A program made the position numbers and the translations under genes. Shown in pieces: positions 1 to 64,000 of a stretch of 64,000 nt of DNA. This stretch comes from an uncultured bacterium (GTDB lineage Bacteria > Bacillota > Clostridia > Lachnospirales > Lachnospiraceae), in the NCBI GenBank assembly GCA_947383005.1, contig CANDBT010000001.1, positions 124,001 to 188,000 on the forward strand, written 5' to 3'. A model generated the notes under the pieces. It was not told where the DNA came from. It saw only the letters and a program-made list of their open reading frames with translations, and did not search any database. Numbering within the stretch: the first letter of the stretch is position 1; each line of letters starts with the position of its first letter.

Positions 1-464
1 TACTCAGGATTGTAGATTAGGTTTACCCCGTATGAATCGATCAGGTATTCGAATTTTTCCTTCAAATAGCCGACCATAATGGTAATGTCCGTTATGCCCG
101 CTTGGTGCAACTGTTTGATTTGCCGTTCTACCATGCGTTCGCCGAAAACTTCCAAAAGCCCTTTGGGCATTTCGAAAGTCAGCGGGACAAAGCGGGAACC
201 AAAGCCGGCGGCGATAATCAGTGCGCCGTCAACTCGGAATTGATCCAGAAAAGCTTTTCCCAGAGGCGTCAGCTCATATGCGCATGATGCCGCGGAAAGG
301 TCTGAATGATTTTTTCCTTGTGAGATGAATTGCTGTTTGCTGCATTCCTTTAATAAAGTATTGATTGTCCCCAGGGAGAGATCCAGCTTTGCCGCCAGCT
401 CACGCTGGGTGCAGCAAGGATGCTCCTGAATATAGCGGCATATTAAACCAATACGATTCATCAT
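1..464 (-). CDS. Winged-helix plus NTP transferase (LicC-like), 5' part only
   Basis: The gene starts at 464 and runs off the left edge, leaving 154 residues. The start is the first of two adjacent ATGs, preceded by GGAGGAGCAA. Residues 1-70 look like a winged helix: an N-terminal HTH around LAAKLDLSLGTINTLLKEC, then a wing. From residue 79 a nucleotidyltransferase fold begins with GALIIAAGFGSRF and the downstream MPKGLL lysine, the nucleotide-binding signature of sugar/choline-phosphate nucleotidyltransferases. Family knowledge: HTH-NTase-kinase proteins of this kind in Clostridia resemble LicC, which makes CDP-choline for wall decoration. This fits the cell-wall-binding-repeat genes nearby. 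The missing C-terminus may carry a choline-kinase-like domain. Another nucleotidyl sugar substrate is possible. Fold is fairly sure, substrate is inferred. Confidence 0.8.
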   Translation of the reverse strand, partial: MMNRIGLICRYIQEHPCCTQRELAAKLDLSLGTINTLLKECSKQQFISQGKNHSDLSAASCAYELTPLGKAFLDQFRVDGALIIAAGFGSRFVPLTFEMPKGLLEVFGERMVERQIKQLHQAGITDITIMVGYLKEKFEYLIDSYGVNLIYNPE

Positions 465-519
465 TTGCTCCTCCGTAATATGCTTGTTCAAAAAAATATA
501 AAAACAAAAATATGTGAAC

Positions 520-528
520 ATTATAGCA
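520..528 (-). promoter_or_regulatory. Extended -10 promoter for the LicC-like gene
   Basis: On the minus strand TGCTATAAT is a full extended -10 element. It predicts a start about 50 nt before the ATG at 464. The -35 region is weak. Confidence 0.5.
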
Positions 529-557
529 TGGAAGAGCCAGAAAACATAGGGATTTTC

Positions 558-585
558 AATATTGTATCAATATTAGTACAATATT
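558..585. promoter_or_regulatory. Inverted repeat, candidate operator
   Basis: AATATTGTA and TACAATATT form perfect 9-bp arms around a 10-nt spacer, lying just upstream of the LicC-like promoter in the divergent intergenic region (465-755). It could be the operator of the winged-helix domain of that same protein. This is inferred from position and symmetry only. Confidence 0.4.
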
Positions 586-755
586 TCGGGAAAATTCACT
601 TTCCGTAAGATTTTCGTAAGAAAACGCTTAGGGTTTTGTTATAGCATTTCTGCGAAAAGTGTATTATACTGTATAACGTGATGGAGAGGTGGTAACACCT
701 GATAATGAAATTTGGATTTAAGGAATTTCGAAAGGAAAAGGAGAGTGCATTTATT

Positions 756-2552
756 ATGAGAAAGCAGACAAAAGTAGTTGCAGTTGCATCTGCAGCAGCC
801 CTGCTGGCCATTGGCGCTTCTATGACTTCCTTCGCAGCTAGCGGCTGGGTTGAGGAAGACGGCGTATGGTATTTTTATGACCGCGATGGAAACAGAGTAG
901 AAGATGAGTGGAAGAAATCTGGCGACAACTGGTATTGGCTGGATAGCGAAGAGAACGGAGCTATGGCTGTTGACAAGTTGGTCGAGGATGATGACAATAC
1001 TTATTATGTAGATTCTAACGGTGTTATGGTTAGAAATACGTGGGTAAGGATTGTAAACGAAGATCAGGATGACGAAGATGATCCGGCTGAGTACAACTAT
1101 TATTACATGCAGTCCAATGGTAAAGCTTATAAGAGCAGCGGTGATACTGTTAATAAGAAAACTATCGATGGCAAGAGATATGCTTTCGATGAAGACGGTA
1201 AGATGCTGTATGGCTGGGTAAGCAAAGACGGTGAACTGGCGAATGGCGAAGACGATTGGATTGATGCCGAGTATTATTTCGGTAATTGGGATGATGGTGC
1301 TATGAAGACCGGTTGGCAGAAGATTACTGTGCATGATCCGGATGCTAACAAAGATGATGATTATGATTATTGGTTCCATTTTAAATCCAATGGTAAAAAG
1401 CGTACCAATAATGATAGTGATGGTGAGGAGCAAAAGAATAAGACTTGGAAGTCTAATGGCAAATACTATCATTTTGACAAACGTGGTGTAATGGTTTATG
1501 AATGGTATCGGACTGATTCTGCAGCGTCTGCTTCTGATCCTGGTACAGCATCATCTGCTTCTAACTGGGCATATTTCAGTAACCCTGAGGATGGTGCCCG
1601 TAAAGTTAAAGGTTGGTTTAAAGTAGTTGCACCAAGTGAAGATAATACATTTGATGAGGATGATGCCCCAACTTTTGCAAGCAGTGATGCTGGTGATGAG
1701 AGTGAAAAATGGTATTATTCTGATGGCCATGACGAAGGTTTGGTGGTTGGTCAGATCAAGAAAATCAAGGGCAAATATTATGGCTTCTGGCCGGATGATG
1801 GTGAGAAGGGTGGCCGCATGTTGGTAGGTCTTTGTGCCCTGGAAATGGATGACGAAAAGATTGTAAGTGTTATTAAGGATGATATGGATGCTGATGATTT
1901 AGATGACTTTATGGATAGTTATAAGAATAAATCTCAGGATGACACTGACGTTTATCTGTATTACTTTGGTAGCGGTGACGATGCAGATACCGATGGCGCT
2001 ATGAAGACTGGTAATGTCACTATTAACCTGGACGGCGATAGTTATCAATTCTCCTTTAAGAAGACTGGTGGTGTTGAGAGCAGAGGCCGTGGAGTGAATG
2101 GTATTGATGATGGCAAGTATATCTATAAGCATGGCCAGAAAGTAAAAGCTAGTTCTGACGAGAAATACATCGTTGTTACAGCTACTGGTGATATCAATAC
2201 GGCTACTGCGAAAGTTAGGGATTGGGATAGTTCTGATATCAGAAGTACAGTTGCTGAAAGTGGTTTAACTAAGGGCAAAGCTGATGCGGCAGATGGAAAA
2301 GTAAACGTTGTTTACGGTTTCGATGCAGATGATATGTATCTTGTTAATACCAGCGGTCGTATTCAGACTGGTACAAAGTCTGGCACCAAGGATGGCGACG
2401 AGTGGTATTGGTATATGCAGGATGGCCGCATTGTTATGTACACAGACAGCAAGGATTTAGATAAGACTGGTCTTGACGGCAATGGTTGGAAGGCTAGCGA
2501 TGCAGATGATGCTTCTGATCTTGTAGCTGGCAAATTGGGTAGAACCAAATAA
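756..2552 (+). CDS. Large secreted cell-wall-binding-repeat protein
   Basis: 598-residue secreted protein. The start at 756 is chosen because MRKQTKVVAVASAAALLAIG is a classic signal peptide, with cleavage near MTSFAA; an in-frame ATG at 705 would add 17 residues ahead of it. GGAGAG lies upstream. The mature part is a long run of CW_binding_1/choline-binding-type repeats (GW..dgvWYFYDRDGN, WYWLDSEENGAM, YYFGNWDDGAMKTGW, KYYHFDKRGVM and others) separated by very acidic Asp/Glu stretches. No catalytic domain is visible. The C-terminal YLVNTSGRIQ module is also found in the protein at 12939-14300, so the two are paralogues. Family knowledge: such repeats bind choline or other wall polymer substituents. 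A surface scaffold or adhesin is likely; ligand unknown. Confidence 0.88.
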   Translation: MRKQTKVVAVASAAALLAIGASMTSFAASGWVEEDGVWYFYDRDGNRVEDEWKKSGDNWYWLDSEENGAMAVDKLVEDDDNTYYVDSNGVMVRNTWVRIVNEDQDDEDDPAEYNYYYMQSNGKAYKSSGDTVNKKTIDGKRYAFDEDGKMLYGWVSKDGELANGEDDWIDAEYYFGNWDDGAMKTGWQKITVHDPDANKDDDYDYWFHFKSNGKKRTNNDSDGEEQKNKTWKSNGKYYHFDKRGVMVYEWYRTDSAASASDPGTASSASNWAYFSNPEDGARKVKGWFKVVAPSEDNTFDEDDAPTFASSDAGDESEKWYYSDGHDEGLVVGQIKKIKGKYYGFWPDDGEKGGRMLVGLCALEMDDEKIVSVIKDDMDADDLDDFMDSYKNKSQDDTDVYLYYFGSGDDADTDGAMKTGNVTINLDGDSYQFSFKKTGGVESRGRGVNGIDDGKYIYKHGQKVKASSDEKYIVVTATGDINTATAKVRDWDSSDIRSTVAESGLTKGKADAADGKVNVVYGFDADDMYLVNTSGRIQTGTKSGTKDGDEWYWYMQDGRIVMYTDSKDLDKTGLDGNGWKASDADDASDLVAGKLGRTK

Positions 2553-2610
2553 TTTTACAATTAATTTGGTTCTTGAAAGCAAGTTAATATGAGTTAATAT
2601 GAGTTAAGAG

Positions 2611-2658
2611 ATTCTCCTCTGTTGTAAATAAGTTGTTTGCAATAGAGGAGAATTTTTG
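2611..2658 (+). terminator. Rho-independent terminator
   Basis: ATTCTCCTCT (2611-2620) pairs perfectly with AGAGGAGAAT (2644-2653). The stem extends inward with one G-U pair and a T tract follows. It ends the cell-wall-binding-repeat gene. Confidence 0.9.
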
Positions 2659-2979
2659 TCGAATATATATTATGAAAAATGAAATAGCACTTTGTATGAT
2701 GATGGATTGATAATATCTACATATAGAATTTGTTGTGTAATCTTATTGTTACTGGAACATCATTAAAAAATGCGAAATCAATATCTCTGTTTTTGATAAA
2801 AAGCGAATTGTTTTGTTGGAATAGCATAAAACCAAAAGATTTTATTCAACGCCAAATCCCGGCAAACCTTAAAAACAAGAAAAATGATTTCTGTATTTTC
2901 TCAGAGAATCATCGGTTTATAATTTTTTCATAAAGCTTGTGTTTGTCGTATTATAAATGTTTTCCGATATACTAATTGA

Positions 2980-3125
2980 TATAATACCAAGGTCAAAAGG
3001 CCAAAAAATCCGATGAAAGCTCACTAGCAAGAGCATTTTTGAGCTCGGGATCCGCAAAAATATCAAAAGTAGTATTTTTCAAAGTACTTTTTGACCCCAA
3101 CATCATTGATATTCTATACCAAAAA
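2980..3125. repeat. MITE-like palindromic element in the 2553-3282 gap
   Basis: In this 730-nt gap without a credible gene, about 145 bp is bounded by related ends: TACCAAGGTCAAAAGG on the left and, read in reverse, a GATAT..GGGGTCAAAAAG end on the right. Inside, a hairpin-rich segment (GAGCATTTTTGAGCTC) is seen. The symmetry suggests a small non-autonomous element, but only one copy is visible here. The rest of the gap (2660-2979) is AT-rich with nothing I can assign. Confidence 0.35.
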
Positions 3126-3282
3126 TCTAACCAAAATCTAGCGGTTCTTCCCGCGAAAAATTCCCAATAGAAATATATTTTCCCGATAAGGCGGTGATTT
3201 TCATGGCTGATTAAGTGAATAAATTTGAAAGTATTTTGCCCTTGCAGTATTAATAAAAATTACGATATAATAGAGGAGGAGA
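3124..3282 (+). repeat. Conserved leader, copy 1 of 3
   Basis: About 160 bp upstream of the first Rpn-like gene is nearly repeated upstream of the other two (4472-4631 and 5897-6053). Shared landmarks are a GCGG..CCCGC mini-hairpin, CCCGATAAGGCGGTGATT, and TTGCAG-18 bp-TATAAT directly against AGAGGAGGAGA-ATG. The duplicated unit was therefore promoter plus gene. The -10 box is so close to the start codon that the message would have almost no 5' leader. Confidence 0.7.
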
Positions 3283-4200
3283 ATGGATAAAAAGAAAAAT
3301 ACAGAATCCCTAAATACTGGATATAAAAAACCAGGGGACAGCCGCATAGCCTATCAGAATAAGGACATTGTATCTAAACTTTTTGGGCAGATGATGAAGG
3401 GGAAGCCCCTTAGCCTGTTCGGCCTGAAAACAGACTTAAAAGTTGTGGATGCCAGGCCAACAGATATCCCTATTGTCCAGGCCAGGGAACTGCGGCTGGA
3501 TAATCTGTTTGAGTTGGAAGATGACAGCGTTGCCATTATTGATTACGAAAGTGTTTGGAAGGAAACGAACTTTATCAAATACGGGCGCTATATCCTGGAG
3601 GTGATTGACCGGTATCTGCAGGAAGGGAAGCGCCCGGATATTCATATGATGGTGTTGTATACAGCCGATATTGAAAAGGCTGCCAATTTGATGAAAAGAA
3701 CTGCGTGTACAATAGAAACGGAAACTGCCTATTTGATTGGTGTTCCTTCTGAGGAATGGCTGGATTATGTCAGGGCAGGTATCGCAGATTCGCAAGTATC
3801 GGATGAAATGCTTATACGCCTGATACTGCTGCCTTTGACTTATAAAGGCGAGGAACGGAAGCAGGCAGCGATTAAAACGTGTGTAGAGCTGGCAAGGCAG
3901 ATACCAGACCAGGGCCAGGAGGCTTTTGCTTTGGCAGGGATATTATCCTTTACAGATAAGGTGATTAATGACGAAACGAAACAATATATCAAGGAGGTGT
4001 TAGGATTGACGCAGGTAGGAAAGATGCTGATGGATGAGGGGCGGCAAGAAGGCTTGCAGGAGGGTTTACAGAAGGGAGATATTGAAAGAGCCAGGAAAAC
4101 AGCTATAAATATGCTGGAAAAGGGAAATACGGCGGAATATATTGCTGATATTTTGGAACTTCCGGCAGAGATGATTAGGGCATGGAAAAGAGAGGGTTAA
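3283..4200 (+). CDS. Rpn-family (PD-(D/E)XK-like) protein, copy 1
   Basis: 305 residues, starting after AGAGGAGGAGA. The core (IAYQNKDIVSKLFGQMMKGK..., RLDNLFELEDDSVAIIDYES, YGRYILEVIDRYL) resembles the Rpn/YhgA-type PD-(D/E)XK nuclease family once labelled putative transposases. The LDNLF aspartate and the IIDYES motif sit where the family has its catalytic D and (D/E)xQ/K; the last residue is unusual, so nuclease activity is unproven. The C-terminal tail has short EGxQEG repeats and a small helical module (EYIADILELPAEMIRAW). Family members are DNA nucleases, some linked to horizontal transfer or defence. This is the most divergent of the three tandem copies and has only two EGLQ units. Confidence 0.75.
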   Translation: MDKKKNTESLNTGYKKPGDSRIAYQNKDIVSKLFGQMMKGKPLSLFGLKTDLKVVDARPTDIPIVQARELRLDNLFELEDDSVAIIDYESVWKETNFIKYGRYILEVIDRYLQEGKRPDIHMMVLYTADIEKAANLMKRTACTIETETAYLIGVPSEEWLDYVRAGIADSQVSDEMLIRLILLPLTYKGEERKQAAIKTCVELARQIPDQGQEAFALAGILSFTDKVINDETKQYIKEVLGLTQVGKMLMDEGRQEGLQEGLQKGDIERARKTAINMLEKGNTAEYIADILELPAEMIRAWKREG

Positions 4201-4354
4201 GAGGGGGAGAATAGAACGACCAGCAAAAAGTATATTTGCCGTTTACTTATATCCTCTGAGGATGCGTATGGCTTTTAGTAAGGTGGATTCCGCATTTAGA
4301 CGCAGCGGAAACTGGTGTAGGAAACGCTATAAGGGAAAATTTATGGCGGTTTCG

Positions 4355-4465
4355 TAAGTTATATTACAGGAACCGCTCCGCGAACCCTGTAATCAGATTT
4401 ACGGCACGAAAAGCATGTGCCTTTTATCATAATTTGCTTTGCAATTTCTGATAAATTATCTTCCA
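4355..4465. repeat. Palindromic intergenic repeat (family B), copy 1
   Basis: A TTACAGG...CCCTGTAA hairpin is followed by a TTTACGGCACgaaaag..GTGCCTTTTA hairpin. The same modules occur in reverse orientation at 10976-11141. It fills much of the 4201-4631 gap between Rpn copies 1 and 2. Confidence 0.75.
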
Positions 4466-4471
4466 CACAAT

Positions 4472-4631
4472 AAATCTAAATTAAATCTAGCGGTACTTCC
4501 CGCGAAAAATTCCTAATAAAAATAGATTATCCCGATAAGGCGGTGATTCCCATGGCTGATTAAATGGATAAATTTGAATATATTTTACTCTTGCGGTGCG
4601 AATAAATAATACGATATAATAGAGGAGGAGA
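4472..4631 (+). repeat. Conserved leader, copy 2 of 3
   Basis: Near-identical counterpart of 3124-3282, with TTGCGG-18 bp-TATAAT abutting the ribosome binding site of Rpn copy 2. Confidence 0.7.
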
Positions 4632-5636
4632 ATGGATAGAAAGAAAGATACTGAATACAAAAAGGCCAAATACAAAAGTTCTGAATATAAAGAGTCAGCA
4701 GATAGCCGCATAGCTTACCAGAATAAAGACATTGTATCGAAACTTTTTGGGCAGATGATGAAGGGGAAGCCTCTTAGCCTGTTCGGCCTGAAAACAGATT
4801 TAAAAGTTGTGGATGCCAGGCCGACCGATATCCCTATTGTCCAGGCCAGAGAACTGCGGTTGGATAATCTGTTTGAGCTGGAAGACGGCAGCGTTGCTAT
4901 TATTGATTACGAAAGTGTTTGGAAGGAAACAAACTTTATCAAATACGGGCGCTATATCCTGGAGGTGATTGAGCGGTATCTGCAGGAAGGGAAGCGCCCG
5001 GATATTCATATGATGGTATTGTATACGGCCGATATTGAAAAGGCTGCCAATTTGATGAAAAGAACTGCGTGTATAATAGAGGTGGAGGTCGCCTATTTGA
5101 CCGGTATATCTTCTGAGGAATGGCTGGATCATGTCAAGGCAGGTATCGCAGATTCGCAAGTATCGGATGAAATGCTTATGCGCCTGATATTGCTGCCTTT
5201 GACTTATAAAGGAGAGGAACGGAAGCAGACGGCAATTAAAGCGTGCGTAGAGCTGGCAAGGCAGATACCAGACCAGAGCCAGGAGGCATTTGCTTTGGCA
5301 GGGATATTATCCTTTACAGATAAGGTGATTAATGACGAAACGAAACAATATATTAAGGAGGTGTTGGGATTGACGCAGGTAGGAAAGATGCTGATGGATG
5401 AAGGAAGACGAGAAGGATGGCAGGAAGGTCGGCGAGAAGGACGGCAGGAGGGTCGGCGAGAAGGACGACAGGAAGGTCGGCGAGAAGGACGACAGGAAGG
5501 AAAGCAGGAGGAAGCCAGGAAGAATGCCAGGAATATGCTGAAAAGAGGATACATGGCGGAGGATATTGCCGATATTCTGGAACTTCCAGAAGAGACGATT
5601 AAGGTTTGGGAGAAGGAATTTTTGACTACAAGATGA
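4632..5636 (+). CDS. Rpn-family (PD-(D/E)XK-like) protein, copy 2
   Basis: 334 residues, almost identical to the neighbours through the nuclease-like core (YQNKDIVSKLFGQMMKGK, RLDNLFELEDGSVAIIDYES). It differs mainly at the N-terminus (a lysine/tyrosine-rich run of about 20 residues) and in the length of the charged C-terminal repeat, where EGRREGRQ is reiterated several times before KQEEARKNARNMLKRGYM. The repeat is encoded by 24-bp DNA units, so its length is likely to vary by slippage. Both flanking intergenic regions are also duplicated. Function is inferred from the family only. Confidence 0.75.
   Translation: MDRKKDTEYKKAKYKSSEYKESADSRIAYQNKDIVSKLFGQMMKGKPLSLFGLKTDLKVVDARPTDIPIVQARELRLDNLFELEDGSVAIIDYESVWKETNFIKYGRYILEVIERYLQEGKRPDIHMMVLYTADIEKAANLMKRTACIIEVEVAYLTGISSEEWLDHVKAGIADSQVSDEMLMRLILLPLTYKGEERKQTAIKACVELARQIPDQSQEAFALAGILSFTDKVINDETKQYIKEVLGLTQVGKMLMDEGRREGWQEGRREGRQEGRREGRQEGRREGRQEGKQEEARKNARNMLKRGYMAEDIADILELPEETIKVWEKEFLTTR
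5400..5507 (+). repeat. 24-bp coding tandem repeat in Rpn copy 2
   Basis: Three full 24-bp units (5424-5447, 5448-5471, 5472-5495; each begins GAAGGTCGGCGAGAAGGAC or a close variant) with degenerate units on both sides. They encode the EGRREGRQ tail. Copy 3 carries a shorter version and copy 1 a divergent one. Confidence 0.9.
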
Positions 5637-5896
5637 ATCTGGTTTATTTGCCAGACCAGGAGAAAGGACAAATGCCTTTCTGATTAGTTCTAACCAAGTA
5701 TTGCAAGTGATTGTAATGGACATATGCTGTTGGGTTCCGTCCATAGGGAGTGTCTGTGGGCGGGACAAACGGAAGGAATGGTAAAAACATGAAAACTCGT
5801 AAACAATAAATAAACATAAAAAACAATATGCAAAAGTACAAAGGCAACCGGCGGAAAAAGAAAAGAAAACAATAATTAATGATATTCCATACAATA

Positions 5897-6053
5897 AGTC
5901 TAAATCAAATCTGGCGGTTCTTCCCGCAAAAATTTCCAATTAGAATTTTTTCCCTAATGAAGTGGCGATTCTCATAGCTGGTTAAGTAATCAGCTTTAAA
6001 AGTATTTTACCCTTGCAGCATAAATGATTAATGCAGTATAATAAAGGAGGAGA
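5897..6053 (+). repeat. Conserved leader, copy 3 of 3
   Basis: Third copy of the Rpn leader, ending in TTGCAG-18 bp-TATAAT and AAAGGAGGAGA before the ATG. The preceding part of the gap (5637-5896) holds a small AGAAAGG..CCTTTCT hairpin near 5660 and nothing else I can assign. Confidence 0.7.
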
Positions 6054-7115
6054 ATGGATAGAGAGAACAATACCAAATATAAAAGGGTACAAAAGCGAAA
6101 AGATCAAAATAAAAAGGTTTATAAAGAACCTCAATATAAAGAGCCAGGAGACATCCGCATAGCTTACCAGAATAAAGACATAGTATCGAAACTTTTTGGG
6201 CAAATGATGAAAGGGAAGTCACTTAGCCTGTTTGGCCTGAAAACAGATTTAAAAGTTGTGGATGCCAGGCCGACCGATATCCCTATTGTCCAGGCCAGAG
6301 AACTGCGGTTGGATAATCTGTTTGAGCTGGAAGACGGCAGCGTTGCTATTATTGATTACGAAAGTGTTTGGAAGGAAACGAACTTTATCAAATACGGGCG
6401 ATATATCCTGGAGGTGATTGACCGGTATCTGCGGGAAGGGAAGCGCCCGGATATTCATATGATGGTGTTGTATACAGCCGATATTGAAAAGGCCGCCAAT
6501 TTGATGAAAAGAACCGCATGTACAATAGAGGTGGAGGCCGCTTATTTGACCGGTATATCTTCTGAGGAATGGCTGGATTATGTCAGGGCAGGTATCGCGG
6601 ATTCACAAGTATCGGATGAAGTGCTTATGCGCCTGATATTGCTGCCTTTGACTTATAAAGGAGAGGAACGGAAGCAGACGGCAATTAAAGCGTGCGTAGA
6701 GCTGGCAAGGCAGATACCAGACCAGAGCCAGGAGGCATTTGCTTTGGCAGGGATATTATCCTTTACAGATAAGGTGATTAATGACGAAACGAAACAATAT
6801 ATTAAGGAGGTGTTGGGATTGACGCAGGTAGGAAAGATGCTGATGGATGAGGGAAGACGAGAAGGACGGCAGGAAGGTCGGCAGGAAGGAAAGCAGGAGG
6901 AAGCCAGAAAGAATGCCAGGAATATGCTGAAAAGAGGATATATGGCGGAGGATATTGCAGATATTCTGGAACTTCCGGAAGAGACGATTAAGGCTTGGGA
7001 AAAGGAATTTATGACAGAAAGAACAGATAAGGGAACGAAGGAAATGGAAAAACCTGAAATATGTAATAACAAGAGGTTAAAAAAGAAAATCTTTACAAAA
7101 CGGGAGAGATATTAA
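6054..7115 (+). CDS. Rpn-family (PD-(D/E)XK-like) protein, copy 3
   Basis: 353 residues. The core is nearly identical to copy 2, suggesting recent duplication or gene conversion. The N-terminal charged region is longer (about 45 residues), the EGRQEG repeat shorter, and the C-terminus is extended by a basic tail (NNKRLKKKIFTKRERY). Its stop overlaps the next start by one base (TAATG), so the unknown 447-residue protein downstream is probably translationally coupled to this copy and not to copies 1 and 2. Same family caveats: the nuclease fold is likely, activity unproven. Confidence 0.75.
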   Translation: MDRENNTKYKRVQKRKDQNKKVYKEPQYKEPGDIRIAYQNKDIVSKLFGQMMKGKSLSLFGLKTDLKVVDARPTDIPIVQARELRLDNLFELEDGSVAIIDYESVWKETNFIKYGRYILEVIDRYLREGKRPDIHMMVLYTADIEKAANLMKRTACTIEVEAAYLTGISSEEWLDYVRAGIADSQVSDEVLMRLILLPLTYKGEERKQTAIKACVELARQIPDQSQEAFALAGILSFTDKVINDETKQYIKEVLGLTQVGKMLMDEGRREGRQEGRQEGKQEEARKNARNMLKRGYMAEDIADILELPEETIKAWEKEFMTERTDKGTKEMEKPEICNNKRLKKKIFTKRERY

Positions 7116-8458
7116 TGTTTATGAGTGACAAGACCAAGTTAATCATTATCCGCATTTTGTACACGGCTTTTTACGATTCGCGGGAAGATAGAGTATGCCG
7201 TATATTTATTCCTGGCGAGCAAAAAGTGTTTAAAAAGTTTTTGAAAATCCTGAAATATTATATCGGTCAGGGGGAAGAAAAGCTTTGGCATAGTTATGGA
7301 ACGGAAGGAGAGCATGTGCTGAATGCGTCTTGGTTTTGTCGGTATTTAGAGTACCAGGTTTCTATACAGGAGGTCTATAGTTATGCGGTAGAAAAGCAGC
7401 ACAGGATAGAAAAGGAAATATTTTTAGAAAAATTGGCAGAACAAGCCAGGCGATATGGGGCACAGTGGGAAGTGGAAGTTTCGGATGAAGAAAAAGCGCT
7501 GATTATTCGATTTTATCAGATGGTTTTGGATGTTGTACTATCAATAATAATCGATATTACGCCAGAGATGCCGTCATCAAAGAATGAAAGTATTTGTTTA
7601 ATCCGTCAGAAGATTGCTCAAGGTATGGCTGAAGAGGAGATTGGGTATTTGGTTGGTTCCGGAGATGGCTGGCGAAGAGAAACAGGCGCGTTGTTATATC
7701 GCAGTTTAAAAGAAGAAGAGTTAGAAGAGAATGAGATTTGGTGGTGTATCCGCTGCTGTATTGATTATGATATCCGGGATTGTGCTGATTTGATTGTGGG
7801 GATAGCGAAAGGCAGCCATCAGAAAGCCTGGATACGGCAAACGGCAGTTGAGTATGTATGCAGGACGATGGATGCGAAAGAGGCTTGTGAGAAAATGCTG
7901 CCCTTGTATGGAAGGTTGTTTTATTGGGCGTTGGATCAGTATGCAGACAGCTCAGATGAACAGTTAAAGACATTGATGATGGATTATGCGGACAGCCATA
8001 GCGGCCAGGAAATGTATCGGGATATCTGTTTGGTTAAGATGCAGGATAAGGAAGGTTTGAGGGGGATACGCCATTATTTGGAACGGATGCGCCATGTACC
8101 AAAGAATATCGAAACACCTGATCCAATTGAAGCCATTGGGAGAGTGAAAAGCGGGGAGTTGCTGGATGAATTAGAAAAGTTATTGGTGCTGCTGATGAGG
8201 GATAATTTTCGGGACCGGAGTTTCGACGGCTTGCAGACAGCTTTGGTGTTCGCTTTTTCGGGAGTGGCCTGTTCTGGCGAACGGCATAAAAAGAAAGTAT
8301 TTGACTTGTTGAATAAATACAGGCAGAAAGAAAATTTGCAGGGGACAGATAGGGCGGCTGGTGAAGCCGCCGGGGAGACAGATAAAAAGAAAAGGATTGT
8401 AAAACAATTGCTGGAAGATGTTTGGTGGCGTTGTGAGGAGAATTTTGGTAATCAGTGA
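7115..8458 (+). CDS. Unknown 447-residue helical protein
   Basis: I do not recognise this protein. It starts one base inside the stop of Rpn copy 3 with GGGAGAG upstream; a second ATG six bases on is also possible. No signal peptide or clear membrane segment is seen. The sequence is Cys- and Trp-rich and mostly helical. A stretch around residues 220-270 (CADLIVGIAKGSHQKAWIRQ, then EYVCRTMDAKEACEKML) has the spacing of HEAT-like helical repeats. The 3' end overlaps by seven bases the end of the convergent LytTR gene. Coupling suggests a partner or effector role with the Rpn-like protein. Confidence 0.75.
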   Translation: MFMSDKTKLIIIRILYTAFYDSREDRVCRIFIPGEQKVFKKFLKILKYYIGQGEEKLWHSYGTEGEHVLNASWFCRYLEYQVSIQEVYSYAVEKQHRIEKEIFLEKLAEQARRYGAQWEVEVSDEEKALIIRFYQMVLDVVLSIIIDITPEMPSSKNESICLIRQKIAQGMAEEEIGYLVGSGDGWRRETGALLYRSLKEEELEENEIWWCIRCCIDYDIRDCADLIVGIAKGSHQKAWIRQTAVEYVCRTMDAKEACEKMLPLYGRLFYWALDQYADSSDEQLKTLMMDYADSHSGQEMYRDICLVKMQDKEGLRGIRHYLERMRHVPKNIETPDPIEAIGRVKSGELLDELEKLLVLLMRDNFRDRSFDGLQTALVFAFSGVACSGERHKKKVFDLLNKYRQKENLQGTDRAAGEAAGETDKKKRIVKQLLEDVWWRCEENFGNQ

Positions 8459-8793
8459 ATTTGATTAAGGTTTTCTAAGGATTCTTTCAGCCATAGATAT
8501 TTCTTGTCCGGTACAGGCAGGCGCATGCCGTTATTTAATATAACCATATGCCGGTATAAGGCAATGATTGTGTGGCTGTTGACCAGGAAGCTGCGATGGA
8601 TTCGTAAAAAGTAATTCGGAAGAAGTTCTTCCATTAAAAAGATAGGATGGCAGACATGGATAGTCTGCTTTTCGCAAATAATGCGGGAGTAGATATTGTC
8701 AGCTTCTACATAGAGAATACTGTCGGCAACAAGTCTGTAATGTTTGGCATGACGGTCAATAAATTCCATTGGCTGGGCAGTTTGGGTAGCCAT
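8452..8793 (-). CDS. Stand-alone LytTR DNA-binding regulator
   Basis: 113 residues starting after AAAGGAGGATCTCACT. Nearly the whole protein is a LytTR domain: ILYVEADNIYSRIIC, FLRIHRSFLVNSHTII and GMRLPVPDKKYLWLKE match the family's conserved blocks. There is no receiver domain, so it is not a classical response regulator; single-domain LytTR proteins often control their own locus or a neighbouring membrane protein. A lipoprotein gene is divergent to it. Its 3' end overlaps that of the unknown protein on the other strand. Confidence 0.88.
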   Translation of the reverse strand: MATQTAQPMEFIDRHAKHYRLVADSILYVEADNIYSRIICEKQTIHVCHPIFLMEELLPNYFLRIHRSFLVNSHTIIALYRHMVILNNGMRLPVPDKKYLWLKESLENLNQIH

Positions 8794-8851
8794 AGTGAGA
8801 TCCTCCTTTTATCAATCTGCGCTAAAAGAGATTGTAAGTATATGGTAATTA

Positions 8852-8884
8852 TAACGGTTTTAATGACAAAACGTGACAGTTATG
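8852..8884. promoter_or_regulatory. Possible LytTR direct-repeat site
   Basis: TAACGGTTTT and TGACAGTTAT place two ACnGTT cores exactly 22 bp apart, the same-face spacing typical of LytTR sites. They lie in the divergent region between the LytTR gene and the lipoprotein gene. The match to the family consensus is imperfect. Confidence 0.3.
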
Positions 8885-9059
8885 GAATAAGGTTTGCAAT
8901 TTGTGAATTTTTTCTGATTTTTTTGTAAAAACCCTACCCAAAAAGAATGATGTCGTATATAATACATACTGTTTGCAAGATAGTAAAAGTAATGATTGGG
9001 GATACCTGAGAACAGATATGAGAGAATGAAAAACAGGTAAAAGAACAGGAGGAATCGAA

Positions 9060-9572
9060 ATGAAGATAAAAAAACTGATTTTAATAGCTGGATGTATGGC
9101 ATTGTTGTGTGGATGTACGAAAAGCAACATTGTGAATCCGGAAACGGATCCTTCCCAAGAGCCGGGCCCGGATTTTAATTTGTACAATGATATCGTATTG
9201 GATGAAGAAGAACTTTATCGTGAGGTGAATGATATTTATGTTGACCCGGTAGATTATCCTATGGCGGTGGGGATTGAATTTGAGCTGCATTTGGATGATG
9301 GTTATGTGGATATTGTTGCCATTGTGAAGGATGGCACCAGCAAAGAGGATGCGGCGCTCTATGCGGAGGTTGCTATTAAGGGAGTGAATGACGAGGTAGC
9401 TGTACAAGATTATTCCTACGCCCAGTCCGAACAGGATAGCTTCGGCGGATTATATCAGGATAATGAAATCAATTTGAAGGTATATGAAGAGTCTGCATAT
9501 AATGCGGGAGGGGAACCGTTGTATGAAACACATATTCCCAAAGATGAATATCAGAAAATTGTTATTGAGTAA
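9060..9572 (+). CDS. Acidic lipoprotein of unknown function
   Basis: 170 residues, start supported by AACAGGAGG. The N-terminus MKIKKLILIAGCMALLCGC is a type II signal peptide with lipobox LCGC, so it should be anchored in the outer leaflet of the membrane. The mature part is acidic and tyrosine-rich with no domain I recognise. It is divergent to the LytTR regulator with a possible LytTR site between them, which suggests it is the target. A strong bidirectional terminator follows. Confidence 0.8.
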   Translation: MKIKKLILIAGCMALLCGCTKSNIVNPETDPSQEPGPDFNLYNDIVLDEEELYREVNDIYVDPVDYPMAVGIEFELHLDDGYVDIVAIVKDGTSKEDAALYAEVAIKGVNDEVAVQDYSYAQSEQDSFGGLYQDNEINLKVYEESAYNAGGEPLYETHIPKDEYQKIVIE

Positions 9573-9600
9573 TATCTGTACGATTATTGTAAATTAACGT

Positions 9601-9665
9601 AAAAAATCTGGCATAAAAATCTGTTTGCAGGCAAGCCTGATGTGGATTTTTATGCCAGATTTTTT
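9601..9665. terminator. Strong bidirectional terminator
   Basis: The 21-bp arms 9601-9621 and 9645-9665 are perfect inverse complements, with a small CAGGC/GCCTG stem in the loop and A and T runs at the two ends. It closes the lipoprotein gene on the plus strand and can also stop minus-strand transcripts. Confidence 0.9.
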
Positions 9666-9670
9666 CTATA

Positions 9671-9737
9671 AGACAGTTCGTCCAATGCTTCTTGTCCGGC
9701 GTAGACGGGTAAGAAGCATCGGACCGAACTGTTACAT
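9671..9737. repeat. Hairpin element with terminal repeats (family A), copy 1
   Basis: The ends are ACAGTTCG.TCC and, inverted, GTAACAGTTCGGTCC. The body is an ATGCTTCTTgtCCG...CGGgtAAGAAGCAT hairpin. The same ends and the CTTCTTG stem recur at 31264-31350, 47945-48136 and 50727-50878. It sits in the 9573-9800 gap. Confidence 0.7.
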
Positions 9738-9800
9738 ATAAAGCCCGCTCTGTGGCGGAGCCGTTTAAATCTAATGACTATGTATCGAAGGGGTATAAGA

Positions 9801-10793
9801 TTATTCAGCCGCTTCAGTACTGGCTTCTGTCTCCTGGGGCTGCCCTTCGGCGGTTCCGCCTGCAGTAGTTTCTTCACCTTCGGCGTTTTCTTCTGCGGAA
9901 GTTTCCTCTTCGGCAGGTGGAAGAATCTCGCTACAGGTCACTTTAATATTGGCATTGTTGGTCCTATATGACATTTCATAAGGATTGCCGGTATCAGAAG
10001 CGCCGTTTCCACTGAGCTTTTCCTGGCTGCCTACTTCTTCTGCCATAATGCGTTCATACATGGCGTTACCCTCGCTTTCACCCAGGGAAGCGACTAATAA
10101 TTTTTTAAAAGTGTCATTAAGGATTGCCGACAGGTCGGAATCGGAAATAATTCCTCTGTTGTAATGGAGCTCGAAGGCGTAGGGCACATAGTTGGTGTTG
10201 GATTTGTTGGAAGAGTTCCATAATGTGCTGCTAATGATCATAAGGCCATTTTCCGCCTTTAAGCCATAAGTAGTTTCCACATTGTTGTTTACAATGCTTT
10301 TTTGAATGGAAGAATTACCCAAATTGCCAATTTGCTTGAAAGAATCGGCAAGGATAGAATCCATAAGGGATTTCATCTCGGCTTGATAGACACGGCGTGT
10401 GGTGGAGGAAGCTATGCCGGCAGTTTTTGCGGCGGTAGCCGTTTCCTGGATGTTAGCATGTGTCTTTCCCGGACTTTTCCGATTGGCATTTCTTTGCTCA
10501 CGTTCTTTTTCCAAGGCAATCTGTGCTTCACTTTTTTCATGCTTGACTCCGCTGTCATCCAGCCAGTAACCCTCTACATAGGTTCCGGTCATGATATGGC
10601 CATCCGGATCAATATAGTATTCGAGTCCGGTATCCGGATCAGTGAACCAGTTAGCATTTTTGGGACGTGAACCGTTGGCATATTCATAAGCCCAGGATTC
10701 ACCTTCCCTAATCCAGCCAGCGAAAGCGGGAACGGAAACGGAAACGGTCAAAGCGGCGGAAAGTATGGATATTCCAATTAATTTCTTTTTCAT
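9801..10793 (-). CDS. Secreted protein with N-terminal cell-wall-binding repeats
   Basis: 330 residues; start after TTGGAGGTTTATC. Signal peptide MKKKLIGISILSAALTVSVS with cleavage after PAFA. Residues 25-90 hold two degenerate CW-binding repeats (GWIREGESWAYEYANG, GLEYYIDPDGHIMTGTYVEG). Next comes a charged linker and, from about 130, a domain I do not recognise (YQAEMKSLMDSILADSFKQI ... LHYNRGIISDSDLSAILNDT). The C-terminus is an acidic Ala/Glu/Thr-rich tail. It is one of five wall-repeat proteins in the first 15 kb and the first of the minus-strand group. Function probably surface binding; the middle domain may be the effector. Confidence 0.82.
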   Translation of the reverse strand: MKKKLIGISILSAALTVSVSVPAFAGWIREGESWAYEYANGSRPKNANWFTDPDTGLEYYIDPDGHIMTGTYVEGYWLDDSGVKHEKSEAQIALEKEREQRNANRKSPGKTHANIQETATAAKTAGIASSTTRRVYQAEMKSLMDSILADSFKQIGNLGNSSIQKSIVNNNVETTYGLKAENGLMIISSTLWNSSNKSNTNYVPYAFELHYNRGIISDSDLSAILNDTFKKLLVASLGESEGNAMYERIMAEEVGSQEKLSGNGASDTGNPYEMSYRTNNANIKVTCSEILPPAEEETSAEENAEGEETTAGGTAEGQPQETEASTEAAE

Positions 10794-10944
10794 GATAAAC
10801 CTCCAATTTAAATATTGTTATATCTGTTATTATTGGGAAAAACTATAATAACGAAAGCATAGCATAAAACCGAAATTTGCACAACTGTTTAAATTGTGAA
10901 GTTTTTAAAATATTTTATTACAGTTTTGCTTAAAATTGTAATAA

Positions 10945-10975
10945 AAACGGAAATCCTTGTACAGAATTTCCGTTT
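10945..10975 (-). terminator. Terminator of the small wall-repeat gene
   Basis: AAACGGAAAT (10945-10954) and ATTTCCGTTT (10966-10975) are perfect 10-bp arms; on the minus strand the stem is followed by TTTTTATT. Confidence 0.75.
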
Positions 10976-11141
10976 CCTGTAATATAATTTATCATAACTT
11001 GCGAAGCAAATTGTGGTAAAAGGCACGGCTTTTTGTGCCGTAAATCGATTATAGGAAGCTGATTTTGCTTCCTATGATAAAAGGCACAGCTTTTCGTGCC
11101 GTAAATCCGATTACAGGGTTCGCGGAGCGGTTCCTGTAATA
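10976..11141. repeat. Palindromic intergenic repeat (family B), copy 2
   Basis: Inverted relative to 4355-4465 and longer: the GGCAC..GTGCC hairpin module occurs twice (near 11023-11042 and 11084-11102) with an AGGAAGC..GCTTCCT hairpin between, then TTACAGG..CCTGTAA next to the stop codon of the small wall-repeat gene. Fills the 10794-11141 gap with the terminator. Confidence 0.75.
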
Positions 11142-11465
11142 TTAGCGTATTTTCACCATCTTGCCGTCTGAACCGACGTAATAATTATCTACCCAGCATT
11201 CGGTAGCCATTATGCCGTCCTCGTCCAGGTAATACCAGGCACCATCATCTCTGACCCAGCGATTGGACCAGCGAATGCCGTTCTCGTCCAGATAATAGCG
11301 TCCGTCTTCCAGTGTCAGCCAGCCAATAGCTTTTTCGCCATCGTCCTGAATATATTGCCACTGTTCTTCCTCCGTCTGCTGCCATTCCCCTGCCATAGAC
11401 GGGAACGAACTGAACAAGAGACAGCTAATCATTACAACCAAGGTCAGACCTGTTTTATGTTTCAT
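11142..11465 (-). CDS. Small secreted cell-wall-binding-repeat protein
   Basis: 108 residues. I place the start at 11465 (ATGAAACATAAAACAGG) because GAGGTGAGGT lies just upstream and the following residues form a signal peptide (MKHKTGLTLVVMISCLLFSS, cleavage near SMA); the longer open frame to 11780 has no ribosome binding site at its start. The mature part is almost only CW-binding repeats: GWLTLEDGRYYLDENG, RWVRDDGAWYYLDEDG, CWVDNYYVGSDGKM. It is a minimal wall-binding module with no effector domain and could act as a competitor or spacer for the larger paralogues. Confidence 0.82.
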   Translation of the reverse strand: MKHKTGLTLVVMISCLLFSSFPSMAGEWQQTEEEQWQYIQDDGEKAIGWLTLEDGRYYLDENGIRWSNRWVRDDGAWYYLDEDGIMATECWVDNYYVGSDGKMVKIR

Positions 11466-11773
11466 ACACCTCACCTCTTTCTCTGTAAAATAATTATAGC
11501 AGGGACGGGAAATGATGGCAATAGATTTGGGGGGATTGTAAGGATTTCTCCTGAATTGTAAGGAAAATGTAACTATTGGTTTATTGCGTGGGGAATCATC
11601 AAATATGAAGGGAGGAAACAGGTACAGAAAAATATTTGCGGATATTGTCGAAAGGTTTTTGGTGAAGAGTACAAGTCTTTGTCCGGGGTGAAGTGAAAAT
11701 AGGCAGATGTTGTAGGATATTTTATCGATGGTGAAATCTATCGGGATTTGTCGGATTGTGCGATTTGTTCTGC

Positions 11774-11802
11774 TTTTCAAAACGGAAAAAAGGTTTTATA
11801 TT
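11774..11802 (+). promoter_or_regulatory. Possible promoter of the 58-residue gene
   Basis: TTTTCA-17 bp-TATATT, about 120 nt before the start at 11924. The rest of the 11466-11923 gap shows nothing assignable; a 28-codon frame near 11600 is not convincing. Confidence 0.35.
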
Positions 11803-11923
11803 TAAAGAGGAATTGTAGTGTAGTATTGTAAAGGCAGCCGCCGGCTGGCAGGGATTTGCGGGAAGCAAAGGACAAAAGCAGGCAGCGGCAGATAGTTAAG
11901 GAAAGGGGGTTACAAGAAAGAAA

Positions 11924-12100
11924 ATGCAAGTAAACAGTCAGTTGGAAATGAGAAGTCAAAAGGAAAAAATACTACGATTGGAGGAGGAGAACCGAAAATT
12001 GAGAGAAGATAATGAAATGTTACTGAATATTATGGTTCAGATGAAAGTAACTCTGAACCGTTTGGTAAACCGGTATGTTACGGAACAGACAAAGCTTTAA
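11924..12100 (+). CDS. 58-residue coiled-coil protein
   Basis: Small gene reading MQVNSQLEMRSQKEKILRLE and continuing as a charged heptad-like helix (EENRKLREDNEMLLNIMVQM) to the C-terminus TEQTKL. No cysteines, no signal peptide. The ribosome binding site is weak (AAGAAAG close to the ATG; GGGGG further up). The stop codon lies inside a perfect hairpin shared with the convergent zinc-ribbon/coiled-coil gene. Leucine spacing (ILRLEEENRKLREDNEMLL) suggests dimerisation. It may pair with the coiled coil of the convergent gene product. Function unknown. Confidence 0.55.
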   Translation: MQVNSQLEMRSQKEKILRLEEENRKLREDNEMLLNIMVQMKVTLNRLVNRYVTEQTKL

Positions 12101-12110
12101 CATACCGGTT
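12068..12110. terminator. Hairpin between convergent genes
   Basis: AACCGGTATGTTA (12068-12080) and TAACATACCGGTT (12098-12110) are perfect 13-bp arms. The stop codon of the 58-residue gene is within the second arm. It probably serves both convergent genes, although the T tracts are poor. Confidence 0.65.
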
Positions 12111-12113
12111 GAT

Positions 12114-12542
12114 TTATAAATCCAAATCGGAGTTTTCATTTGTAGCAGCAGGTTGTCGGGCGGCTTCTAATTCAAGTTCCAGAGTTTTATTCTTTTGAAG
12201 GAGAGTCCATATGGTTTGGTGCATCCATTGGACAGTGTGATTAAGTTGATGGTTTTCTGTTTCCAGCTCTTGAAGACGGGGTTCCTGAAGCGCAGCTGCT
12301 TCGACAGTGGCACGGGAACGAAGAGATGATAATAGGTAGCTGGAAAGAGAAGGCGTATTGGTAAGCATTTTTTGGAGAAGAAGCCTGTCCCGCTCTTCCC
12401 GGTTTAGATGTAAAAAGTCGGGGTAACGGATGTCCAAAAGGTTCATAGGGATATTGCAGGTAGAACAGACTGCGTTACGAAGCAACTGATAATAGCCATA
12501 GCGACCACATTTCGGGCAATAATAGACAGATAATTCCCGCAT
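12114..12542 (-). CDS. Zinc-ribbon and coiled-coil protein
   Basis: 142 residues if started at the ATG at 12542, which follows GGAGGTGCTT; a longer frame begins 13 codons earlier. The N-terminus has a four-cysteine zinc ribbon, YYCPKCGRYGYY...CSTCNIP. After a linker (LHLNREERDRLLLQKML) comes a long helix with coiled-coil character (LQELETENHQLNHTVQWMHQ ... LLQKNKTLELELEAA). No membrane segment. Probably a soluble nucleic-acid- or protein-binding factor. Its convergent neighbour is also a coiled coil, which hints at a pair. No family recognised. Confidence 0.7.
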   Translation of the reverse strand: MRELSVYYCPKCGRYGYYQLLRNAVCSTCNIPMNLLDIRYPDFLHLNREERDRLLLQKMLTNTPSLSSYLLSSLRSRATVEAAALQEPRLQELETENHQLNHTVQWMHQTIWTLLQKNKTLELELEAARQPAATNENSDLDL

Positions 12543-12599
12543 AAGCACCTCCATGGTTTGATATTCGGCTGATTTGTCCATCAGCTAAGAAACAGCTCT

Positions 12600-12690
12600 G
12601 TTTTCCTGATTGCACAGGTCAAAAAGCCTCAGCGTAGCCCCACTACGCCTGCGTATTTTGACCTGCACACTCGAAAAGACATTCTGCGCA
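12600..12690. repeat. Palindromic repeat with GTAG/CTAC core (family C), copy 1
   Basis: CAGGTCAAAA and TTTTGACCTG enclose CAGCGTAGCCCCACTACGC. The same core with a different but still self-complementary outer stem occurs at 52975-53075. Located in the 12543-12938 gap. Confidence 0.7.
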
Positions 12691-12833
12691 TTTGGTTTAG
12701 TTATTTGCCGAACGATGTTTTAGGGACAAAAGGTATTTTGACCTGGTATCTATATAATATATAACGCACAAGTGCCAGAATTATGACGGATTTTGAAAGA
12801 TTTTTGCGATTATTTGTAAATGAGAGAACAAGG

Positions 12834-12872
12834 AAAATCCCCTGCAGCGATAAAATGGCTGCAGGGGATTTT
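12834..12872. terminator. Terminator of the 453-residue wall-repeat gene
   Basis: AAAATCCCCTGCAG (12834-12847) and CTGCAGGGGATTTT (12859-12872) are perfect 14-bp arms with T runs on both strands. It lies 67 nt past the stop of the minus-strand gene. Confidence 0.88.
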
Positions 12873-12938
12873 TGAACGGATGTCTTTGGTATGTCAGGGT
12901 TTGCAATAAAACAGGAAGTTCTGTTTGAAAATCATTAT

Positions 12939-14300
12939 TTACTGCTGGATAATCCCGTTAATGTCTACGGTCCAAATCTTGTCGTTGTTATCGCTCAGAT
13001 CCTTAAAACCATTTCCCAACTCCGGTTTAGAGGACGATTTAGAGGACGGAGTCGCTTTTTGGATAGAGCCGGAAGAGTTTACCAGATACTGTACCCCGTC
13101 AAGTTCGGCAGGGGCATAACGCAGATCTCTGTCAGCATCCAGACGAAGACCGTTGCGGTAGAGCGTGTTGTCACGAATACCATGGAAGCCTTGTCCTTTC
13201 TTGCCGCCTTCGGTAATGAAGAACCAGGTTTGGCTTTCGCCAAGATCATCATCGAAAATCTGCTGTTTACCGGTTTTCATGACGCCATCCTCACCAAAAT
13301 AGTAATTGGCGGTTTGGCCATCCTCAGTGGTTACGACCTGAAGGCCTGTTTGCATTTCGCCCCTGGTGTTGAAGGCATAACGTTTGGAATCTACAGAGAA
13401 AGTCTGTACACCTGTTTCAGCATGATGGGGCTGTCCTTTTTTAAAATAGAAGGTGTAAATTTCGCCGTCATCGTTGATTTCCGGTGCACCTTCAATTTGA
13501 TGCCATCCTTCAGCGCGTTTCCCATCTTCTTCATAATACTGATAGGAAGCGATGGATGGAGCTTGTACGGCTGCGGAAGCGGAAGCCGGCTGTTCTTCGG
13601 AAGCGTTTTCGTCGGAAACGGGAAGCTTATACCAGCCGGTTTGCATAACACCGTTTTCAAAGGTATAATAATGGCCATTGATTTTGTAATCAACCTGATT
13701 CATGACCATTCTTCCTCTGCTGTCAAAATAGTGCCATACCAGTTCGTCTTCAGCATATTGATCTTCGTTCTCCAATTGAATCCATCCGGTTTTCATGGCG
13801 CCGTCATCACCCAGATAGTAGGTATAATTGCCCAGAACCAGCTTGCCGGTCTGCATATGGCCTTCATCATTAAAATAGTAGGATTTATTATCAATTGTCT
13901 GCCAACGGGAAACGACGTATTTGCCGTCGCTGCCAAAATAGTACCAGTTGGTATCAGGGGCTTCGTCATCCCAGTCATCATTGTCTTCACTGATCCACTG
14001 ATTATGGACTCGTTTGCCGTCTTCGTTGACGTAATACTCATCAACCATAGAAGAGCGGGTAATGAAACCATCTTCATTCAGATAATACCAATCGTTATCT
14101 TTTTTCTTCCAGGTATCAGTTAAATAGTAACCGTCACTATCAAGATAGCGCATTTCGCCGTTGTCATCTGTCCAACCAGCCTTGGACGCCGCAAGCGGAG
14201 TTATGCTGGTTCCGGGAATTGCGGCAAAGAATCCAGGGGTTACCGCAGCCATCATTGCTGCGGTGGATAATACAGCCAGAAACTTAACTTGCTTTTTCAT
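12939..14300 (-). CDS. Secreted cell-wall-binding-repeat protein, 453 residues
   Basis: Begins with MKKQVKFLAVLSTAAMMAAV, a signal peptide. GGAGAG lies just upstream of the ATG. Nearly the whole mature protein is made of CW-binding repeats (WTDDNGEMRYLDSDGYYLTD, DWYYLNEDGFI, NWYYFGSDGKYV, KSYYFNDEGHMQTG, YTYYLGDDGAMKTGW, YYFGEDGVMKTGK). The C-terminus (GVQYLVNSSGSIQKATP...WTVDINGIIQQ) is a module shared with the 756-2552 protein. Acidic insertions between repeats are also shared. No enzymatic domain. Likely a wall-bound scaffold or adhesin. It has its own promoter and terminator, so it is a separate unit. Confidence 0.88.
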   Translation of the reverse strand: MKKQVKFLAVLSTAAMMAAVTPGFFAAIPGTSITPLAASKAGWTDDNGEMRYLDSDGYYLTDTWKKKDNDWYYLNEDGFITRSSMVDEYYVNEDGKRVHNQWISEDNDDWDDEAPDTNWYYFGSDGKYVVSRWQTIDNKSYYFNDEGHMQTGKLVLGNYTYYLGDDGAMKTGWIQLENEDQYAEDELVWHYFDSRGRMVMNQVDYKINGHYYTFENGVMQTGWYKLPVSDENASEEQPASASAAVQAPSIASYQYYEEDGKRAEGWHQIEGAPEINDDGEIYTFYFKKGQPHHAETGVQTFSVDSKRYAFNTRGEMQTGLQVVTTEDGQTANYYFGEDGVMKTGKQQIFDDDLGESQTWFFITEGGKKGQGFHGIRDNTLYRNGLRLDADRDLRYAPAELDGVQYLVNSSGSIQKATPSSKSSSKPELGNGFKDLSDNNDKIWTVDINGIIQQ

Positions 14301-14387
14301 AAATTTAGATACTCTCCTTTTCTTTGGGTCGGGTTATTTACCCGGTGATTGTTGGTGGCCGAAAATCCATATTTGCATTACTCTGCG

Positions 14388-14416
14388 ATTATAGCGTATC
14401 TTTTGTTTGTTGAAAA
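14388..14416 (-). promoter_or_regulatory. Promoter of the 453-residue wall-repeat gene
   Basis: On the minus strand TTTTCA-17 bp-TATAAT, about 90 nt before the start codon. Confidence 0.6.
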
Positions 14417-14417
14417 G

Positions 14418-14656
14418 TGAAGGTTGCTGGCAAAGCTGGAGGGCGGTGGAGGGAGAGTATTATCCGTTTGCCGGGCAGTAAGCCATGCTAATGGGGGAGG
14501 TCCCTCCCCTGTTTGCTGCGCCGGGTGCCCGTCAGCTTTAGCTAACATCTTCTTTTGGGCGCCTGTGTGTAATCGAGTAGGGGAGGGTATTTCCTCTACT
14601 CGTTGCGCGGCCCGCACGCCGTTTTAGCGGCATATTCCTCTGTGTGGGCCTGTGCA
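14418..14656. other. GC-rich, multi-hairpin intergenic segment
   Basis: About 240 bp without a gene but dense in palindromes: GGGGGAGGtcCCTCCCC, CGAGTAG.GGA...TCC.CTACTCG, GGCCCGCAC...GTGTGGGCC, GCCC...GGGC. It is more GC-rich than its surroundings and lies between a minus-strand terminator and a minus-strand promoter. It could be a structured RNA or a compound repeat. I could not match it to 6S, SRP, tmRNA or RNase P motifs. Confidence 0.5.
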
Positions 14657-14687
14657 TAAAAAAAGAATCCTGCTTTGCGGGATTCTT
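14657..14687 (-). terminator. Terminator of the 201-residue wall-repeat gene
   Basis: On the minus strand AAGAATCC...GGATTCTT followed by seven T's. Confidence 0.88.
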
Positions 14688-14738
14688 GTGGTTTATCAAT
14701 AACGGCGCCACAATGCGATAAAGAGGCGCCACGAAAAA

Positions 14739-15344
14739 TTAATAGAGATTGAAATCGGTTACGGTAAAGGTAAGCCGCCCTTGAGAAGACATGCTCCAAG
14801 AGGCGTTAAAACCGTTAAAAGTATAGGCGGCTTTGGCATAGACAGCGTTATATAAATCAGGAAGCACTGTGGAGGCAGGGTCATAGGTATAGGTCAGTAC
14901 ATAGGTTCGGGTACCTCTGGCGCTGAAATCAGGGAGGCCATATTTTTGCCATTTTTGCTGCCAATACGCATCATCTTCCTCGGTAGAAACAAAGGAATTG
15001 AGTGGGGGGATTTTCTCACTGACCCAGGCGCCGGAAAAATCCAGATATCCGCCATCCCATTGTTCGCCTTTGGCCATGGCGCCGCTGTCATCCAATCTGT
15101 ACCAGGTTTGGCTGGAAGAGTCAAAAAACCAGCCGGTACGCATATAGCCGTCGGAGTTAAAATAATACCATTTGTTATTAATCTTTTCCCAGGTTTCCGT
15201 AGAATAAGAGCCATCTTCCCTTTGCCACAGCCAATGCTCATCTCTTGCTTCCCACTGTCCGGCAGCGTAAGCCGGGGAAAGGGACTGCATGGATAACATA
15301 ATGGAGACACTGGTAATTAGTATGGTTTTCCATTGAAAAATCAT
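14739..15344 (-). CDS. Secreted protein with cell-wall-binding repeats, 201 residues
   Basis: GAGAGGTAGCCTA precedes the ATG. MIFQWKTILITSVSIMLSMQ is a signal peptide with cleavage near AYAA. Residues 28-110 carry four CW-binding repeats (GQWEARDEHWLWQREDG, KWYYFNSDGYMRTGWFF, TWYRLDDSGAMA, GGYLDFSGAWV). The last 85 residues (from DAYWQQKWQKYGLPDFSARG) form an unrecognised, aromatic-rich domain ending TFTVTDFNLY, probably beta-rich. It is the most upstream of the minus-strand wall-repeat group. Likely cell-surface; the C-terminal domain may define its role. Confidence 0.82.
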   Translation of the reverse strand: MIFQWKTILITSVSIMLSMQSLSPAYAAGQWEARDEHWLWQREDGSYSTETWEKINNKWYYFNSDGYMRTGWFFDSSSQTWYRLDDSGAMAKGEQWDGGYLDFSGAWVSEKIPPLNSFVSTEEDDAYWQQKWQKYGLPDFSARGTRTYVLTYTYDPASTVLPDLYNAVYAKAAYTFNGFNASWSMSSQGRLTFTVTDFNLY

Positions 15345-15508
15345 TAGGCTACCTCTCAGATTTAATATTTGTAACGGATTTTGAACAGATATATCTTATA
15401 GAATAGTTTTGGCCATCAATTACAAAAGGATGGACAACTATCGAAATTCTACCATAATTCCTGTTGTGATGCAAGATGTTTTTCGGGAGTAGGATTTTTG
15501 AACGGGAT

Positions 15509-15640
15509 ATGTTATAATCTCGATAGAGATTATAACAGCGCCAGTTTGCGTCCTACCGAAGGGAGGACAAACTCCTAAGCAAACTGTGCGCATCCCCCGG
15601 AGGGAACATGTCTGAAGGACATGTTATAATCTCGATAGAG
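15509..15640 (+). promoter_or_regulatory. Duplicated extended -10 element flanking a structured segment
   Basis: ATGTTATAATCTCGATAGAG occurs identically at 15509-15528 and 15621-15640; each contains TGTTATAAT, an extended -10. Between them are nested stems: GTTATAATCTC/GAGATTATAAC (15511-15536), GCGCCAGTTTGC/GCAAACTGtGCGC (15538-15549 with 15579-15591) enclosing GTCCT/AGGAC, TCCC/GGGA, and ACATGTC/GACATGT (15606-15624). It precedes the ThDP-lar operon and fills most of the 15345-15678 gap. It is either two alternative promoters around a regulatory leader or a small element inserted with 20-bp flanking duplications. Confidence 0.6.
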
Positions 15641-15678
15641 TAACGGAAAATGAACCCCGGCGAGAGGAGGGCGGTTAT

Positions 15679-17643
15679 ATGAGAGTAAAAGTATCGGAGT
15701 ATATTGCGCAAAAGTTGGTAGATTCGGGGATTGATCAGGTATTTACGGTGACAGGCGGAGGCGCTATGCATTTAAATGATGCTTTGGGGCATCAGCCCGG
15801 GCTGCATTGTTTGTATCAGCATCATGAACAGGCTTGTGCGATTGCGGCAGAAGCATATGCCCGGATTCACAATCGGATTGGGCTTGTGTGCGTGACTACC
15901 GGACCGGGAGGTACCAATGCGATTACCGGAGTTGTGGGCGGGTGGCTGGATTCTATACCGATGCTGGTGATTTCCGGACAAGTGAGATATGACACGACGG
16001 CCCGCTGGTCTGGTGTGGGTATTCGTGCTATGGGGGATCAGGAATTTGATATCACAAAGGCCGTCGGGTGCATGACAAAATATAGTGAAATGATCATTGA
16101 TCCTCTGAGAATCCGCTATTGCCTTGAAAAAGCATTGTATTTGGCATATTCGGGCCGTCCGGGGCCTGTCTGGCTGGATATTCCGTTGAATGTGCAGGGA
16201 GGGTATGTGGAAACCGGCCAGTTGGCTGGTTTTGATCCGCAGGATTATGAAGCCGGCGGTACGGGCTGGGCGGAAAGTGAGGCATATATGCCGAACGCAG
16301 ACAAAGGACAAAGAATGCGGATTCAGGCGATACCTGAGGATTATGCGGGCGAAGGAGAGGAACGACAGGTGCTGCCATTTAAAGTATCACGGGAAACGGC
16401 GCGGAAAATTATTGAGAAGATACGTCAGGCGAAACGGCCGGTTTTCAATGCGGGTAACGGAATCCGGATTGCCGGCGCACATTCGATATTTATGGAAGTG
16501 GTTGAGAATTTGGGTATACCGGTGGTAACAGGATGGAACAGTATTGATTGTATAGAAGATGTACATCCGCTATATGTAGGGCGTGCAGGAGGGATGGGGG
16601 ACAGACCCGGGAATTTTGCCATACAGAACAGCGATTTGGTGTTTTCTGTGGGAAGCCGCTTGAGCATCCGTCAGGTAGGGTATAATTATCAAACCTGGGC
16701 GCGGGAAGCATATGTGATTGTCAATGACGTGGACAGGGAAGAATTAAAGAAGCCCAGTGTGCATGTAGATATGCCGGTACATGCAGATGCAAAAGATTTG
16801 TTGGAGATGATGAATCGGGTGCTCAAAGAAGAGTACGATTGTCCCCTGTTTGATGGCGGCGAAGGGCATCCCGGCAAGAGCTGGACGGAGACTTGCCAGG
16901 AATGGAAAGCATGTTATCCGGTGGTTCAGCCCAAGCATATGGAGCAGGATGATGAAAGAGAAGCTAATGTATATGCTTTGGTAAAGATACTCAGCAGCCG
17001 TTTGGCAGAAAATCAGATTACGGTGGTGGGGAACGGCTCCGCTTGTGTAGTAGGCGGGCATGCTTATGTGATAAAAAAAGGACAGCGCTTTATCAGTAAT
17101 TCGGCTATTGCTTCCATGGGCTATGATTTGCCGGCGGCCATAGGCGCTTGCATGGCAGCTAAAGATGATCCGGGAGATATTATTTTATTGACGGGCGACG
17201 GGAGTATCCAGATGAATCTGCAGGAACTGCAGACGATTATCCATCATCGGATGCCGATTAAGATTTTTTTGATCAATAATAAAGGATACCATTCTATCCG
17301 GCAGACACAGAGGAGCTTTTTCGGTGAACCTCTGGTGGGAATCGGGGCAGACAGCAAAGATTTGAGTTTTCCGGATATGAAAAAATTGGCAGCGGCGTAC
17401 GGATATCCGTATATGGCGGCGGCACATAATGGTGAGCTGGCTGATGCGGTTGAGAAAACACTGTCTTTGGATGGACCAGCCATCTGTGAGATATTTGTGA
17501 CAACCGATCAGAATTTTGAACCGAAATCGGCGGCAAAACGTTTGCCTGACGGCACTATGGTTTCACCTCCTTTGGAGGATTTGTCTCCTTTCCTGCCGGA
17601 AGAGGAGATGGACAGGCAGATGATTATTTCCCGGCTGCGATGA
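15679..17643 (+). CDS. ThDP-dependent enzyme of the acetolactate-synthase family
   Basis: 654 residues, start after GAGAGGAGGGCGGTTAT. It has the three-part layout of AHAS-like enzymes: an N-terminal PYR domain with the activating glutamate (YQHHEQACAIAAEAYAR, Glu50) and GPGGTNAITG; a central domain from about residue 230; and a C-terminal ThDP-binding domain with GDGSIQMNLQELQ...NNKGYHSI. At 654 residues it is longer than typical acetolactate synthases because of an insertion around 190-250. Relatives in surface-sugar clusters attach two-carbon units to or modify keto-sugars, and the next gene is a sugar-type SDR, so a carbohydrate substrate is plausible. True branched-chain acetolactate synthase is less likely as no ilvN or ilvC is here. 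First gene of a six-gene operon. Confidence 0.85.
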   Translation: MRVKVSEYIAQKLVDSGIDQVFTVTGGGAMHLNDALGHQPGLHCLYQHHEQACAIAAEAYARIHNRIGLVCVTTGPGGTNAITGVVGGWLDSIPMLVISGQVRYDTTARWSGVGIRAMGDQEFDITKAVGCMTKYSEMIIDPLRIRYCLEKALYLAYSGRPGPVWLDIPLNVQGGYVETGQLAGFDPQDYEAGGTGWAESEAYMPNADKGQRMRIQAIPEDYAGEGEERQVLPFKVSRETARKIIEKIRQAKRPVFNAGNGIRIAGAHSIFMEVVENLGIPVVTGWNSIDCIEDVHPLYVGRAGGMGDRPGNFAIQNSDLVFSVGSRLSIRQVGYNYQTWAREAYVIVNDVDREELKKPSVHVDMPVHADAKDLLEMMNRVLKEEYDCPLFDGGEGHPGKSWTETCQEWKACYPVVQPKHMEQDDEREANVYALVKILSSRLAENQITVVGNGSACVVGGHAYVIKKGQRFISNSAIASMGYDLPAAIGACMAAKDDPGDIILLTGDGSIQMNLQELQTIIHHRMPIKIFLINNKGYHSIRQTQRSFFGEPLVGIGADSKDLSFPDMKKLAAAYGYPYMAAAHNGELADAVEKTLSLDGPAICEIFVTTDQNFEPKSAAKRLPDGTMVSPPLEDLSPFLPEEEMDRQMIISRLR

Positions 17644-17665
17644 AAAGACAGAGGAAGGAGAAACC

Positions 17666-18610
17666 ATGAGGGTAATTGTGACAGGAGCCACCAGTTTTAT
17701 TGGTGCGGCGGTTGTACGGCGGCTTTTGCTGGAAGGCTGTCAGGTAATTGCCGTAGTGCGGCCGAACTCTCCCAATCTGGGATATTTACAGGAAAACATA
17801 CCGGAAAAATGCCGGGTCTATCTGCAGATAATCGGTTTGGATTTGCAGGATATCAGGGAAATGGAAGAGATGGATGCGGATGTATGGATTCATGGCGGCT
17901 GGGGCGGTTCCGGCAGCGAAAACCGAAAAAACCGCCAGCTTCAGCGGCAAAATGTAGAGGATTCCCTGGCCGCAGTAGAGACGGCGGTACGACTGGGCTG
18001 CAAAAAGTTTATTTTTACGGGTTCTCAGGCGGAATATGGGATGAGCCGGGAATGGCTTTCAGAGGAGTCGCCTTGCCATCCGGTTTCCGAGTATGGCAAA
18101 GCCAAACGGGATTTTGGGATACAGGCGGAAATGCTTTGCCAAAAACTGAATATGGATTATATTCATCTCCGTATTTTCAGCGTGTACGGGCCGGGAGATC
18201 ATCCCTGGACTTTAGTGCAGTCTTGTCTGCGAACTTGGCTGGAAGACGGGGAGATTTCCCTGGGCGGCTGTACCCAGCAATGGAATTTTTTATATATTGA
18301 TGATGCGGCAGAGGCAATTGTTCGTTTGACAAAGACAGGAAAGGCAGGAATTTATAATCTGGCCGGTGAAGATACCCGGATTTTGCAGGGGTTTGTGGAA
18401 GAGATGTATGGCCTATGTGGGAAAAGAGGCGGGTTCCGTTATGGACAGCGGCCGGAGAATGCGGAAGGCGCGGTTAATTTGATGCCATGTATCAATAAAA
18501 TCAAAAAGGCGGCCAATTGGCAGCCAAAGATATCATTTGCCGAGGGGATTCAGATGATATTGGAGCAAATAAAAGATGGCGATTATCATGACAGGAGAAT
18601 AGATGGCTGA
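17666..18610 (+). CDS. Extended SDR, NAD-dependent epimerase/dehydratase
   Basis: 314 residues, 22 nt after the ThDP gene, AAGGAGAAACC before ATG. GATSFIGAAVVRRLL is the glycine-rich NAD(P) motif of extended SDRs. FTGSQAEYG and YGKAKR supply the catalytic Ser/Tyr/Lys set, and LRIFSVYGPGDHPW is the typical nucleotide-sugar region. Family members epimerise, dehydrate or reduce nucleotide sugars. Paired with the ThDP enzyme it suggests synthesis of an unusual sugar. No glycosyltransferase is near, so the end product cannot be named. Confidence 0.87.
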   Translation: MRVIVTGATSFIGAAVVRRLLLEGCQVIAVVRPNSPNLGYLQENIPEKCRVYLQIIGLDLQDIREMEEMDADVWIHGGWGGSGSENRKNRQLQRQNVEDSLAAVETAVRLGCKKFIFTGSQAEYGMSREWLSEESPCHPVSEYGKAKRDFGIQAEMLCQKLNMDYIHLRIFSVYGPGDHPWTLVQSCLRTWLEDGEISLGGCTQQWNFLYIDDAAEAIVRLTKTGKAGIYNLAGEDTRILQGFVEEMYGLCGKRGGFRYGQRPENAEGAVNLMPCINKIKKAANWQPKISFAEGIQMILEQIKDGDYHDRRIDG

Positions 18611-18661
18611 ATAATAAGCAGGATTTGGAGAGTATATCCAAGAGTAAAGGAGAGGCGATGA

Positions 18662-19435
18662 ATGGATCTGGGAGAATTGCTCAGGCAGGTGCGTGACGGG
18701 CAGATGGAAATCCGTCTGGCAGAAAAATTATTAAAAGATTTGCCTTACGAGGATTTGGGTTATGCAAAATTAGATTTCCACCGCAGAGTCAGAACCGGAT
18801 TTGGGGAGACGGTATTCTGCCAGGGAAAGCCGGATGAATATCTGGCGGAGATTTATGAAAGGCTTTATGAAAGGGATGGAGAGGTGCTGGGAACGAGAGC
18901 TTCGGAGAAACAATATGAACTGGTAAAGAAAATCATTCCCCATGTGGTTTATGATCCGATTTCCCGAATTCTTAAAGTTGAGAAAAAAGATAAAGAAAAA
19001 GCAGGAAATATCGTCGTCTGCACCGGCGGGACAGCGGATATCCCGGTGGCGGAAGAAGCGGCCCAGACAGCGGAATATTTTGGCTGTCTGGTCGATCGGA
19101 TTTATGATGTAGGAGTGGCAGGGATACATCGGCTGCTGTCCAAACGGGAGCGGCTTGCCAAGGCGTATTGTATTGTGGCAGTAGCGGGGATGGAGGGCGC
19201 TTTGGGTACGGTAGTGGCAGGGCTTGTGGAGAATCCGGTAATTGCCGTTCCGACATCCGTGGGTTATGGTGCGTCATTTCATGGCTTGTCGGCACTTTTG
19301 ACGATGATTAATTCCTGCGCAAACGGGATTTCTGTGGTAAATATTGATAATGGGTATGGAGCCGGATATTTGGCTACGCAAATAAATCGATTGGCGGTGA
19401 AAGGAAATGGGGAAAATACTTTATCTGGAATGTAA
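18662..19435 (+). CDS. larB: LarB, P2CMN synthase for the nickel-pincer cofactor
   Basis: 257 residues. The C-terminal half is the PurE/AIR-carboxylase-like domain (NIVVCTGGTADIPVAEEAAQ, VAVAGMEGALGTVVAGLV, PTSVGYGASFHGLSALLTM, NIDNGYGAGY). LarB carboxylates and hydrolyses nicotinic acid adenine dinucleotide to P2CMN, the first step in NPN cofactor synthesis. AAAGGAGAGGCGATGA precedes the chosen ATG. The larC start lies 29 bases inside its 3' end, giving translational coupling. Length and motifs match the family. Confidence 0.93.
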   Translation: MDLGELLRQVRDGQMEIRLAEKLLKDLPYEDLGYAKLDFHRRVRTGFGETVFCQGKPDEYLAEIYERLYERDGEVLGTRASEKQYELVKKIIPHVVYDPISRILKVEKKDKEKAGNIVVCTGGTADIPVAEEAAQTAEYFGCLVDRIYDVGVAGIHRLLSKRERLAKAYCIVAVAGMEGALGTVVAGLVENPVIAVPTSVGYGASFHGLSALLTMINSCANGISVVNIDNGYGAGYLATQINRLAVKGNGENTLSGM

Positions 19436-20891
19436 TTCGGGTATCAGCGGAGATATGACGGTAGGCGCGCTGCTGGATCTGGGAGCGGATAGGAAAGTGC
19501 TGGAGAAAGCGCTGGACAGCCTGGGGATTGGTGGTTATCATCTGCACTTTGGGCGAAAGGAAACCTGCGGGCTTGATGCTTATGATTTTGACGTGCATTT
19601 GGAGGAGGATGCCCATGAGTACAGCCATAGCCATGGGGAGCATAACCACAGTCATGAAGGGCATGAACACAGCCATGTTCACGAATGCAGCCATAATCAT
19701 GGCGGGCATGAGCATAGCCACAGCCATGATGGAAATGAACATTATCATTCTCATGAGCACAGGAATTTATATGATGTATATGAGATTATTGACCGTCTGG
19801 ATTCGAGTGGCCGGGTAAAGGATCTGGCAAAAAAGATGTTTGCTATTGTGGCGGAGGCCGAGTCAAAAGCCCATGGTTTGCCAATAGAGCAAGTTCATTT
19901 TCATGAAGTCGGGGCAATTGATTCAATTATTGACATTGTCAGCGTTGCTGTGTGTGTGGATAATTTAGGTATTGAGGATGTGGCGGTTTCTCCGCTGTCC
20001 GAAGGCTGCGGCCATGTGCGTTGCCAGCACGGTGTCCTTCCGGTGCCGGTTCCGGCAACAGCCAATATTGCTTTGGCTCATGGCTTAACCCTCCGCTTTA
20101 CCCAAAATGAGGGGGAGATGGTGACGCCTACCGGTGCAGCGATTGCCGCTGCCCTGAAAACAAGGAAAGGGCTTCCGGCAGATTTCCGTTTGCTGAAGAT
20201 TGGCATGGGAGCGGGAAATAAAGTATTTAGCCAGGCCAATGTACTGAGGGCTATGCTGCTGGAAACGGGGGATGAGAAGACAGAGCCGGAAGAAGGCGGG
20301 CAAACAAACAGATGGGTGGCGGAAAATCCGCCCGTAACAGGCGGACAAACGAACGGATGGGTGGCGGAAAATCCGCCCGTAACAGGCAGACAGGCGAGCG
20401 GGGCAGGGATGGCAGAATGCCTGTCCGCAACAAGTGAACAGATATGGGTGATGGAAACAAACCTGGATGACTGCAGCGGAGAAGTTTTGGGTTTTGCCAT
20501 GGAGACTTTGTTGGAAGCAGGGGCGGCAGATGTCTGGTACACGCCGATTTTGATGAAGAAAAACCGTCCGGCTTATAAGCTTTCTGTTCTTTGCCGGGAA
20601 TCGATAAGGGAACTTTTGGAAGATATTTTGTTTTCTATGACCACTACTATCGGCATTCGCCGTTATCCCGTAAAGAGAAGTGTGCTGAATCGGGAGCAAA
20701 GGCAGGTAGAGACGAAGTATGGCCTTGTGGATGTAAAGATATGTTATCATAAAGAAGAGGTTTTTTATTATCCGGAATATGAGAGTGTCCATAAGATTTG
20801 CAAAGAAAAAAAAGTGGATTTTCAGCGTGTTTATTGTGAGGCACAGAAAATGGCGGAGCTGGAAAAAGAAAGGGATGCAGCCGGTGTTTGA
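19407..20891 (+). CDS. larC: LarC, nickel-inserting cyclometallase
   Basis: 494 residues in one frame. MGKILYLECNSGISGDM is the LarC hallmark. Residues 70-115 are a His-rich loop (SHSHGEHNHSHEGHEHSHVH and more), fitting nickel storage or delivery. In Lactiplantibacillus LarC is made from larC1 and larC2 by programmed frameshifting; here the two halves are joined without a frameshift by a linker at about residues 295-350. That linker contains a 45-bp DNA tandem duplication encoding GGQTN(R/G)WVAENPPVT. The C-terminal half (WVMETNLDDCSGEVLGFAME) is the LarC2-like part. LarC inserts nickel into the pincer using CTP. Confidence 0.94.
   Translation: MGKILYLECNSGISGDMTVGALLDLGADRKVLEKALDSLGIGGYHLHFGRKETCGLDAYDFDVHLEEDAHEYSHSHGEHNHSHEGHEHSHVHECSHNHGGHEHSHSHDGNEHYHSHEHRNLYDVYEIIDRLDSSGRVKDLAKKMFAIVAEAESKAHGLPIEQVHFHEVGAIDSIIDIVSVAVCVDNLGIEDVAVSPLSEGCGHVRCQHGVLPVPVPATANIALAHGLTLRFTQNEGEMVTPTGAAIAAALKTRKGLPADFRLLKIGMGAGNKVFSQANVLRAMLLETGDEKTEPEEGGQTNRWVAENPPVTGGQTNGWVAENPPVTGRQASGAGMAECLSATSEQIWVMETNLDDCSGEVLGFAMETLLEAGAADVWYTPILMKKNRPAYKLSVLCRESIRELLEDILFSMTTTIGIRRYPVKRSVLNREQRQVETKYGLVDVKICYHKEEVFYYPEYESVHKICKEKKVDFQRVYCEAQKMAELEKERDAAGV
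20296..20385 (+). repeat. 45-bp tandem duplication in the LarC linker
   Basis: Two 45-bp units (20296-20340, 20341-20385), each containing the hairpin GGCGGaaaatCCGCC, with the start of a third. It enlarges the hinge between the LarC1- and LarC2-like halves. Confidence 0.92.
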
Positions 20892-20899
20892 TGAATCAA

Positions 20900-20940
20900 G
20901 AACCGACGGGCAACAAGATGCCCCGTCTGAACTGTTACGG
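20900..20940. repeat. Truncated family A element between larC and larE
   Basis: A GACGGG...CCCCGTC hairpin, then CTGAACTGTTAC, the end sequence of the hairpin elements at 9671, 31264 and 50727. Confidence 0.5.
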
Positions 20941-20966
20941 AGTTTGGCCACTTGGATGAGGGGATA

Positions 20967-21866
20967 ATGATGAATAAAGAATCGAGGCTTTCCGGAGAGA
21001 GCAAACAGAAACTTCAGGAACTGGAACAATATTTTGCCCGGCTTGGTTCCCAAGATGTCTGCCTGGCTTTTTCGGGAGGTGTGGATTCCAGCCTGCTGCT
21101 GAAAATGGCCGTAGACGCTGCAAAGCAAAAGGGCAGCCGGGTATATGCAGTGACGTTTGACAGCCGTCTTCATCCTTCTTGTGATTTGGAGATAGCCAGG
21201 AGAGTGGCAGAGGAATTAGGAGGGATCCATCAGGTTATTGTTGTAGATCCGTTGGAGAAAGAGGAGCTTCGTGCTAACCCGGTGAATCGATGTTATTTAT
21301 GCAAATATGAGTTATTTTTGGCATTGCGCAAATTTGCCCGGACAAAAAGATGTCCGGTGATTCTTGACGGGACAAATGAGGACGATATGCACGTATACCG
21401 TCCGGGTATCCGTGCGCTGAAGAAGCTGGATATCCAAAGTCCTTTGGCAAACCTGCATATTACCAAAGCCCAGGTAAAAGAGATGGCCTGCTTTAATCAA
21501 ATATCTGTAGCGAACCGTCCGTCTACGCCATGTATGGCGACGCGGATCCCTTACGGGCAAAAGCTTGATTATGATGTACTTGCCAGGCTGGCAGAGGGGG
21601 AAGCATATTTGCGGAACCGGATTCCAGGCAATATTCGTTTAAGGCTTCATGGAAATATAGCCCGGGTAGAGACAGACAAAGAAAGTTTTTTCCAAGTATT
21701 AGAAGTGAGAGAAGAGATTGTCAGCCATTTAAAGAACCTGGGTTTTGTCTATGTCACTTTGGATTTGGAAGGGTTCCGGTCAGGAAGCATGGATATTCAG
21801 GTGCAAGGAGGCTTCGGTAGTATGGACAGTAAAAAGGGAGGTTTGGCTGAATGGGATTCTCTATAG
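20967..21866 (+). CDS. larE: LarE, ATP-dependent sulfur insertase
   Basis: 299 residues from the ATG at 20967, which follows GAGGGG; an upstream in-frame TTG at 20952 is less likely. The PP-loop SGGVDSS (residues 36-42) adenylates the pyridinium dicarboxylate substrate. Cysteines lie at about 109 and 112 (NRCYLCKYE) and 189 (STPCMATRIP). The last corresponds to the sacrificial cysteine of Lactiplantibacillus LarE. With the CxxC pair it matches LarE proteins thought to use a [4Fe-4S] cluster to supply sulfur catalytically. The C-terminus overlaps the next gene by 16 bases. Confidence 0.93.
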   Translation: MMNKESRLSGESKQKLQELEQYFARLGSQDVCLAFSGGVDSSLLLKMAVDAAKQKGSRVYAVTFDSRLHPSCDLEIARRVAEELGGIHQVIVVDPLEKEELRANPVNRCYLCKYELFLALRKFARTKRCPVILDGTNEDDMHVYRPGIRALKKLDIQSPLANLHITKAQVKEMACFNQISVANRPSTPCMATRIPYGQKLDYDVLARLAEGEAYLRNRIPGNIRLRLHGNIARVETDKESFFQVLEVREEIVSHLKNLGFVYVTLDLEGFRSGSMDIQVQGGFGSMDSKKGGLAEWDSL

Positions 21867-23335
21867 ATGCGGGTATTCCGGCATTTACCGTATTTTTGCA
21901 AGGATTATTTAGTTTTTTTTCGCCATGTGTATTGCCTCTGCTGCCTTTGTATATTAGTTATTTGTCTGGCGGAACCGGTGTGCGGGGTGAAGATGGGCGG
22001 ATGCGGTATCAGCAGAAAAAAGTGGCTTTCCATACGATTTGTTTTGTGGCAGGCGTCAGCTTTGCTTTTTTCCTGCTGGGTTTGGGTATGTCGGCGGTAG
22101 GAGCTTTTTTTCATGAACATCAGGCCGGAGCAGTTCGGATCGGCGGTATTTTGATTATTGGATTCGGATTGTACCAATTGGGGGTTTTTGGCTCTTCGCA
22201 AGTGTTAGGACGGGAATACCGGCTGCCTTTTTTGGCAGATGCCATGGCGATGTCCCCGATTACCGCATTTTTGATGGGTTTTACGTTCAGCTTTGCATGG
22301 ACGCCATGCGTTGGCCCGGCGCTGACAAGTGTCCTGCTGATGGCTGCGTCAGCTTCCACAAAGCTTAAGGGTTTTGTTTTAATCGGCGTATATACTTTGG
22401 GGTTTGTCCTGCCCTTTTTGGCTGTGGGATTTTTTACTACTTCTTTGTTGGAGTTATTTAAAAGATATCGGAATTTGGTTCGATATACGGTAAAGGCCGG
22501 GGGAATTTTGCTGATATTAATGGGTATTTTGATGTTTACAGGAAAAATGAACCAGGTGAGCGGTTATTTGTCAGGACTTTCCCAGACGATGCCGTCCAGG
22601 CACGAAGAGGCAGGATACAACGGCGGACAAGAGGAAGGGACTGGGATCAACGAGGAATATAACGGCGGACAAGGAGGAAGGACTGGGAACGACGAAGGAT
22701 ACAACGGCGGACAGGAGGAAGGGACTGGGATCAACGAGGAATATAACGGCGGACAAGAGAAAGGAACGGGAAACATCAAAGAGCAGGGAGAAGCCGGTGA
22801 TAGCGGAGAACAGAAAGAAGCGGGAAATCGTGAAGGACGAGGAGAGAGCACGGAAAATGGCGAAAGAGCAAATACAGAAAATGATCAGTTTCCGCCGGCT
22901 GTTGATTTTGTGTTGTCGGATCAATACGGAAATATCCATACGCTGGCCGATTATAAAGGAAAAACGATTTTCCTGAATTTCTGGGCTACATGGTGTCCGC
23001 CTTGCCGTGCGGAAATGCCGGATATTCAAAAACTGCATGAAACGTATGAGCAGGAAGGGGAGGATGCGCTGATTGTCCTGGGGGTAGCAGCTCCGCAGTT
23101 GGGACAGGAAGGTACAGAAGAAGAAATAAAAGCTTTTCTGGAAGAAAACGGGTATACGTATCCGGTTTTGATGGATACAACAGGGGAATTGTTTTTTAGC
23201 TATGGGATACAGGCGTTTCCGACGACGTTTATGATCGATCGGGACGGGAAAGTTTTTGGCTATATCAGCGGTCAGCTTACCATGGAAATGATGGAAGATA
23301 TAATCAGACAGACGATGGAAGGGAAACGCAGATAA
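21851..23335 (+). CDS. CcdA-TlpA fusion, membrane thiol-disulfide exchange protein
   Basis: 494 residues. Residues 1-235 form the CcdA/DsbD-beta membrane domain with several hydrophobic helices and its redox cysteines in FFSPCVLPLLP and AWTPCVGPAL. Residues 255-310 are a Gly/Glu/Asn-rich linker with four 14-residue repeats (YNGGQEEGTGINEE). Residues 345-494 are a TlpA/ResA-type thioredoxin domain (FLNFWATWCPPCRAEMPD, about 382-385). CcdA moves electrons from cytosolic thioredoxin to the outside; the fused TlpA would be its direct acceptor. It starts inside larE and so is coupled to cofactor synthesis. Confidence 0.93.
   Translation: MGFSIDAGIPAFTVFLQGLFSFFSPCVLPLLPLYISYLSGGTGVRGEDGRMRYQQKKVAFHTICFVAGVSFAFFLLGLGMSAVGAFFHEHQAGAVRIGGILIIGFGLYQLGVFGSSQVLGREYRLPFLADAMAMSPITAFLMGFTFSFAWTPCVGPALTSVLLMAASASTKLKGFVLIGVYTLGFVLPFLAVGFFTTSLLELFKRYRNLVRYTVKAGGILLILMGILMFTGKMNQVSGYLSGLSQTMPSRHEEAGYNGGQEEGTGINEEYNGGQGGRTGNDEGYNGGQEEGTGINEEYNGGQEKGTGNIKEQGEAGDSGEQKEAGNREGRGESTENGERANTENDQFPPAVDFVLSDQYGNIHTLADYKGKTIFLNFWATWCPPCRAEMPDIQKLHETYEQEGEDALIVLGVAAPQLGQEGTEEEIKAFLEENGYTYPVLMDTTGELFFSYGIQAFPTTFMIDRDGKVFGYISGQLTMEMMEDIIRQTMEGKRR
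22616..22783 (+). repeat. 42-bp tandem repeat in the CcdA-TlpA linker
   Basis: Four units of 42 bp starting at 22616, 22658, 22700 and 22742. Units 1 and 3 are nearly identical; 2 and 4 are diverged. Confidence 0.92.
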
Positions 23336-23451
23336 AGAAACTTCATTTTTCTCTTGCATTTTTATGCTATTGGTGCTACTATATGTTCAATAATTATATT
23401 TATTTTGATTTTTTGAACAAACCGAAAAGCGAAAATGAAAGGACGAGAAAT

Positions 23452-25005
23452 ATGAATAGTAAAGAGAATCAATCAGTCAAAGCACCTTTGATTCAACAGA
23501 TGGACCTTTTCACCACTCTGTTGCCATTTTGCTGTATTTTGTTATTATGTGTATTATTCGTTTTGTTTCCGGACAGTTCCTCCGCAGCGTTGGAGAATAT
23601 CCGCTACTTTTTGGGGGACCAAATAGGCAGCTATTATTTGGTCATCGGTCTGGGAGTGTTTATCTGTTCTTTATACATGGCTTTTTCCCGGTATGGGCGG
23701 ATTCGGTTGGGAGAAACAGAGAAGCCGCAGTATTCTCCATTTCGTTGGGGGTCGATGATGTTTACTGCCGGTTTAGCGGCGGACATTCTTTTTTACTCAT
23801 GCTGCGAGTGGCTGATTTATGCTTCTGATCCTCATGTGGCGGAGATGGGCGATCTTCATGATTGGGCGGCTACCTATCCATTGTTTCATTGGGGACCGAT
23901 TCCCTGGGGATTCTATCTGGTGCTCGCCGTTGCTTTCGGTTTTATGATCCATATCCGCAAGCGCCATAAACAAAAGTATTCGGAATCCTGCCGGGCGCTT
24001 TTAGGAAAGCGTGTAGATGGATGGGCCGGGCGGCTAATCGATTTGATTGCCGTATTTGCGTTACTGGCAGGGACGGCTACTACTTTTTCTCTTGCCACTC
24101 CGCTTCTTGCCATGGCTATCAGCAGAGTGACAGGGATTGCGGCTACTACTACGCTGACAATCACGATTCTTATTGTGGTATGTTGTGTATATACGTGTTC
24201 GGTTTATTTTGGGATGAAAGGGATACAGCGTTCTGCTGCCTGCTGCAGCTATTTGTTTTTTTTGCTGCTTGCTTATGTGTTTTTCCTGGGAGGGGAAAGC
24301 CGCTTTACGGTAGAAACCGGTATTACCTCACTGGGGCTGCTTGCCCAGAATTTTATCCATTTGTCGACATGGACAGACTCTTTGCGCGCTACCTCATTTC
24401 CGCAGGCTATGACAATTTTTTACTGGGCTTATTGGATGGTATGGTGTGTGGCGGCTCCTTTTTTTATCGGAGCCATCAGTAAAGGGCGGACAATCCGGCA
24501 GACCATCCTTGGCGGGTATTTTTGGGGGCTGGCCGGTACGTTCACTTCATTTATTATCCTGGGGAACTATGGACTGGGGTTGCAAATGCACGGGAAATTG
24601 GACAGTTTGAGCAGTTATTTGGCGGCAAACGGTTCTACCAATGCTTTGTATACAACGATTATTTCCATTTTGGGGCAGCTTCCCCTGCCGGGATTTGTAC
24701 TGGTTCTCCTGGTATTGTGCATGATAACTTTTTATTCCACTTCTTTTGACTCCATCACTTTGGTAGCCGCTTCTTATTCTTACCGGGAATTGAAACATGA
24801 CCAGGAGCCTGATCGGAGGGTAAAACTTTTTTGGGCTGTTTTTTTGATATTGTTGCCTATTGCTTTGATTTTTTCCGAAAAATCCATGGCTAATTTACAG
24901 TCTGTATCGATTATTGCTGCGTTTCCGGTAGGGATAATTATGATTTTGATTATCGCCAGTTTCTTTAAAGACGCTAATAATTATCTGAAAGAGAAGCAGG
25001 AATAA
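23452..25005 (+). CDS. BCCT-family transporter
   Basis: 517 residues from the ATG at 23452 (GAAAGGACGAGAAAT upstream); an in-frame ATG at 23383 would add 23 residues with no ribosome binding site. Twelve hydrophobic segments are apparent. FRWGSMMFTAGLAADILFYS, EWLIYASDPH and FYWAYWMVWCVAAPFFIGAI match the BetP/CaiT/BetT fold, including aromatic residues of the substrate box. Family members take up choline, carnitine or glycine betaine. The classical GMGIG helix is altered (TAGLAADI), so the ligand may differ. A link to choline-binding wall proteins upstream is possible but inferred. Confidence 0.88.
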   Translation: MNSKENQSVKAPLIQQMDLFTTLLPFCCILLLCVLFVLFPDSSSAALENIRYFLGDQIGSYYLVIGLGVFICSLYMAFSRYGRIRLGETEKPQYSPFRWGSMMFTAGLAADILFYSCCEWLIYASDPHVAEMGDLHDWAATYPLFHWGPIPWGFYLVLAVAFGFMIHIRKRHKQKYSESCRALLGKRVDGWAGRLIDLIAVFALLAGTATTFSLATPLLAMAISRVTGIAATTTLTITILIVVCCVYTCSVYFGMKGIQRSAACCSYLFFLLLAYVFFLGGESRFTVETGITSLGLLAQNFIHLSTWTDSLRATSFPQAMTIFYWAYWMVWCVAAPFFIGAISKGRTIRQTILGGYFWGLAGTFTSFIILGNYGLGLQMHGKLDSLSSYLAANGSTNALYTTIISILGQLPLPGFVLVLLVLCMITFYSTSFDSITLVAASYSYRELKHDQEPDRRVKLFWAVFLILLPIALIFSEKSMANLQSVSIIAAFPVGIIMILIIASFFKDANNYLKEKQE

Positions 25006-25062
25006 GGAAATCGCAGAGAACGAAAGTGGATTTACTACTTTAACGGTAAAGGGGAAAATGGT

Positions 25063-25398
25063 ATGATTGAGGCGTTGTTGGATCAGGTTATCGGCATAGC
25101 GATTCATGGTTTTGAGTCGGTTGGGGTTTTTATCATTGTTTTGTCAGGAATACAAGGTTTTGTCAACTACCTGCGAAGAGATCCGAAAGTCCGTCTTCAC
25201 CTGGCTCAGGGGATGGCTATGGGACTGGAATTCAAATTGGGCAGCGAAATTTTGAGGACGGTAGTGGTGCGTGAATTATCGGAAGTTGTTTTGGTGGCAG
25301 CGATTATTGCTGTCCGTGCAGCTTTGACATTTTTGATTCATTGGGAGATAAAAACTGAGGAGGAAGCTCACAATTCGCACACAAGTAAAATACCATAA
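25063..25398 (+). CDS. DUF1622 small membrane protein
   Basis: 111 residues with AAGGGGAAAATGGT before the ATG. Three hydrophobic helices (GFESVGVFIIVLSGIQGFV, LGSEILRTVV region, VVLVAAIIAVRAALTFLIHW). LAQGMAMGLEFKLGSEILRT is the characteristic DUF1622 motif. Function unknown in the family. It follows the BCCT gene by 57 nt and may share its transcript. Confidence 0.87.
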   Translation: MIEALLDQVIGIAIHGFESVGVFIIVLSGIQGFVNYLRRDPKVRLHLAQGMAMGLEFKLGSEILRTVVVRELSEVVLVAAIIAVRAALTFLIHWEIKTEEEAHNSHTSKIP

Positions 25399-25479
25399 AG
25401 ATTTTAACGAATTTTATGAGCTTTCTAAAAGGAGAGGAATTTCTTTACATTTTACGGATAACCTGATAGAATAAAGACC

Positions 25480-25520
25480 AGCGTTAATGTTCATCTTTTA
25501 TGGATGAATATTAACGCTTT
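25480..25520 (+). terminator. Hairpin terminator before pth
   Basis: Arms 25480-25495 (AGCGTTAATGTTCATC) and 25503-25518 pair with one G-U; TTTT follows. It separates the BCCT-DUF1622 unit from pth. Confidence 0.75.
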
Positions 25521-25591
25521 TGGTGCGTTGGGTGATGATTATGTGTTGAGCGAACAGGACATGAACAGAAGCTTTTGGCATGGAGGGAATG

Positions 25592-26176
25592 ATGTATATT
25601 ATAGCGGGGCTCGGGAATCCGACAAAAGAATATGATAAAACCAGGCACAATGTGGGATTTTCGGTTATTGATATTTTGGCAGACAAATATACTATTGATG
25701 TGGGGGAAAAAAAGCACAAGGCTTTGTGCGGAAAAGGAATGATTGAGGGAAATAAGGTGTTGCTGGTGAAGCCTCAGACTTTCATGAATCTGAGCGGAGA
25801 GAGCCTGCGGGCAGTAATGGATTATTATAAGGCTTCATCGGACGAGTTGATTGTTATTTATGATGATATCAGCCTTGAACCGGGGCAATTGAGAATCAGG
25901 ATGAAAGGCAGCGCCGGAGGCCATAATGGAATAAAAAATATTATTGCACATTTGGGCACTCAAGAGTTTCCCAGAATAAAAGTAGGGATTGGAAGCAAGC
26001 CTCCAAGAATGGATTTGAAAGATTATGTGCTCAGCCGTTTTTCCAAAGGAGAGAAGGAGGCAATGGAAGAAGCTTTCCGGATGGCAGCGGAAGCGGTTGT
26101 GATGATGATGACTGATGGGGCAGAGCGGGCGATGAATCATTTCAACACAAAAAAGAAAACGGTGGAAGGAGAATAA
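25592..26176 (+). CDS. pth: Peptidyl-tRNA hydrolase
   Basis: 194 residues. I choose the ATG at 25592 because GGAGGG lies 5 nt upstream and MYIIAGLGNPTKEY matches family N-termini; an ATG at 25580 precedes the ribosome binding site. Conserved residues: N in GLGNP, H in KTRHNVGF (catalytic), the KPQTFMNLSGES loop, DDISLEPGQLRIR, GSAGGHNGIKNI. It releases stalled peptidyl-tRNA in the cytosol. It is 12 nt from mfd, the usual Firmicutes arrangement. Confidence 0.97.
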   Translation: MYIIAGLGNPTKEYDKTRHNVGFSVIDILADKYTIDVGEKKHKALCGKGMIEGNKVLLVKPQTFMNLSGESLRAVMDYYKASSDELIVIYDDISLEPGQLRIRMKGSAGGHNGIKNIIAHLGTQEFPRIKVGIGSKPPRMDLKDYVLSRFSKGEKEAMEEAFRMAAEAVVMMMTDGAERAMNHFNTKKKTVEGE

Positions 26177-26188
26177 AGGGAAGGGGTT

Positions 26189-29100
26189 ATGAGCAAAGTA
26201 TTTGCGAATCCGTTGGTTGAGCTGATTGAATATGAAGAGCTGAATCAGGAACTTAAGAAACGAAAAGGACCAGTGCAGGTCAGTGGCTGTATGGATTCCC
26301 AGAAGGTTCATCTCATGGAGGAAGCCGTTTCGGATATAAACTGGAAGCTGGTGATAACTTATGACAATTTACGGGCTAAGGAGATTTATGATGACTTTAT
26401 CTGTTTCCGTCAAGATGTATGGCTGTATCCGGCGAAGGACTTGCTTTTCTACAGTGCCGATATCCATGGGAATTTGATGGCTCGTCAACGGATACGAGTG
26501 CTGCGCCACTTGATAGAAGACCGGTCTGGTGTGGTGGTGACTACTTTGGACGGACTGATGGATCATTTGCTTCCTCTTGAAGAGATATGTGCCGGTATTT
26601 TGAAAATCAAAGTAGGACAGGATTTGGATCTGGAGGAGTGGAAGGAAAAATTGACCGCTCTTGGTTATGAACGCCTTCCACAAGTGGATGGTATGGGACA
26701 GTTTTCCGTCAGAGGCGGAATATTGGATATTTTTCCGTTGACAGAAGAACAGCCGATACGGATTGAACTGTGGGATACTCAGGTGGATTCCCTGCGAAGT
26801 TTTGATTTGGAGAGCCAGCGATCGGTAGAACAGCTTGAGGAACTGACGATTTATCCGGCAACCGAAATTGTCCTGACCGAACAGCAGAAACGCCGGGGAG
26901 TGGAACGGCTGAAGAAAGAGGCGGAAGTATCGGTTGGGCATCTGAGGGAGCAGATGTTGACGGAGGAGGCTTATCGTCTTTCGGAGATTGTCCGGGAATT
27001 GGCGGAAGGGATTGAGGAAGGCCGGAAAACAGGAGGTCTGGATACGTATCTGACTTATTTCAGCGATCGGACCGTATCGTTTTTGGATTATTTTGATCCC
27101 GGGCTTTCTATGGTGATTTTGGATGAGCCCGCCAGGCTGCGGGAAAAAGGCGAAGCGATAGAAAGCGAATTTCGGGAGAGCATGTCCCATCGGTTGGAAA
27201 AAGGATATCTGCTGCCGGGACAGACAAAGCTTCTTTATACGACAGCAGAGCTGTTGGCGCGGTCGCAACGCGAGAATACCTTGTATCTGACTGGTTTGGA
27301 GCAAAGGCTTCCGGGGATGACGGTCAGAAACAAACACCGATTGGAAGTGAAAAATGTCAATTCCTATCAGAACAGTTTCGAATTGCTGATAAAAGATTTG
27401 CAGCGGTGGAAAAGGGAGAAATACCGGGTTATTCTGCTGTCCGGTTCCCGTACCAGGGCGAGCCGTCTGGCCGGTGATTTGAGAGAGTATGAATTGAGCG
27501 CTTTTTGTCCTGACAATGAAGACAGGCAGGTGCAGCCGGGAGAGATTTTGGTTACTTACGGAAATTTGCACCGAGGGTTTGAGTATCCTCAAATCAAATA
27601 TGTGGTCATTACCGAGGGCGATATGTTTGGTTTGGAAAAGAAAAGGAAGAAGCGGAAAAAAACTTCTTATGAAGGAAAACACATCCAGAGTTTTTCCGAG
27701 TTGTCTGTGGGAGATTACGTAGTGCACGAAGACCATGGACTGGGGGTGTACCGGGGAATTGAAAAAATTGAACGGGACAAGGTGACGAGAGATTATCTGA
27801 AGCTTGAATATGCGGATGGCGGCGTATTGTATCTGCCGGCAACCCGTCTGGACGGAATACAAAAATATGCCGGCGCGGATGCCAGGGCGCCTAAGCTTAA
27901 CAAGCTGGGAGGGGACCAGTGGCGAAAGACCCGAAACAAGGTAAAAACAGCGGTAAAGGAGATTGCTAAAGATTTGGTTGAGTTGTATGCCGCCCGCCAT
28001 ACAACCAATGGCTTTTCGTACGGAAAAGATACGGTATGGCAGAAAGAGTTTGAAGAATTATTTCCCTATGAAGAGACTGATGATCAATTGGATGCGATAG
28101 AAGCCACAAAAAAGGATATGGAAAGCCGGAGGATTATGGATCGGCTGATTTGCGGTGATGTAGGATACGGGAAAACCGAAATTGCTTTGCGGGCTGCTTT
28201 TAAGGCAGTACAGGAAAGTAAACAGGTGGTATATTTGGTGCCGACGACTATTTTGGCACAGCAGCATTATCATACATTTATCCAGCGTATGAAAGATTTT
28301 CCGGTGAGGGTAGACTTGCTGTCACGGTTTTGTACAAAAACCGAAGTTCAAAAGACGCTCAATGATTTACAAAAAGGTTTTGTGGATATCGTAATCGGTA
28401 CGCACAGGGTATTGTCCAAGGATGTTAAATTTAAAGATTTGGGTTTGCTGATTATCGATGAGGAGCAGCGGTTTGGCGTAACTCATAAGGAAAAAATAAA
28501 AAAGCTGAAGGCAAATGTGGATGTGCTGACTTTGACAGCAACGCCGATTCCCCGGACGCTTCACATGAGCCTGGCTGGTATTCGGGATATGAGTGTGTTG
28601 GAGGAGCCGCCGGTAGATCGTCTTCCTATTCAGACATATGTGATGGAGTATAATGACGAGATGGTCCGTGAGGCTATCAACAGGGAATTAGCCCGCAACG
28701 GCCAGGTATATTATGTGTATAACCGGGTAAAGAGTATCGAGGACGTGGCAGCTCATGTGCAGCAATTAGCGCCGGATGCTTCTGTGGTTTATGCTCACGG
28801 ACAGATGCCGGTAAGCCGTCTGGAAAAAATTATGCTTGAATTTGTCAATGGGGAAATTGATGTCCTGGTTTCGACTACGATTATTGAGACAGGCTTGGAT
28901 ATTCCTAATGCTAATACTATGATTATTCATGATGCGGATCATATGGGCCTGTCCCAGCTTTACCAGCTTCGTGGGCGGGTAGGCCGTTCCAGCCGGACCG
29001 CTTACGCGTTTTTGATGTATAAACGGGATAAGCTTTTGCGGGAAGAAGCAGAGAAACGGCTTCAGGCAATCCGGGAGTTTACGGAGCTGGGGTCAGGTAT

Positions 29101-29719
29101 CAAGATAGCTATGAGGGATTTGGAGATTCGTGGAGCAGGGAATGTGCTGGGAGCAGAGCAGCATGGACATATGGAGGCGGTAGGGTATGATTTGTACTGC
29201 AAACTGCTGAACCAGGCGGTTCAGGCCCTTAAGGGAAAGCGGACGGAAGAAGAATTCGAAACGGTAGTGGAGTGTGATATAAGCGCTTATATTCCGGCCT
29301 CGTATATCCGCAATGAGTATCAGAAATTGGATATTTACAAAAGGATTTCCGGTATAGAAAATGAAGAGGAATATTTGGATATGCAGGATGAATTGATGGA
29401 CCGGTTTGGAGATATCCCCCAATCCGTGGATAATTTATTGTTCGTGGCTCTGCTTAAGGCAAAAGCGCATCAGGTTTATGTGACGGAAGTGAAGATAAAC
29501 TGCCAGGAGGTACGGTTATCCATGACGCCTGAACCATGGCTGGATACGGCAAAGATTCCCGGATATATTCAGCAGTATAAGGGAATGATGAAATTTCAGC
29601 AGTCGAATCCGCCGTATTTCCTTTTTGTGGACAGCAAAACAAAACATAAGGATTGCAAGGATATGCTGAATAAGGCAAAAGAATTGTTGGAAGGCATGGA
29701 GAAGATAAAAGATAAGTAG
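26189..29719 (+). CDS. mfd: Transcription-repair coupling factor Mfd
   Basis: 1176 residues, full length. The N-terminal UvrB-homology module is followed by the RNA polymerase interaction domain around residue 500 (SELSVGDYVVHEDHGLGVY), then a RecG-like SF2 translocase with Walker A GDVGYGKTE (about 655), DEEQ box (about 756), TATPIPRTLHMSL and QLRGRVGRSSR, and the C-terminal autoinhibitory domain. It removes stalled RNA polymerase and recruits UvrA. Co-transcribed with pth. A PpiC-type foldase and spoVT often follow in relatives; here spoVT is 8 kb away. Confidence 0.98.
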   Translation: MSKVFANPLVELIEYEELNQELKKRKGPVQVSGCMDSQKVHLMEEAVSDINWKLVITYDNLRAKEIYDDFICFRQDVWLYPAKDLLFYSADIHGNLMARQRIRVLRHLIEDRSGVVVTTLDGLMDHLLPLEEICAGILKIKVGQDLDLEEWKEKLTALGYERLPQVDGMGQFSVRGGILDIFPLTEEQPIRIELWDTQVDSLRSFDLESQRSVEQLEELTIYPATEIVLTEQQKRRGVERLKKEAEVSVGHLREQMLTEEAYRLSEIVRELAEGIEEGRKTGGLDTYLTYFSDRTVSFLDYFDPGLSMVILDEPARLREKGEAIESEFRESMSHRLEKGYLLPGQTKLLYTTAELLARSQRENTLYLTGLEQRLPGMTVRNKHRLEVKNVNSYQNSFELLIKDLQRWKREKYRVILLSGSRTRASRLAGDLREYELSAFCPDNEDRQVQPGEILVTYGNLHRGFEYPQIKYVVITEGDMFGLEKKRKKRKKTSYEGKHIQSFSELSVGDYVVHEDHGLGVYRGIEKIERDKVTRDYLKLEYADGGVLYLPATRLDGIQKYAGADARAPKLNKLGGDQWRKTRNKVKTAVKEIAKDLVELYAARHTTNGFSYGKDTVWQKEFEELFPYEETDDQLDAIEATKKDMESRRIMDRLICGDVGYGKTEIALRAAFKAVQESKQVVYLVPTTILAQQHYHTFIQRMKDFPVRVDLLSRFCTKTEVQKTLNDLQKGFVDIVIGTHRVLSKDVKFKDLGLLIIDEEQRFGVTHKEKIKKLKANVDVLTLTATPIPRTLHMSLAGIRDMSVLEEPPVDRLPIQTYVMEYNDEMVREAINRELARNGQVYYVYNRVKSIEDVAAHVQQLAPDASVVYAHGQMPVSRLEKIMLEFVNGEIDVLVSTTIIETGLDIPNANTMIIHDADHMGLSQLYQLRGRVGRSSRTAYAFLMYKRDKLLREEAEKRLQAIREFTELGSGIKIAMRDLEIRGAGNVLGAEQHGHMEAVGYDLYCKLLNQAVQALKGKRTEEEFETVVECDISAYIPASYIRNEYQKLDIYKRISGIENEEEYLDMQDELMDRFGDIPQSVDNLLFVALLKAKAHQVYVTEVKINCQEVRLSMTPEPWLDTAKIPGYIQQYKGMMKFQQSNPPYFLFVDSKTKHKDCKDMLNKAKELLEGMEKIKDK

Positions 29720-29848
29720 GCGCAAGGGTCTTGTATTATCCGGGGGTGGTGTGTTATGATAAGAACATGGCATTTTGTGGAAAAAAAACATGAAAATTCG
29801 AAGAATTATTCACGAAATTGCCGAATACAGAACAAGGAGGGGTATTAA

Positions 29849-31350
<1,502 letters not shown>

Positions 31351-31389
31351 CTAACTGATGATTTAAGCGATAATCCTATATAAATCTTC

Positions 31390-31418
31390 TTTCTATTCCT
31401 GGCTGTTTGTGGTATAAT
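31390..31418 (+). promoter_or_regulatory. Extended -10 promoter of the ABC transporter operon
   Basis: TTTCTA-17 bp-TATAAT with TGG directly before the -10 (extended -10), about 48 nt from the start at 31466. Confidence 0.55.
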
Positions 31419-31465
31419 TTGCCTATGCATCAAGTTTCTTATAAAGGAAAAAGGAGGATTGGATT

Positions 31466-32656
31466 ATGAAGAAAACATTGGCATTGCTGATGGCAGGTTC
31501 CCTGATGTTTGGGTTGACGGCTTGCGGCGGAGGTGGCGCAGCGGAAACTACGGCGGCGCCCGAGACAACCACGGCGGCACAAAAGGCAGAAGCCCCTGCG
31601 GAAAGCGGAAACGAAGCGCCGGAGGTGGGAAGCGAAGCGGGCGGCCTGGAAGAATTGATTGAGGCCGCAAAAGCAGAAGGGGAACTTACCGTGTATGGTT
31701 CCTGTGAGGAGGAGTATCTGTCTGCGGCCTGCAAAAATTTTGAAGACCTCTATGGGATTAAGACAAAATTCCAGCGTCTTTCCACTTCGGAGGTTTATAC
31801 TAAGATTTCCGAGGAAGCGGGCAAGCCGTCTGCGGATGTTTGGTTTGGCGGGACTACCGATCCTTACAATGAGGCGGTGGCCGACGGGCTTTTGATGGAA
31901 TATGAAGCGATCAATGCCGCCAATCTGATCAGCGCCGATTATCAGGACCCGACAAACTGCTGGTATGGTATCTATAAAGGCATTTTGGGCTTTATGGTAA
32001 ATACGGAAGAGCTGGAGCGATTGGGACTGGAAGCGCCAAAGACATGGGATGATTTGACTAAGGAAGAGTACAAAGGCTTGATTATGCTGTCCAATCCCAA
32101 TACGGCAGGCACGGCAAAACTGCTGATTAATACCATGGTTCAGATGAAGGGCCATGATGAGGCGATGGAGTATTTTAAGGCATTGGACCAGAATATTGCC
32201 CAGTACACAAAATCCGGTTCCGGCCCGTCTAAGATGGTAGGCCCCGGCGAGTGCGTGATTGGCATCGGCTTTTTGCATGACGGAATTTATCAAATCCTTC
32301 AGGGCTATGACAATATCGAGCTGATTGTGCCGGAAGACGGGACATCCTTTGAAGTTGGCGCTACGGCTATCTTTAATGGGTGTGCGCATCCCAATGCAGC
32401 GAAGCTGTGGATTGAGTATGCGCTCTCACCGGATTGCGTGGATCATGCGAAGGAAGCGGGTTCCTATCAGTTCCTGGTGCTTTCCAACGCAACCCAGCCG
32501 GAAGAAGCTACCCGGTTCGGGTTGGATATGAATAATACCATTGATTATGATTTTGAGGACGCCAAAGCCAACAGCGCCCAATATGTGGAGGACTTCTTTG
32601 CTGCATTGGGAAGTTCTGCAGATAATGCGGATTCCAGCCGGTTCCTGACTGAATAA
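31466..32656 (+). CDS. ABC transporter substrate-binding lipoprotein (AfuA/FbpA type)
   Basis: 396 residues. Signal peptide with lipobox LTACGGGG, then an Ala/Glu/Thr-rich tether of about 45 residues. The mature domain (GELTVYGSCEEEYLSAACKN, SADVWFGGTTDPYNEAVADG, YGIYKGILGFMVNTEELERL, KTWDDLTKEEYKGLIMLSNP) is a cluster-D binding protein of the FbpA/AfuA/PhnS group. Close families bind Fe3+, 2-aminoethylphosphonate, or hexose phosphates (AfuA). A GH1 enzyme of phosphoglucosidase type upstream makes sugar phosphate worth testing. A terminator follows, so this gene is probably made in excess over the permease. Confidence 0.9.
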   Translation: MKKTLALLMAGSLMFGLTACGGGGAAETTAAPETTTAAQKAEAPAESGNEAPEVGSEAGGLEELIEAAKAEGELTVYGSCEEEYLSAACKNFEDLYGIKTKFQRLSTSEVYTKISEEAGKPSADVWFGGTTDPYNEAVADGLLMEYEAINAANLISADYQDPTNCWYGIYKGILGFMVNTEELERLGLEAPKTWDDLTKEEYKGLIMLSNPNTAGTAKLLINTMVQMKGHDEAMEYFKALDQNIAQYTKSGSGPSKMVGPGECVIGIGFLHDGIYQILQGYDNIELIVPEDGTSFEVGATAIFNGCAHPNAAKLWIEYALSPDCVDHAKEAGSYQFLVLSNATQPEEATRFGLDMNNTIDYDFEDAKANSAQYVEDFFAALGSSADNADSSRFLTE

Positions 32657-32671
32657 GAAGCCAAGATATGG

Positions 32672-32709
32672 ATGCTGCGTAATGGTTTATGACGTTACGC
32701 AGCATTTTT
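32672..32709 (+). terminator. Intra-operon terminator
   Basis: ATGCTGCGTAA (32672-32682) and TTACGCAGCAT (32695-32705) are perfect 11-bp arms followed by T's, between binding-protein and permease genes. Likely partial, giving stepped expression. Confidence 0.88.
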
Positions 32710-32759
32710 CCTGTCGTTATTTTTAATGTTATTTTTAATCCATGAAAGGGGGCGGGCTT

Positions 32760-34475
32760 ATGGGGGGGAGGCAAAGTGCCGATCTTGAGCGCAAAAAATT
32801 CTTTTCAGATCCGATTTTAATCAGCATGATTGTGGTGCTGCTGATATTTTTGGCGTTGTTTATTTTATATCCGCTTTTCATGTTGTTGGTGGATAGCTTT
32901 TTGGAGGAAGGGCGGATTACCTTTTCCGTATTCGAGAGAGTATTGAGTATGCAGCGGTTCCAGACGGCTTTAAAAAACACTCTGATGTTGGGGATGCTTA
33001 CCGGGATTGCTTCTACGGCTATTGGGCTTTTGTTTGCTTATGTGGAAGTTTATGTTAAACTGCGGACAAAAATATTGGAAAAGCTCTTTGCTGTTGTATC
33101 CATGCTGCCGGTAGTGTCCCCACCGTTTGTCCTGTCATTGTCAATGATTATGCTGTTTGGGCGCAGCGGTATCATTACCCGTTCGTTGTTAAAAATATAT
33201 GATTCGAATGTATATGGGCTGAAGGGTATCGCTATTGTGCAGACATTGACGTTTTTCCCCGTGTGTTATCTGATGCTTAAAGGGCTTTTGAAAAATATTG
33301 ATCCGTCATTGGAGGAAGCTACCCGGGATATGGGCGCCAGCCGCTGGAAAGTATTTACCAGCGTGACATTCCCGCTGCTGCTTCCCGGACTGGGGAATGC
33401 TTTTTTGGTGACATTTATTGAATCCGTGGCAGATTTTGCCAATCCGATGCTGATTGGCGGTTCTTACGATACTTTGGCGACTACGATATATCTTCAGGTA
33501 ACAGGGGCCTATGACTCTACGGGGGCGGCGGCGATGTCGGTAGTGTTGTTGTCGCTGACCGTGGTGCTTTTCCTGATTCAGAAATATTATCTGGAAAAAA
33601 AGACGGCAGCTACTTTGACTGGCAAAGCATCTCGTATGCGTATGCTGATTGAGGATAAAAGCGTGACTGTGCCGTTGACGATATTTTGCACTTTGGTAGC
33701 GGCTTTTGTGGTGCTGATGTACGTGATGGTCCCCTTCGGAGCACTGTTTACCTTGTGGGGCAGGGATTATAGCTTGTCGCTGAAATGGTTCCAGTATATG
33801 ATGAAGACCAGCGGCCTTAAAGCATTCAAAGATTCTTTCGTATTATCGCTGATTGCATCGCCGCTGACGGCTTTCTTGTCCATGGTTATCGCTTATCTGG
33901 TGGTGAAAAAACGTTTTCGCGGAAAAGGTTTTATTGAATTTGTCTCTATGCTGGCTATGGCAGTGCCGGGAACGGTATTAGGCATCGGTTATATCCGGGG
34001 TTATGCGAACGGCTTGTTTCGGACAGGTCTGATGAGCGGATTATATGGGACAGGATTGATTCTGATTATCGTATTTATTGTGCGGAGTTTGCCCACGGGA
34101 ACAAGGAGTGGTATTTCTGCCTTGCGTCAGATTGACAAATCAATCGAAGAATCGGCTTATGATATGGGGGCCAATTCGGCCCGGGTGTTTATGACGGTTA
34201 CTTTGCCGCTGATTAAGGATTCGTTTTTCAGCGGCCTGGTTACGGCATTTGTGCGGAGCATTACGGCGATTTCAGCGATTATTTTGTTAGTGACGCCGGA
34301 TTTTTTGCTGATTACCTGCCAGATTAACGAGCAGGCCGAAAAAGGGAATTACGGAGTAGCTTGTGCTTATGCGACTGTGCTGATTGCCATTACTTACGGT
34401 GCGGTTTTGGTTATGAATACTCTGATTAAATTTTTTGGTGTCAGCAGAAATATCAAATCGAAGGAGGAAGCATAG
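32760..34475 (+). CDS. ABC transporter permease, fused two-domain (FbpB/AfuB type)
   Basis: 571 residues from the ATG at 32760, which follows AAAGGGGGCGGG; an ATG at 32742 lies ahead of that site. About twelve membrane helices are arranged as two repeated permease halves. Each half has an EAA loop: SLEEATRDMGASRWKVFTSV and SIEESAYDMGANSARVFMTV. This fused layout is typical of FbpB/AfuB/PhnU-like permeases. It forms the channel for the binding protein and the ATPase next door; the ATPase start follows directly. Confidence 0.92.
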   Translation: MGGRQSADLERKKFFSDPILISMIVVLLIFLALFILYPLFMLLVDSFLEEGRITFSVFERVLSMQRFQTALKNTLMLGMLTGIASTAIGLLFAYVEVYVKLRTKILEKLFAVVSMLPVVSPPFVLSLSMIMLFGRSGIITRSLLKIYDSNVYGLKGIAIVQTLTFFPVCYLMLKGLLKNIDPSLEEATRDMGASRWKVFTSVTFPLLLPGLGNAFLVTFIESVADFANPMLIGGSYDTLATTIYLQVTGAYDSTGAAAMSVVLLSLTVVLFLIQKYYLEKKTAATLTGKASRMRMLIEDKSVTVPLTIFCTLVAAFVVLMYVMVPFGALFTLWGRDYSLSLKWFQYMMKTSGLKAFKDSFVLSLIASPLTAFLSMVIAYLVVKKRFRGKGFIEFVSMLAMAVPGTVLGIGYIRGYANGLFRTGLMSGLYGTGLILIIVFIVRSLPTGTRSGISALRQIDKSIEESAYDMGANSARVFMTVTLPLIKDSFFSGLVTAFVRSITAISAIILLVTPDFLLITCQINEQAEKGNYGVACAYATVLIAITYGAVLVMNTLIKFFGVSRNIKSKEEA

Positions 34476-35564
34476 ATGGAGAAGGAAAAGAAAGGTGTCA
34501 GGCTGGATCATATTTCTAAAATTTATAAAGATCCAAAGACGGGAAAAGAATTTTATGCAGTACAGGATACGACTTTGGATATTGAAGCAGGAACCTTTGT
34601 TACCTTGCTCGGGCCATCTGGCTGTGGGAAGACGACTACCTTGCGGATGATTGCCGGATTTGAAAGCCCGGATGAAGGGGAGATTTATCTGGGCGGGGAA
34701 CCGATTAACCATCTGACGCCCAACAAACGGGATACCGCTATGGTGTTCCAGAGCTATGCTTTGCTGCCTCATTATAATGTATTTGACAACGTGGCTTATG
34801 GTTTGAAGATCCGCAAACTGCCCAAGGAGGAAATACAAACGAGGGTAATGGATATTTTAAGGCTGGTGGAAATGGACGGTATGGAATCCAGAATGACCAA
34901 CCAGCTTTCCGGCGGCCAACAGCAGCGGGTGGCTTTGGCACGGGCATTGGTGCTGGAACCGGGAGTTCTGCTGTTTGATGAACCATTAAGCAATCTCGAT
35001 GCAAAACTGCGGGTTTCTATGCGGACGGAAATTCGTAAGATTCAGCAGAAAGTGGGAATTACGGCAATTTATGTGACTCATGATCAGTCTGAAGCGATGA
35101 GTATTTCGGATAAAATCATTATTATGAGTAAAGGGAAGGTAGAGCAGATCGGTACGCCCAGGGAGATTTATTATCGTCCCAATTCCCGGTTTGTAGCGGA
35201 CTTTATTGGCGAAGCCAATTTTTTGCATGCTCAGGTTTTATCACTGGATGGGGAAAAAGCCCAAATCCGGGTTGCCGGCCAGCAGCTGGAGGCGGGAAAT
35301 TTCATCGGCCTTAAAGCGGGCGATCAGGCATCCCTGGTTATCCGTCCTGAAGCAGTACGCCTGGCTTCGGAGGGATATCTGGAGGTGATGGTTACGTTAT
35401 CTACTTTTATGGGTTCCTATCAATATTATCAGGCAATGGTGGGAGAGATGGAAATTCAAATAACCGATTACAACCCGGTAAACCGTAAGATCTATCAGGT
35501 GGGCGAAAAGGCGTTTTTGGATTTCGATTCCCAGGGCGTATATTTGCTGCCTTTTACTGATTGA
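34476..35564 (+). CDS. ABC transporter ATP-binding protein (FbpC/PotA type)
   Basis: 362 residues; AAGGAGGAAGCATAG before ATG. Walker A GPSGCGKTT, Q-loop VFQSYALLPH, signature LSGGQQQR, Walker B VLLFDEPLSNLDAKLR, H-loop VTHDQSEAM. A C-terminal TOBE domain (FIGEANFLHAQV...VIRPEAVRL) marks the CUT2/Fe3+/spermidine group. It powers the importer. Substrate cannot be set from this subunit. Confidence 0.94.
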   Translation: MEKEKKGVRLDHISKIYKDPKTGKEFYAVQDTTLDIEAGTFVTLLGPSGCGKTTTLRMIAGFESPDEGEIYLGGEPINHLTPNKRDTAMVFQSYALLPHYNVFDNVAYGLKIRKLPKEEIQTRVMDILRLVEMDGMESRMTNQLSGGQQQRVALARALVLEPGVLLFDEPLSNLDAKLRVSMRTEIRKIQQKVGITAIYVTHDQSEAMSISDKIIIMSKGKVEQIGTPREIYYRPNSRFVADFIGEANFLHAQVLSLDGEKAQIRVAGQQLEAGNFIGLKAGDQASLVIRPEAVRLASEGYLEVMVTLSTFMGSYQYYQAMVGEMEIQITDYNPVNRKIYQVGEKAFLDFDSQGVYLLPFTD

Positions 35565-35586
35565 TATGAACCAGCAACAGATTTAC

Positions 35587-35616
35587 TTGACGTTTTCCGG
35601 TATTATCCAGTATAAT
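35587..35616 (+). promoter_or_regulatory. Sigma-A promoter of the FIST-MCP operon
   Basis: TTGACG-18 bp-TATAAT, 23 nt after the ABC operon; leader of about 105 nt. Confidence 0.78.
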
Positions 35617-35728
35617 AGAGCCACATTATTAGTGAATTGCAACTAAATTATGAGTAAACTATAATCAAGTGGTAACGGCTCAAGGTTTGTCTGAACAGTT
35701 ACCTTAAATGAAAGAGAGGAATATTACC

Positions 35729-36784
35729 GTGAGGCAGTTTTTTGGAATGAGCCAAAGAGGCGACTTAAGTGAAGCTGTTCGTGGCCTTGTTAATCCTGAG
35801 CTAATCATGCTGATGTCCAATGATCGTCAGTTTGAGGAGCATGTAAAAGAATTACAAAAGCTTTATCCCAATGTGCCAAGTATCGGCTGTATCGGAATGT
35901 GTTATGACACGAGAGTGGCGGAACATGGTGTGGGGGTGGTTGCTTTTTTTGGCGGAGTGAGCGTCGCGGCGAACGTATTGGAACAAGTGTCCGTTATGCC
36001 GATTAAATATATCCAGCGTTTGGAAGAGGATTTGAAGGCAGTCCAGGCATCGGAAAGAGACACTATTTGCATAGATTTCTGCGCAGGTAATGACGCTTGT
36101 GTATTGACAACGATGTACACGGCTTTGGGGCGCAGAAATATTTCCCTGGTAGGTGGGACCGGAGACGGGGGAAAAGTATCTGCTAACGGCAGGGTTTATG
36201 AAGATGCAGTAGCTTACGCATTGATTAAAAATCTGAATGGACGAGTAAAGGCATACAAGGAAAATATTTATCACCGGCTGGATCAGCACCGTTTTGTTGC
36301 CTCCCGTACGGACAAAGCGAAATACATAATGGGCGCTCTAAACGGAAGGCCGGCAAAGCAGGTCTATCAGGAGATTCTTCATATATCTGAGAAAGAAATA
36401 CAAACACAGACGTTTAAAAATCCCTTTGGGCGGATTAACGGGGATGATACCTGCATTATTTCCATTAAAGAGGTAAGCGGTAATGCCCTGGCCTGCTTTC
36501 GGCAGGTCAATGATTCGGATGTGCTGATTATGTTGGAATTGGGAGATTACCGGGCCATTGTAAAAGAAACTATCGGGACTATCTGCAGAGAATTCCCCAG
36601 GCGGTCGGCCGTATTTTCCGTAAACTGTCTGTTCCGGTATAAGTTGTTTACGGAAAATGGCTATATGCAGGAATATTTGAAAGAGATGAGCGCTCTGGGC
36701 AGCCATGCGGGCCTTGTAGGATATGGGGAACATTATAACAATCAGTTTGTCAATCAGTCGATGACCTGCGTGGTGTTTGAGTAA
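35729..36784 (+). CDS. FIST-domain sensor protein
   Basis: 351 residues from GTG at 35729, chosen because GAGAGG lies 9 nt upstream; an ATG at 35708 has no ribosome binding site. N-terminal FIST_N ([60 protein letters not shown]) and C-terminal FIST_C (SCNxx-like [39 protein letters not shown]). FIST domains are thought to sense small ligands, probably amino acids, and occur with chemotaxis or GGDEF modules. No membrane segment, so it senses cytosolic ligands. The chemoreceptor gene follows after 11 nt and lacks its own sensor. Confidence 0.88.
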
Positions 36785-36795
36785 GGGGGAGAGAT

Positions 36796-37716
36796 ATGTT
36801 GTTTCATAAAAATAATAAGCCGGATACGGAAAGAATGGATTTGTATCCGATTCTGTATATGACAGACAGTTTGAAAAAATATCATGCCCTGCTGGTAAAT
36901 AAGGAAGTGGAATCGCTGTGGGAATTGAATATGGTGGATAATTCTTTTGGCCATGTGCTGGGAGAGGCTGGAAATTTTCAGGAAAAGCTGCAGGAGTTTG
37001 AACAGCGTTTTTTGAGCGTAAATGAGGTTTCCGGTCAGTTTGCCCAGGTGAGAGATCAGATAGCCAAGTCCGTAGGCCAGGCTCAGGACGAAGTGGAGAC
37101 GCTTAAAGGGAGCGCTATGCAGGTTAAGGAACATTTTGGAGAAATGGGTGTTACATTTAGTGATCTGCTGGCGGCGGTGGAAGAGATTAAGCAGCATATG
37201 AGCAAGATTGTTTCCATAGCAAACCAAACCAATATCCTGGCGATTAATGCTTCTATAGAGGCGGCAAGAGCTGGTGAAAAAGGGAAAGGCTTTGCTGTGG
37301 TGGCGGCAGAGGTAAAGAAGCTGGCGGCGGAGATTAAAGATTTGGCGGCTGAGGTAGGAGCCGGAATCAGAGATGTGGAAAACGGTGCGGATAAGCTGAA
37401 CGAGCGGATAAACAGTTCTCAGGAAGCTTTGGGCGAAAGCCTGGATAAGGTTCAGGAAACGTATGAGATGTTTGATCAGATTACTCAGTCAGCGGACGGG
37501 GCATCTTCGGTACAATCGCAAATATCTGCGGTAATCGGGGAATCTCAGACGGATTTGCAGGCGCTGTGCGGTTATTTTGATCAAATTAAGGATCAATATC
37601 AAGAGGTGGTAAAGCATATTAATAAAGCGAGCCGTTTGGGAACGACCAAAAGTACAATGTTTGAGGATGTAGATAATTTGTTATCACAGATTGAGCCGAT
37701 AATTAAAAAATCATAG
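36796..37716 (+). CDS. Soluble methyl-accepting chemotaxis protein
   Basis: 306 residues, no membrane segment, no HAMP. The helical tip [39 protein letters not shown] is split across residues about 138-175 and is the CheW/CheA contact region of MCPs. Flanking helices form the four-helix bundle. The first 60 residues ([18 protein letters not shown]-like) are not a known sensor. In the same operon as a FIST protein, which I infer to be its input. Target may be chemotaxis or another CheA-like path. Weak point: no che genes in the window. Confidence 0.87.
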
Positions 37717-37765
37717 GATTGCCAGGTAATGTCAGCGGGAAGCGCGGCAAATAAAGAAAATGCGG

Positions 37766-37794
37766 GTATAAATTCCTCCCTTTTACAAATACTA
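37766..37794 (+). promoter_or_regulatory. Possible sigma-G promoter of spoVT
   Basis: GTATA-17 bp-AATACTA is close to the Bacillus sigma-G pattern (gHATR, N17-18, CATHHTA). spoVT is a forespore sigma-G gene in Bacillus. Confidence 0.4.
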
Positions 37795-37849
37795 CATTTA
37801 CAGTTAAACAACAGGCAAATGACAGTATGAAAAATGGAGGAATTTTTCT

Positions 37850-38398
37850 ATGAAAGCTACAGGAATTGTGAGAAGAATAGACGACCTTGGACGTGTAGTA
37901 ATACCAAAAGAGATACGAAGGACTTTACGGTTGCGGGAGGGGACGCCACTGGAGATATTTACCGACCGGGAGGGGGAAATCATTTTAAAAAAATATTCTC
38001 CCATGGTGGAACTGACTGCATTTGCGATACAATATGCAGAAGCTATGGCTCAATCGACGGGCATGATGGTGTGTATTACGGACAGAGACCAGATTATTGC
38101 GGTATCCGGCGGTCCGAAAAAAGACGTGCTTCAAAAAAGCATCAGCAAACAGTTGGAAAATTTGATCAATGAGAGAGAAACAGTTGTCGCATCTAAAGAT
38201 GATAAACAGTTTGTGCCTATTGCTGCAGAAGAGTTGGAAGGCGTTACTTATGAGGCAGTAACGCCTATTATTTGTGAGGGTGACGCTATCGGGGCAGTTG
38301 CTCTTTTAAGCCGGGAACCTAAGACGAAATTCGGGGATATGGAAGTAAAGCTGATTTCTACAGCAGCAGGTTTTCTGGGAAGACAGATGGAAGGATAA
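37850..38398 (+). CDS. spoVT: Stage V sporulation regulator SpoVT
   Basis: 182 residues, GGAGGAA before ATG. N-terminal AbrB swapped-hairpin DNA-binding domain (MKATGIVRRIDDLGRVVIPK...LEIFTDREGEIILKKY), C-terminal GAF-like domain (residues 55-180, ending STAAGFLGRQMEG). In Bacillus it tunes forespore gene expression late in sporulation. Full length, highly typical, and it marks the organism as a spore former or recent descendant of one. Confidence 0.95.
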   Translation: MKATGIVRRIDDLGRVVIPKEIRRTLRLREGTPLEIFTDREGEIILKKYSPMVELTAFAIQYAEAMAQSTGMMVCITDRDQIIAVSGGPKKDVLQKSISKQLENLINERETVVASKDDKQFVPIAAEELEGVTYEAVTPIICEGDAIGAVALLSREPKTKFGDMEVKLISTAAGFLGRQMEG

Positions 38399-38453
38399 TG
38401 ATAGGGCAGGAGCCTGAAGAGTGATAAAAACATGGCTAATAAAAAGGATAAAA

Positions 38454-38482
38454 TTGACATTCAGTGCTTATAAGGTTATACT
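38454..38482 (+). promoter_or_regulatory. Strong sigma-A promoter of the PP2C-kinase operon
   Basis: TTGACA-17 bp-TATACT. Predicted start about 38489, some 18 nt before a terminator-like hairpin. Confidence 0.85.
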
Positions 38483-38506
38483 AATAATTGAATATGGAAT
38501 GACCGG

Positions 38507-38541
38507 CTGCACCTTATGGGTTTCATAGGGTGCAGTTTTAT
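38507..38541 (+). terminator. Attenuator-like hairpin in the PP2C-kinase leader
   Basis: CTGCACCTTATG (38507-38518) pairs with CATAGGGTGCAG (38524-38535) with one G-U, then TTTTATC. It lies between the promoter and the first gene, so it either attenuates the operon, ends spoVT read-through, or ends a roughly 50-nt RNA. Confidence 0.75.
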
Positions 38542-38592
38542 CATTTTCTATGTGTCTTCTATGTGGATTATATGTTGAGGCGGGGATAAATT

Positions 38593-39387
38593 ATGAATAT
38601 AATAAAGGAAATACAGGAAGAAAATCCTTTCTATCAGATCGGTTCCCGAGGCATTATCGGAACAAGAGACTATCAGCAGGACCTTGGATATTATTATACA
38701 GGAACGGATTGCGTGTTTTCCATTATTTGTGATGGCATGGGCGGGATGGAAGGCGGAGAGAGAGCCAGTCGGGTTGCGGTAGATCAGTTCGTGCAGGATT
38801 TTCGTCAGGAGCGGGGGGTTGTCAATGTGCCGGAATTTTTGGTAAAAGAAGCCGGACGGCTCAATCAGGTAGTTGCAGGACTGAAAAACAGCAGCGGCGC
38901 GCCGCTGCAGGGCGGTACAACCCTGGTGGCCGTGTATTGTTCAGGGAATCAGATGTATTGGGTATCTGTAGGGGACAGCCGAATTTACCTGATTCGAGGC
39001 AATCGGATAAAACCGCTCAACCGGGAACACAATTATCGTCTAACCTTACAGATGAACTTAGAGAGCGGCTTGATTAATAAAGATACGTATGACAGAGAAT
39101 CGACGGGGCGTCAGGCAGACGCTTTGGTCAGTTATATCGGTATGGAGCAGTTAGCCATGGTGGATGTGAGCCAGGCACCGATTATTATGCAGGAAGGCGA
39201 TGTGGTTGTGCTGTGCAGTGACGGCGTGTGTAAGAGTCTGAATGACAGCCAGATTTGTGCTATGGTACGTGATAATGATGTGGATATGGATATTGCTGCC
39301 GACAGGCTGACAGGTATGGCTATGCGATATGGTGCGAGAGGCCAGGATAATACAACGGTGATTTTAGTAAAATACCTGGGAAGGTAG
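38593..39387 (+). CDS. PP2C-type Ser/Thr protein phosphatase
   Basis: 264 residues, GGCGGGG before ATG. PPM-family motifs: GTRDYQQDLGYYY, FSIICDGMGGMEGGERAS (metal-binding DGMGG), YWVSVGDSRIYLIRGN, VVLCSDGVCKSL, GARGQDNTTVILVKYL. It should dephosphorylate Ser/Thr targets in the cytosol using two Mn2+/Mg2+. The three kinases follow; together they resemble the PrpC/PrkC pairing of Firmicutes but with extra receptors. It is 12 nt upstream of the first kinase. Confidence 0.94.
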   Translation: MNIIKEIQEENPFYQIGSRGIIGTRDYQQDLGYYYTGTDCVFSIICDGMGGMEGGERASRVAVDQFVQDFRQERGVVNVPEFLVKEAGRLNQVVAGLKNSSGAPLQGGTTLVAVYCSGNQMYWVSVGDSRIYLIRGNRIKPLNREHNYRLTLQMNLESGLINKDTYDRESTGRQADALVSYIGMEQLAMVDVSQAPIIMQEGDVVVLCSDGVCKSLNDSQICAMVRDNDVDMDIAADRLTGMAMRYGARGQDNTTVILVKYLGR

Positions 39388-39399
39388 GAGGATGCAGGA

Positions 39400-41538
39400 A
39401 TGCTTTGCCTAAATTGCATGAAGCCTTTTGAGGAAGCTTACGGCGTTTGTCCATACTGCGGCTATATTCCCGGGACCGCTCCGGAGGAGGCATACCATCT
39501 GCATCCGGGAACCATACTTCACGGCCGTTATATTGTGGGAACTACGGTGGGATTTGGAGGATTTGGCATTACTTATCGCGCCTGGGATGCGACTTTGGAG
39601 AAAAAGGTTGCTATCAAGGAATATTATCCCAATGGTATCGTGAATCGGGTACCGGGACAGAAAACGGTGATTATTTATTCGGGCAATCGTGCGGATGAAT
39701 TTCAGAAGGGGAAGCTGCGTTTTTTGGCGGAAGCCAGAAATATGGCCCGTTTTAATACCCACCCGAATATTGTCAATGTTCATGAGTTTTTTGAAGAGAA
39801 TAGTACGGCATATATTGTTATGGAATTTTTGGAAGGCATCTCCTACAAACAATATATTGAAAATTGCGGCGGACATGTGGACTGTAATACAGCGGTAAGT
39901 GTCGCGGTTTCTGTTCTGGGAGCGCTGAAAGAACTACATAAGGAGAAAATTATTCACCGGGATGTAAGTCCGGATAATATTTTTCTTATCCCTGATCAAC
40001 CGGGCGCCAGCCAATACCGGGTGAAGCTGATTGATTTTGGCGCGGCGAGGTTTGCTACGGGAGAAGAGGAGAAGACCTTATCGATTATTTTAAAGCCGGG
40101 CTATGCTCCGCCGGAGCAGTACCGAAATAAAAGCAGACAAGGGCCGTGGACCGACATCTATGCTGTGGGGGCTGTCCTTTATTGTGCAATTACCGGGGTG
40201 AGGCCGGAGGAATCGGTAAACCGTCAGATAGAGGACCGGTTGGAACCGCCAAGCCGTTATGTGCAGGGGCTACCACAGTATTTGAATGACAGTATTATGC
40301 GTGCTATGGCTTTAAATCAGGAACTTCGTTTTCAAAATGTGGATCAATTCCGGGAGGCGCTTCAAAATCAGACTAAGGTGCTTAGTGTCAAATCTGAGAT
40401 CCGGAGAAGGAAGTTCATCCGTAATGCGGGGATCGGCGGGGTCTGTCTGGTTTTATTGATGGCGGTATTGGTGTGTGAGGGGATTTATGTGCATAAACGG
40501 CAGGCACTTTATCATCTGGATGCGGAGATTTCCGTGGAGATTCCGGATGTGAATGCTCAGAAGACCAAAGAAATCCAGAAAGCAGGTTCTATGGGAAAAG
40601 ATTCGGAGGGGCTGAGGGCCATTGAACTGGAACCGTCCCAGCAGATGCTTGAAGAAATGCTTGAGGAATATGAGAGACGTTTTGAACAGGTTAAGGTTTC
40701 TTTATCGGTCAGCGAATATTCGGGAAATACCGGGTCATATGCCGAATTGCTGAAGGAGAAGGCAGCATCAGACACTCTTCCGTCCGTATTTGAAACCAGT
40801 GGAATTAGCGCAGAAGATAAAGAAATCTGGGAGCATTTGGGCACATTGGATACGACCTATAACACAATCAATAAGAGGGATTATTTTTTTGTTGGAGATA
40901 AAGGGTTTAAAGACTATTTTGAAAAGGAAAAGAAACAGATTCCCATTGCCTTTCAGGCTCCCGTGCTGTATGTAAATACTCATATGATACCAGATACCAG
41001 CGATTTGCCTTCCGCCCAGAGCCTGGATATGCTGAAATATGAGGGCGAACCCAGTTACTGCGTAAGCGTTCAGAATCGGGAAATGTACCGAGAAGCTTTT
41101 GGGGGGTCAAAAGCTGCAGAGGAGTTTAAAAAACCGGAGGCTGGTGAAAAAGGATACGAATTGTTTTTGCAAAAAGAAAAAGCTTATTATTTGGGAAATA
41201 CTGATGATTACGAGGCAATTAGGGCAAGTTTGGGTGGGATTTATGAAATGGTAGTTTTAGAAGAACTCCAGGAGGCGGGGAAAGTTAAAGGCCGTTTTAC
41301 TCATTTTTGGAGTATTGACGCCTCGCTGGAAGGGGACGATAAGGAAGCTGCCGACTGCCTGGTATTTTATTTGATGGGAGAGAATGCCCAGGATGTATTT
41401 AACCTTCAAAACGGCAATGGGCTGTCTTTTAATAAGCGGATGCTGAAAACTTATGTGAAGGGTAATAATGAATTTCAGAAGGTTTTGGATAAGCTGGATA
41501 GTTTGAAAATGGAATACAGAGAGGAATACGGAGTATGA
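39400..41538 (+). CDS. Ser/Thr kinase with zinc ribbon and solute-binding-like ectodomain
   Basis: 712 residues. Cys3, 6, 17 and 20 form a short zinc ribbon. The kinase domain (about 43-325) has an intact glycine loop VGFGGFG (50-56), Lys73, HRD (186-188), Asn193, DFG (212-214) and PGYAPPEQY. A single membrane helix lies at 343-364. Outside, about 380-712 do not contain PASTA repeats but resemble an ABC-type extracellular solute-binding protein (AELLKEKAASDTLPSVFETS, IPIAFQAPVLYVNTHMIPDT, then a long alpha/beta domain). I infer a receptor kinase that reads a ligand through a periplasmic-binding-protein fold. AGGTAGGAGG precedes the ATG; its stop overlaps the next start (ATGA). Confidence 0.9.
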   Translation: MLCLNCMKPFEEAYGVCPYCGYIPGTAPEEAYHLHPGTILHGRYIVGTTVGFGGFGITYRAWDATLEKKVAIKEYYPNGIVNRVPGQKTVIIYSGNRADEFQKGKLRFLAEARNMARFNTHPNIVNVHEFFEENSTAYIVMEFLEGISYKQYIENCGGHVDCNTAVSVAVSVLGALKELHKEKIIHRDVSPDNIFLIPDQPGASQYRVKLIDFGAARFATGEEEKTLSIILKPGYAPPEQYRNKSRQGPWTDIYAVGAVLYCAITGVRPEESVNRQIEDRLEPPSRYVQGLPQYLNDSIMRAMALNQELRFQNVDQFREALQNQTKVLSVKSEIRRRKFIRNAGIGGVCLVLLMAVLVCEGIYVHKRQALYHLDAEISVEIPDVNAQKTKEIQKAGSMGKDSEGLRAIELEPSQQMLEEMLEEYERRFEQVKVSLSVSEYSGNTGSYAELLKEKAASDTLPSVFETSGISAEDKEIWEHLGTLDTTYNTINKRDYFFVGDKGFKDYFEKEKKQIPIAFQAPVLYVNTHMIPDTSDLPSAQSLDMLKYEGEPSYCVSVQNREMYREAFGGSKAAEEFKKPEAGEKGYELFLQKEKAYYLGNTDDYEAIRASLGGIYEMVVLEELQEAGKVKGRFTHFWSIDASLEGDDKEAADCLVFYLMGENAQDVFNLQNGNGLSFNKRMLKTYVKGNNEFQKVLDKLDSLKMEYREEYGV

Positions 41539-43880
41539 AGCGTTGTCTGAATTGCATGCAGGAATACGAAGAGAGTTACGGAGCGGCTTGTCCGAATTGC
41601 GGCTATCGAGGGGAGATAAGTCAGGATGACGGCCTCTCCTTAAAACCGGGGACGATTCTTCAAGGCAGATATATTATCGGTACGGTTATACGGGTCAGGG
41701 ATATTGATATTTTCTATAATTGCTGGGATGCTCTGTTTGACAGGAGAGTGACAGTACAGGAGTATTTCCCCAGATATTGCGCAACTCGTTCCGGAGCCAC
41801 GGATATAAGCATTTATGAGGCTAAACGTGATCAATACCAGAAAGGGCTGAAATTATTTTGTGTCCAGAGCAGGGAGATGATCCGGCTTTACAAGGAACAG
41901 GATGTGATTAGTTACCATGGGGTTTTCCAGGAAAACAGGACAGCCTATGCGGTAATGGATTATCAGGAAGCCCCGACGCTGAAAACATGGCTGGGAAGAA
42001 AAATCCCCGAGGAAAGGGACGTCTTGGAGATTATGCGAATGGCCATCCGAGCGGTGGATAAATGCCATCGGCTGGGAATTTACCACGGGATGATCGGGCA
42101 GGATACTTTTTGTGTTACGGAACAAGGGACGCTGGTTTTAAAAGATTATGGCAGTTGGCGGTACGTGAGCGGGAAACCAGGTATCGTCAATTATGGCAAG
42201 GTGTGTGCAGATACAGACGTATTCGGCCTGGCGAAGATGTTTGCCCAGATTGTGACGGGAATGGAAACGGATGATGCGAAAATCTTAATAAAAAATTTGT
42301 CTGGCAGCAGCGTTCATCTCAGCAAACCGGTGATAAACGCGCTTCGCAGCGCATTGTCCTATGAGACGAAAAGCCTTGGTGATTTTTGTAAAAATTTGGA
42401 TGGAAAAAAGGGAAACAGGCAAAAAGCGTTGGCGTTGCCACATTGGCTGTATCTGGCGGCAGGTGCGGCAGCTTTGATTGTTGTGGTTTCCGTGACGGCT
42501 TATGCGTTTGTCCGGTTTAAAGGTTCAGGGATGGAATTCAAGTTCCCCTGGGCAAAAGAGAACCAGGAGGAGATGCAAGAGGACGAGATGGTGCGAGTGC
42601 CGAATGTGATCAATATGGACAGGGAAGAGGCAGAAGAAAGGCTGAGGGAAAGCGGCCTGCTGATGAACTGGATAGAGATTACTTATAATGAAGATGTGCC
42701 GGAAGGAAAAGTTTTTCACCAGGGGAAGAAAGAAAATACTTTGGTAGAAAGAGGGACCATTGTTGATGTCCGTGTCAGTATGGGAAAAAAGAAGGGCGTT
42801 TTCCCGGCGATTATTGGATTGGAAAAAGAAGAGGCCGAGCAGCTTTTAAAAGATGCTGGTTTTTCGAAGATCAAATTTGATGAAACGACAGAAGAAGGGA
42901 TGCCGAATACCGTCCTGCGTGCTAATGCCAATGCAGATGAAATGCTTGAGCTTGATACGGAAATTCTTGTGGAAATCTGTCGGTTTGAAGATGGGCAGGG
43001 ATGGGCAGGGGGCCTTCCGCCTGTTCCGGATGTGTGTGAGAAAACCGTGGAGGATGCGAAGTCGCTGTTGATTGAACAGGGGTTTTTGGTATATATTGTC
43101 GAAGAACATAATTCGATGGATAAAGGCTTGGTCTTTGCCCAGTTGCCGGAAGCAGAAAGCCAGCCAGGGGATAAAAACCTGGTAACTCTCTATGTCAGTT
43201 TAGGAGAAGAAAAGATTTATATGAAGAATGTGTTGCTGATGACGGAGAAGCAGGCAAGGGAAGAGATCGAAGCTTTGGGGCTGAGAGTCGGTAAAGTGAC
43301 GGAACAATTCAGCGATTCCGTGCCTAAAGGAAAAGTGATGTCCCAGAGCGTTCCCCAGAACCAGGAAGTGAAAAAAGGAAGAAAGATTGATTTGGTTATC
43401 AGCAAAGGGCGGGAACAGCAAGTATCTGCTCCGGCATCCCCCAAGCCTGCAACTACCGCGGAGAAAACTTCGGAAACAGAAATCGTAGAGCCAAAGGCGC
43501 CGGAAACGGCAGAAACGGCAGAACCTGAGACTTTACCGACGGCAGAATCTGTGCCGCCACGGCAGAACCAGGGGCCTGCAGGACAAAAACCAGGTTCGGC
43601 GCCAGTGTCCGAATCTTTGCAAAGGCCGGGAGGGGCGGAGCAGCCACAGGAGACGCCGGCGCCGCCTATAGCTCCTGAGCCGCAGCCCTCTGAGACGATA
43701 ATGGAACCCGAACCGCCAATGGCTCCCGAGCCTCCGGGAACGCCTCAGCCGCAGCAGACGGCGCCCGGGCTGCAGGGGGCGTCACAGGATTCTCCCGCAT
43801 TGCCGCAGGGAGGAACTCCGCCAGAAGGTTCGGTTCAGGAAGAAAAGGATATGTCTTTGTCTGACGAGCGAAGCGTATGA
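41535..43880 (+). CDS. PASTA pseudokinase with zinc ribbon
   Basis: 781 residues. Zinc ribbon at Cys4, 7, 19, 22. The kinase domain is degenerate: the glycine loop is lost (TVIRVRDIDIF), the VAIK lysine is Gln75 (VTVQEYF), HRD is His-Gly-Met (184-186), the catalytic-loop Asn is Thr191; only DYG (204-206) remains of the metal site. Membrane helix at about 304-326. Then four PASTA domains (VRVPNVINMDREEAEERL ... KIYMKNVLLMTEKQAREEIE) and a 150-residue Pro/Glu-rich tail. PASTA domains bind muropeptides or beta-lactams in PrkC/PknB. Likely a non-catalytic partner of the flanking kinases. Confidence 0.92.
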   Translation: MKRCLNCMQEYEESYGAACPNCGYRGEISQDDGLSLKPGTILQGRYIIGTVIRVRDIDIFYNCWDALFDRRVTVQEYFPRYCATRSGATDISIYEAKRDQYQKGLKLFCVQSREMIRLYKEQDVISYHGVFQENRTAYAVMDYQEAPTLKTWLGRKIPEERDVLEIMRMAIRAVDKCHRLGIYHGMIGQDTFCVTEQGTLVLKDYGSWRYVSGKPGIVNYGKVCADTDVFGLAKMFAQIVTGMETDDAKILIKNLSGSSVHLSKPVINALRSALSYETKSLGDFCKNLDGKKGNRQKALALPHWLYLAAGAAALIVVVSVTAYAFVRFKGSGMEFKFPWAKENQEEMQEDEMVRVPNVINMDREEAEERLRESGLLMNWIEITYNEDVPEGKVFHQGKKENTLVERGTIVDVRVSMGKKKGVFPAIIGLEKEEAEQLLKDAGFSKIKFDETTEEGMPNTVLRANANADEMLELDTEILVEICRFEDGQGWAGGLPPVPDVCEKTVEDAKSLLIEQGFLVYIVEEHNSMDKGLVFAQLPEAESQPGDKNLVTLYVSLGEEKIYMKNVLLMTEKQAREEIEALGLRVGKVTEQFSDSVPKGKVMSQSVPQNQEVKKGRKIDLVISKGREQQVSAPASPKPATTAEKTSETEIVEPKAPETAETAEPETLPTAESVPPRQNQGPAGQKPGSAPVSESLQRPGGAEQPQETPAPPIAPEPQPSETIMEPEPPMAPEPPGTPQPQQTAPGLQGASQDSPALPQGGTPPEGSVQEEKDMSLSDERSV

Positions 43881-43995
43881 GTGTTTGGAAAAGCCGGTTT
43901 TGAGTGACGGTTCAGGGTGATTCAGAGGATTGACAAAAAGATGAAATTACGACCAACAAACCTGAAATGGCAGGGGAGGAAGGACAGAGGGGACT

Positions 43996-46494
43996 ATGAG
44001 CAAATTATGTATGGGATGTATGAGGGAATATGGCGAAGAGTTCAATATATGCCCTTATTGCGGTTACGTCGAGGGTACTCCGGCGAAGCAGACCTATCAT
44101 ATTTCGCCGGGACATATTCTCTATAACCGTTATATTGTCGGTAAAGTGCTGGGGTTTGGCGGTTTTGGGGTTACTTATATCGGGTGGGATTATCTGATGG
44201 GTTGGAAGGTGGCTATCAAAGAGTATCTGCCTGGAGAATTTGCCACACGTATGCCGGAACAGGAAAGAGTGACGGTTTATACCGGCTACAAGGAAGAGCA
44301 ATTCAGGGAAGGTCTGAAGAAAACCCTGGATGAGGCAAGACGTCTGGCCAAATTTGATATGGTACCGGAAATCGTGAAAATTTATGATTGTTTTGAAGCG
44401 AATGGAACGTCATATATTATTATGGAATATCTGGAAGGAATGTCACTGAAGGAATATCTGGAGATTCATGGGAAAATGCCGGTGGAACAAGCTCTTCCTA
44501 TAATATTTCAGATTGCCGCGGCTATGGAGCAGGTACATAGGGAAGGAATCCTTCACAGAGATATTGCACCGGACAATATTTATGTGCTGAATCCAGACGA
44601 ACCGGATAATCTTAAAGTAAAGCTTTTGGATTTCGGCGCTGCCCGTTATGCTACATCAAAACACAGTAAAAGCTTGTCGGTGATTATTAAGCCGGGTTAT
44701 GCACCTACGGAACAATACCGCAGCCGGGGAGACCAGGGAACATGGACGGACGTGTATGCTTTGGCGGCAGTATTTTATAAAATGATTACGGGTATCACTC
44801 CGGAAGATGCCATGGAACGTGATGTGGAAGACGAATTGAAAAGGCCGTCCAAGCTGGGGATAAAGATTGCCAAGCCGGTGGAAAATGCCCTGATGAATGC
44901 ACTTAATGTCAAAATCCAGGACAGGACCCAAACCATGGAGGCTTTTTCGCAGGAACTGACCTCTGCCGAGGTGGCGGAGCGGGCAGTAACAAAGGATAAA
45001 AATATAGTGGCGAAAATTCCCCGGTGGTTCCTTACGGTGGCTGGAGGAGGCGGAATTGTTATTGCGGTGGCGATTGTATTAGTGCTTACCGGGGTGATTC
45101 AAAGCCATATCGGTTCGGATGCCAGCAAACTGGATAAGAATATGGTGCGGATGATCAATGTGGTTAATTATGAGGCTGATGAGGCGGAAAAGGAACTGCA
45201 GAAAAGCAGCCTGAATATGTCGAGAAACGGAATGATTTATTCAGAAGATATACCAATCAATGTGGTTTGTTATCAAGGAATAAAGGAAAATGACCTGGTA
45301 GAAAAAGATACGGTACTGGCAGTTTGGATCAGCAAAGGGAAACGTAAGGAGATTGTTCCGGCTGTAAAGGGCCTGCAATTGGATGAAGCACGGCGGCTTT
45401 TAGAGGAAGCCGGTTTTAAAAATATAAAGACGGAAGAAAGCATGGAGGCTGGTGTTTACCAGTCTGTTCTGGCAATTAGTGAGGAACCGGGCGCTAATGT
45501 GGAGGTAAGTAAGGAGATAATCCTTACCGTGTGTATGAATACCGAGAATCAGGGAGGAGACGCTTCCATTCAGGTGAAGGTGCCTGACGTGACAGGAAAG
45601 GACAGGGAACAGGCGCAAAAAGAAATGGAAGAGGCCGGTTTTTTGATTAACTGGGTGGAAGAGAATAGTGATAAACCGGAGAATATGGTGATTGCCCAAT
45701 CTCCGGAAGCCGGCGAAGAAGTAAATAAAGGTTCTTATATAACGGTTCGGGTCAGCAAAGGCGAACAGAAGATTTACATGAAGAATGTGCTTCTGATGAC
45801 GGAGGCAGAGGCCAGAAGTACAATACAGTCTTTGGGATTAAAAGTGGGGAAAGTGACAACGGCTTACAGTGATTCTGTAGAGAAAGGTAAGGTCATTTCT
45901 CAGAGTATTGCCCAGGACGAAGAAGTAAAACGAGGAGATACGGTTAATCTGGTAATCAGCCAGGGAAAGCAAAATACCGAAACTTCACCAACAACAGCTG
46001 ACCCGGAAGAATCCAGACGGCAGGAGGAGGCGGCAGAGTCCAGCAGACAGGAAGAAATCCGCAGGCAAAGGGAGGAAATGTCCCGCCAGGCGGAAGAATC
46101 CTCAAGAGCTGCGGAGTCAGAGGCAGCAGCCAGGAGAGCTTCGGAGGAAGAAGCAGCCAGGAGAGCTTCAGAAGAAGAAGCAGCCAGGAAAGCTTCAGAA
46201 GAGGAAGAAGCAAGAAGGCAGACCGAGACGGAAGAGGGCAGCACTTCGCCTGTGGTATCGGGCTCCGGCGACAGAACGGTATCACAAAAGGTGCGTGTAG
46301 TCGATGTGGTAGGCATGACTGAGGAAGAGGCAAAAGCGGCAATTATTGAAGAAGGATTTACTGTGGGCAGTGTAACGCGGGAATATCATGATTCCGTACC
46401 GGCAGGTTGCGTGATTTCTCAAAGCCCGTCCGGCGGGAAAAAGACGAAGTTGGAGTCCAGGGTAAATCTGGTCATCAGCAGGGGGCCAAATTGA
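43996..46494 (+). CDS. PASTA Ser/Thr kinase with zinc ribbon
   Basis: 832 residues. Zinc ribbon at Cys5, 8, 19, 22. The kinase looks active: GFGGFG loop, Lys75, HRD (187-189), DNIYVL, DFG (212-214), PGYAPTEQY. Membrane helix at about 343-369. Outside are five PASTA domains; the fourth (KIYMKNVLLMTEAEARSTIQ) is nearly the same as the fourth in the pseudokinase, showing duplication. An Arg/Glu/Ser-rich coiled region (about 675-755, RRASEEEAARRASEEEAARK-type repeats) separates PASTA 4 and 5. It resembles PrkC/Stk1, which sense cell-wall fragments. Confidence 0.94.
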   Translation: MSKLCMGCMREYGEEFNICPYCGYVEGTPAKQTYHISPGHILYNRYIVGKVLGFGGFGVTYIGWDYLMGWKVAIKEYLPGEFATRMPEQERVTVYTGYKEEQFREGLKKTLDEARRLAKFDMVPEIVKIYDCFEANGTSYIIMEYLEGMSLKEYLEIHGKMPVEQALPIIFQIAAAMEQVHREGILHRDIAPDNIYVLNPDEPDNLKVKLLDFGAARYATSKHSKSLSVIIKPGYAPTEQYRSRGDQGTWTDVYALAAVFYKMITGITPEDAMERDVEDELKRPSKLGIKIAKPVENALMNALNVKIQDRTQTMEAFSQELTSAEVAERAVTKDKNIVAKIPRWFLTVAGGGGIVIAVAIVLVLTGVIQSHIGSDASKLDKNMVRMINVVNYEADEAEKELQKSSLNMSRNGMIYSEDIPINVVCYQGIKENDLVEKDTVLAVWISKGKRKEIVPAVKGLQLDEARRLLEEAGFKNIKTEESMEAGVYQSVLAISEEPGANVEVSKEIILTVCMNTENQGGDASIQVKVPDVTGKDREQAQKEMEEAGFLINWVEENSDKPENMVIAQSPEAGEEVNKGSYITVRVSKGEQKIYMKNVLLMTEAEARSTIQSLGLKVGKVTTAYSDSVEKGKVISQSIAQDEEVKRGDTVNLVISQGKQNTETSPTTADPEESRRQEEAAESSRQEEIRRQREEMSRQAEESSRAAESEAAARRASEEEAARRASEEEAARKASEEEEARRQTETEEGSTSPVVSGSGDRTVSQKVRVVDVVGMTEEEAKAAIIEEGFTVGSVTREYHDSVPAGCVISQSPSGGKKTKLESRVNLVISRGPN

Positions 46495-46574
46495 TACCAA
46501 TACAGATAAATCGGGGGCTGTGGCATAGAATTTGCTTCGGCCCCTAAGGTTTGCCTGATGAGAGAGGAAAACAC

Positions 46575-47897
46575 ATGCTATTTTCAAGAAAAGATTTGGT
46601 GAGGCTTTTGGGGCCGTTGATTGTAGAACAGGTGTTGGCTGTATTAGTCGGCATGGTGGATGTAGTGATGGTTGCAGCAGTAGGAGAAACCGCAGTATCC
46701 GGTGTAGCTCTGGTAGATTCTATCAGTATTTTAATAATCCAGCTTTTGTCCGCATTAGCTACCGGTGGAGCCGTAGTATGTTCTCAATATATGGGCAAAC
46801 AGCAGTCGGAGGCGGCTTGTTATGCCGCAGGGCAACTGGTTTTTATTACAGCTGCATGTGCGGTCTTTTTTGCTTCGGTTGCTCTTTTTGGGGAACGTCA
46901 TTTATTAAGGCTGATTTTTGGGCAGGCAGAGAAAGCAGTTTTGGACAATGCGGCCACTTATTTTCGGATCACTGCTCTTTCCTATTTGTTTTTGGCGTTG
47001 TATAATTCGGGTGCTGCTTTGTTTCGTTCTATGGGCAATTCACGGGTATCGATGGTGGTATCCTTGTTTATGAACGGAATCAATATTGTTGGTAACGCAA
47101 TTTGTATTTACGGTTTTCATATGGGGGTGGAGGGAGTTGCTTTTCCTACCCTGATTTCCCGGATTGTGGCTGCTATAATGATATTATGGCTGATACGGGA
47201 TCGGGACAATACAATACATATATCCAATATTAGCGTTTTGCGTCCGAACAGGGAGATAATGAAAAAAATTCTGAGAGTAGGGGTTCCGAATGGCCTGGAA
47301 ACAGGAATGTTTCAATTTGGGAAAATCGCTCTTCAAAGTCTGGTATCGACTTTGGGTACGGCAGCTATTGCCAGTTTTGCAGTGGCCTCTAATTTGGTGA
47401 CTCTTCATTATCTGCCGGGAAATGCCATAGGATTGGGGCTGATAACCATAGCCGGCCGTTGTGTAGGGGCAGGGGAATATGAACAGGCGAAGCAATATAC
47501 AAAAAAGCTGCTTTTGCTGGATTATGCCATGTTATTTGTTATATGTACCATAATGGCTCTTTTCAGCCATCAGATTGTAAGAATGTATAATCTGTCACCA
47601 GAAGCAGCGGTTCTAACCAGAGGAATGATTCTCATGCACTCTTGCGCGATGATTGTGTGGCCGTTGGCTTTTCCGCTGCCAAATACCCTCCGGGCCGGGC
47701 TGGATGCCCGCTTTACCATGACAGTATCGATATTTTCCATGTGGGCTTTCCGTTTTGGATTTGCTTATCTGTTTGTAAAAGTATGGAATACAGGAGTTGC
47801 CGGTATATGGTTTGGCATGTTTATTGACTGGATTTTCCGGGCAATTGTATTTGTGCTCCGCTTTCATGGATTCACTTCCCGGGCGCAGCAAATTTAA
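46575..47897 (+). CDS. MATE-family efflux transporter
   Basis: 440 residues from ATG at 46575 (GAGAGG upstream); a TTG at 46551 is less likely. About twelve membrane helices in two halves. GPLIVEQVLAVLVGMVDVVM and RVGVPNGLETGMFQFGKIAL are the paired N- and C-half signatures of MATE/NorM-type Na+ or H+ antiporters. Substrate unknown. It follows the kinase operon by 80 nt and could be in the same transcript. Confidence 0.92.
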   Translation: MLFSRKDLVRLLGPLIVEQVLAVLVGMVDVVMVAAVGETAVSGVALVDSISILIIQLLSALATGGAVVCSQYMGKQQSEAACYAAGQLVFITAACAVFFASVALFGERHLLRLIFGQAEKAVLDNAATYFRITALSYLFLALYNSGAALFRSMGNSRVSMVVSLFMNGINIVGNAICIYGFHMGVEGVAFPTLISRIVAAIMILWLIRDRDNTIHISNISVLRPNREIMKKILRVGVPNGLETGMFQFGKIALQSLVSTLGTAAIASFAVASNLVTLHYLPGNAIGLGLITIAGRCVGAGEYEQAKQYTKKLLLLDYAMLFVICTIMALFSHQIVRMYNLSPEAAVLTRGMILMHSCAMIVWPLAFPLPNTLRAGLDARFTMTVSIFSMWAFRFGFAYLFVKVWNTGVAGIWFGMFIDWIFRAIVFVLRFHGFTSRAQQI

Positions 47898-47944
47898 AAT
47901 AAAAACTCATTGCAAGCCGAAGCAGATATTGATACAATAATGGA

Positions 47945-48136
47945 AGTAACTGTTTAGACGGCGGGGCATTAGAGATGAATTTCGGCGTCAAGCTTGCTTG
48001 TAAGCCGAAATTCATCTCTAATGCCCCATCGGATGAACATCCGATGCTTCTTGCCCGCCGCAGGCGGGCAAGAAGATGCCTGTTTTGAACGCTGCGTTTG
48101 TAGTGGTTCATGCCGGGAGGAGAGATTTGCCTGAAC
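47945..48136. repeat. Three-hairpin element with terminal repeats (family A), copy 3
   Basis: Starts GTAACTGTTTAGAC and ends CTGAACGGTTAC. Hairpins: a perfect 24-bp stem (47963-47986 with 48004-48027, 17-nt loop), a 9-bp stem CATCGGATGaaCATCCGATG (48027-48046), and a 13-bp stem CTTCTTGCCCGCCgca... (48047-48075). The loop of the first hairpin contains GTCAAGCTTGCTTGTAA, also found at 50727-50878. Fills the gap before malQ. Confidence 0.85.
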
Positions 48137-48180
48137 GGTTACAATATTTTGTCAGGCTATAAGAAGGGGGATGATCGGTC

Positions 48181-49683
48181 GTGAAACGGGGATGTGGAAT
48201 GCTTCTTCCAGTGTCGAGCCTTCCATCAAAATACGGGATTGGCGCGTTTTCGAAAGAAGCTTATGATTTTGTGGATAAGTTAGCGGAGGGAGGCCAGCAG
48301 TATTGGCAGATTTTGCCTCTGGGACCTACGGGTTATGGTGATTCACCATATCAATCTTTTAGCGCTTTTGCCGGCAATCCATATTATATTGATTTGGTAC
48401 AGTTGGCGGAAGAGGGGCTTTTGACCAGGCAGGAATGTGAAGCCGCCGATTTTGGAGATGACGAAAGAACGATTGATTATGAAAAAGTTTATCAAAATCG
48501 TTTCCCGTTGCTGAAAGAAGCTTTTCTTCGGTGGAAAAGCCAGCACAGTCGTCTGGGGGAGGATGGCATCCGTCTGCTTTTGAAAAAAGCCCTGTCACCG
48601 GAAACCAGAGAGTACTGTTTTTATATGGCGGTAAAAAATGATTTTGCAGGGAAGAGCTGGGAAAAATGGGACGAGGACATTCGTCTTAGAAACAAAACCG
48701 CGTTGAAACAATATGAGGAGCGTCTTCAGGAAGAAATCCGGTTTTATGAATTTCAGCAGTATATGTTTGAAAAACAATGGAACAAACTGAAAACTTATGC
48801 CAATCATAAAGGTATCCGCATTATTGGGGATATTCCCATTTATGTCGCTTTTGACAGTGCAGACAGTTGGAGTCATCCGGAGCTGTTTCAGTTTGACGAG
48901 GACTGCTGCCCGATAGCGGTGGCCGGTTGCCCGCCAGATGCGTTCTCTGCCACGGGCCAGCTCTGGGGGAATCCTTTATATCGGTGGGATTATCATCGGG
49001 AAACGGGATATGAGTGGTGGATGAAGCGGATGGAATACAGTTTTCGTCTTTATGATGTGGTACGTGTAGACCATTTCCGGGGATTTGATGAATATTGGTC
49101 TATTCCGGCAAAAGACAAGACGGCTAAAAACGGCTGTTGGGAGAAAGGGCCGGGCCTGGAATTTTTCCTGGAATTAAAAAAGCATTTTGGCAGCGCCGAA
49201 ATTATCGCTGAAGATTTGGGATTTTTGACGCCATCAGTCAAAAAGCTGGTTAAAGATACGGGATTTCCCGGCATGAAAGTATTGGAATTTGCTTTTGACG
49301 ATACGGAGGACAGTGATTATCTGACTCACAAATATACGGAGAACTGTGTGGTTTATACAGGTACTCATGACAATGATACCCTGCAGGGTTGGTATGGAAA
49401 TTTAGATGAGTCTATACGGCGGTTTGCCGTTGATTATGTGGGAAGCCAATGGACACCGCGAGGTGAAATCCATTGGGATTTTATTCGCTTGGCGTTACGG
49501 AGTGTGGCCAGATTGGCCATTATACCGGTTCAGGATTATTTGGGGCTGGGAAACTGGGCACGGATCAATGAGCCGTCAACATTGGGGGGAAATTGGAAGT
49601 GGCGGATGACATCCGGAGATTTGACTGATGAACTGCTTAAAAAATGCAGAAGGATGGCGCACCGTTATGGGCGTATCGGATAA
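48181..49683 (+). CDS. malQ: 4-alpha-glucanotransferase (amylomaltase)
   Basis: 500 residues, GTG start, AAGGGGG upstream. GH77: GMLLPVSSLPSKYGIGAFSK, IIGDIPIYVAFDSADSW, WGNPLYRWDYH, VRVDHFRGFDEYWSIP (nucleophile Asp), IIAEDLGFLTPSV (acid/base Glu), YTGTHDNDTLQGWY. It disproportionates malto-oligosaccharides in the cytosol for glycogen or maltodextrin use. No other mal or glg gene is here. A strong terminator follows. Confidence 0.96.
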   Translation: MKRGCGMLLPVSSLPSKYGIGAFSKEAYDFVDKLAEGGQQYWQILPLGPTGYGDSPYQSFSAFAGNPYYIDLVQLAEEGLLTRQECEAADFGDDERTIDYEKVYQNRFPLLKEAFLRWKSQHSRLGEDGIRLLLKKALSPETREYCFYMAVKNDFAGKSWEKWDEDIRLRNKTALKQYEERLQEEIRFYEFQQYMFEKQWNKLKTYANHKGIRIIGDIPIYVAFDSADSWSHPELFQFDEDCCPIAVAGCPPDAFSATGQLWGNPLYRWDYHRETGYEWWMKRMEYSFRLYDVVRVDHFRGFDEYWSIPAKDKTAKNGCWEKGPGLEFFLELKKHFGSAEIIAEDLGFLTPSVKKLVKDTGFPGMKVLEFAFDDTEDSDYLTHKYTENCVVYTGTHDNDTLQGWYGNLDESIRRFAVDYVGSQWTPRGEIHWDFIRLALRSVARLAIIPVQDYLGLGNWARINEPSTLGGNWKWRMTSGDLTDELLKKCRRMAHRYGRIG

Positions 49684-49704
49684 ATAGTTCGTTGACACAG
49701 ACAA

Positions 49705-49755
49705 AAAGGGGCTGTTGTAAAATTTGTGAATATCCTATTTTGCAGTAGCCCCTTT
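49705..49755. terminator. Bidirectional terminator between malQ and a convergent gene
   Basis: AAAGGGGCT (49705-49713) and AGCCCCTTT (49747-49755) with a further paired TG.AAAAT segment inside. Confidence 0.82.
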
Positions 49756-49760
49756 GGAAA

Positions 49761-50582
49761 TTATTCAATAACAATCTGCGACGCTTGTGCCGCTTCGGTC
49801 TGCGGATTTGTTTCTGACGGTTCAGGCAGGGGAGCCGTTTCCGGGTTTATATCTTCTGCGTTTTCCGGTGTTTCTTCTTCTGCAGTGACTTCCAAAACGT
49901 CTAAATTTCCCTCTTTATGAGTGGTAAAGGATTTGCGGGATTCGTTTCCGGCCATGTCCTGAACAAAAACCTGCAGGCCGTCATTGTTCATCTCAAAGGT
50001 TAGTTCATAGCCCCGGCTGCCATCGGCTGAATTTTCTATAATGTTTATGGATGCGGGGTACTGTACCTGGTTATGCGTATCTATAGCATAAATGCTGTCA
50101 GGATTGACAGAAGACTGGCTGTCGGATATCCTGAGAGTGAGGATGGAATCCTCAAGAGCGGCATTTTCAAAAGACGGCGGGACATCATCCAAAATATTGA
50201 TGTGGCGGAATGATGTAGAGGACATGCCATTGAGGTTGACAATAGTGACTTCCAGAACACCATTGCGGTTTATGGGGATAGAGTAAGTGCGTTTTTTCCC
50301 TTTGGTAGCCTCCAGTTCCTCTCCATCCATGTTGAAAGTAATGGATTTTGTCGGGAACCAGGATTCAATAGCGATAGTGGCCTGGGTAGATAAATAATCC
50401 TTCGTATCTTCGATTTCCACGGTAAATTTGGGACGGGAAGTGACACAGATAAATAAAATCGTGTTAAATACCAAAAAGGGAAGGATATAAAACAGAAACA
50501 GATGGGGAAAGCCGTCAGAAGGCTTTTTGCGGTATTTGTTGTTTCCTGTGGAGCGGTAAGAAGATCTCTGATAGTATTCCAT
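49761..50582 (-). CDS. Single-pass membrane protein with Ig-like ectodomains
   Basis: 273 residues; AAGGAGCCACACGCTT precedes the ATG. A basic cytosolic head (YRSTGNNKYRKKPSDG) is followed by one membrane helix at about 28-48 (LFLFYILPFLVFNTILFICV). Residues 50-225 look like two beta-sandwich Ig-like modules (ATIAIESWFPTKSITFNMDG, VPPSFENAALEDSILTLRIS, LQVFVQDMAGNESRKSF). The C-terminus is a Glu/Pro-rich tail ending SQIVIE. No enzyme motif. Probably a type II surface protein; function unknown. Confidence 0.75.
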   Translation of the reverse strand: MEYYQRSSYRSTGNNKYRKKPSDGFPHLFLFYILPFLVFNTILFICVTSRPKFTVEIEDTKDYLSTQATIAIESWFPTKSITFNMDGEELEATKGKKRTYSIPINRNGVLEVTIVNLNGMSSTSFRHINILDDVPPSFENAALEDSILTLRISDSQSSVNPDSIYAIDTHNQVQYPASINIIENSADGSRGYELTFEMNNDGLQVFVQDMAGNESRKSFTTHKEGNLDVLEVTAEEETPENAEDINPETAPLPEPSETNPQTEAAQASQIVIE

Positions 50583-50726
50583 AAGCGTGTGGCTCCTTTA
50601 AATATTTCATTGCGTAATCGTATAGCTGTGCATATATTGTTCTGTAGTTACTAATCACATAGTATAGCAGAAAAAATCAGCTTTTACAAGTAAACTTTTT
50701 GGCATGGCGGAAGCAGTAATAAATTG

Positions 50727-50878
50727 GTTACTGTTCACGGGGAGGGGTATCTTCTTGCCTGTTTTCAACGGACAAGAAGCATCGTGCGTTTGCCCGATGT
50801 GGAAAAACGGATAAAATCAGTCTTACAAGCAAGCTTGACGCTTGTTTTTATCTGTTTTCCCGCCCCGTGAACTGTAAC
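50727..50878. repeat. Hairpin element with terminal repeats (family A), copy 4
   Basis: Ends GTTACTGTTCACGGGGAGGG and, inverted, GTTACAGTTCACGGGGCGGG: nearly perfect 20-bp terminal inverted repeats. Internal TTCTTG...CAAGAA and AAAACgGATAAAA...TTTTATCtGTTTT hairpins; the latter's loop carries CTTACAAGCAAGCTTGACGC. The best-preserved copy. Occupies much of the 50583-51031 gap. Confidence 0.85.
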
Positions 50879-50939
50879 ATAAATTGAAGCAACCGTTTAG
50901 ACGATAAACTTAAATTATAGCAGAATCTTTATGAAAAGC

Positions 50940-50968
50940 TTTTCAGAAAGGTTTAGATATGGTATGAT
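50940..50968 (+). promoter_or_regulatory. Promoter of the HD hydrolase gene
   Basis: TTTTCA-17 bp-TATGAT with TGG before the -10. Confidence 0.55.
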
Positions 50969-51031
50969 TACTAAATAAAGAACCGGAGACATGGATAAGT
51001 ACAGGCTTGCAAAAGGCAGAGGGGATCAGCT

Positions 51032-51565
51032 ATGATACAGAAGGCAGCAGAGTTTGCTACAAGGGCGCATGCAGGAGCTTTGAGGAAGGGCAGTAATCTT
51101 CCTTATATTTATCATCCTATGGAGGTGGCGTTATTGGTGTCATTGATGTCCAGGGATGAAGAGATGATTGCCGCGGCATATCTGCATGATGTGTTGGAGG
51201 ACACGAAAGTGACTGCCCAGGAATTGAAAGAAGTATTTGGGGAGAGGGTTTTGGCTTTGGTTCAGGCAGAAACCGAGGACAAATCAATGACCTGGCATGA
51301 GCGGAAAAAACAGACGATTTGCCATTTACAGCAGGCGGCGAGAGAAGTGAAGATCTTAACTTTGGCAGACAAGCTTAGCAATATTCGGGCGACAGCCCGG
51401 GATTATTTGTTTATGGGAGATAAGGTGTGGGAGCGTTTTAATGAAAAACGCAAAGAATGCCACCAATGGTATATGAAAGGAATAATGGAAGCTTTGCAGG
51501 ATATGGAAGATTATCCTGCTTATCAGGAATATAAAGTTTTGTATAAAATGGTTTTTGGGGCTTGA
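51032..51565 (+). CDS. Small HD hydrolase, SpoT/MESH1-like
   Basis: 177 residues. The layout is that of the HD half of RelA/SpoT: RAHAGALRKGSNLPYIYHPM (His13, His28), AAAYLHDVLEDT (His52-Asp53) and LADKLSNIRA (Asp113) provide the metal site. No synthetase, TGS or ACT domain, so it is a stand-alone hydrolase. Family knowledge: such proteins hydrolyse (p)ppGpp or related phosphorylated nucleotides. Substrate not proven. Own promoter and terminator, so monocistronic. Confidence 0.88.
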   Translation: MIQKAAEFATRAHAGALRKGSNLPYIYHPMEVALLVSLMSRDEEMIAAAYLHDVLEDTKVTAQELKEVFGERVLALVQAETEDKSMTWHERKKQTICHLQQAAREVKILTLADKLSNIRATARDYLFMGDKVWERFNEKRKECHQWYMKGIMEALQDMEDYPAYQEYKVLYKMVFGA

Positions 51566-51586
51566 TCTTTTGAGCCCTTTTTTATA
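51557..51586 (+). terminator. Terminator overlapping the HD gene stop codon
   Basis: GGGCTtgatcttttgAGCCC followed by TTTTTTATA; the stem includes the last codon and the stop. Confidence 0.82.
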
Positions 51587-51817
51587 TAATCATAATATCC
51601 TGTCAAGTCTTGTCAGGATTCGAAGAAGCCAGTTAGGTCTTAGCTGGTATTTTCCCAGATTGTGAGTGAGGAGCAGTTTGTGCAGCGCAGACGGATTTTG
51701 TTACGGAGTATCCGGCGAAACATAAAAATATTGCGTTTTGCCGGATTTCGGCGTATTTTGTTTGCCTGCGAAAAAACGGGACAATTGTATTGAGAGACAG
51801 AGAAAGGGAGGGATGGG

Positions 51818-52873
51818 TTGAAAGACAAGTTTTTAAGAGGAGAACAAAAAACGGAGAAAAAAACAAAATCGGAGGCGGGAGAAAAGAAATTCAAAGCTGT
51901 ACGTTTGATTTTATGGGTTTTCGTGATTTTGATTCAGCTAATGGTGGTAGCTGGGATAGAGATCCGGGCGGAAATAGACGAAGAGGAGCGGCTTACTATT
52001 CGTTCACAGGTATATCCGGCCCAGGGGAAATGCCCTAGGCCGCAGGAAGTTTATCAAACAGATGAGGGGAAAAAGTATTCGCTGCTTTCATGGAAAAAGG
52101 AGAGTATTTGGATTCCTTCTTATGAGAGGCGAGTGGAAAAGGAGTTCTTTTGCGACGGAGTAGAAGGGGCGGCGGAGATTCCGAAGAAATTGGTGATAAA
52201 TGTTCGGGACGGCGGGCGGGAGACGGAGGCGTTTTGCTATTTGCAGGAGAAGGAGATAATCAGCGAAAGATGGAAAGACGGATTTGATTTTATTGTGACA
52301 TTTCACGATTACGGTGCAGGAGAATATGTGATAGGAGACAGAATAGTGGAGAAAGAGGAGGAAAAACCGCAATTTGAAGGCTGTGAAAAGCTTTTGTTGG
52401 AAGAAATCGGTGTAAAGCCGCAGGAATATAGGATAGAAGGGGTGCGATGGGACGGAGCAGCCTATGAAGATTTGGAGGGGTTTCAATGCCGGGATGCGGT
52501 AGCATATGGACAAAAGCTGATGCGGGATTACCGGTTGAGGTATGAAGGAATTGCGGTGTTTCCCTCATATGAAGGCTGGCGAACCATAGCTGTTTATGGA
52601 GACGGAAATGAGTCTGGGCAGGGTGAACAGCGTAGCGAAGGAGCGTCTAAAGACCTGCTTCTATCGGAAGATGCGGGGAAAAAAGACAGGAGGGGAACCG
52701 AGCTTCCGTTTGCCGTTTTGTGGAAAAAGGTTATTCGAATCTTACTGGTGACAATTGCCGTCGGAGCATTGCTTTTCTTTGGTGGCTTGCTGATATTAGC
52801 CATGAGAAAAGTGAAAAAAGCCGTTAAACAAAAATGGAAAATTTATCAGGCAGACCATCACAGACGTGAATAA
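51818..52873 (+). CDS. Two-helix membrane protein with Cys-containing ectodomain
   Basis: 351 residues starting with TTG (GGGAGGGATGGG upstream); no other usable start precedes the first membrane helix. Basic N-terminus, membrane helix at about 29-50 (VRLILWVFVILIQLMVVAGI), an extracellular part of about 250 residues with six cysteines (GKCPRPQEVYQ, KEFFCDGVE, EAFCYLQEK, EGCEKLLLEE, EGFQCRDAV), a second helix near 308-333 (ILLVTIAVGALLFFGGLLIL), and a basic tail. No family recognised. It could be a surface sensor or assembly factor. Confidence 0.72.
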   Translation: MKDKFLRGEQKTEKKTKSEAGEKKFKAVRLILWVFVILIQLMVVAGIEIRAEIDEEERLTIRSQVYPAQGKCPRPQEVYQTDEGKKYSLLSWKKESIWIPSYERRVEKEFFCDGVEGAAEIPKKLVINVRDGGRETEAFCYLQEKEIISERWKDGFDFIVTFHDYGAGEYVIGDRIVEKEEEKPQFEGCEKLLLEEIGVKPQEYRIEGVRWDGAAYEDLEGFQCRDAVAYGQKLMRDYRLRYEGIAVFPSYEGWRTIAVYGDGNESGQGEQRSEGASKDLLLSEDAGKKDRRGTELPFAVLWKKVIRILLVTIAVGALLFFGGLLILAMRKVKKAVKQKWKIYQADHHRRE

Positions 52874-52969
52874 TGTTTATCAGATGTTCATTTAATGTCA
52901 AATTCCCAGATGGCTGAATTTCCGCAAGACAATAGTATGACCCGATTTAAATAACCTTATATTTCGCCG

Positions 52970-53080
52970 GTCGCTTTCCCGATAGCACACAGGAAAAATG
53001 TTCAGCGTAGCACCACTACGCCTTTGCTTTTTCCTGTGTATTCTCGACAAAGCATCCTCAGCGAAACAGCAAGGTATTTA
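52970..53080. repeat. Palindromic repeat with GTAG/CTAC core (family C), copy 2
   Basis: ACACAGGAAAAA (52987-52998) and TTTTTCCTGTGT (53028-53039) enclose CAGCGTAGCACCACTACGCC. Core as in 12600-12690, outer stem different in sequence but still perfectly paired. Lies between two convergent genes. Confidence 0.72.
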
Positions 53081-53093
53081 AGCCGGCTGGAAA

Positions 53094-55703
53094 TTATTGT
53101 TGTGCTTCTTGCAGACATTTAGCTGCCTGAATGATGATTGTAGGCGTCAGGGAAAATACGATGATCGTTAATACCTGGCGCAGGCTCAGGTCGGCAGCGG
53201 CGAATAATACCTGCAGTCCGGGGAGGAACAGGACAGCCGCCAAAAGGATGACACCAGCTTCAAATGCCATCAGGCTCCATAAATTGCTGGAAATACCTAA
53301 TCGGATAATCGAATGGCTGCTGCGGCAGTTAAAGCCATGAAACAGACGGGCCAAAGTTAAAGTGGCAAATGCTATTGTACTGCCGGTTCCTGCGCCGCCG
53401 GTAGCAAGACCCAGATGAAACGCTAACATTGTGCAAATAGCCATAAGCCCGCCCTGGATTAAAATGCTGGTGAGAAAATGTTTGGTCAGGATTCCTTCTT
53501 TCGGATTTCGTGGCGGATTGGTTAGGAGACTGTCTTCCTGGGGCTCCATTCCAATGGCGATGGCGGGAAGGGAGTCGGTCAGCAAGTTGATAAATAACAG
53601 ATGTACCGGCGCGAAAGGCATAGGCAGCCCGACCAGGGAAGTATACAGAACGCTGAGGATTCCTGCCATATTGCCGGATAGCAGAAATTGGATTGCATGC
53701 CGAATATTCCGATATACATTCCGCCCGTTAGCCACAGCTTTAATAATGGTGGCAAAATTATCGTCAGTCAGAATCATGGAAGCGGCATCTTTGGCCACTT
53801 CCGTGCCGGTAATACCCATGGCGATACCGATATCGGCTTTTTTCAGTGCGGGGGCATCATTTACCCCGTCTCCGGTCATAGCGACGATATGTCCGCAGGA
53901 TTGCCAGGCTTCCACGATACGGATTTTGTGTTCCGGAGATACGCGGGCATAAACGGCAATCCGATTCAAATGTTTTTGTAGTTGTTCGTCATTCATAGAG
54001 TCCAGTTCGGCTCCGGTAATGGCTAAGTCTCTTTCGCCCAGCAAACCGATTTTTCGCGCAATGGCTATGGCCGTGATTTTATGGTCGCCGGTTATCATTA
54101 TCGGACGGATACCTGCACGGCGTGCGTGAATTACGGCTGTTCGGGATTCAATCCGGGGCGGATCCATCATAGCAACCATGCCCAAAAAGGTCAACTCCTG
54201 TTCTTTTTGGTTCTCGGCCGTTTGTTTGTCGTTTAATTCTTTGCAGGCCATAGCCAACACTCGCAGGCCTTGTTTTGACCATTCCAGATTTTGCTGCAGG
54301 ATCTGTTGCCTGCAGGAACCGGTTAAGGGGCGCGGACCGGCAGACGTCAGGATTGTTCCTGAACGTTCCAGCAGGATATCCGGGGCGCCTTTGGCAAAAA
54401 GGACCTTTTTTTCGTCGATTAAATGAACAGAACTCATCAGTTTTCGGCTTGAATTAAAAGGAATCTCTGCCAGGCGCGGAAAAAGTCGGCGCAGATGAAG
54501 GATGTCTATGCCGGCAAGTTGCCCTATTTCTAATAAGGCGGTTTCCGTAGGATTGCCGATGAGGGAACCGCAGTCATCAAGTTGGGCATCATTTGCCAGG
54601 ACTGCTGCGTAAAGCAGGCAACGGTGTACCGGATGATAGGAATGAACCAAATAGGGTTTTAGGACATGATGGTCGGCATAGATTTCCTGGACGCTCATCC
54701 GGTTTTGTGTAAGAGTGCCGGTTTTGTCGGAGCAGATGACCGATACACATCCCAGGCTTTCCACGGCTTTTAAATCTTTGATGATGGCGTTTTCTTTAGC
54801 CATACGCTGTGTCCCCATGGCCTGAACAATAGTGACAATGGAACCTAAAGCTTCGGGGATGGCAGCTACAGCCAAGGCTACGGCAAACATAAGGGAATCT
54901 AAGAGAGGCATATGCCGGTATAGGCTTAAGGCGAAAACCGCCGCGCAAATCGCCATAATGATGGCGGCCAGGCGGCTTCCAAATTGATCCAGGCTGATTT
55001 GTAAAGGGGTTTTCTTTTCTTCGGCGGCGTTCATCAGCGAGGCAATTTTCCCGATTTCTGTGTTCATGCCGGTAGATGTGACTACTGCTTTGCCTCGTCC
55101 TCCAGTAATAAGAGAACCGGAAAAGACCATATTCCGTTGTTCAGCCAGAGGTACTTGCGCATCTGCCAGCCGTTCGGCCTGTTTTTCTACTCCATCGGAC
55201 TCTCCTGTCAAGGAGCTTTCATTGACCGTTAGGTTGTGGCATTCTAGCAACCGCCCATCGGCAGCGACTAAATCTCCGGCTTCCAATAAAAGGATATCGC
55301 CAGGAACAACTTGGGCAGAAGGAATATCCAACGGATATCCGTCACGCAGGACACGGGCTGAAGGGGAAGACAAAGCTTTCAGCCCTTCCAGGGATTTCCG
55401 TGCTTTTTCATGCTGCACTGTACCAAGGACAGCATTGAGAATAATTACGGCAAAGATGACGATTGTACTTTCCATGTTATTGGAAACCATGGAAATTACG
55501 GCGGCAACTATCAGGATAATAACCAGCAGATCTTTAAATTGTTCTAAAAAGATCTCCCAGGCTTTTTTGTGTGCCTGCTCTCTCAGGACGTTTTCACCGG
55601 TTTGGACCAAAAGCGTTTCTGCTGCTTGGGAAGTCAGCCCTCCGGGAGAGGAGTGCATTTGTTCCAATACGGATTCTTTTGAAATCTTGTACCATTCGTT
55701 CAT
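53094..55703 (-). CDS. Calcium-type cation-transporting P-ATPase
   Basis: 869 residues. AGAGGTGCGGCGAC precedes the ATG. N-terminal cation-ATPase motif (WYKISKESVLEQMHSSPGGL), actuator TGES loop (ESSLTGESDGVEK), M4 AVAAIPEALGSIVT, phosphorylation site CSDKTGTLTQN (Asp about 321), MITGDHKITAIAIARKIG, MTGDGVNDAPALKKADIGIA, and a C-terminal group of four helices. It matches type IIA/IIB Ca2+ pumps (PacL/LMCA1-like) that export Ca2+. The M4 PEAL in place of PEGLP is a small departure. Single gene on the minus strand. Confidence 0.94.
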   Translation of the reverse strand: MNEWYKISKESVLEQMHSSPGGLTSQAAETLLVQTGENVLREQAHKKAWEIFLEQFKDLLVIILIVAAVISMVSNNMESTIVIFAVIILNAVLGTVQHEKARKSLEGLKALSSPSARVLRDGYPLDIPSAQVVPGDILLLEAGDLVAADGRLLECHNLTVNESSLTGESDGVEKQAERLADAQVPLAEQRNMVFSGSLITGGRGKAVVTSTGMNTEIGKIASLMNAAEEKKTPLQISLDQFGSRLAAIIMAICAAVFALSLYRHMPLLDSLMFAVALAVAAIPEALGSIVTIVQAMGTQRMAKENAIIKDLKAVESLGCVSVICSDKTGTLTQNRMSVQEIYADHHVLKPYLVHSYHPVHRCLLYAAVLANDAQLDDCGSLIGNPTETALLEIGQLAGIDILHLRRLFPRLAEIPFNSSRKLMSSVHLIDEKKVLFAKGAPDILLERSGTILTSAGPRPLTGSCRQQILQQNLEWSKQGLRVLAMACKELNDKQTAENQKEQELTFLGMVAMMDPPRIESRTAVIHARRAGIRPIMITGDHKITAIAIARKIGLLGERDLAITGAELDSMNDEQLQKHLNRIAVYARVSPEHKIRIVEAWQSCGHIVAMTGDGVNDAPALKKADIGIAMGITGTEVAKDAASMILTDDNFATIIKAVANGRNVYRNIRHAIQFLLSGNMAGILSVLYTSLVGLPMPFAPVHLLFINLLTDSLPAIAIGMEPQEDSLLTNPPRNPKEGILTKHFLTSILIQGGLMAICTMLAFHLGLATGGAGTGSTIAFATLTLARLFHGFNCRSSHSIIRLGISSNLWSLMAFEAGVILLAAVLFLPGLQVLFAAADLSLRQVLTIIVFSLTPTIIIQAAKCLQEAQQ

Positions 55704-55853
55704 GTCGCCGCACCTCTTTTTCTTTTCTGGCCTTTTGATTTTGATGATAGCACGGGGGGTCAGCGCTTTGGCGCTGAACTGTGCGATAAGGAGTCACTTG
55801 CATTAGATTTCTGACCTTGGAGCCTTGATATCATTATATTCATGGCAGGAAAC

Positions 55854-55900
55854 AAAAAAGACCTTCTGCACGAAAATACGTTTCGCTGCAAAAGGTCTTT
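55854..55900 (-). terminator. Terminator of trpS
   Basis: AAAGACCTT (55857-55865) and AAGGTCTTT (55892-55900) plus inner TGCA/TGCA; a T run follows on the minus strand. Confidence 0.85.
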
Positions 55901-55916
55901 GAAGTGTGAACTATTG

Positions 55917-56930
55917 TTAGTGAACGGTAGTGATTCTCTCTGGAAATCCGACTTTCTTTTGTACTTTTCTTAAAGTTTTATTGGAAAAATACTGAGCCTT
56001 TTCGGTGTTGTTTTTAATTGCCGCGTTCAGATAATCCTTATTTTTGCTCAGGTCGGCAAAGCGATCCTGTAAAGGTTTCAGAACACTCACAACGGCTTCG
56101 CCTACGGCAGATTTGAACTCCCCGTAACCCTTACCGTCAAATTCCTTTTCCGTCTCGGCGGGAGTTTTTCCGGTGCAGGAACAATAAATATCAATCAGGT
56201 TGCGGATGCCCGGCTGCTCTTCCCGATAGCGCACGCAAGCTTCCGAATCGGTGACAGCTCTCTTAAACTTACGTACAACCGTGTCAGGATCATCCATCAG
56301 ATAAATGCTGGCATTAGGGTTTTCATCGGATTTAGACATCTTTTTTGAGGGATCCTGCAGACTCATGATCTTGGCGCCCACTTTCCCGAGATAGACTTCC
56401 GGGATAGTAAACACATCACCGTAGATGGCGTTGAACCGTTGGGCAATGTCACGGGTAATCTCCAAATGCTGCATTTGATCAATCCCTACGGGAACCACAT
56501 CCGCCTGGTACAGCAAAATATCTGCGGCCATCAATACCGGATAGGTGAAAAGGCCGGCGTTGATATTGTCTGCATGTTTGGCGGCCTTGTCCTTAAACTG
56601 GGTCATACGGTTCAGTTCACCCATATACGTGAAACAATTGAGTATCCACGCCAGTTCGGCATGGCCGCTGACGTGGGATTGGTAATAAATACAGTTTTTT
56701 TCCGGATCCAGACCAGCGGCAACGTACAAGGTAAGCAGCGTCCGTGCCCGTTTGCGCAGCTCTGCCGGGTCTTGCCGGATGGTAATGGAGTGCATATCCA
56801 CTACGCTGTAAAAAGTTTCATATTCATCAGCGATAGTGACCCAATTCTTTAAGGCACCCAGATAATTTCCCAAAGTAAGATTCCCTGTTGCCTGCATACC
56901 ACTGAATAGTACTTTTTTTCCATCTAACAT
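55917..56930 (-). CDS. trpS: Tryptophanyl-tRNA synthetase
   Basis: 337 residues, AAAGGAGAATAAACGATT before ATG. Class I synthetase: SGMQATGNLTLGNYLGALKN holds the HIGH-like motif, KKMSKSDENPN the KMSKS loop; YQADVVPVGIDQMQHLEITR binds tryptophan. It charges tRNA-Trp. It has its own promoter overlapped by an inverted repeat; no T-box is present (the upstream gap is only 85 nt). Confidence 0.96.
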   Translation of the reverse strand: MLDGKKVLFSGMQATGNLTLGNYLGALKNWVTIADEYETFYSVVDMHSITIRQDPAELRKRARTLLTLYVAAGLDPEKNCIYYQSHVSGHAELAWILNCFTYMGELNRMTQFKDKAAKHADNINAGLFTYPVLMAADILLYQADVVPVGIDQMQHLEITRDIAQRFNAIYGDVFTIPEVYLGKVGAKIMSLQDPSKKMSKSDENPNASIYLMDDPDTVVRKFKRAVTDSEACVRYREEQPGIRNLIDIYCSCTGKTPAETEKEFDGKGYGEFKSAVGEAVVSVLKPLQDRFADLSKNKDYLNAAIKNNTEKAQYFSNKTLRKVQKKVGFPERITTVH

Positions 56931-56958
56931 AATCGTTTATTCTCCTTTTCGAATGAAA

Positions 56959-56989
56959 TTAGTTTAACACTGCCTAAACTAATTGTCAA
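56959..56989 (-). promoter_or_regulatory. trpS promoter with overlapping inverted repeat
   Basis: On the minus strand TTGACA-17 bp-TAAACT. TTAGTTTA and TAAACTAA (56959-56966, 56975-56982) are perfect 8-bp arms covering the -10 and half the spacer, an operator-like placement. Confidence 0.65.
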
Positions 56990-57015
56990 TCGGTGGGCGG
57001 AGTTTTTGACTAAGG

Positions 57016-58353
57016 TCAGAAGGTTATTACGCCAAGCACGAGGCCGGCGATCATGCAAACAATACTGACGCCCCAAATCCAGAAAAAGCTGCTTTTGATA
57101 TGGTCTTTGATTTCCACACCGGCCAGGCCGACCCCCAGAAAGGTGGCAGGAACCACGGGACTGATGAAGGTAGCACAGTTACGGCATACTACCATGGCAA
57201 TGGCGGTATGGGCCGGATCGACACCAAACTGATTGCCGACACCGATTAATACCGGAAGCAGCCCATAGAAATAGGAATCGGTACAGAACAAAAGGGTCAG
57301 CGGTACAGAAATTACACCGATAATCAACGGCAGGAAACGTCCCATGGACTGAGGAATGAACGAAGCCAGGATAGTTGCCATATGGTTCATGATTTCACTG
57401 TCTTCCAGCACACCTAAAAATACTCCGGCAGCCAAGATGGTGGAAGCCATGGTAAGAGCCGGGCCGGCATGGGATTTGATGATTTTTCCCTGAAGCTTCG
57501 CACCGGGATAATTGACTAACAAAGCGACGACGCAGCCAACCATGAATGTATAATAGGAAGGAACATCCAAAAATACTAAAGCGACAATAATGGCCAGAGT
57601 CCAGACTACATTGAAAGCGAACAGTTTTGGCCTTGCTAAATCATTGGAGGCGGAGGCTTCTGCCAGTTCTTCGGAATCTCCGGAATCATCCATTGCCAGA
57701 GTGCTGTTCTCGCCGGCGCCACGTTTTTTCTCAACTGTACCCCAGAAAATAGCAGTGAACAAGGCAATAATGATACCTACAATTTGCATGGGAAGGAGTT
57801 TCATCCATAATTGATTTGCGTCGATTTCCAAAACGGAGGCGGAGCGCATGGTAGGGCCGCCCCAGGGAAGCAGATTCATCACGCCCATGGCAGTAACGCA
57901 GATCAGCAACAAGGTAGTCGGACGCATTTTCAGTTTCTTATATACCGGAAGCATGGCAGGAATGGTAATCAGGAAGGTGGAAGCGCCGCCGCCGTCCAAG
58001 TGGCCGATCATGGCAATGATACAGGTCATAAGAGCGACACCTACTACATTGTTGCCTACTTTTTTCATCAAGGCGTTGATAATCCGGTCAAACATGCCCA
58101 CATCGGACATTATGCCAAAGAACAGTACGGAAAAGATAAACAGCGCGGCGGTTGAATGTACGCCCTTAACGCCAGCGGAAATAAAATCGCCCATCTGTTC
58201 GATAGTGAAAGTTCCGGTCAGAACCAGAATCAGCGCTGTAATCGTGGATACTCCGATAAAAGCAATCGCAGGTACCGTTACGTTTCTCAGCAGTAAAACA
58301 ATAATCATGATGATTGTAGCAAATCCCAGTAACGCAAGCATGGTTTCATTCAT
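57016..58353 (-). CDS. CitMHS-family (citrate-metal) transporter
   Basis: 445 residues, AAAGGAGGGGAAAGTC before ATG. About twelve membrane helices; LDGGGASTFLITIPAMLPVY and NLLPWGGPTMRSASVL match CitM/CitH proteins that take up metal-citrate. VVCRNCATFISPVVPATFLG and FCTDSYFYGLLPVL are further family motifs. A cytosolic loop of about 40 residues lies near the middle. The gene for a Cache histidine kinase is directly upstream on the same strand, so citrate or another di/tricarboxylate is the likely cue. Confidence 0.9.
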   Translation of the reverse strand: MNETMLALLGFATIIMIIVLLLRNVTVPAIAFIGVSTITALILVLTGTFTIEQMGDFISAGVKGVHSTAALFIFSVLFFGIMSDVGMFDRIINALMKKVGNNVVGVALMTCIIAMIGHLDGGGASTFLITIPAMLPVYKKLKMRPTTLLLICVTAMGVMNLLPWGGPTMRSASVLEIDANQLWMKLLPMQIVGIIIALFTAIFWGTVEKKRGAGENSTLAMDDSGDSEELAEASASNDLARPKLFAFNVVWTLAIIVALVFLDVPSYYTFMVGCVVALLVNYPGAKLQGKIIKSHAGPALTMASTILAAGVFLGVLEDSEIMNHMATILASFIPQSMGRFLPLIIGVISVPLTLLFCTDSYFYGLLPVLIGVGNQFGVDPAHTAIAMVVCRNCATFISPVVPATFLGVGLAGVEIKDHIKSSFFWIWGVSIVCMIAGLVLGVITF

Positions 58354-58494
58354 GACTTTCCCCTCCTTTAAGTGTTTTTGAGATGTGATGTTTTCTTATG
58401 GGGAAAGTATAATGGATGATTCTTACATCCACCATAGCGCTATCTTAAAATTAGTTAATCCTGGTCTTACAAATTATTAAGATTTGTCGGGTTA

Positions 58495-60903
58495 CTATAT
58501 CTTAACTGATTTTAAGGCTTCCAGGATAGAGGCTATGGAAACCGGTTTATCAATATAGGCATTAAGGATTCCTTTCTGCTTGGCTTCTACCAGTTCGCGG
58601 GTTATCCGGTCGGCCATGATGATTTTTATTAAATTTGGATGTTGGCCCTGAATAGACATATAGAAATCCACGGCCATTTGTCCGGAAATGGATTGCTCGG
58701 CTACTAATGCGTCGAAGGCTTTTGTACCTTCCCTTTTTGATTCTTCCAGCGCCTGTAAAGCTTCCTGAAAATTCATCCGGCATATCAGGGAAATCTGCAG
58801 CTTGGCGGCGTCCTTTTCCAGCAGTTTAAGGACTTTGGGGTTATCATCGACAATCAGCAGTTTTGCCTGCCCGCCGTCGGTGGTTTCCTTGGAGGATGGG
58901 GTGTCAGTATCTGCATGGTCAGACAAACCACTGAAATGGGCGGTGGATCCGGTTTTTCCGGTGTTTTGTTTGCTGACCGGGAGATACAGGCAAAACATGC
59001 TGCCTATGCCTTCTTCGCTTTCTACATAGAGGCCGCCCTTGTGGGAGCGGATAATCTGTTCTACCAGGGCCAGCCCCAGGCCAGTGCCTTTTCCTCCCTT
59101 TTTGGTAGTAAAGAAAGGATCAAAAATCTGGTTAAGGATTTCCTGGTTCATTCCACATCCGTTATCGGAAACGGAAACTTGTACATAATGCTCCCAGTTC
59201 TCTGACGCGGCCGGCAAACTGATATGGGCGACTTTTGTCTGACCGGTATTGGAAGCGGTTTTTAGTTGCTTCAGTTCGTCCCGCTCCACAATAGCAGCGT
59301 CAATTCGGATTTTTCCGTCTTTGTGGCCGATAGCATGAATGGCGTTGACACAGATATTCAGGATTACCTGATTGATTTGTGTTTCGTTGCTGAGAATGTA
59401 TTCCTGCTGCAGGCAGATATGTTCCTCCAGGGAAATGTTTGGCGGGCAGACGGAACGGACCATTTTTAAAGCCCGTACCAACATTTTGGCAGCATGAGTA
59501 TTTTTATAAGCGGTTTCCATGTTTTTGCGGCTGAGAGAGGAAATTTGCTGAATAATCTCCTTGGCCTTTTCTGCTGCTTCGTAAATTTCCAAAGCATGAT
59601 CATATTGTTCGGAATCTTCCGGCAAATCCATCATCAGCAAGTCGGCATAGCCCATAATGGGGGTCAGCATGTTGTTAAATTCATGGGCAATACCACCGGT
59701 CATTGTTCCCATAATCTGCAGCCGTTGCTGATGGGCGATGGTCTCCTCGCTGCGGTGCATTTCTTCCAGCAGTCGGTTCAATTCTGTCAGGTAAGCGATT
59801 TGTTCGGTATCCTTTTGTTTCTGCAGCATCATCCGTACCATATATAAGGCCATAGCGATCATTACCAGAAAAAAGGAGAGAAATAAAATCATTAACTTAA
59901 ACACGCCTTCGACTATCGGGATGTACATATCGTCGTAATCCATTACCGCGCTTAGTATCAGAAAGTCTTCTCCTATTGTTACCGGAACGTAAGCGCTTAC
60001 TTTCCGTACCCTTGGGTAATCAGGGTTCAGCCACCAGTAAGAATAATATTCCTCCACGCCGACCTGGCCCTGCATTTGATGAGAAATCATGCCTTTCAGG
60101 CTTTCCAGGTCCAGGTTCGGGTACATGATTTCCCGCCCGGCGATGACGTCAATGCCCCATTGGGCTTTTTCCGGGTGCATGAGAATTACCCCATGCTTAT
60201 CTTTCAGCACAATATACCCGTTTGTCCCTATCCTTAGTTTTTGGATCAACGCTTCGTAATACTGATCCAGGTTGATGAGTATGGAAAAAGCGCCTCCGCC
60301 GGGAATATCCGTCTGCAGAACCAGGCACATTTGCCCGTTTTCCAGGCTGGCCATCAGCAGGGTTTTGCGGGTATCGATACGGTTGGCGGAATAAACCTTT
60401 TCTATGGGGTATCCCTTGGAGCTTTCCTGGATGCGGCCGTTGGCATCTTCTATGATTACATCATAGACAAATTGGCTGTGGGAGGAGATATATTCGTTCA
60501 GTAACTGGTTTCCGGTTCCGTTTCCCGGGAAAATGGAGTATGTTTGATATAAGCTGTCCAGGTCGGCAGCATATTCTTTAATAAAAACATCCATATTATC
60601 GCCTAGACTTTGAACGGTCAGTAGTAATTGTTCTTTTTGGGTATCAATGAGGGAATTCCGGTATTCTTTCCAGATCCCTAAACCAGCGCTGGCAGAAATA
60701 GTGAGAACTACAAATAAAATAATGGCTAAAGCAAGAGTTTTTTTGTGGCTATTTTCAGGTAGGTCTGCGCACTTGCTGCACTGACCGTACGATAACTTGA
60801 GCCGGCGAGCAAAAATCCCATCGCCGCAGGCGATTTTCATGGATTTTTGCCAGTTGCTGTGAACGCATGCGAACAGTAACTTTTTGTGAAAGGGCAGTTT
60901 CAT
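58495..60903 (-). CDS. Cache-domain sensor histidine kinase with C-terminal pseudo-receiver
   Basis: 802 residues, AAGGAGAGTAT before ATG. An unusual N-terminal stretch of about 54 residues with five cysteines precedes membrane helix 1 (about 55-76). Residues 80-325 form an extracellular double-Cache-type sensor ([34 protein letters not shown]). Helix 2 at about 330-355. HisKA box [21 protein letters not shown] box [15 protein letters not shown] boxes VSDNGCGMN and [16 protein letters not shown]. The final 120 residues are a receiver-like domain ([17 protein letters not shown] ... YIDKPVS) in which the phosphoacceptor aspartate is replaced by Glu (FDALVAEQS). Pairs with the divergent OmpR-type regulator and the CitMHS gene. 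Confidence 0.92.
60785..60885. repeat. Palindromic element inside the histidine-kinase 5' end
   Basis: GCAAAAATCC (60809-60818) and GGATTTTTGC (60841-60850) are perfect 10-bp arms around a TCGCCgcaGGCGA stem. GAACAGTAAC at 60871-60880 matches the right end of the family A element at 31264. The palindrome encodes residues about 19-33 of the kinase. Confidence 0.55.
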
Positions 60904-60919
60904 ATACTCTCCTTATCTA

Positions 60920-60948
60920 TTGACTTGGAATTATCTTAATATTATAAT
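60920..60948 (+). promoter_or_regulatory. Strong sigma-A promoter of the response regulator
   Basis: TTGACT-17 bp-TATAAT, 45 nt before the ATG. Confidence 0.82.
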
Positions 60949-60992
60949 GAAGTTGTTTTTTATGCTGTATAAAACGGTATGGGGGGGAAGCT

Positions 60993-61679
60993 ATGGCAGA
61001 CAAAATTTTAATCGTAGATGATGACCCGGCGATCTGTAAGCTGTTGGAAAAGGTTATGCACAGCAACGGGATGGAAACAACGGTTGCGGATAGCGGGACA
61101 ATGGCGTTGCGGCTTTTGGCAAGCTGCAGTTACGACCTGATATTGATGGATGTATCGCTGGGAGATATGGAAGGCTTTGAAGTGATCAAAAATTTGCGGG
61201 GCCAGGGGATCAAAACGCCGGTGATGATTGTCAGTGGGAGAAATGAGGATTATGATTCCCTCTATGGTTTGTCGGTAGGGGCTGATGATTACATTACCAA
61301 ACCCTTCCGTCCTGTAGTGCTGGGAGCCAAGGTAAAAGCGCTGATCCGCCGCAACCGGGATTTGGTTTTGGACAAACCAGATGTGCTCAAATGTGGTCCT
61401 TTTTCTTATCAATATACGGCCATGCGTTTTTATAAAGGGGAAGAAGAGCTGCTTCTTTCCACAAGGGAAGCGGCGCTTATGCTTTTGTTTTTGCAGCATC
61501 CGGGGCAGGTATATACAAAGGAAATGATTTATGAGCAGGTTTGGGGAACCGGCATAGCGGTTGACGATAACGCGATTATGGTGTATATCAACCGTTTGAG
61601 AGGTAAAATTGAGGATGACCGGCAGAAGCCGGTCCATATCATTACTGTCCGTGGCCTGGGATATCGGTTTGTTCCCTGA
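60993..61679 (+). CDS. OmpR/PhoB-type response regulator
   Basis: 228 residues, GGGGGGGAAGCT before ATG. Receiver (1-120): ILIVDDDPAICKLLEKV, ILMDVSLGDMEGFEV (phosphoacceptor Asp), VSGRNEDYDSLYGLSVGADD, YITKPFRP. C-terminal winged helix (about 130-226): TREAALMLLFLQHPGQVYTK, AIMVYINRLRGKIEDD, ITVRGLGYRFVP. Divergent from the Cache histidine kinase with 89 nt between starts, so most likely its partner, controlling the CitMHS transporter. Its gene ends only 11 nt from that of the convergent amidase. Confidence 0.94.
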   Translation: MADKILIVDDDPAICKLLEKVMHSNGMETTVADSGTMALRLLASCSYDLILMDVSLGDMEGFEVIKNLRGQGIKTPVMIVSGRNEDYDSLYGLSVGADDYITKPFRPVVLGAKVKALIRRNRDLVLDKPDVLKCGPFSYQYTAMRFYKGEEELLLSTREAALMLLFLQHPGQVYTKEMIYEQVWGTGIAVDDNAIMVYINRLRGKIEDDRQKPVHIITVRGLGYRFVP

Positions 61680-61690
61680 CTATGCGGCGC

Positions 61691-62488
61691 TTATTTTTTA
61701 ATCGCTTTTTTCACGTCTTTTTTGAATTGTTTCCAGGCATCTTCATGCTCCACAAAGTATTTCGGGCAATCTTTATCAACAATATCATAGTGGCGCAGCA
61801 AGTCATTCGAAGACAGATCAAGTTCCTGGCAAAGCCAGGCGGTCAGTTTGACCAGGGAATCATAAGTCTCCGGATTAAAACGGCCGGTTTCGTCAGGGTG
61901 GCAGACCTCAATCGATATGGTGTCAAAATTGCGCGGGGCATTGGCATAAGCGGCTTCACTTAAAGGAATACATTGAATAATCTCCCCTTCCAATCCGACA
62001 ATAAAATGACTGCTGCGGGAGTCGCCGGGTTCCTGCGGATTTTGGTCGGCCAGGCTGTCAAAGAAATTCCGGTTATTTCTGGCGGAAGTGTTGGGGTTGG
62101 CCAGATAGTGAATGACAATGTTATTGATTTTTTTTATTGTTACATCAGGCCGGGAAAAAATGTTCTTTCGGATAAAATCCTGCTCTATCCATGAAGGGGG
62201 GTCAATTGCTTTTAAATCGATATTAACTGAGTTTTCCCGTTCCCGAAAAACGCGGCCGCAGCCCAGGCCGGAAACGAATCCAATAAGAAGGGCAAGGAAC
62301 ACCGATATTGCCCGTGGGACAAGGGAGGCAAATCCTGAACGCCGCTTTCTGTTTTTTTCGTTGGGTTTTCTGGCATAAGAGCGGGAAGACGGCGCTTTTG
62401 GGGATTCGGAGGGGACGCGAGGCTGAATTTGCCGAATTTTGTCATAATCTTTGCGGAAAATATCATTCTTTGATGTTTTGTTTTTCAT
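61691..62488 (-). CDS. Membrane-anchored N-acetylmuramoyl-L-alanine amidase (Amidase_2)
   Basis: 265 residues from the ATG at 62488 with AAGGAGCTCCTG upstream; an ATG 34 codons earlier lacks one. Basic cytosolic head, one membrane helix near 50-70 (AISVFLALLIGFVSGLGCG), linker, then a PGRP/Amidase_2 domain: NNIVIHYLANP (Zn His), SRSSHFIVGLEGEIIQCIPL, ISIEVCHPD, LLRHYDIVDKDCP (Zn His and Cys). It cleaves the lactyl-amide bond in peptidoglycan on the outside. Zn ligands intact, so active. Confidence 0.9.
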   Translation of the reverse strand: MKNKTSKNDIFRKDYDKIRQIQPRVPSESPKAPSSRSYARKPNEKNRKRRSGFASLVPRAISVFLALLIGFVSGLGCGRVFRERENSVNIDLKAIDPPSWIEQDFIRKNIFSRPDVTIKKINNIVIHYLANPNTSARNNRNFFDSLADQNPQEPGDSRSSHFIVGLEGEIIQCIPLSEAAYANAPRNFDTISIEVCHPDETGRFNPETYDSLVKLTAWLCQELDLSSNDLLRHYDIVDKDCPKYFVEHEDAWKQFKKDVKKAIKK

Positions 62489-62573
62489 CAGGAGCTCCTT
62501 ATATGTATTCTGTCTGAACAGTCCGGATAGCGGGAAAGCCCGTGCCGAATGGATCTTTGATAATGATAAATTT

Positions 62574-62601
62574 ATTATACCATTATCCATAAAAAAAACA
62601 A
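62574..62601 (-). promoter_or_regulatory. Promoter of the amidase in the divergent region
   Basis: On the minus strand TTGTTT-16 bp-TATAAT with TGG before the -10. GATAATG..CATTATC (7-bp arms) and ATAAATTTAT overlap it, a possible operator for the divergent GntR regulator. Confidence 0.5.
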
Positions 62602-62629
62602 TCCATCAACAAACAGAAAGAGAGAGAAC

Positions 62630-63322
62630 ATGGAAAAAAATGCAGAAGGAAAGACCTTGGCCGATTTGGCCGCAGAAAAACTGATTGAACTGATCCGTGA
62701 GAAAAATTATCTGCCAGGAGATAAACTGCCTACCGAGGCAGAGCTTTCCGATTGGCTGAAAGTCGGGCGCAATACCGTACGTGAAGCAGTAAGAATCCTG
62801 GCATCCAGAAATATCGTTATTGTTCGTCAAGGCTCGGGTACGTTTATATCCGAAAAGCAGGGAGTCGTGGATGATCCTTTTGGTTTTTCTTTTATGGAGG
62901 ATCGGCAGAAGCTGACTCGCGACCTGATTCAGGTTCGTGTCATGCTGGAGCCGCCGATTGCTGCTTTGGCTGCCCAAAACGCTACGGAGGAGGAACTGGA
63001 GAAGCTGGAAGAAATTTTGGTGGAGATAGAACAGTTAATCAAAGAAGAAAAGGATTATTCGCAGAAAGACATACAGTTTCATGAACAGATTGCCAATTGT
63101 ACTCATAACAGTGTTATGTCTACGTTGGTGCCGGTTATCGGGAAAGGTATTGCGGTATTTGCCAGCGAGGTACAGCAGCAGGAATACGAACAGACATTGA
63201 TTTCCCATCGGATTATTTTTCAGAATATCAGAGATAAAAAGGCAATAGAGGCACAACAGGCCATGCACTTCCATTTGCTGTATAATGAGAACCGTTATTT
63301 AGAGGAGCAAAGAAATCTGTAA
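62630..63322 (+). CDS. FadR-subfamily GntR transcriptional regulator
   Basis: 230 residues. N-terminal winged helix (about 8-72; EKLIELIREKNYLPGDKLPT, VGRNTVREAVRILASRNIV, RQGSGTFIS) and a C-terminal FCD domain (about 95-220; RDLIQVRVMLEPPIAALAAQ, FHEQIANCTHNSVMSTLV, HRIIFQNIRDKKAIEAQQAM) with metal/ligand histidines. FCD regulators bind small organic acids and usually repress catabolic genes. No catabolic gene is adjacent except beyond the right edge. Divergent from the amidase. Ligand unknown. Confidence 0.92.
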   Translation: MEKNAEGKTLADLAAEKLIELIREKNYLPGDKLPTEAELSDWLKVGRNTVREAVRILASRNIVIVRQGSGTFISEKQGVVDDPFGFSFMEDRQKLTRDLIQVRVMLEPPIAALAAQNATEEELEKLEEILVEIEQLIKEEKDYSQKDIQFHEQIANCTHNSVMSTLVPVIGKGIAVFASEVQQQEYEQTLISHRIIFQNIRDKKAIEAQQAMHFHLLYNENRYLEEQRNL

Positions 63323-63671
63323 ATCAGACCGGGCAAACATCTATCCAATGTGGAACCTGACATAAAATGGGGGCTTACAAACAAGCTTAATGCCCTCATT
63401 TTATATCGGGTTGTCCGTCGTCTGGACAGTTGCTGTATTGGTACGGCATTGCATTAATTCCTGAGTAATCCGCACTTGCTATCCGCGCCATCTGCACGAT
63501 TGCGAAACTCACCGTAGCTGCTACTGCGTTGCTAAGCGCCAGTGTACTGACATGATTATATCTGACGAAACTCCGCAGGATAATTTTTCATTGGCAAGGC
63601 GTTTGGAGGAGGCGATACCCTCGCTTTGCAGACGCACAGATGACGAAAATATCACTGTATTCATGGTATTT
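63323..63671. repeat. Intergenic region with degenerate hairpin repeats
   Basis: ATAAAATG...CATTTTAT (about 63362-63403) encloses CTTACAAACAAGCTTAA, related to the loop of the elements at 47945 and 50727. Further on, an ACCGTAGCtgcTACTGCG palindrome near 63511 recalls the GTAG/CTAC core of family C. No gene seen. Confidence 0.45.
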
Positions 63672-64000
63672 CTACAAGGTAGTACGAGCCATAATCCATT
63701 GCAGATCCGCACAGAAAGGATGTAGCATTCCGCATAAATCAGAAGTCGGAAGGACTTCATCTTTGATTTGTATTCCTAATACTTCCCGCATGAAACGTTG
63801 CCTTTCTTTCATTCTGGCAAAAGAATCGGGGGCTAAAAGACGGATTTCTTCTTGCGTTTTCTCATCGGCCAGGATAATACCGTCTTCCATATGGACTCCC
63901 AGTCCCATACAGTAGGACGGACGGGCAGTAAAATCGCATTGTATCAACATCCCCGATTTGAGAATGGTGGTACTCTCTTCGCTGAAGGGGCTGTTTATCC
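63672..64000 (-). CDS. M24-family (Xaa-Pro) peptidase, 3' part only
   Basis: The gene enters from the right edge and stops at 63672, leaving 109 residues of C-terminus. INSPFSEESTTILKSGMLIQ and GLGVHMEDGIILADEKTQEE fit the pita-bread fold of M24 metallopeptidases, where the region before ..EDG supplies the last metal ligand. The tail (FARMKERQRFMREVLGIQIK) resembles Xaa-Pro aminopeptidase homologues. The active site cannot be checked because most of the gene is outside the window. Confidence 0.7.
   Translation of the reverse strand, partial: INSPFSEESTTILKSGMLIQCDFTARPSYCMGLGVHMEDGIILADEKTQEEIRLLAPDSFARMKERQRFMREVLGIQIKDEVLPTSDLCGMLHPFCADLQWIMARTTL

Follow-up and report, generated by a model that had tools for sequence, protein, structure and literature searches.

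A conserved receptor-kinase cassette with a zinc-ribbon pseudokinase in an uncultured gut-type Lachnospiraceae bacterium

Introduction

Genes for a PP2C phosphatase, two active kinases and a dead-looking kinase lie together in the 64,000-nucleotide stretch of DNA analysed here (the window), which comes from a gut-type bacterium of the Lachnospiraceae, and the question is what a kinase without catalytic residues does between two presumably active ones. To our knowledge, little has been established about what bacterial pseudokinases do. A search of the literature, mostly open-access and at the level of titles and abstract openings, found no comparable zinc-ribbon pseudokinase cassette.

Organization of the Cassette

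The cassette consists of four open reading frames, all on the + strand, as are all features below (38593-39387, 39400-41538, 41535-43880 and 43996-46494). The first encodes a PP2C phosphatase of 264 aa (38593..39387; Pfam PP2C, 1e-12) and the others encode K1, K2 and K3, which have in common an N-terminal zinc ribbon, CxxC-x(10-11)-CxxC. K1 is a PpkA-like receptor kinase of 712 aa (39400..41538; open reading frame, Pfam, alignment, PDB matches and profile alignment) with the ribbon CLNC-x10-CPYC (39406..39459), a transmembrane segment predicted by hydropathy, as in the other two, at aa 344-362 (40429..40485) and an ectodomain like a solute-binding protein (SBP) (40486..41535). K2 is a pseudokinase of 781 aa (41535..43880; open reading frame, Pfam and alignment) with the ribbon CLNC-x11-CPNC (41544..41600), a predicted transmembrane segment at aa 308-326 (42456..42512) and an ectodomain in which four PASTA domains are followed by a Pro/Glu-rich tail, read from the sequence (42513..43877). 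K3 is a PpkA-like receptor kinase of 832 aa (43996..46494; open reading frame, Pfam, alignment and PDB matches) with the ribbon CMGC-x10-CPYC (44008..44061), a predicted transmembrane segment at aa 346-364 (45031..45087) and an ectodomain of PASTA domains, a charged spacer, likewise read from the sequence, and a last PASTA domain (45088..46491). Pfam Pkinase matches K1 at 6e-35 and K3 at 1e-31, while the match of K2 is borderline (31.5 bits for the whole protein and 34.1 bits for the head alone; cut-off, 31.7), and PASTA stretches number four in K2, five in K3 and none in K1. An earlier note on this DNA had described one phosphatase and three consecutive membrane kinases with a shared ribbon-kinase head and three different outsides (solute-binding-like, four PASTA and five PASTA); open reading frames, Pfam and hydropathy bear out the layout, and the outsides hold as well, that of K1 through its paralogues.

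Upstream there is a sigma-70-like promoter-like site, TTGACA-17-TATACT (38454..38482), a consensus match at 11/12 positions of a type found 17 times in 38300-46700 against 11.3 expected; its first base is where the earlier note began the region, and the first gene begins at 38593. Between this site and the PP2C gene, a pattern match gives a 15-pair hairpin with a T-rich tail (38505..38537), a candidate leader attenuator or spoVT terminator. The four genes are probably one transcription unit. A tie of the cassette to spoVT was rejected: in the 14 other cluster-bearing genomes of the genus, all drafts, spoVT sits on a different contig. In 1-kb steps, G + C content is 44.7-53.7% over the cassette, with its maximum at the K2 tail, and 40.9-47.9% in the flanks examined, so no clear compositional step was seen.

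Pfam gives no direct match for the K1 ectodomain. The profile of this ectodomain, however, aligns with that of a paralogue group at 99.9% probability (hhalign, E 1e-37, 304 columns), and a member of this group on contig C29 of the same genome matches SBP_bac_8 at 1e-11. Matches in the PDB are sugar-binding proteins (best, 5e-5), the profile being mixed over the first third. Consequently, the ectodomain is assigned, indirectly and through these paralogues, to the kin of solute-binding proteins (SBP_bac_8/1). In the part of PMC9769921 available, the GlnH-GlnX-PknG system of C. glutamicum is a Ser/Thr kinase controlled by a solute-binding protein; the solute-binding part is linked to a Ser/Thr kinase in both cases, but the two are separate proteins there and fused in K1.

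Kinship of the Heads and the Phosphatase

The kinship of the kinase heads was judged against PDB sequences. The best match of both active heads is PpkA (5hnv, presumably from Serratia), with 174 bits for K1 (next, 91 bits) and 144 bits for K3 (next, 94 bits), whereas a separate canonical PrkC of the same genome, on contig C18, used as a control, matched PknB best (229 bits). In addition, K1, K2 and K3 score 175.6, 174.7 and 345.9 against the Stk1/PrkC family NF033483 (cut-off, 450), and the PP2C scores 136.5 against the Stp1/PrpC family NF033484 (cut-off, 230). By sequence similarity, both active heads are thus closest to PpkA, a type VI secretion kinase, and not to PrkC. The kinship to PrkC/PrpC to which the earlier note had pointed is not supported and was rejected from the similarity of the heads, although the set shares with Stk1/Stp1 a PASTA ectodomain and a PP2C partner.

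Like the type VI threonine-phosphorylation pathway (PpkA, PppA, Fha and TagQRST), the set combines a receptor kinase with a PP2C, and the clusters of relatives have FHA and VWA genes besides. Unlike that pathway, it has several kinases, differing ectodomains, zinc ribbons and a pseudokinase, and its PP2C scores higher with 5d2u/2j82, which we take to be tPphA (78 bits), than with PppA (60) or Stp1 (45). A role in anti-phage defence was also considered and rejected, since PADLOC matched K1-K3 to generic kinase entries only (PD-T4-6 and MAD6) and the PP2C to nothing.

The Pseudokinase K2

K2 lacks the VAIK Lys (it reads VTVQ), the HRD Asp and the catalytic Asn (HGMIGQDT), the G-loop and the APE motif, and retains the Asp of DFG (DYG). 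It is, judged by these residues, a dead kinase, as had been noticed earlier. In the alignment, catalytic Asp and Asn are absent from 19/19 pseudokinase rows and kept in 61/61 active rows, and the VAIK Lys is absent from 18/18 readable pseudokinase rows and kept in 60/60 readable active ones; a 20th pseudokinase, in G383, has likewise lost all three. The zinc ribbon is kept in 18/18 complete pseudokinase heads. These 18 form one clade (100/99) in a head tree that leaves out the G022b kinase fragment, the G007 pseudokinase fragment and G383, and long branches may strengthen this clade. The reading HG for HR occurs in 18/18 pseudokinases and 0/60 active kinases of the set, but L104 has one more ribbon kinase, apparently active, that also reads HGD, so HG is not unique to pseudokinases. 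According to the accessible part of PMC12599244, DYD pseudokinases have Arg for the ATP-binding Lys and a DYD motif; the K2 family has Gln, Met, Glu or Leu for this Lys and DFG, DYG or neither, and so falls outside that group as described there.

The heads of the pseudokinases diverge faster than the neighbouring kinases (identity to type A, that is, window-like, relatives 38-52% for K2, against 60-81% for K1). Pseudokinase dN/dS, however, is 0.07-0.25 in three of four pairs, the fourth being saturated, which points to purifying selection in the measurable pairs. K2 as a decaying gene is therefore disfavoured by the single clade, the open frames and the low dN/dS in 3/4 pairs, and a dead kinase kept by relatives suggests a working partner of its neighbours and not a broken gene.

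Distribution and Gene Order

The earlier note had set conserved synteny as a test of its proposal, and the gene order did prove to be conserved. The survey covered 29 SBP-kinase loci, with 24 genomes of the genus searched, G000 included; G275 was left uncounted, as none of the SBP references matched its ectodomain. The order PP2C, SBP kinase, dead kinase occurs in 20/29 loci, 8/29 have no dead kinase and 1/29 is cut. The full order, with a PASTA kinase after the pseudokinase, is found in 13/24 genus genomes (G000 included; in G007 it is divided between two contigs). The genomes G134 and G383, which belong to other genera, have it too, as do the named records L096, L098, L099 and L100. A PP2C directly before the SBP kinase is accompanied by a pseudokinase after it in 20/20 loci, against 0/7 where the PP2C neighbour is absent (Fisher p 1e-6, with loci taken as independent of relatedness, the rule set after the table was seen, and G022b, cut upstream and without a pseudokinase downstream, and G063, cut downstream, omitted).

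The zinc ribbons had been proposed to assemble the complex. The same ribbon, however, is borne by five other kinases of this genome, of which two form a near pair on C4 and those on C9, C2 and C31 have no other kinase within the 15 kb fetched, so the ribbon as a specific glue is not supported.

Gene Overlap and Ectodomain Matching

The K1 stop and the K2 start overlap by 4 nt, and the same overlap between SBP kinase and pseudokinase is found in 10/11 type A loci. Furthermore, the PASTA ectodomain of the pseudokinase is nearest to that of the active PASTA kinase of the same locus in 5/9 cases, a number reached in 0/20,000 shuffles, while the pseudokinase heads are nearest to the same-locus PASTA kinase in 1/9 only; a single clade of pseudokinase ectodomains is rejected (p-AU 1e-52). 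K2 is not among these five: its ectodomain is 44% identical to that of K3, has the PASTA kinase of L096 as its nearest and is sister to that of the L099 pseudokinase, so the window itself does not show the matching. Gene conversion between neighbouring PASTA genes could have produced the matching without selection.

FHA Proteins and Type VII Secretion

FHA-type genes are present in 20/29 related loci, and an FHA-ABC transporter in 4/8 type B loci. EssC of the C29 kind occurs in 8/24 genus genomes, which are exactly those with a type B cluster; cluster and EssC share one contig in only 3/8 (C29, G014 and G018, where WXG100 lies on the same contig as well). The window has neither EssC nor WXG100, and this genome carries both on its own contig C29. 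The window set is a pared-down relative of larger PP2C/FHA/VWA clusters, and among these clusters there is one branch that co-occurs with a type VII ATPase.

EssB is part of a secretion system (T7SSb). Like K2, EssB/YukC has, by domain layout, an N-terminal dead kinase head, one transmembrane segment and an outer part, but the zinc ribbon and PASTA belong to K2 alone, and type A relatives of K2 occur in genomes in which no EssC was found. EssB was absent among the 60 of 442 PDB matches listed. In the portion of PMC11217815 available, the systems T7SSc-T7SSj include a kinase, a PPM phosphatase and FHA components, no system is listed with more than one kinase and the word PASTA occurs 0 times; they resemble the type B genomes in having an FHA-bearing EssC, while the window cassette has several kinases and no type VII gene beside it.

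Possible Function of K2

With about an even chance of being right, we regard the set as a small receptor-kinase cassette in which K2 is a non-catalytic partner or co-receptor of K1 and K3, with FHA proteins as the likely output. K1, through its solute-binding-like part, and K3, through PASTA, would sense the outside and, being of PpkA type, would phosphorylate clients inside the cell, and the PP2C would reset the signal. K2 is a true pseudokinase subunit with a long history of conservation; its synthesis would be coupled to that of K1 by the 4-nt overlap, and its kinase-fold head would pair with K1. Where the pseudokinase of a lineage carries PASTA domains, it would also act as a co-receptor by joining the PASTA kinase on the outer side of the membrane. 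The clients would most likely be proteins with FHA domains, on the model of the type VI pathway, because of the FHA genes in related loci and the branch with an FHA-bearing type VII ATPase; no FHA gene lies near the window cassette, so they would be encoded at other sites, such as the C29 cluster of this genome. The basic function cannot be that of a co-receptor, since PASTA-less pseudokinases exist: those of L096, L098 and L100 are tail-anchored, and hydropathy found no transmembrane segment in 8/8 type B members.

The earlier note had the pseudokinase hold two kinases in one complex. Its conservation, its coupling to K1 and the ectodomain matching in other loci make a non-catalytic partnership plausible, but a three-kinase complex is not a necessity, because in four type A loci (G018b, G022b, G009 and G006) and in three more distant ones (G040, G183 and G340) the SBP kinase is accompanied by another kinase with no pseudokinase in between.

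A rival reading, to which we give a minor but real chance, is that K2 is an FHA-docking adaptor, which would dock as YukC/EssB does to the FHA region of YukB/EssC, without acting on the kinases and with PASTA serving wall targeting only. A small FHA gene does lie between pseudokinase and PASTA kinase in 8/8 type B loci and in G008, G007, L099, L104 and G383, and phospho-MviN and FhaA reportedly offer a precedent for pseudokinase-FHA docking. In addition, as far as the available part of PMC9600267 goes, the pseudokinase domain of YukC and the FHA region of YukB co-purify. However, no FHA gene was found in the window, L096, L098 or L100, and an adaptor leaves the ectodomain matching to the PASTA kinase unexplained. 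It is improbable that K2 is a decoy, an inactive receptor that has its ligands in common with the PASTA kinase and dampens signalling, the matching keeping it tuned or reflecting passive gene conversion: a dead head with matched ectodomains would fit, as would G007, where the DNA of the two ectodomain regions is 87% identical over 947 bp, but soluble and tail-anchored pseudokinases could not act as ligand decoys, the overlap is with the SBP kinase, and K2 and K3 differ outside the cell (44% identity). That the set is a standard wall-sensing PrkC/PrpC pair whose kinases were duplicated, K2 being a decaying copy, would fit the presence of PP2C and PASTA but is very improbable in view of the PpkA-like heads, the separate PrkC on C18, the scores below the Stk1/Stp1 cut-offs, the single pseudokinase clade and the low dN/dS in the measurable pairs. 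A SelO-like activity of K2 is least credible of all: the HG and DYG letters are common to K2 and to SelO (HGVMNTDN and DYG in the available part of PMC12599244), but the Lys and Asn missing from K2 are present in SelO, and 7/8 type B members have also lost the DFG Asp.

Conclusions

Returning to K2 as a non-catalytic partner, we offer as a speculation, more likely wrong than right, that this is a bacterial version of receptor/pseudo-receptor pairing, in which a pseudokinase gene tied translationally to one receptor kinase has repeatedly acquired the ectodomain of a different one, so that the dead head would merge two ligand inputs in one hetero-receptor, alongside type VII secretion in one branch and without it in another. 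Versions of the set from genomes that have a type VII ATPase can be compared with relatives from genomes that lack one. PASTA and SBP receptor kinases of Gram-positive bacteria are now tied to PpkA-type heads known from secretion-system control. Moreover, the pseudokinase here stands beside presumed active partners in a conserved, small and testable set, and evolutionary marks, namely the head clade, the ectodomain that tracks its neighbour in half of the loci and the gene overlap, predict which of the proteins would touch.

Gene Set and Kinship of the Kinase Heads

The set consists of a PP2C phosphatase gene (38593-39387) and, on the same strand, the membrane kinase genes K1 (39400-41538), K2 (41535-43880) and K3 (43996-46494), separated by 12 nt, a 4-nt overlap and 115 nt, respectively. 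The composition proposed earlier, a phosphatase and three zinc-ribbon kinases with four PASTA domains on K2 and five on K3, agrees with Pfam, which recognizes the phosphatase, the kinase heads and the PASTA domains; a four-Cys ribbon stands at the N-terminal start of each kinase, and one transmembrane segment is predicted in each. Ahead of PP2C are a promoter-like site at 38454 (a pattern match at 11 of 12 positions) and, about 25 nt or less after it, a 15-pair hairpin with a T-rich tail (38505 to 38537), a possible attenuator. The neighbours, spoVT upstream and a MatE transporter gene downstream, are not counted into the set. Contig C1, from which the window comes, belongs to a 5.0-Mb genome in 136 contigs. 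The window also holds a FIST-domain protein (NosP-like, under the cut-off) adjoining a short MCP-signalling-domain protein (35708-37716), possibly a sensor pair, and an ABC-type permease and ATPase similar to importers of 2-aminoethylphosphonate or iron, with scores under the family cut-offs (32742-35564). On contig C2 of the same genome (51952-53123; L015, L016) lies a ribbon-family kinase relic in two pieces with stop codons between them.

Among PDB sequences, the K1 and K3 heads are closest to PpkA, the kinase of a type VI pathway (174 and 144 bits; next matches 91 and 94), and PpkA is also the best match of the K2-family profile (70 bits). The genome's separate canonical PrkC, on contig C18, is closest to PknB (229 bits), PpkA being absent among the 60 matches listed. 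Kinship with the PrpC/PrkC pairs to which the earlier note refers is not supported by these head comparisons. The window PP2C is nearest to 5d2u/2j82 and reaches the type VI phosphatase PppA with 60 bits. In that pathway, PpkA acts positively and PppA negatively, and phosphothreonine is read by FHA proteins (PMC3953482).

Cluster Types and Distribution

Related clusters are divided into type A, window-like, with solute-binding-like (SBP) ectodomains 51-57% identical to that of K1, and type B, like the cluster that the window's genome has on its contig C29, with 21-25% identity. Pfam does not recognize the K1 ectodomain itself, but the profile of type A aligns to that of type B (99.9% probability, E 1e-37), and the C29 member matches SBP_bac_8 (1e-11), as do 8 of the 17 members of a mixed alignment, K1 not among them; the mixed profile weakly reaches sugar-binding proteins in PDB (best 5e-5). 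The K1 ectodomain is thus SBP-like through paralogue kinship, and ligand binding is putative.

Most of the relatives' genomes are drafts or bins. Of 24 genus genomes, 15 have a type A or type B cluster (type A in 10, type B in 8), and in 13 a cluster includes a pseudokinase. In an 84,980-species collection, two type A ectodomain peptide patterns retrieved 14 loci, 13 of them with MAG in the title, whose records are of Lachnospiraceae, Clostridiales, Eubacteriales or Clostridium type, nine being genus loci already counted and one being G134. In a family sample with roughly one genome for each genus, the SBP profile had matches in the window's genome and in 5 of 298 others. With at most five candidates scored per genome, pseudokinase-profile scores over 300 bits were confined to the window's genome (twice), G134 and G383 (11% contamination) in 397 genomes of the family, and to the window's genome in 392 genomes of the order; the next-best matches were at 220.

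The conserved synteny on which the earlier reading depended was found: 20 of 29 SBP-kinase loci have PP2C directly before and a pseudokinase after, and seven have neither. The two remaining loci are truncated, G022b, which has no pseudokinase, upstream and G063 downstream; a similar PP2C is present but non-adjacent in G009 and G040, and elsewhere in the locus in G183. PP2C adjacency and pseudokinase presence are associated (Fisher p 1e-6), in related loci and by a rule set after seeing the data. The fullest order is PP2Ca, small FHA, VWA-FHA, ribbon-kinase-FHA, PP2C, ribbon-kinase-SBP, (FHA-ABC transporter), pseudokinase, (extra PASTA kinase), (small FHA), ribbon-kinase-PASTA and choline-binding-repeat protein, of which the window holds only the part from PP2C to the PASTA kinase. 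In other genera of the family, at L148 and L149, four to five ribbon kinases stand in a row together with PP2C, FHA and VWA genes, a wider class of such islands.

Relation to Type VII Systems

The C29 locus (L020 8805-20000, L021 1-17400) is large and type VII-like, with four ribbon kinases, one of them dead, an EssC with FHA (1657 aa), WXG100 genes, VWA-FHA, FHA-ABC and two PP2Cs; it has more kinases than are described for type VII subtypes in the available part of PMC11217815. Eight of the genome's 11 FHA matches are on C29 and none is in the window. Of the 24 genus genomes, the 8 with type B, and no others, have an EssC of the C29 kind (E <= 1e-40); in these drafts the two share a contig only in C29, G014 and G018 and lie on separate contigs in the other five, including G022, which is in short pieces. 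WXG100 had no match in G022, which has EssC; the FHA-ABC gene of that genome (L069 3899-6221) is split over two frames, either genuinely broken or misassembled. A single contig of G018 carries a type B cluster, EssC, WXG100 and also a type A pair that lacks a pseudokinase. In the seven type-A-only genomes (G006-G009, G011, G012, G016) C29-kind EssC was not found, and WXG100 had no match in six, G011 having matches. Therefore, the window version of the cassette does not have to work for a type VII system.

The Pseudokinase and Its Proposed Partners

K2 is, as judged from its residues, a member of a pseudokinase family, and the claim that the middle kinase is catalytically dead is supported at the sequence level by replacement of Lys, Asp and Asn across this family. 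The alignment covers 80 heads, 61 of active kinases and 19 of pseudokinases, each group including one fragment. In place of the VAIK Lys, all 10 readable type A pseudokinases have Gln and 8/8 of type B have Met or Glu, and both the catalytic Asp and the catalytic Asn are substituted in 19/19; the G383 pseudokinase, added afterwards, reads VQIL and HGQISAES. Active rows retain all three residues, one, on C29, having HCD for HRD. The HRD Arg is Gly in 18/18 complete pseudokinases versus 0/60 active heads, while the DFG Asp is present in 11/11 of type A and gone in 7/8 of type B. An extra ribbon kinase by a type A cluster (L104 17652-19988) reads HGD for HRD with Lys and Asn intact. In a tree of 84 heads the 18 complete pseudokinases form one clade (100/99), with a program warning on long branches. 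Pseudokinase dN/dS is 0.07-0.25 in three of four pairs (one with dS 2.5; the fourth saturated), compared with 0.05-0.08 for SBP kinases (three of four pairs), 0.10-0.21 for PP2C and 0.04-0.17 for PASTA kinases (four pairs each).

With pseudokinase starts picked at the ribbon, the pseudokinase gene overlaps the end of the SBP-kinase gene by 4 nt in 10 of the 11 type A loci, G011 having a gap of 5; the distance is 12 in G383, outside the genus, and 5, 5, 26 and 18 in type B direct neighbours, an FHA-ABC gene intervening in 4/8 of type B. Some pseudokinases have a PASTA ectodomain, some a bare tail anchor and some no predicted transmembrane segment; what stays constant through these membrane forms is the head. 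A single clade of pseudokinase ectodomains was rejected (p-AU 1e-52). The ectodomain is sister to that of the same-locus PASTA kinase in G007 (88% identity), G012, L104 and G383 (long branch), and close by it in G008. By best score, ectodomains match their own locus in 5/9 cases (shuffled mean 0.41; 0/20,000 shuffles as high), and heads in 1/9, no excess. The K2 ectodomain clusters with that of the L099 pseudokinase rather than K3, and in G011, G016 and L099, too, the ectodomain does not match that of the same-locus PASTA kinase. In G007 (L064 2-5204), the ectodomain parts of pseudokinase and PASTA kinase are 87% identical in DNA along 947 bp, with no long DNA match in the heads. Taken together, the gene overlap, the varying membrane form and the ectodomain matching suggest that the pseudokinase head pairs with the SBP kinase, while its optional ectodomain may be tuned to the PASTA kinase, through selection or gene conversion.
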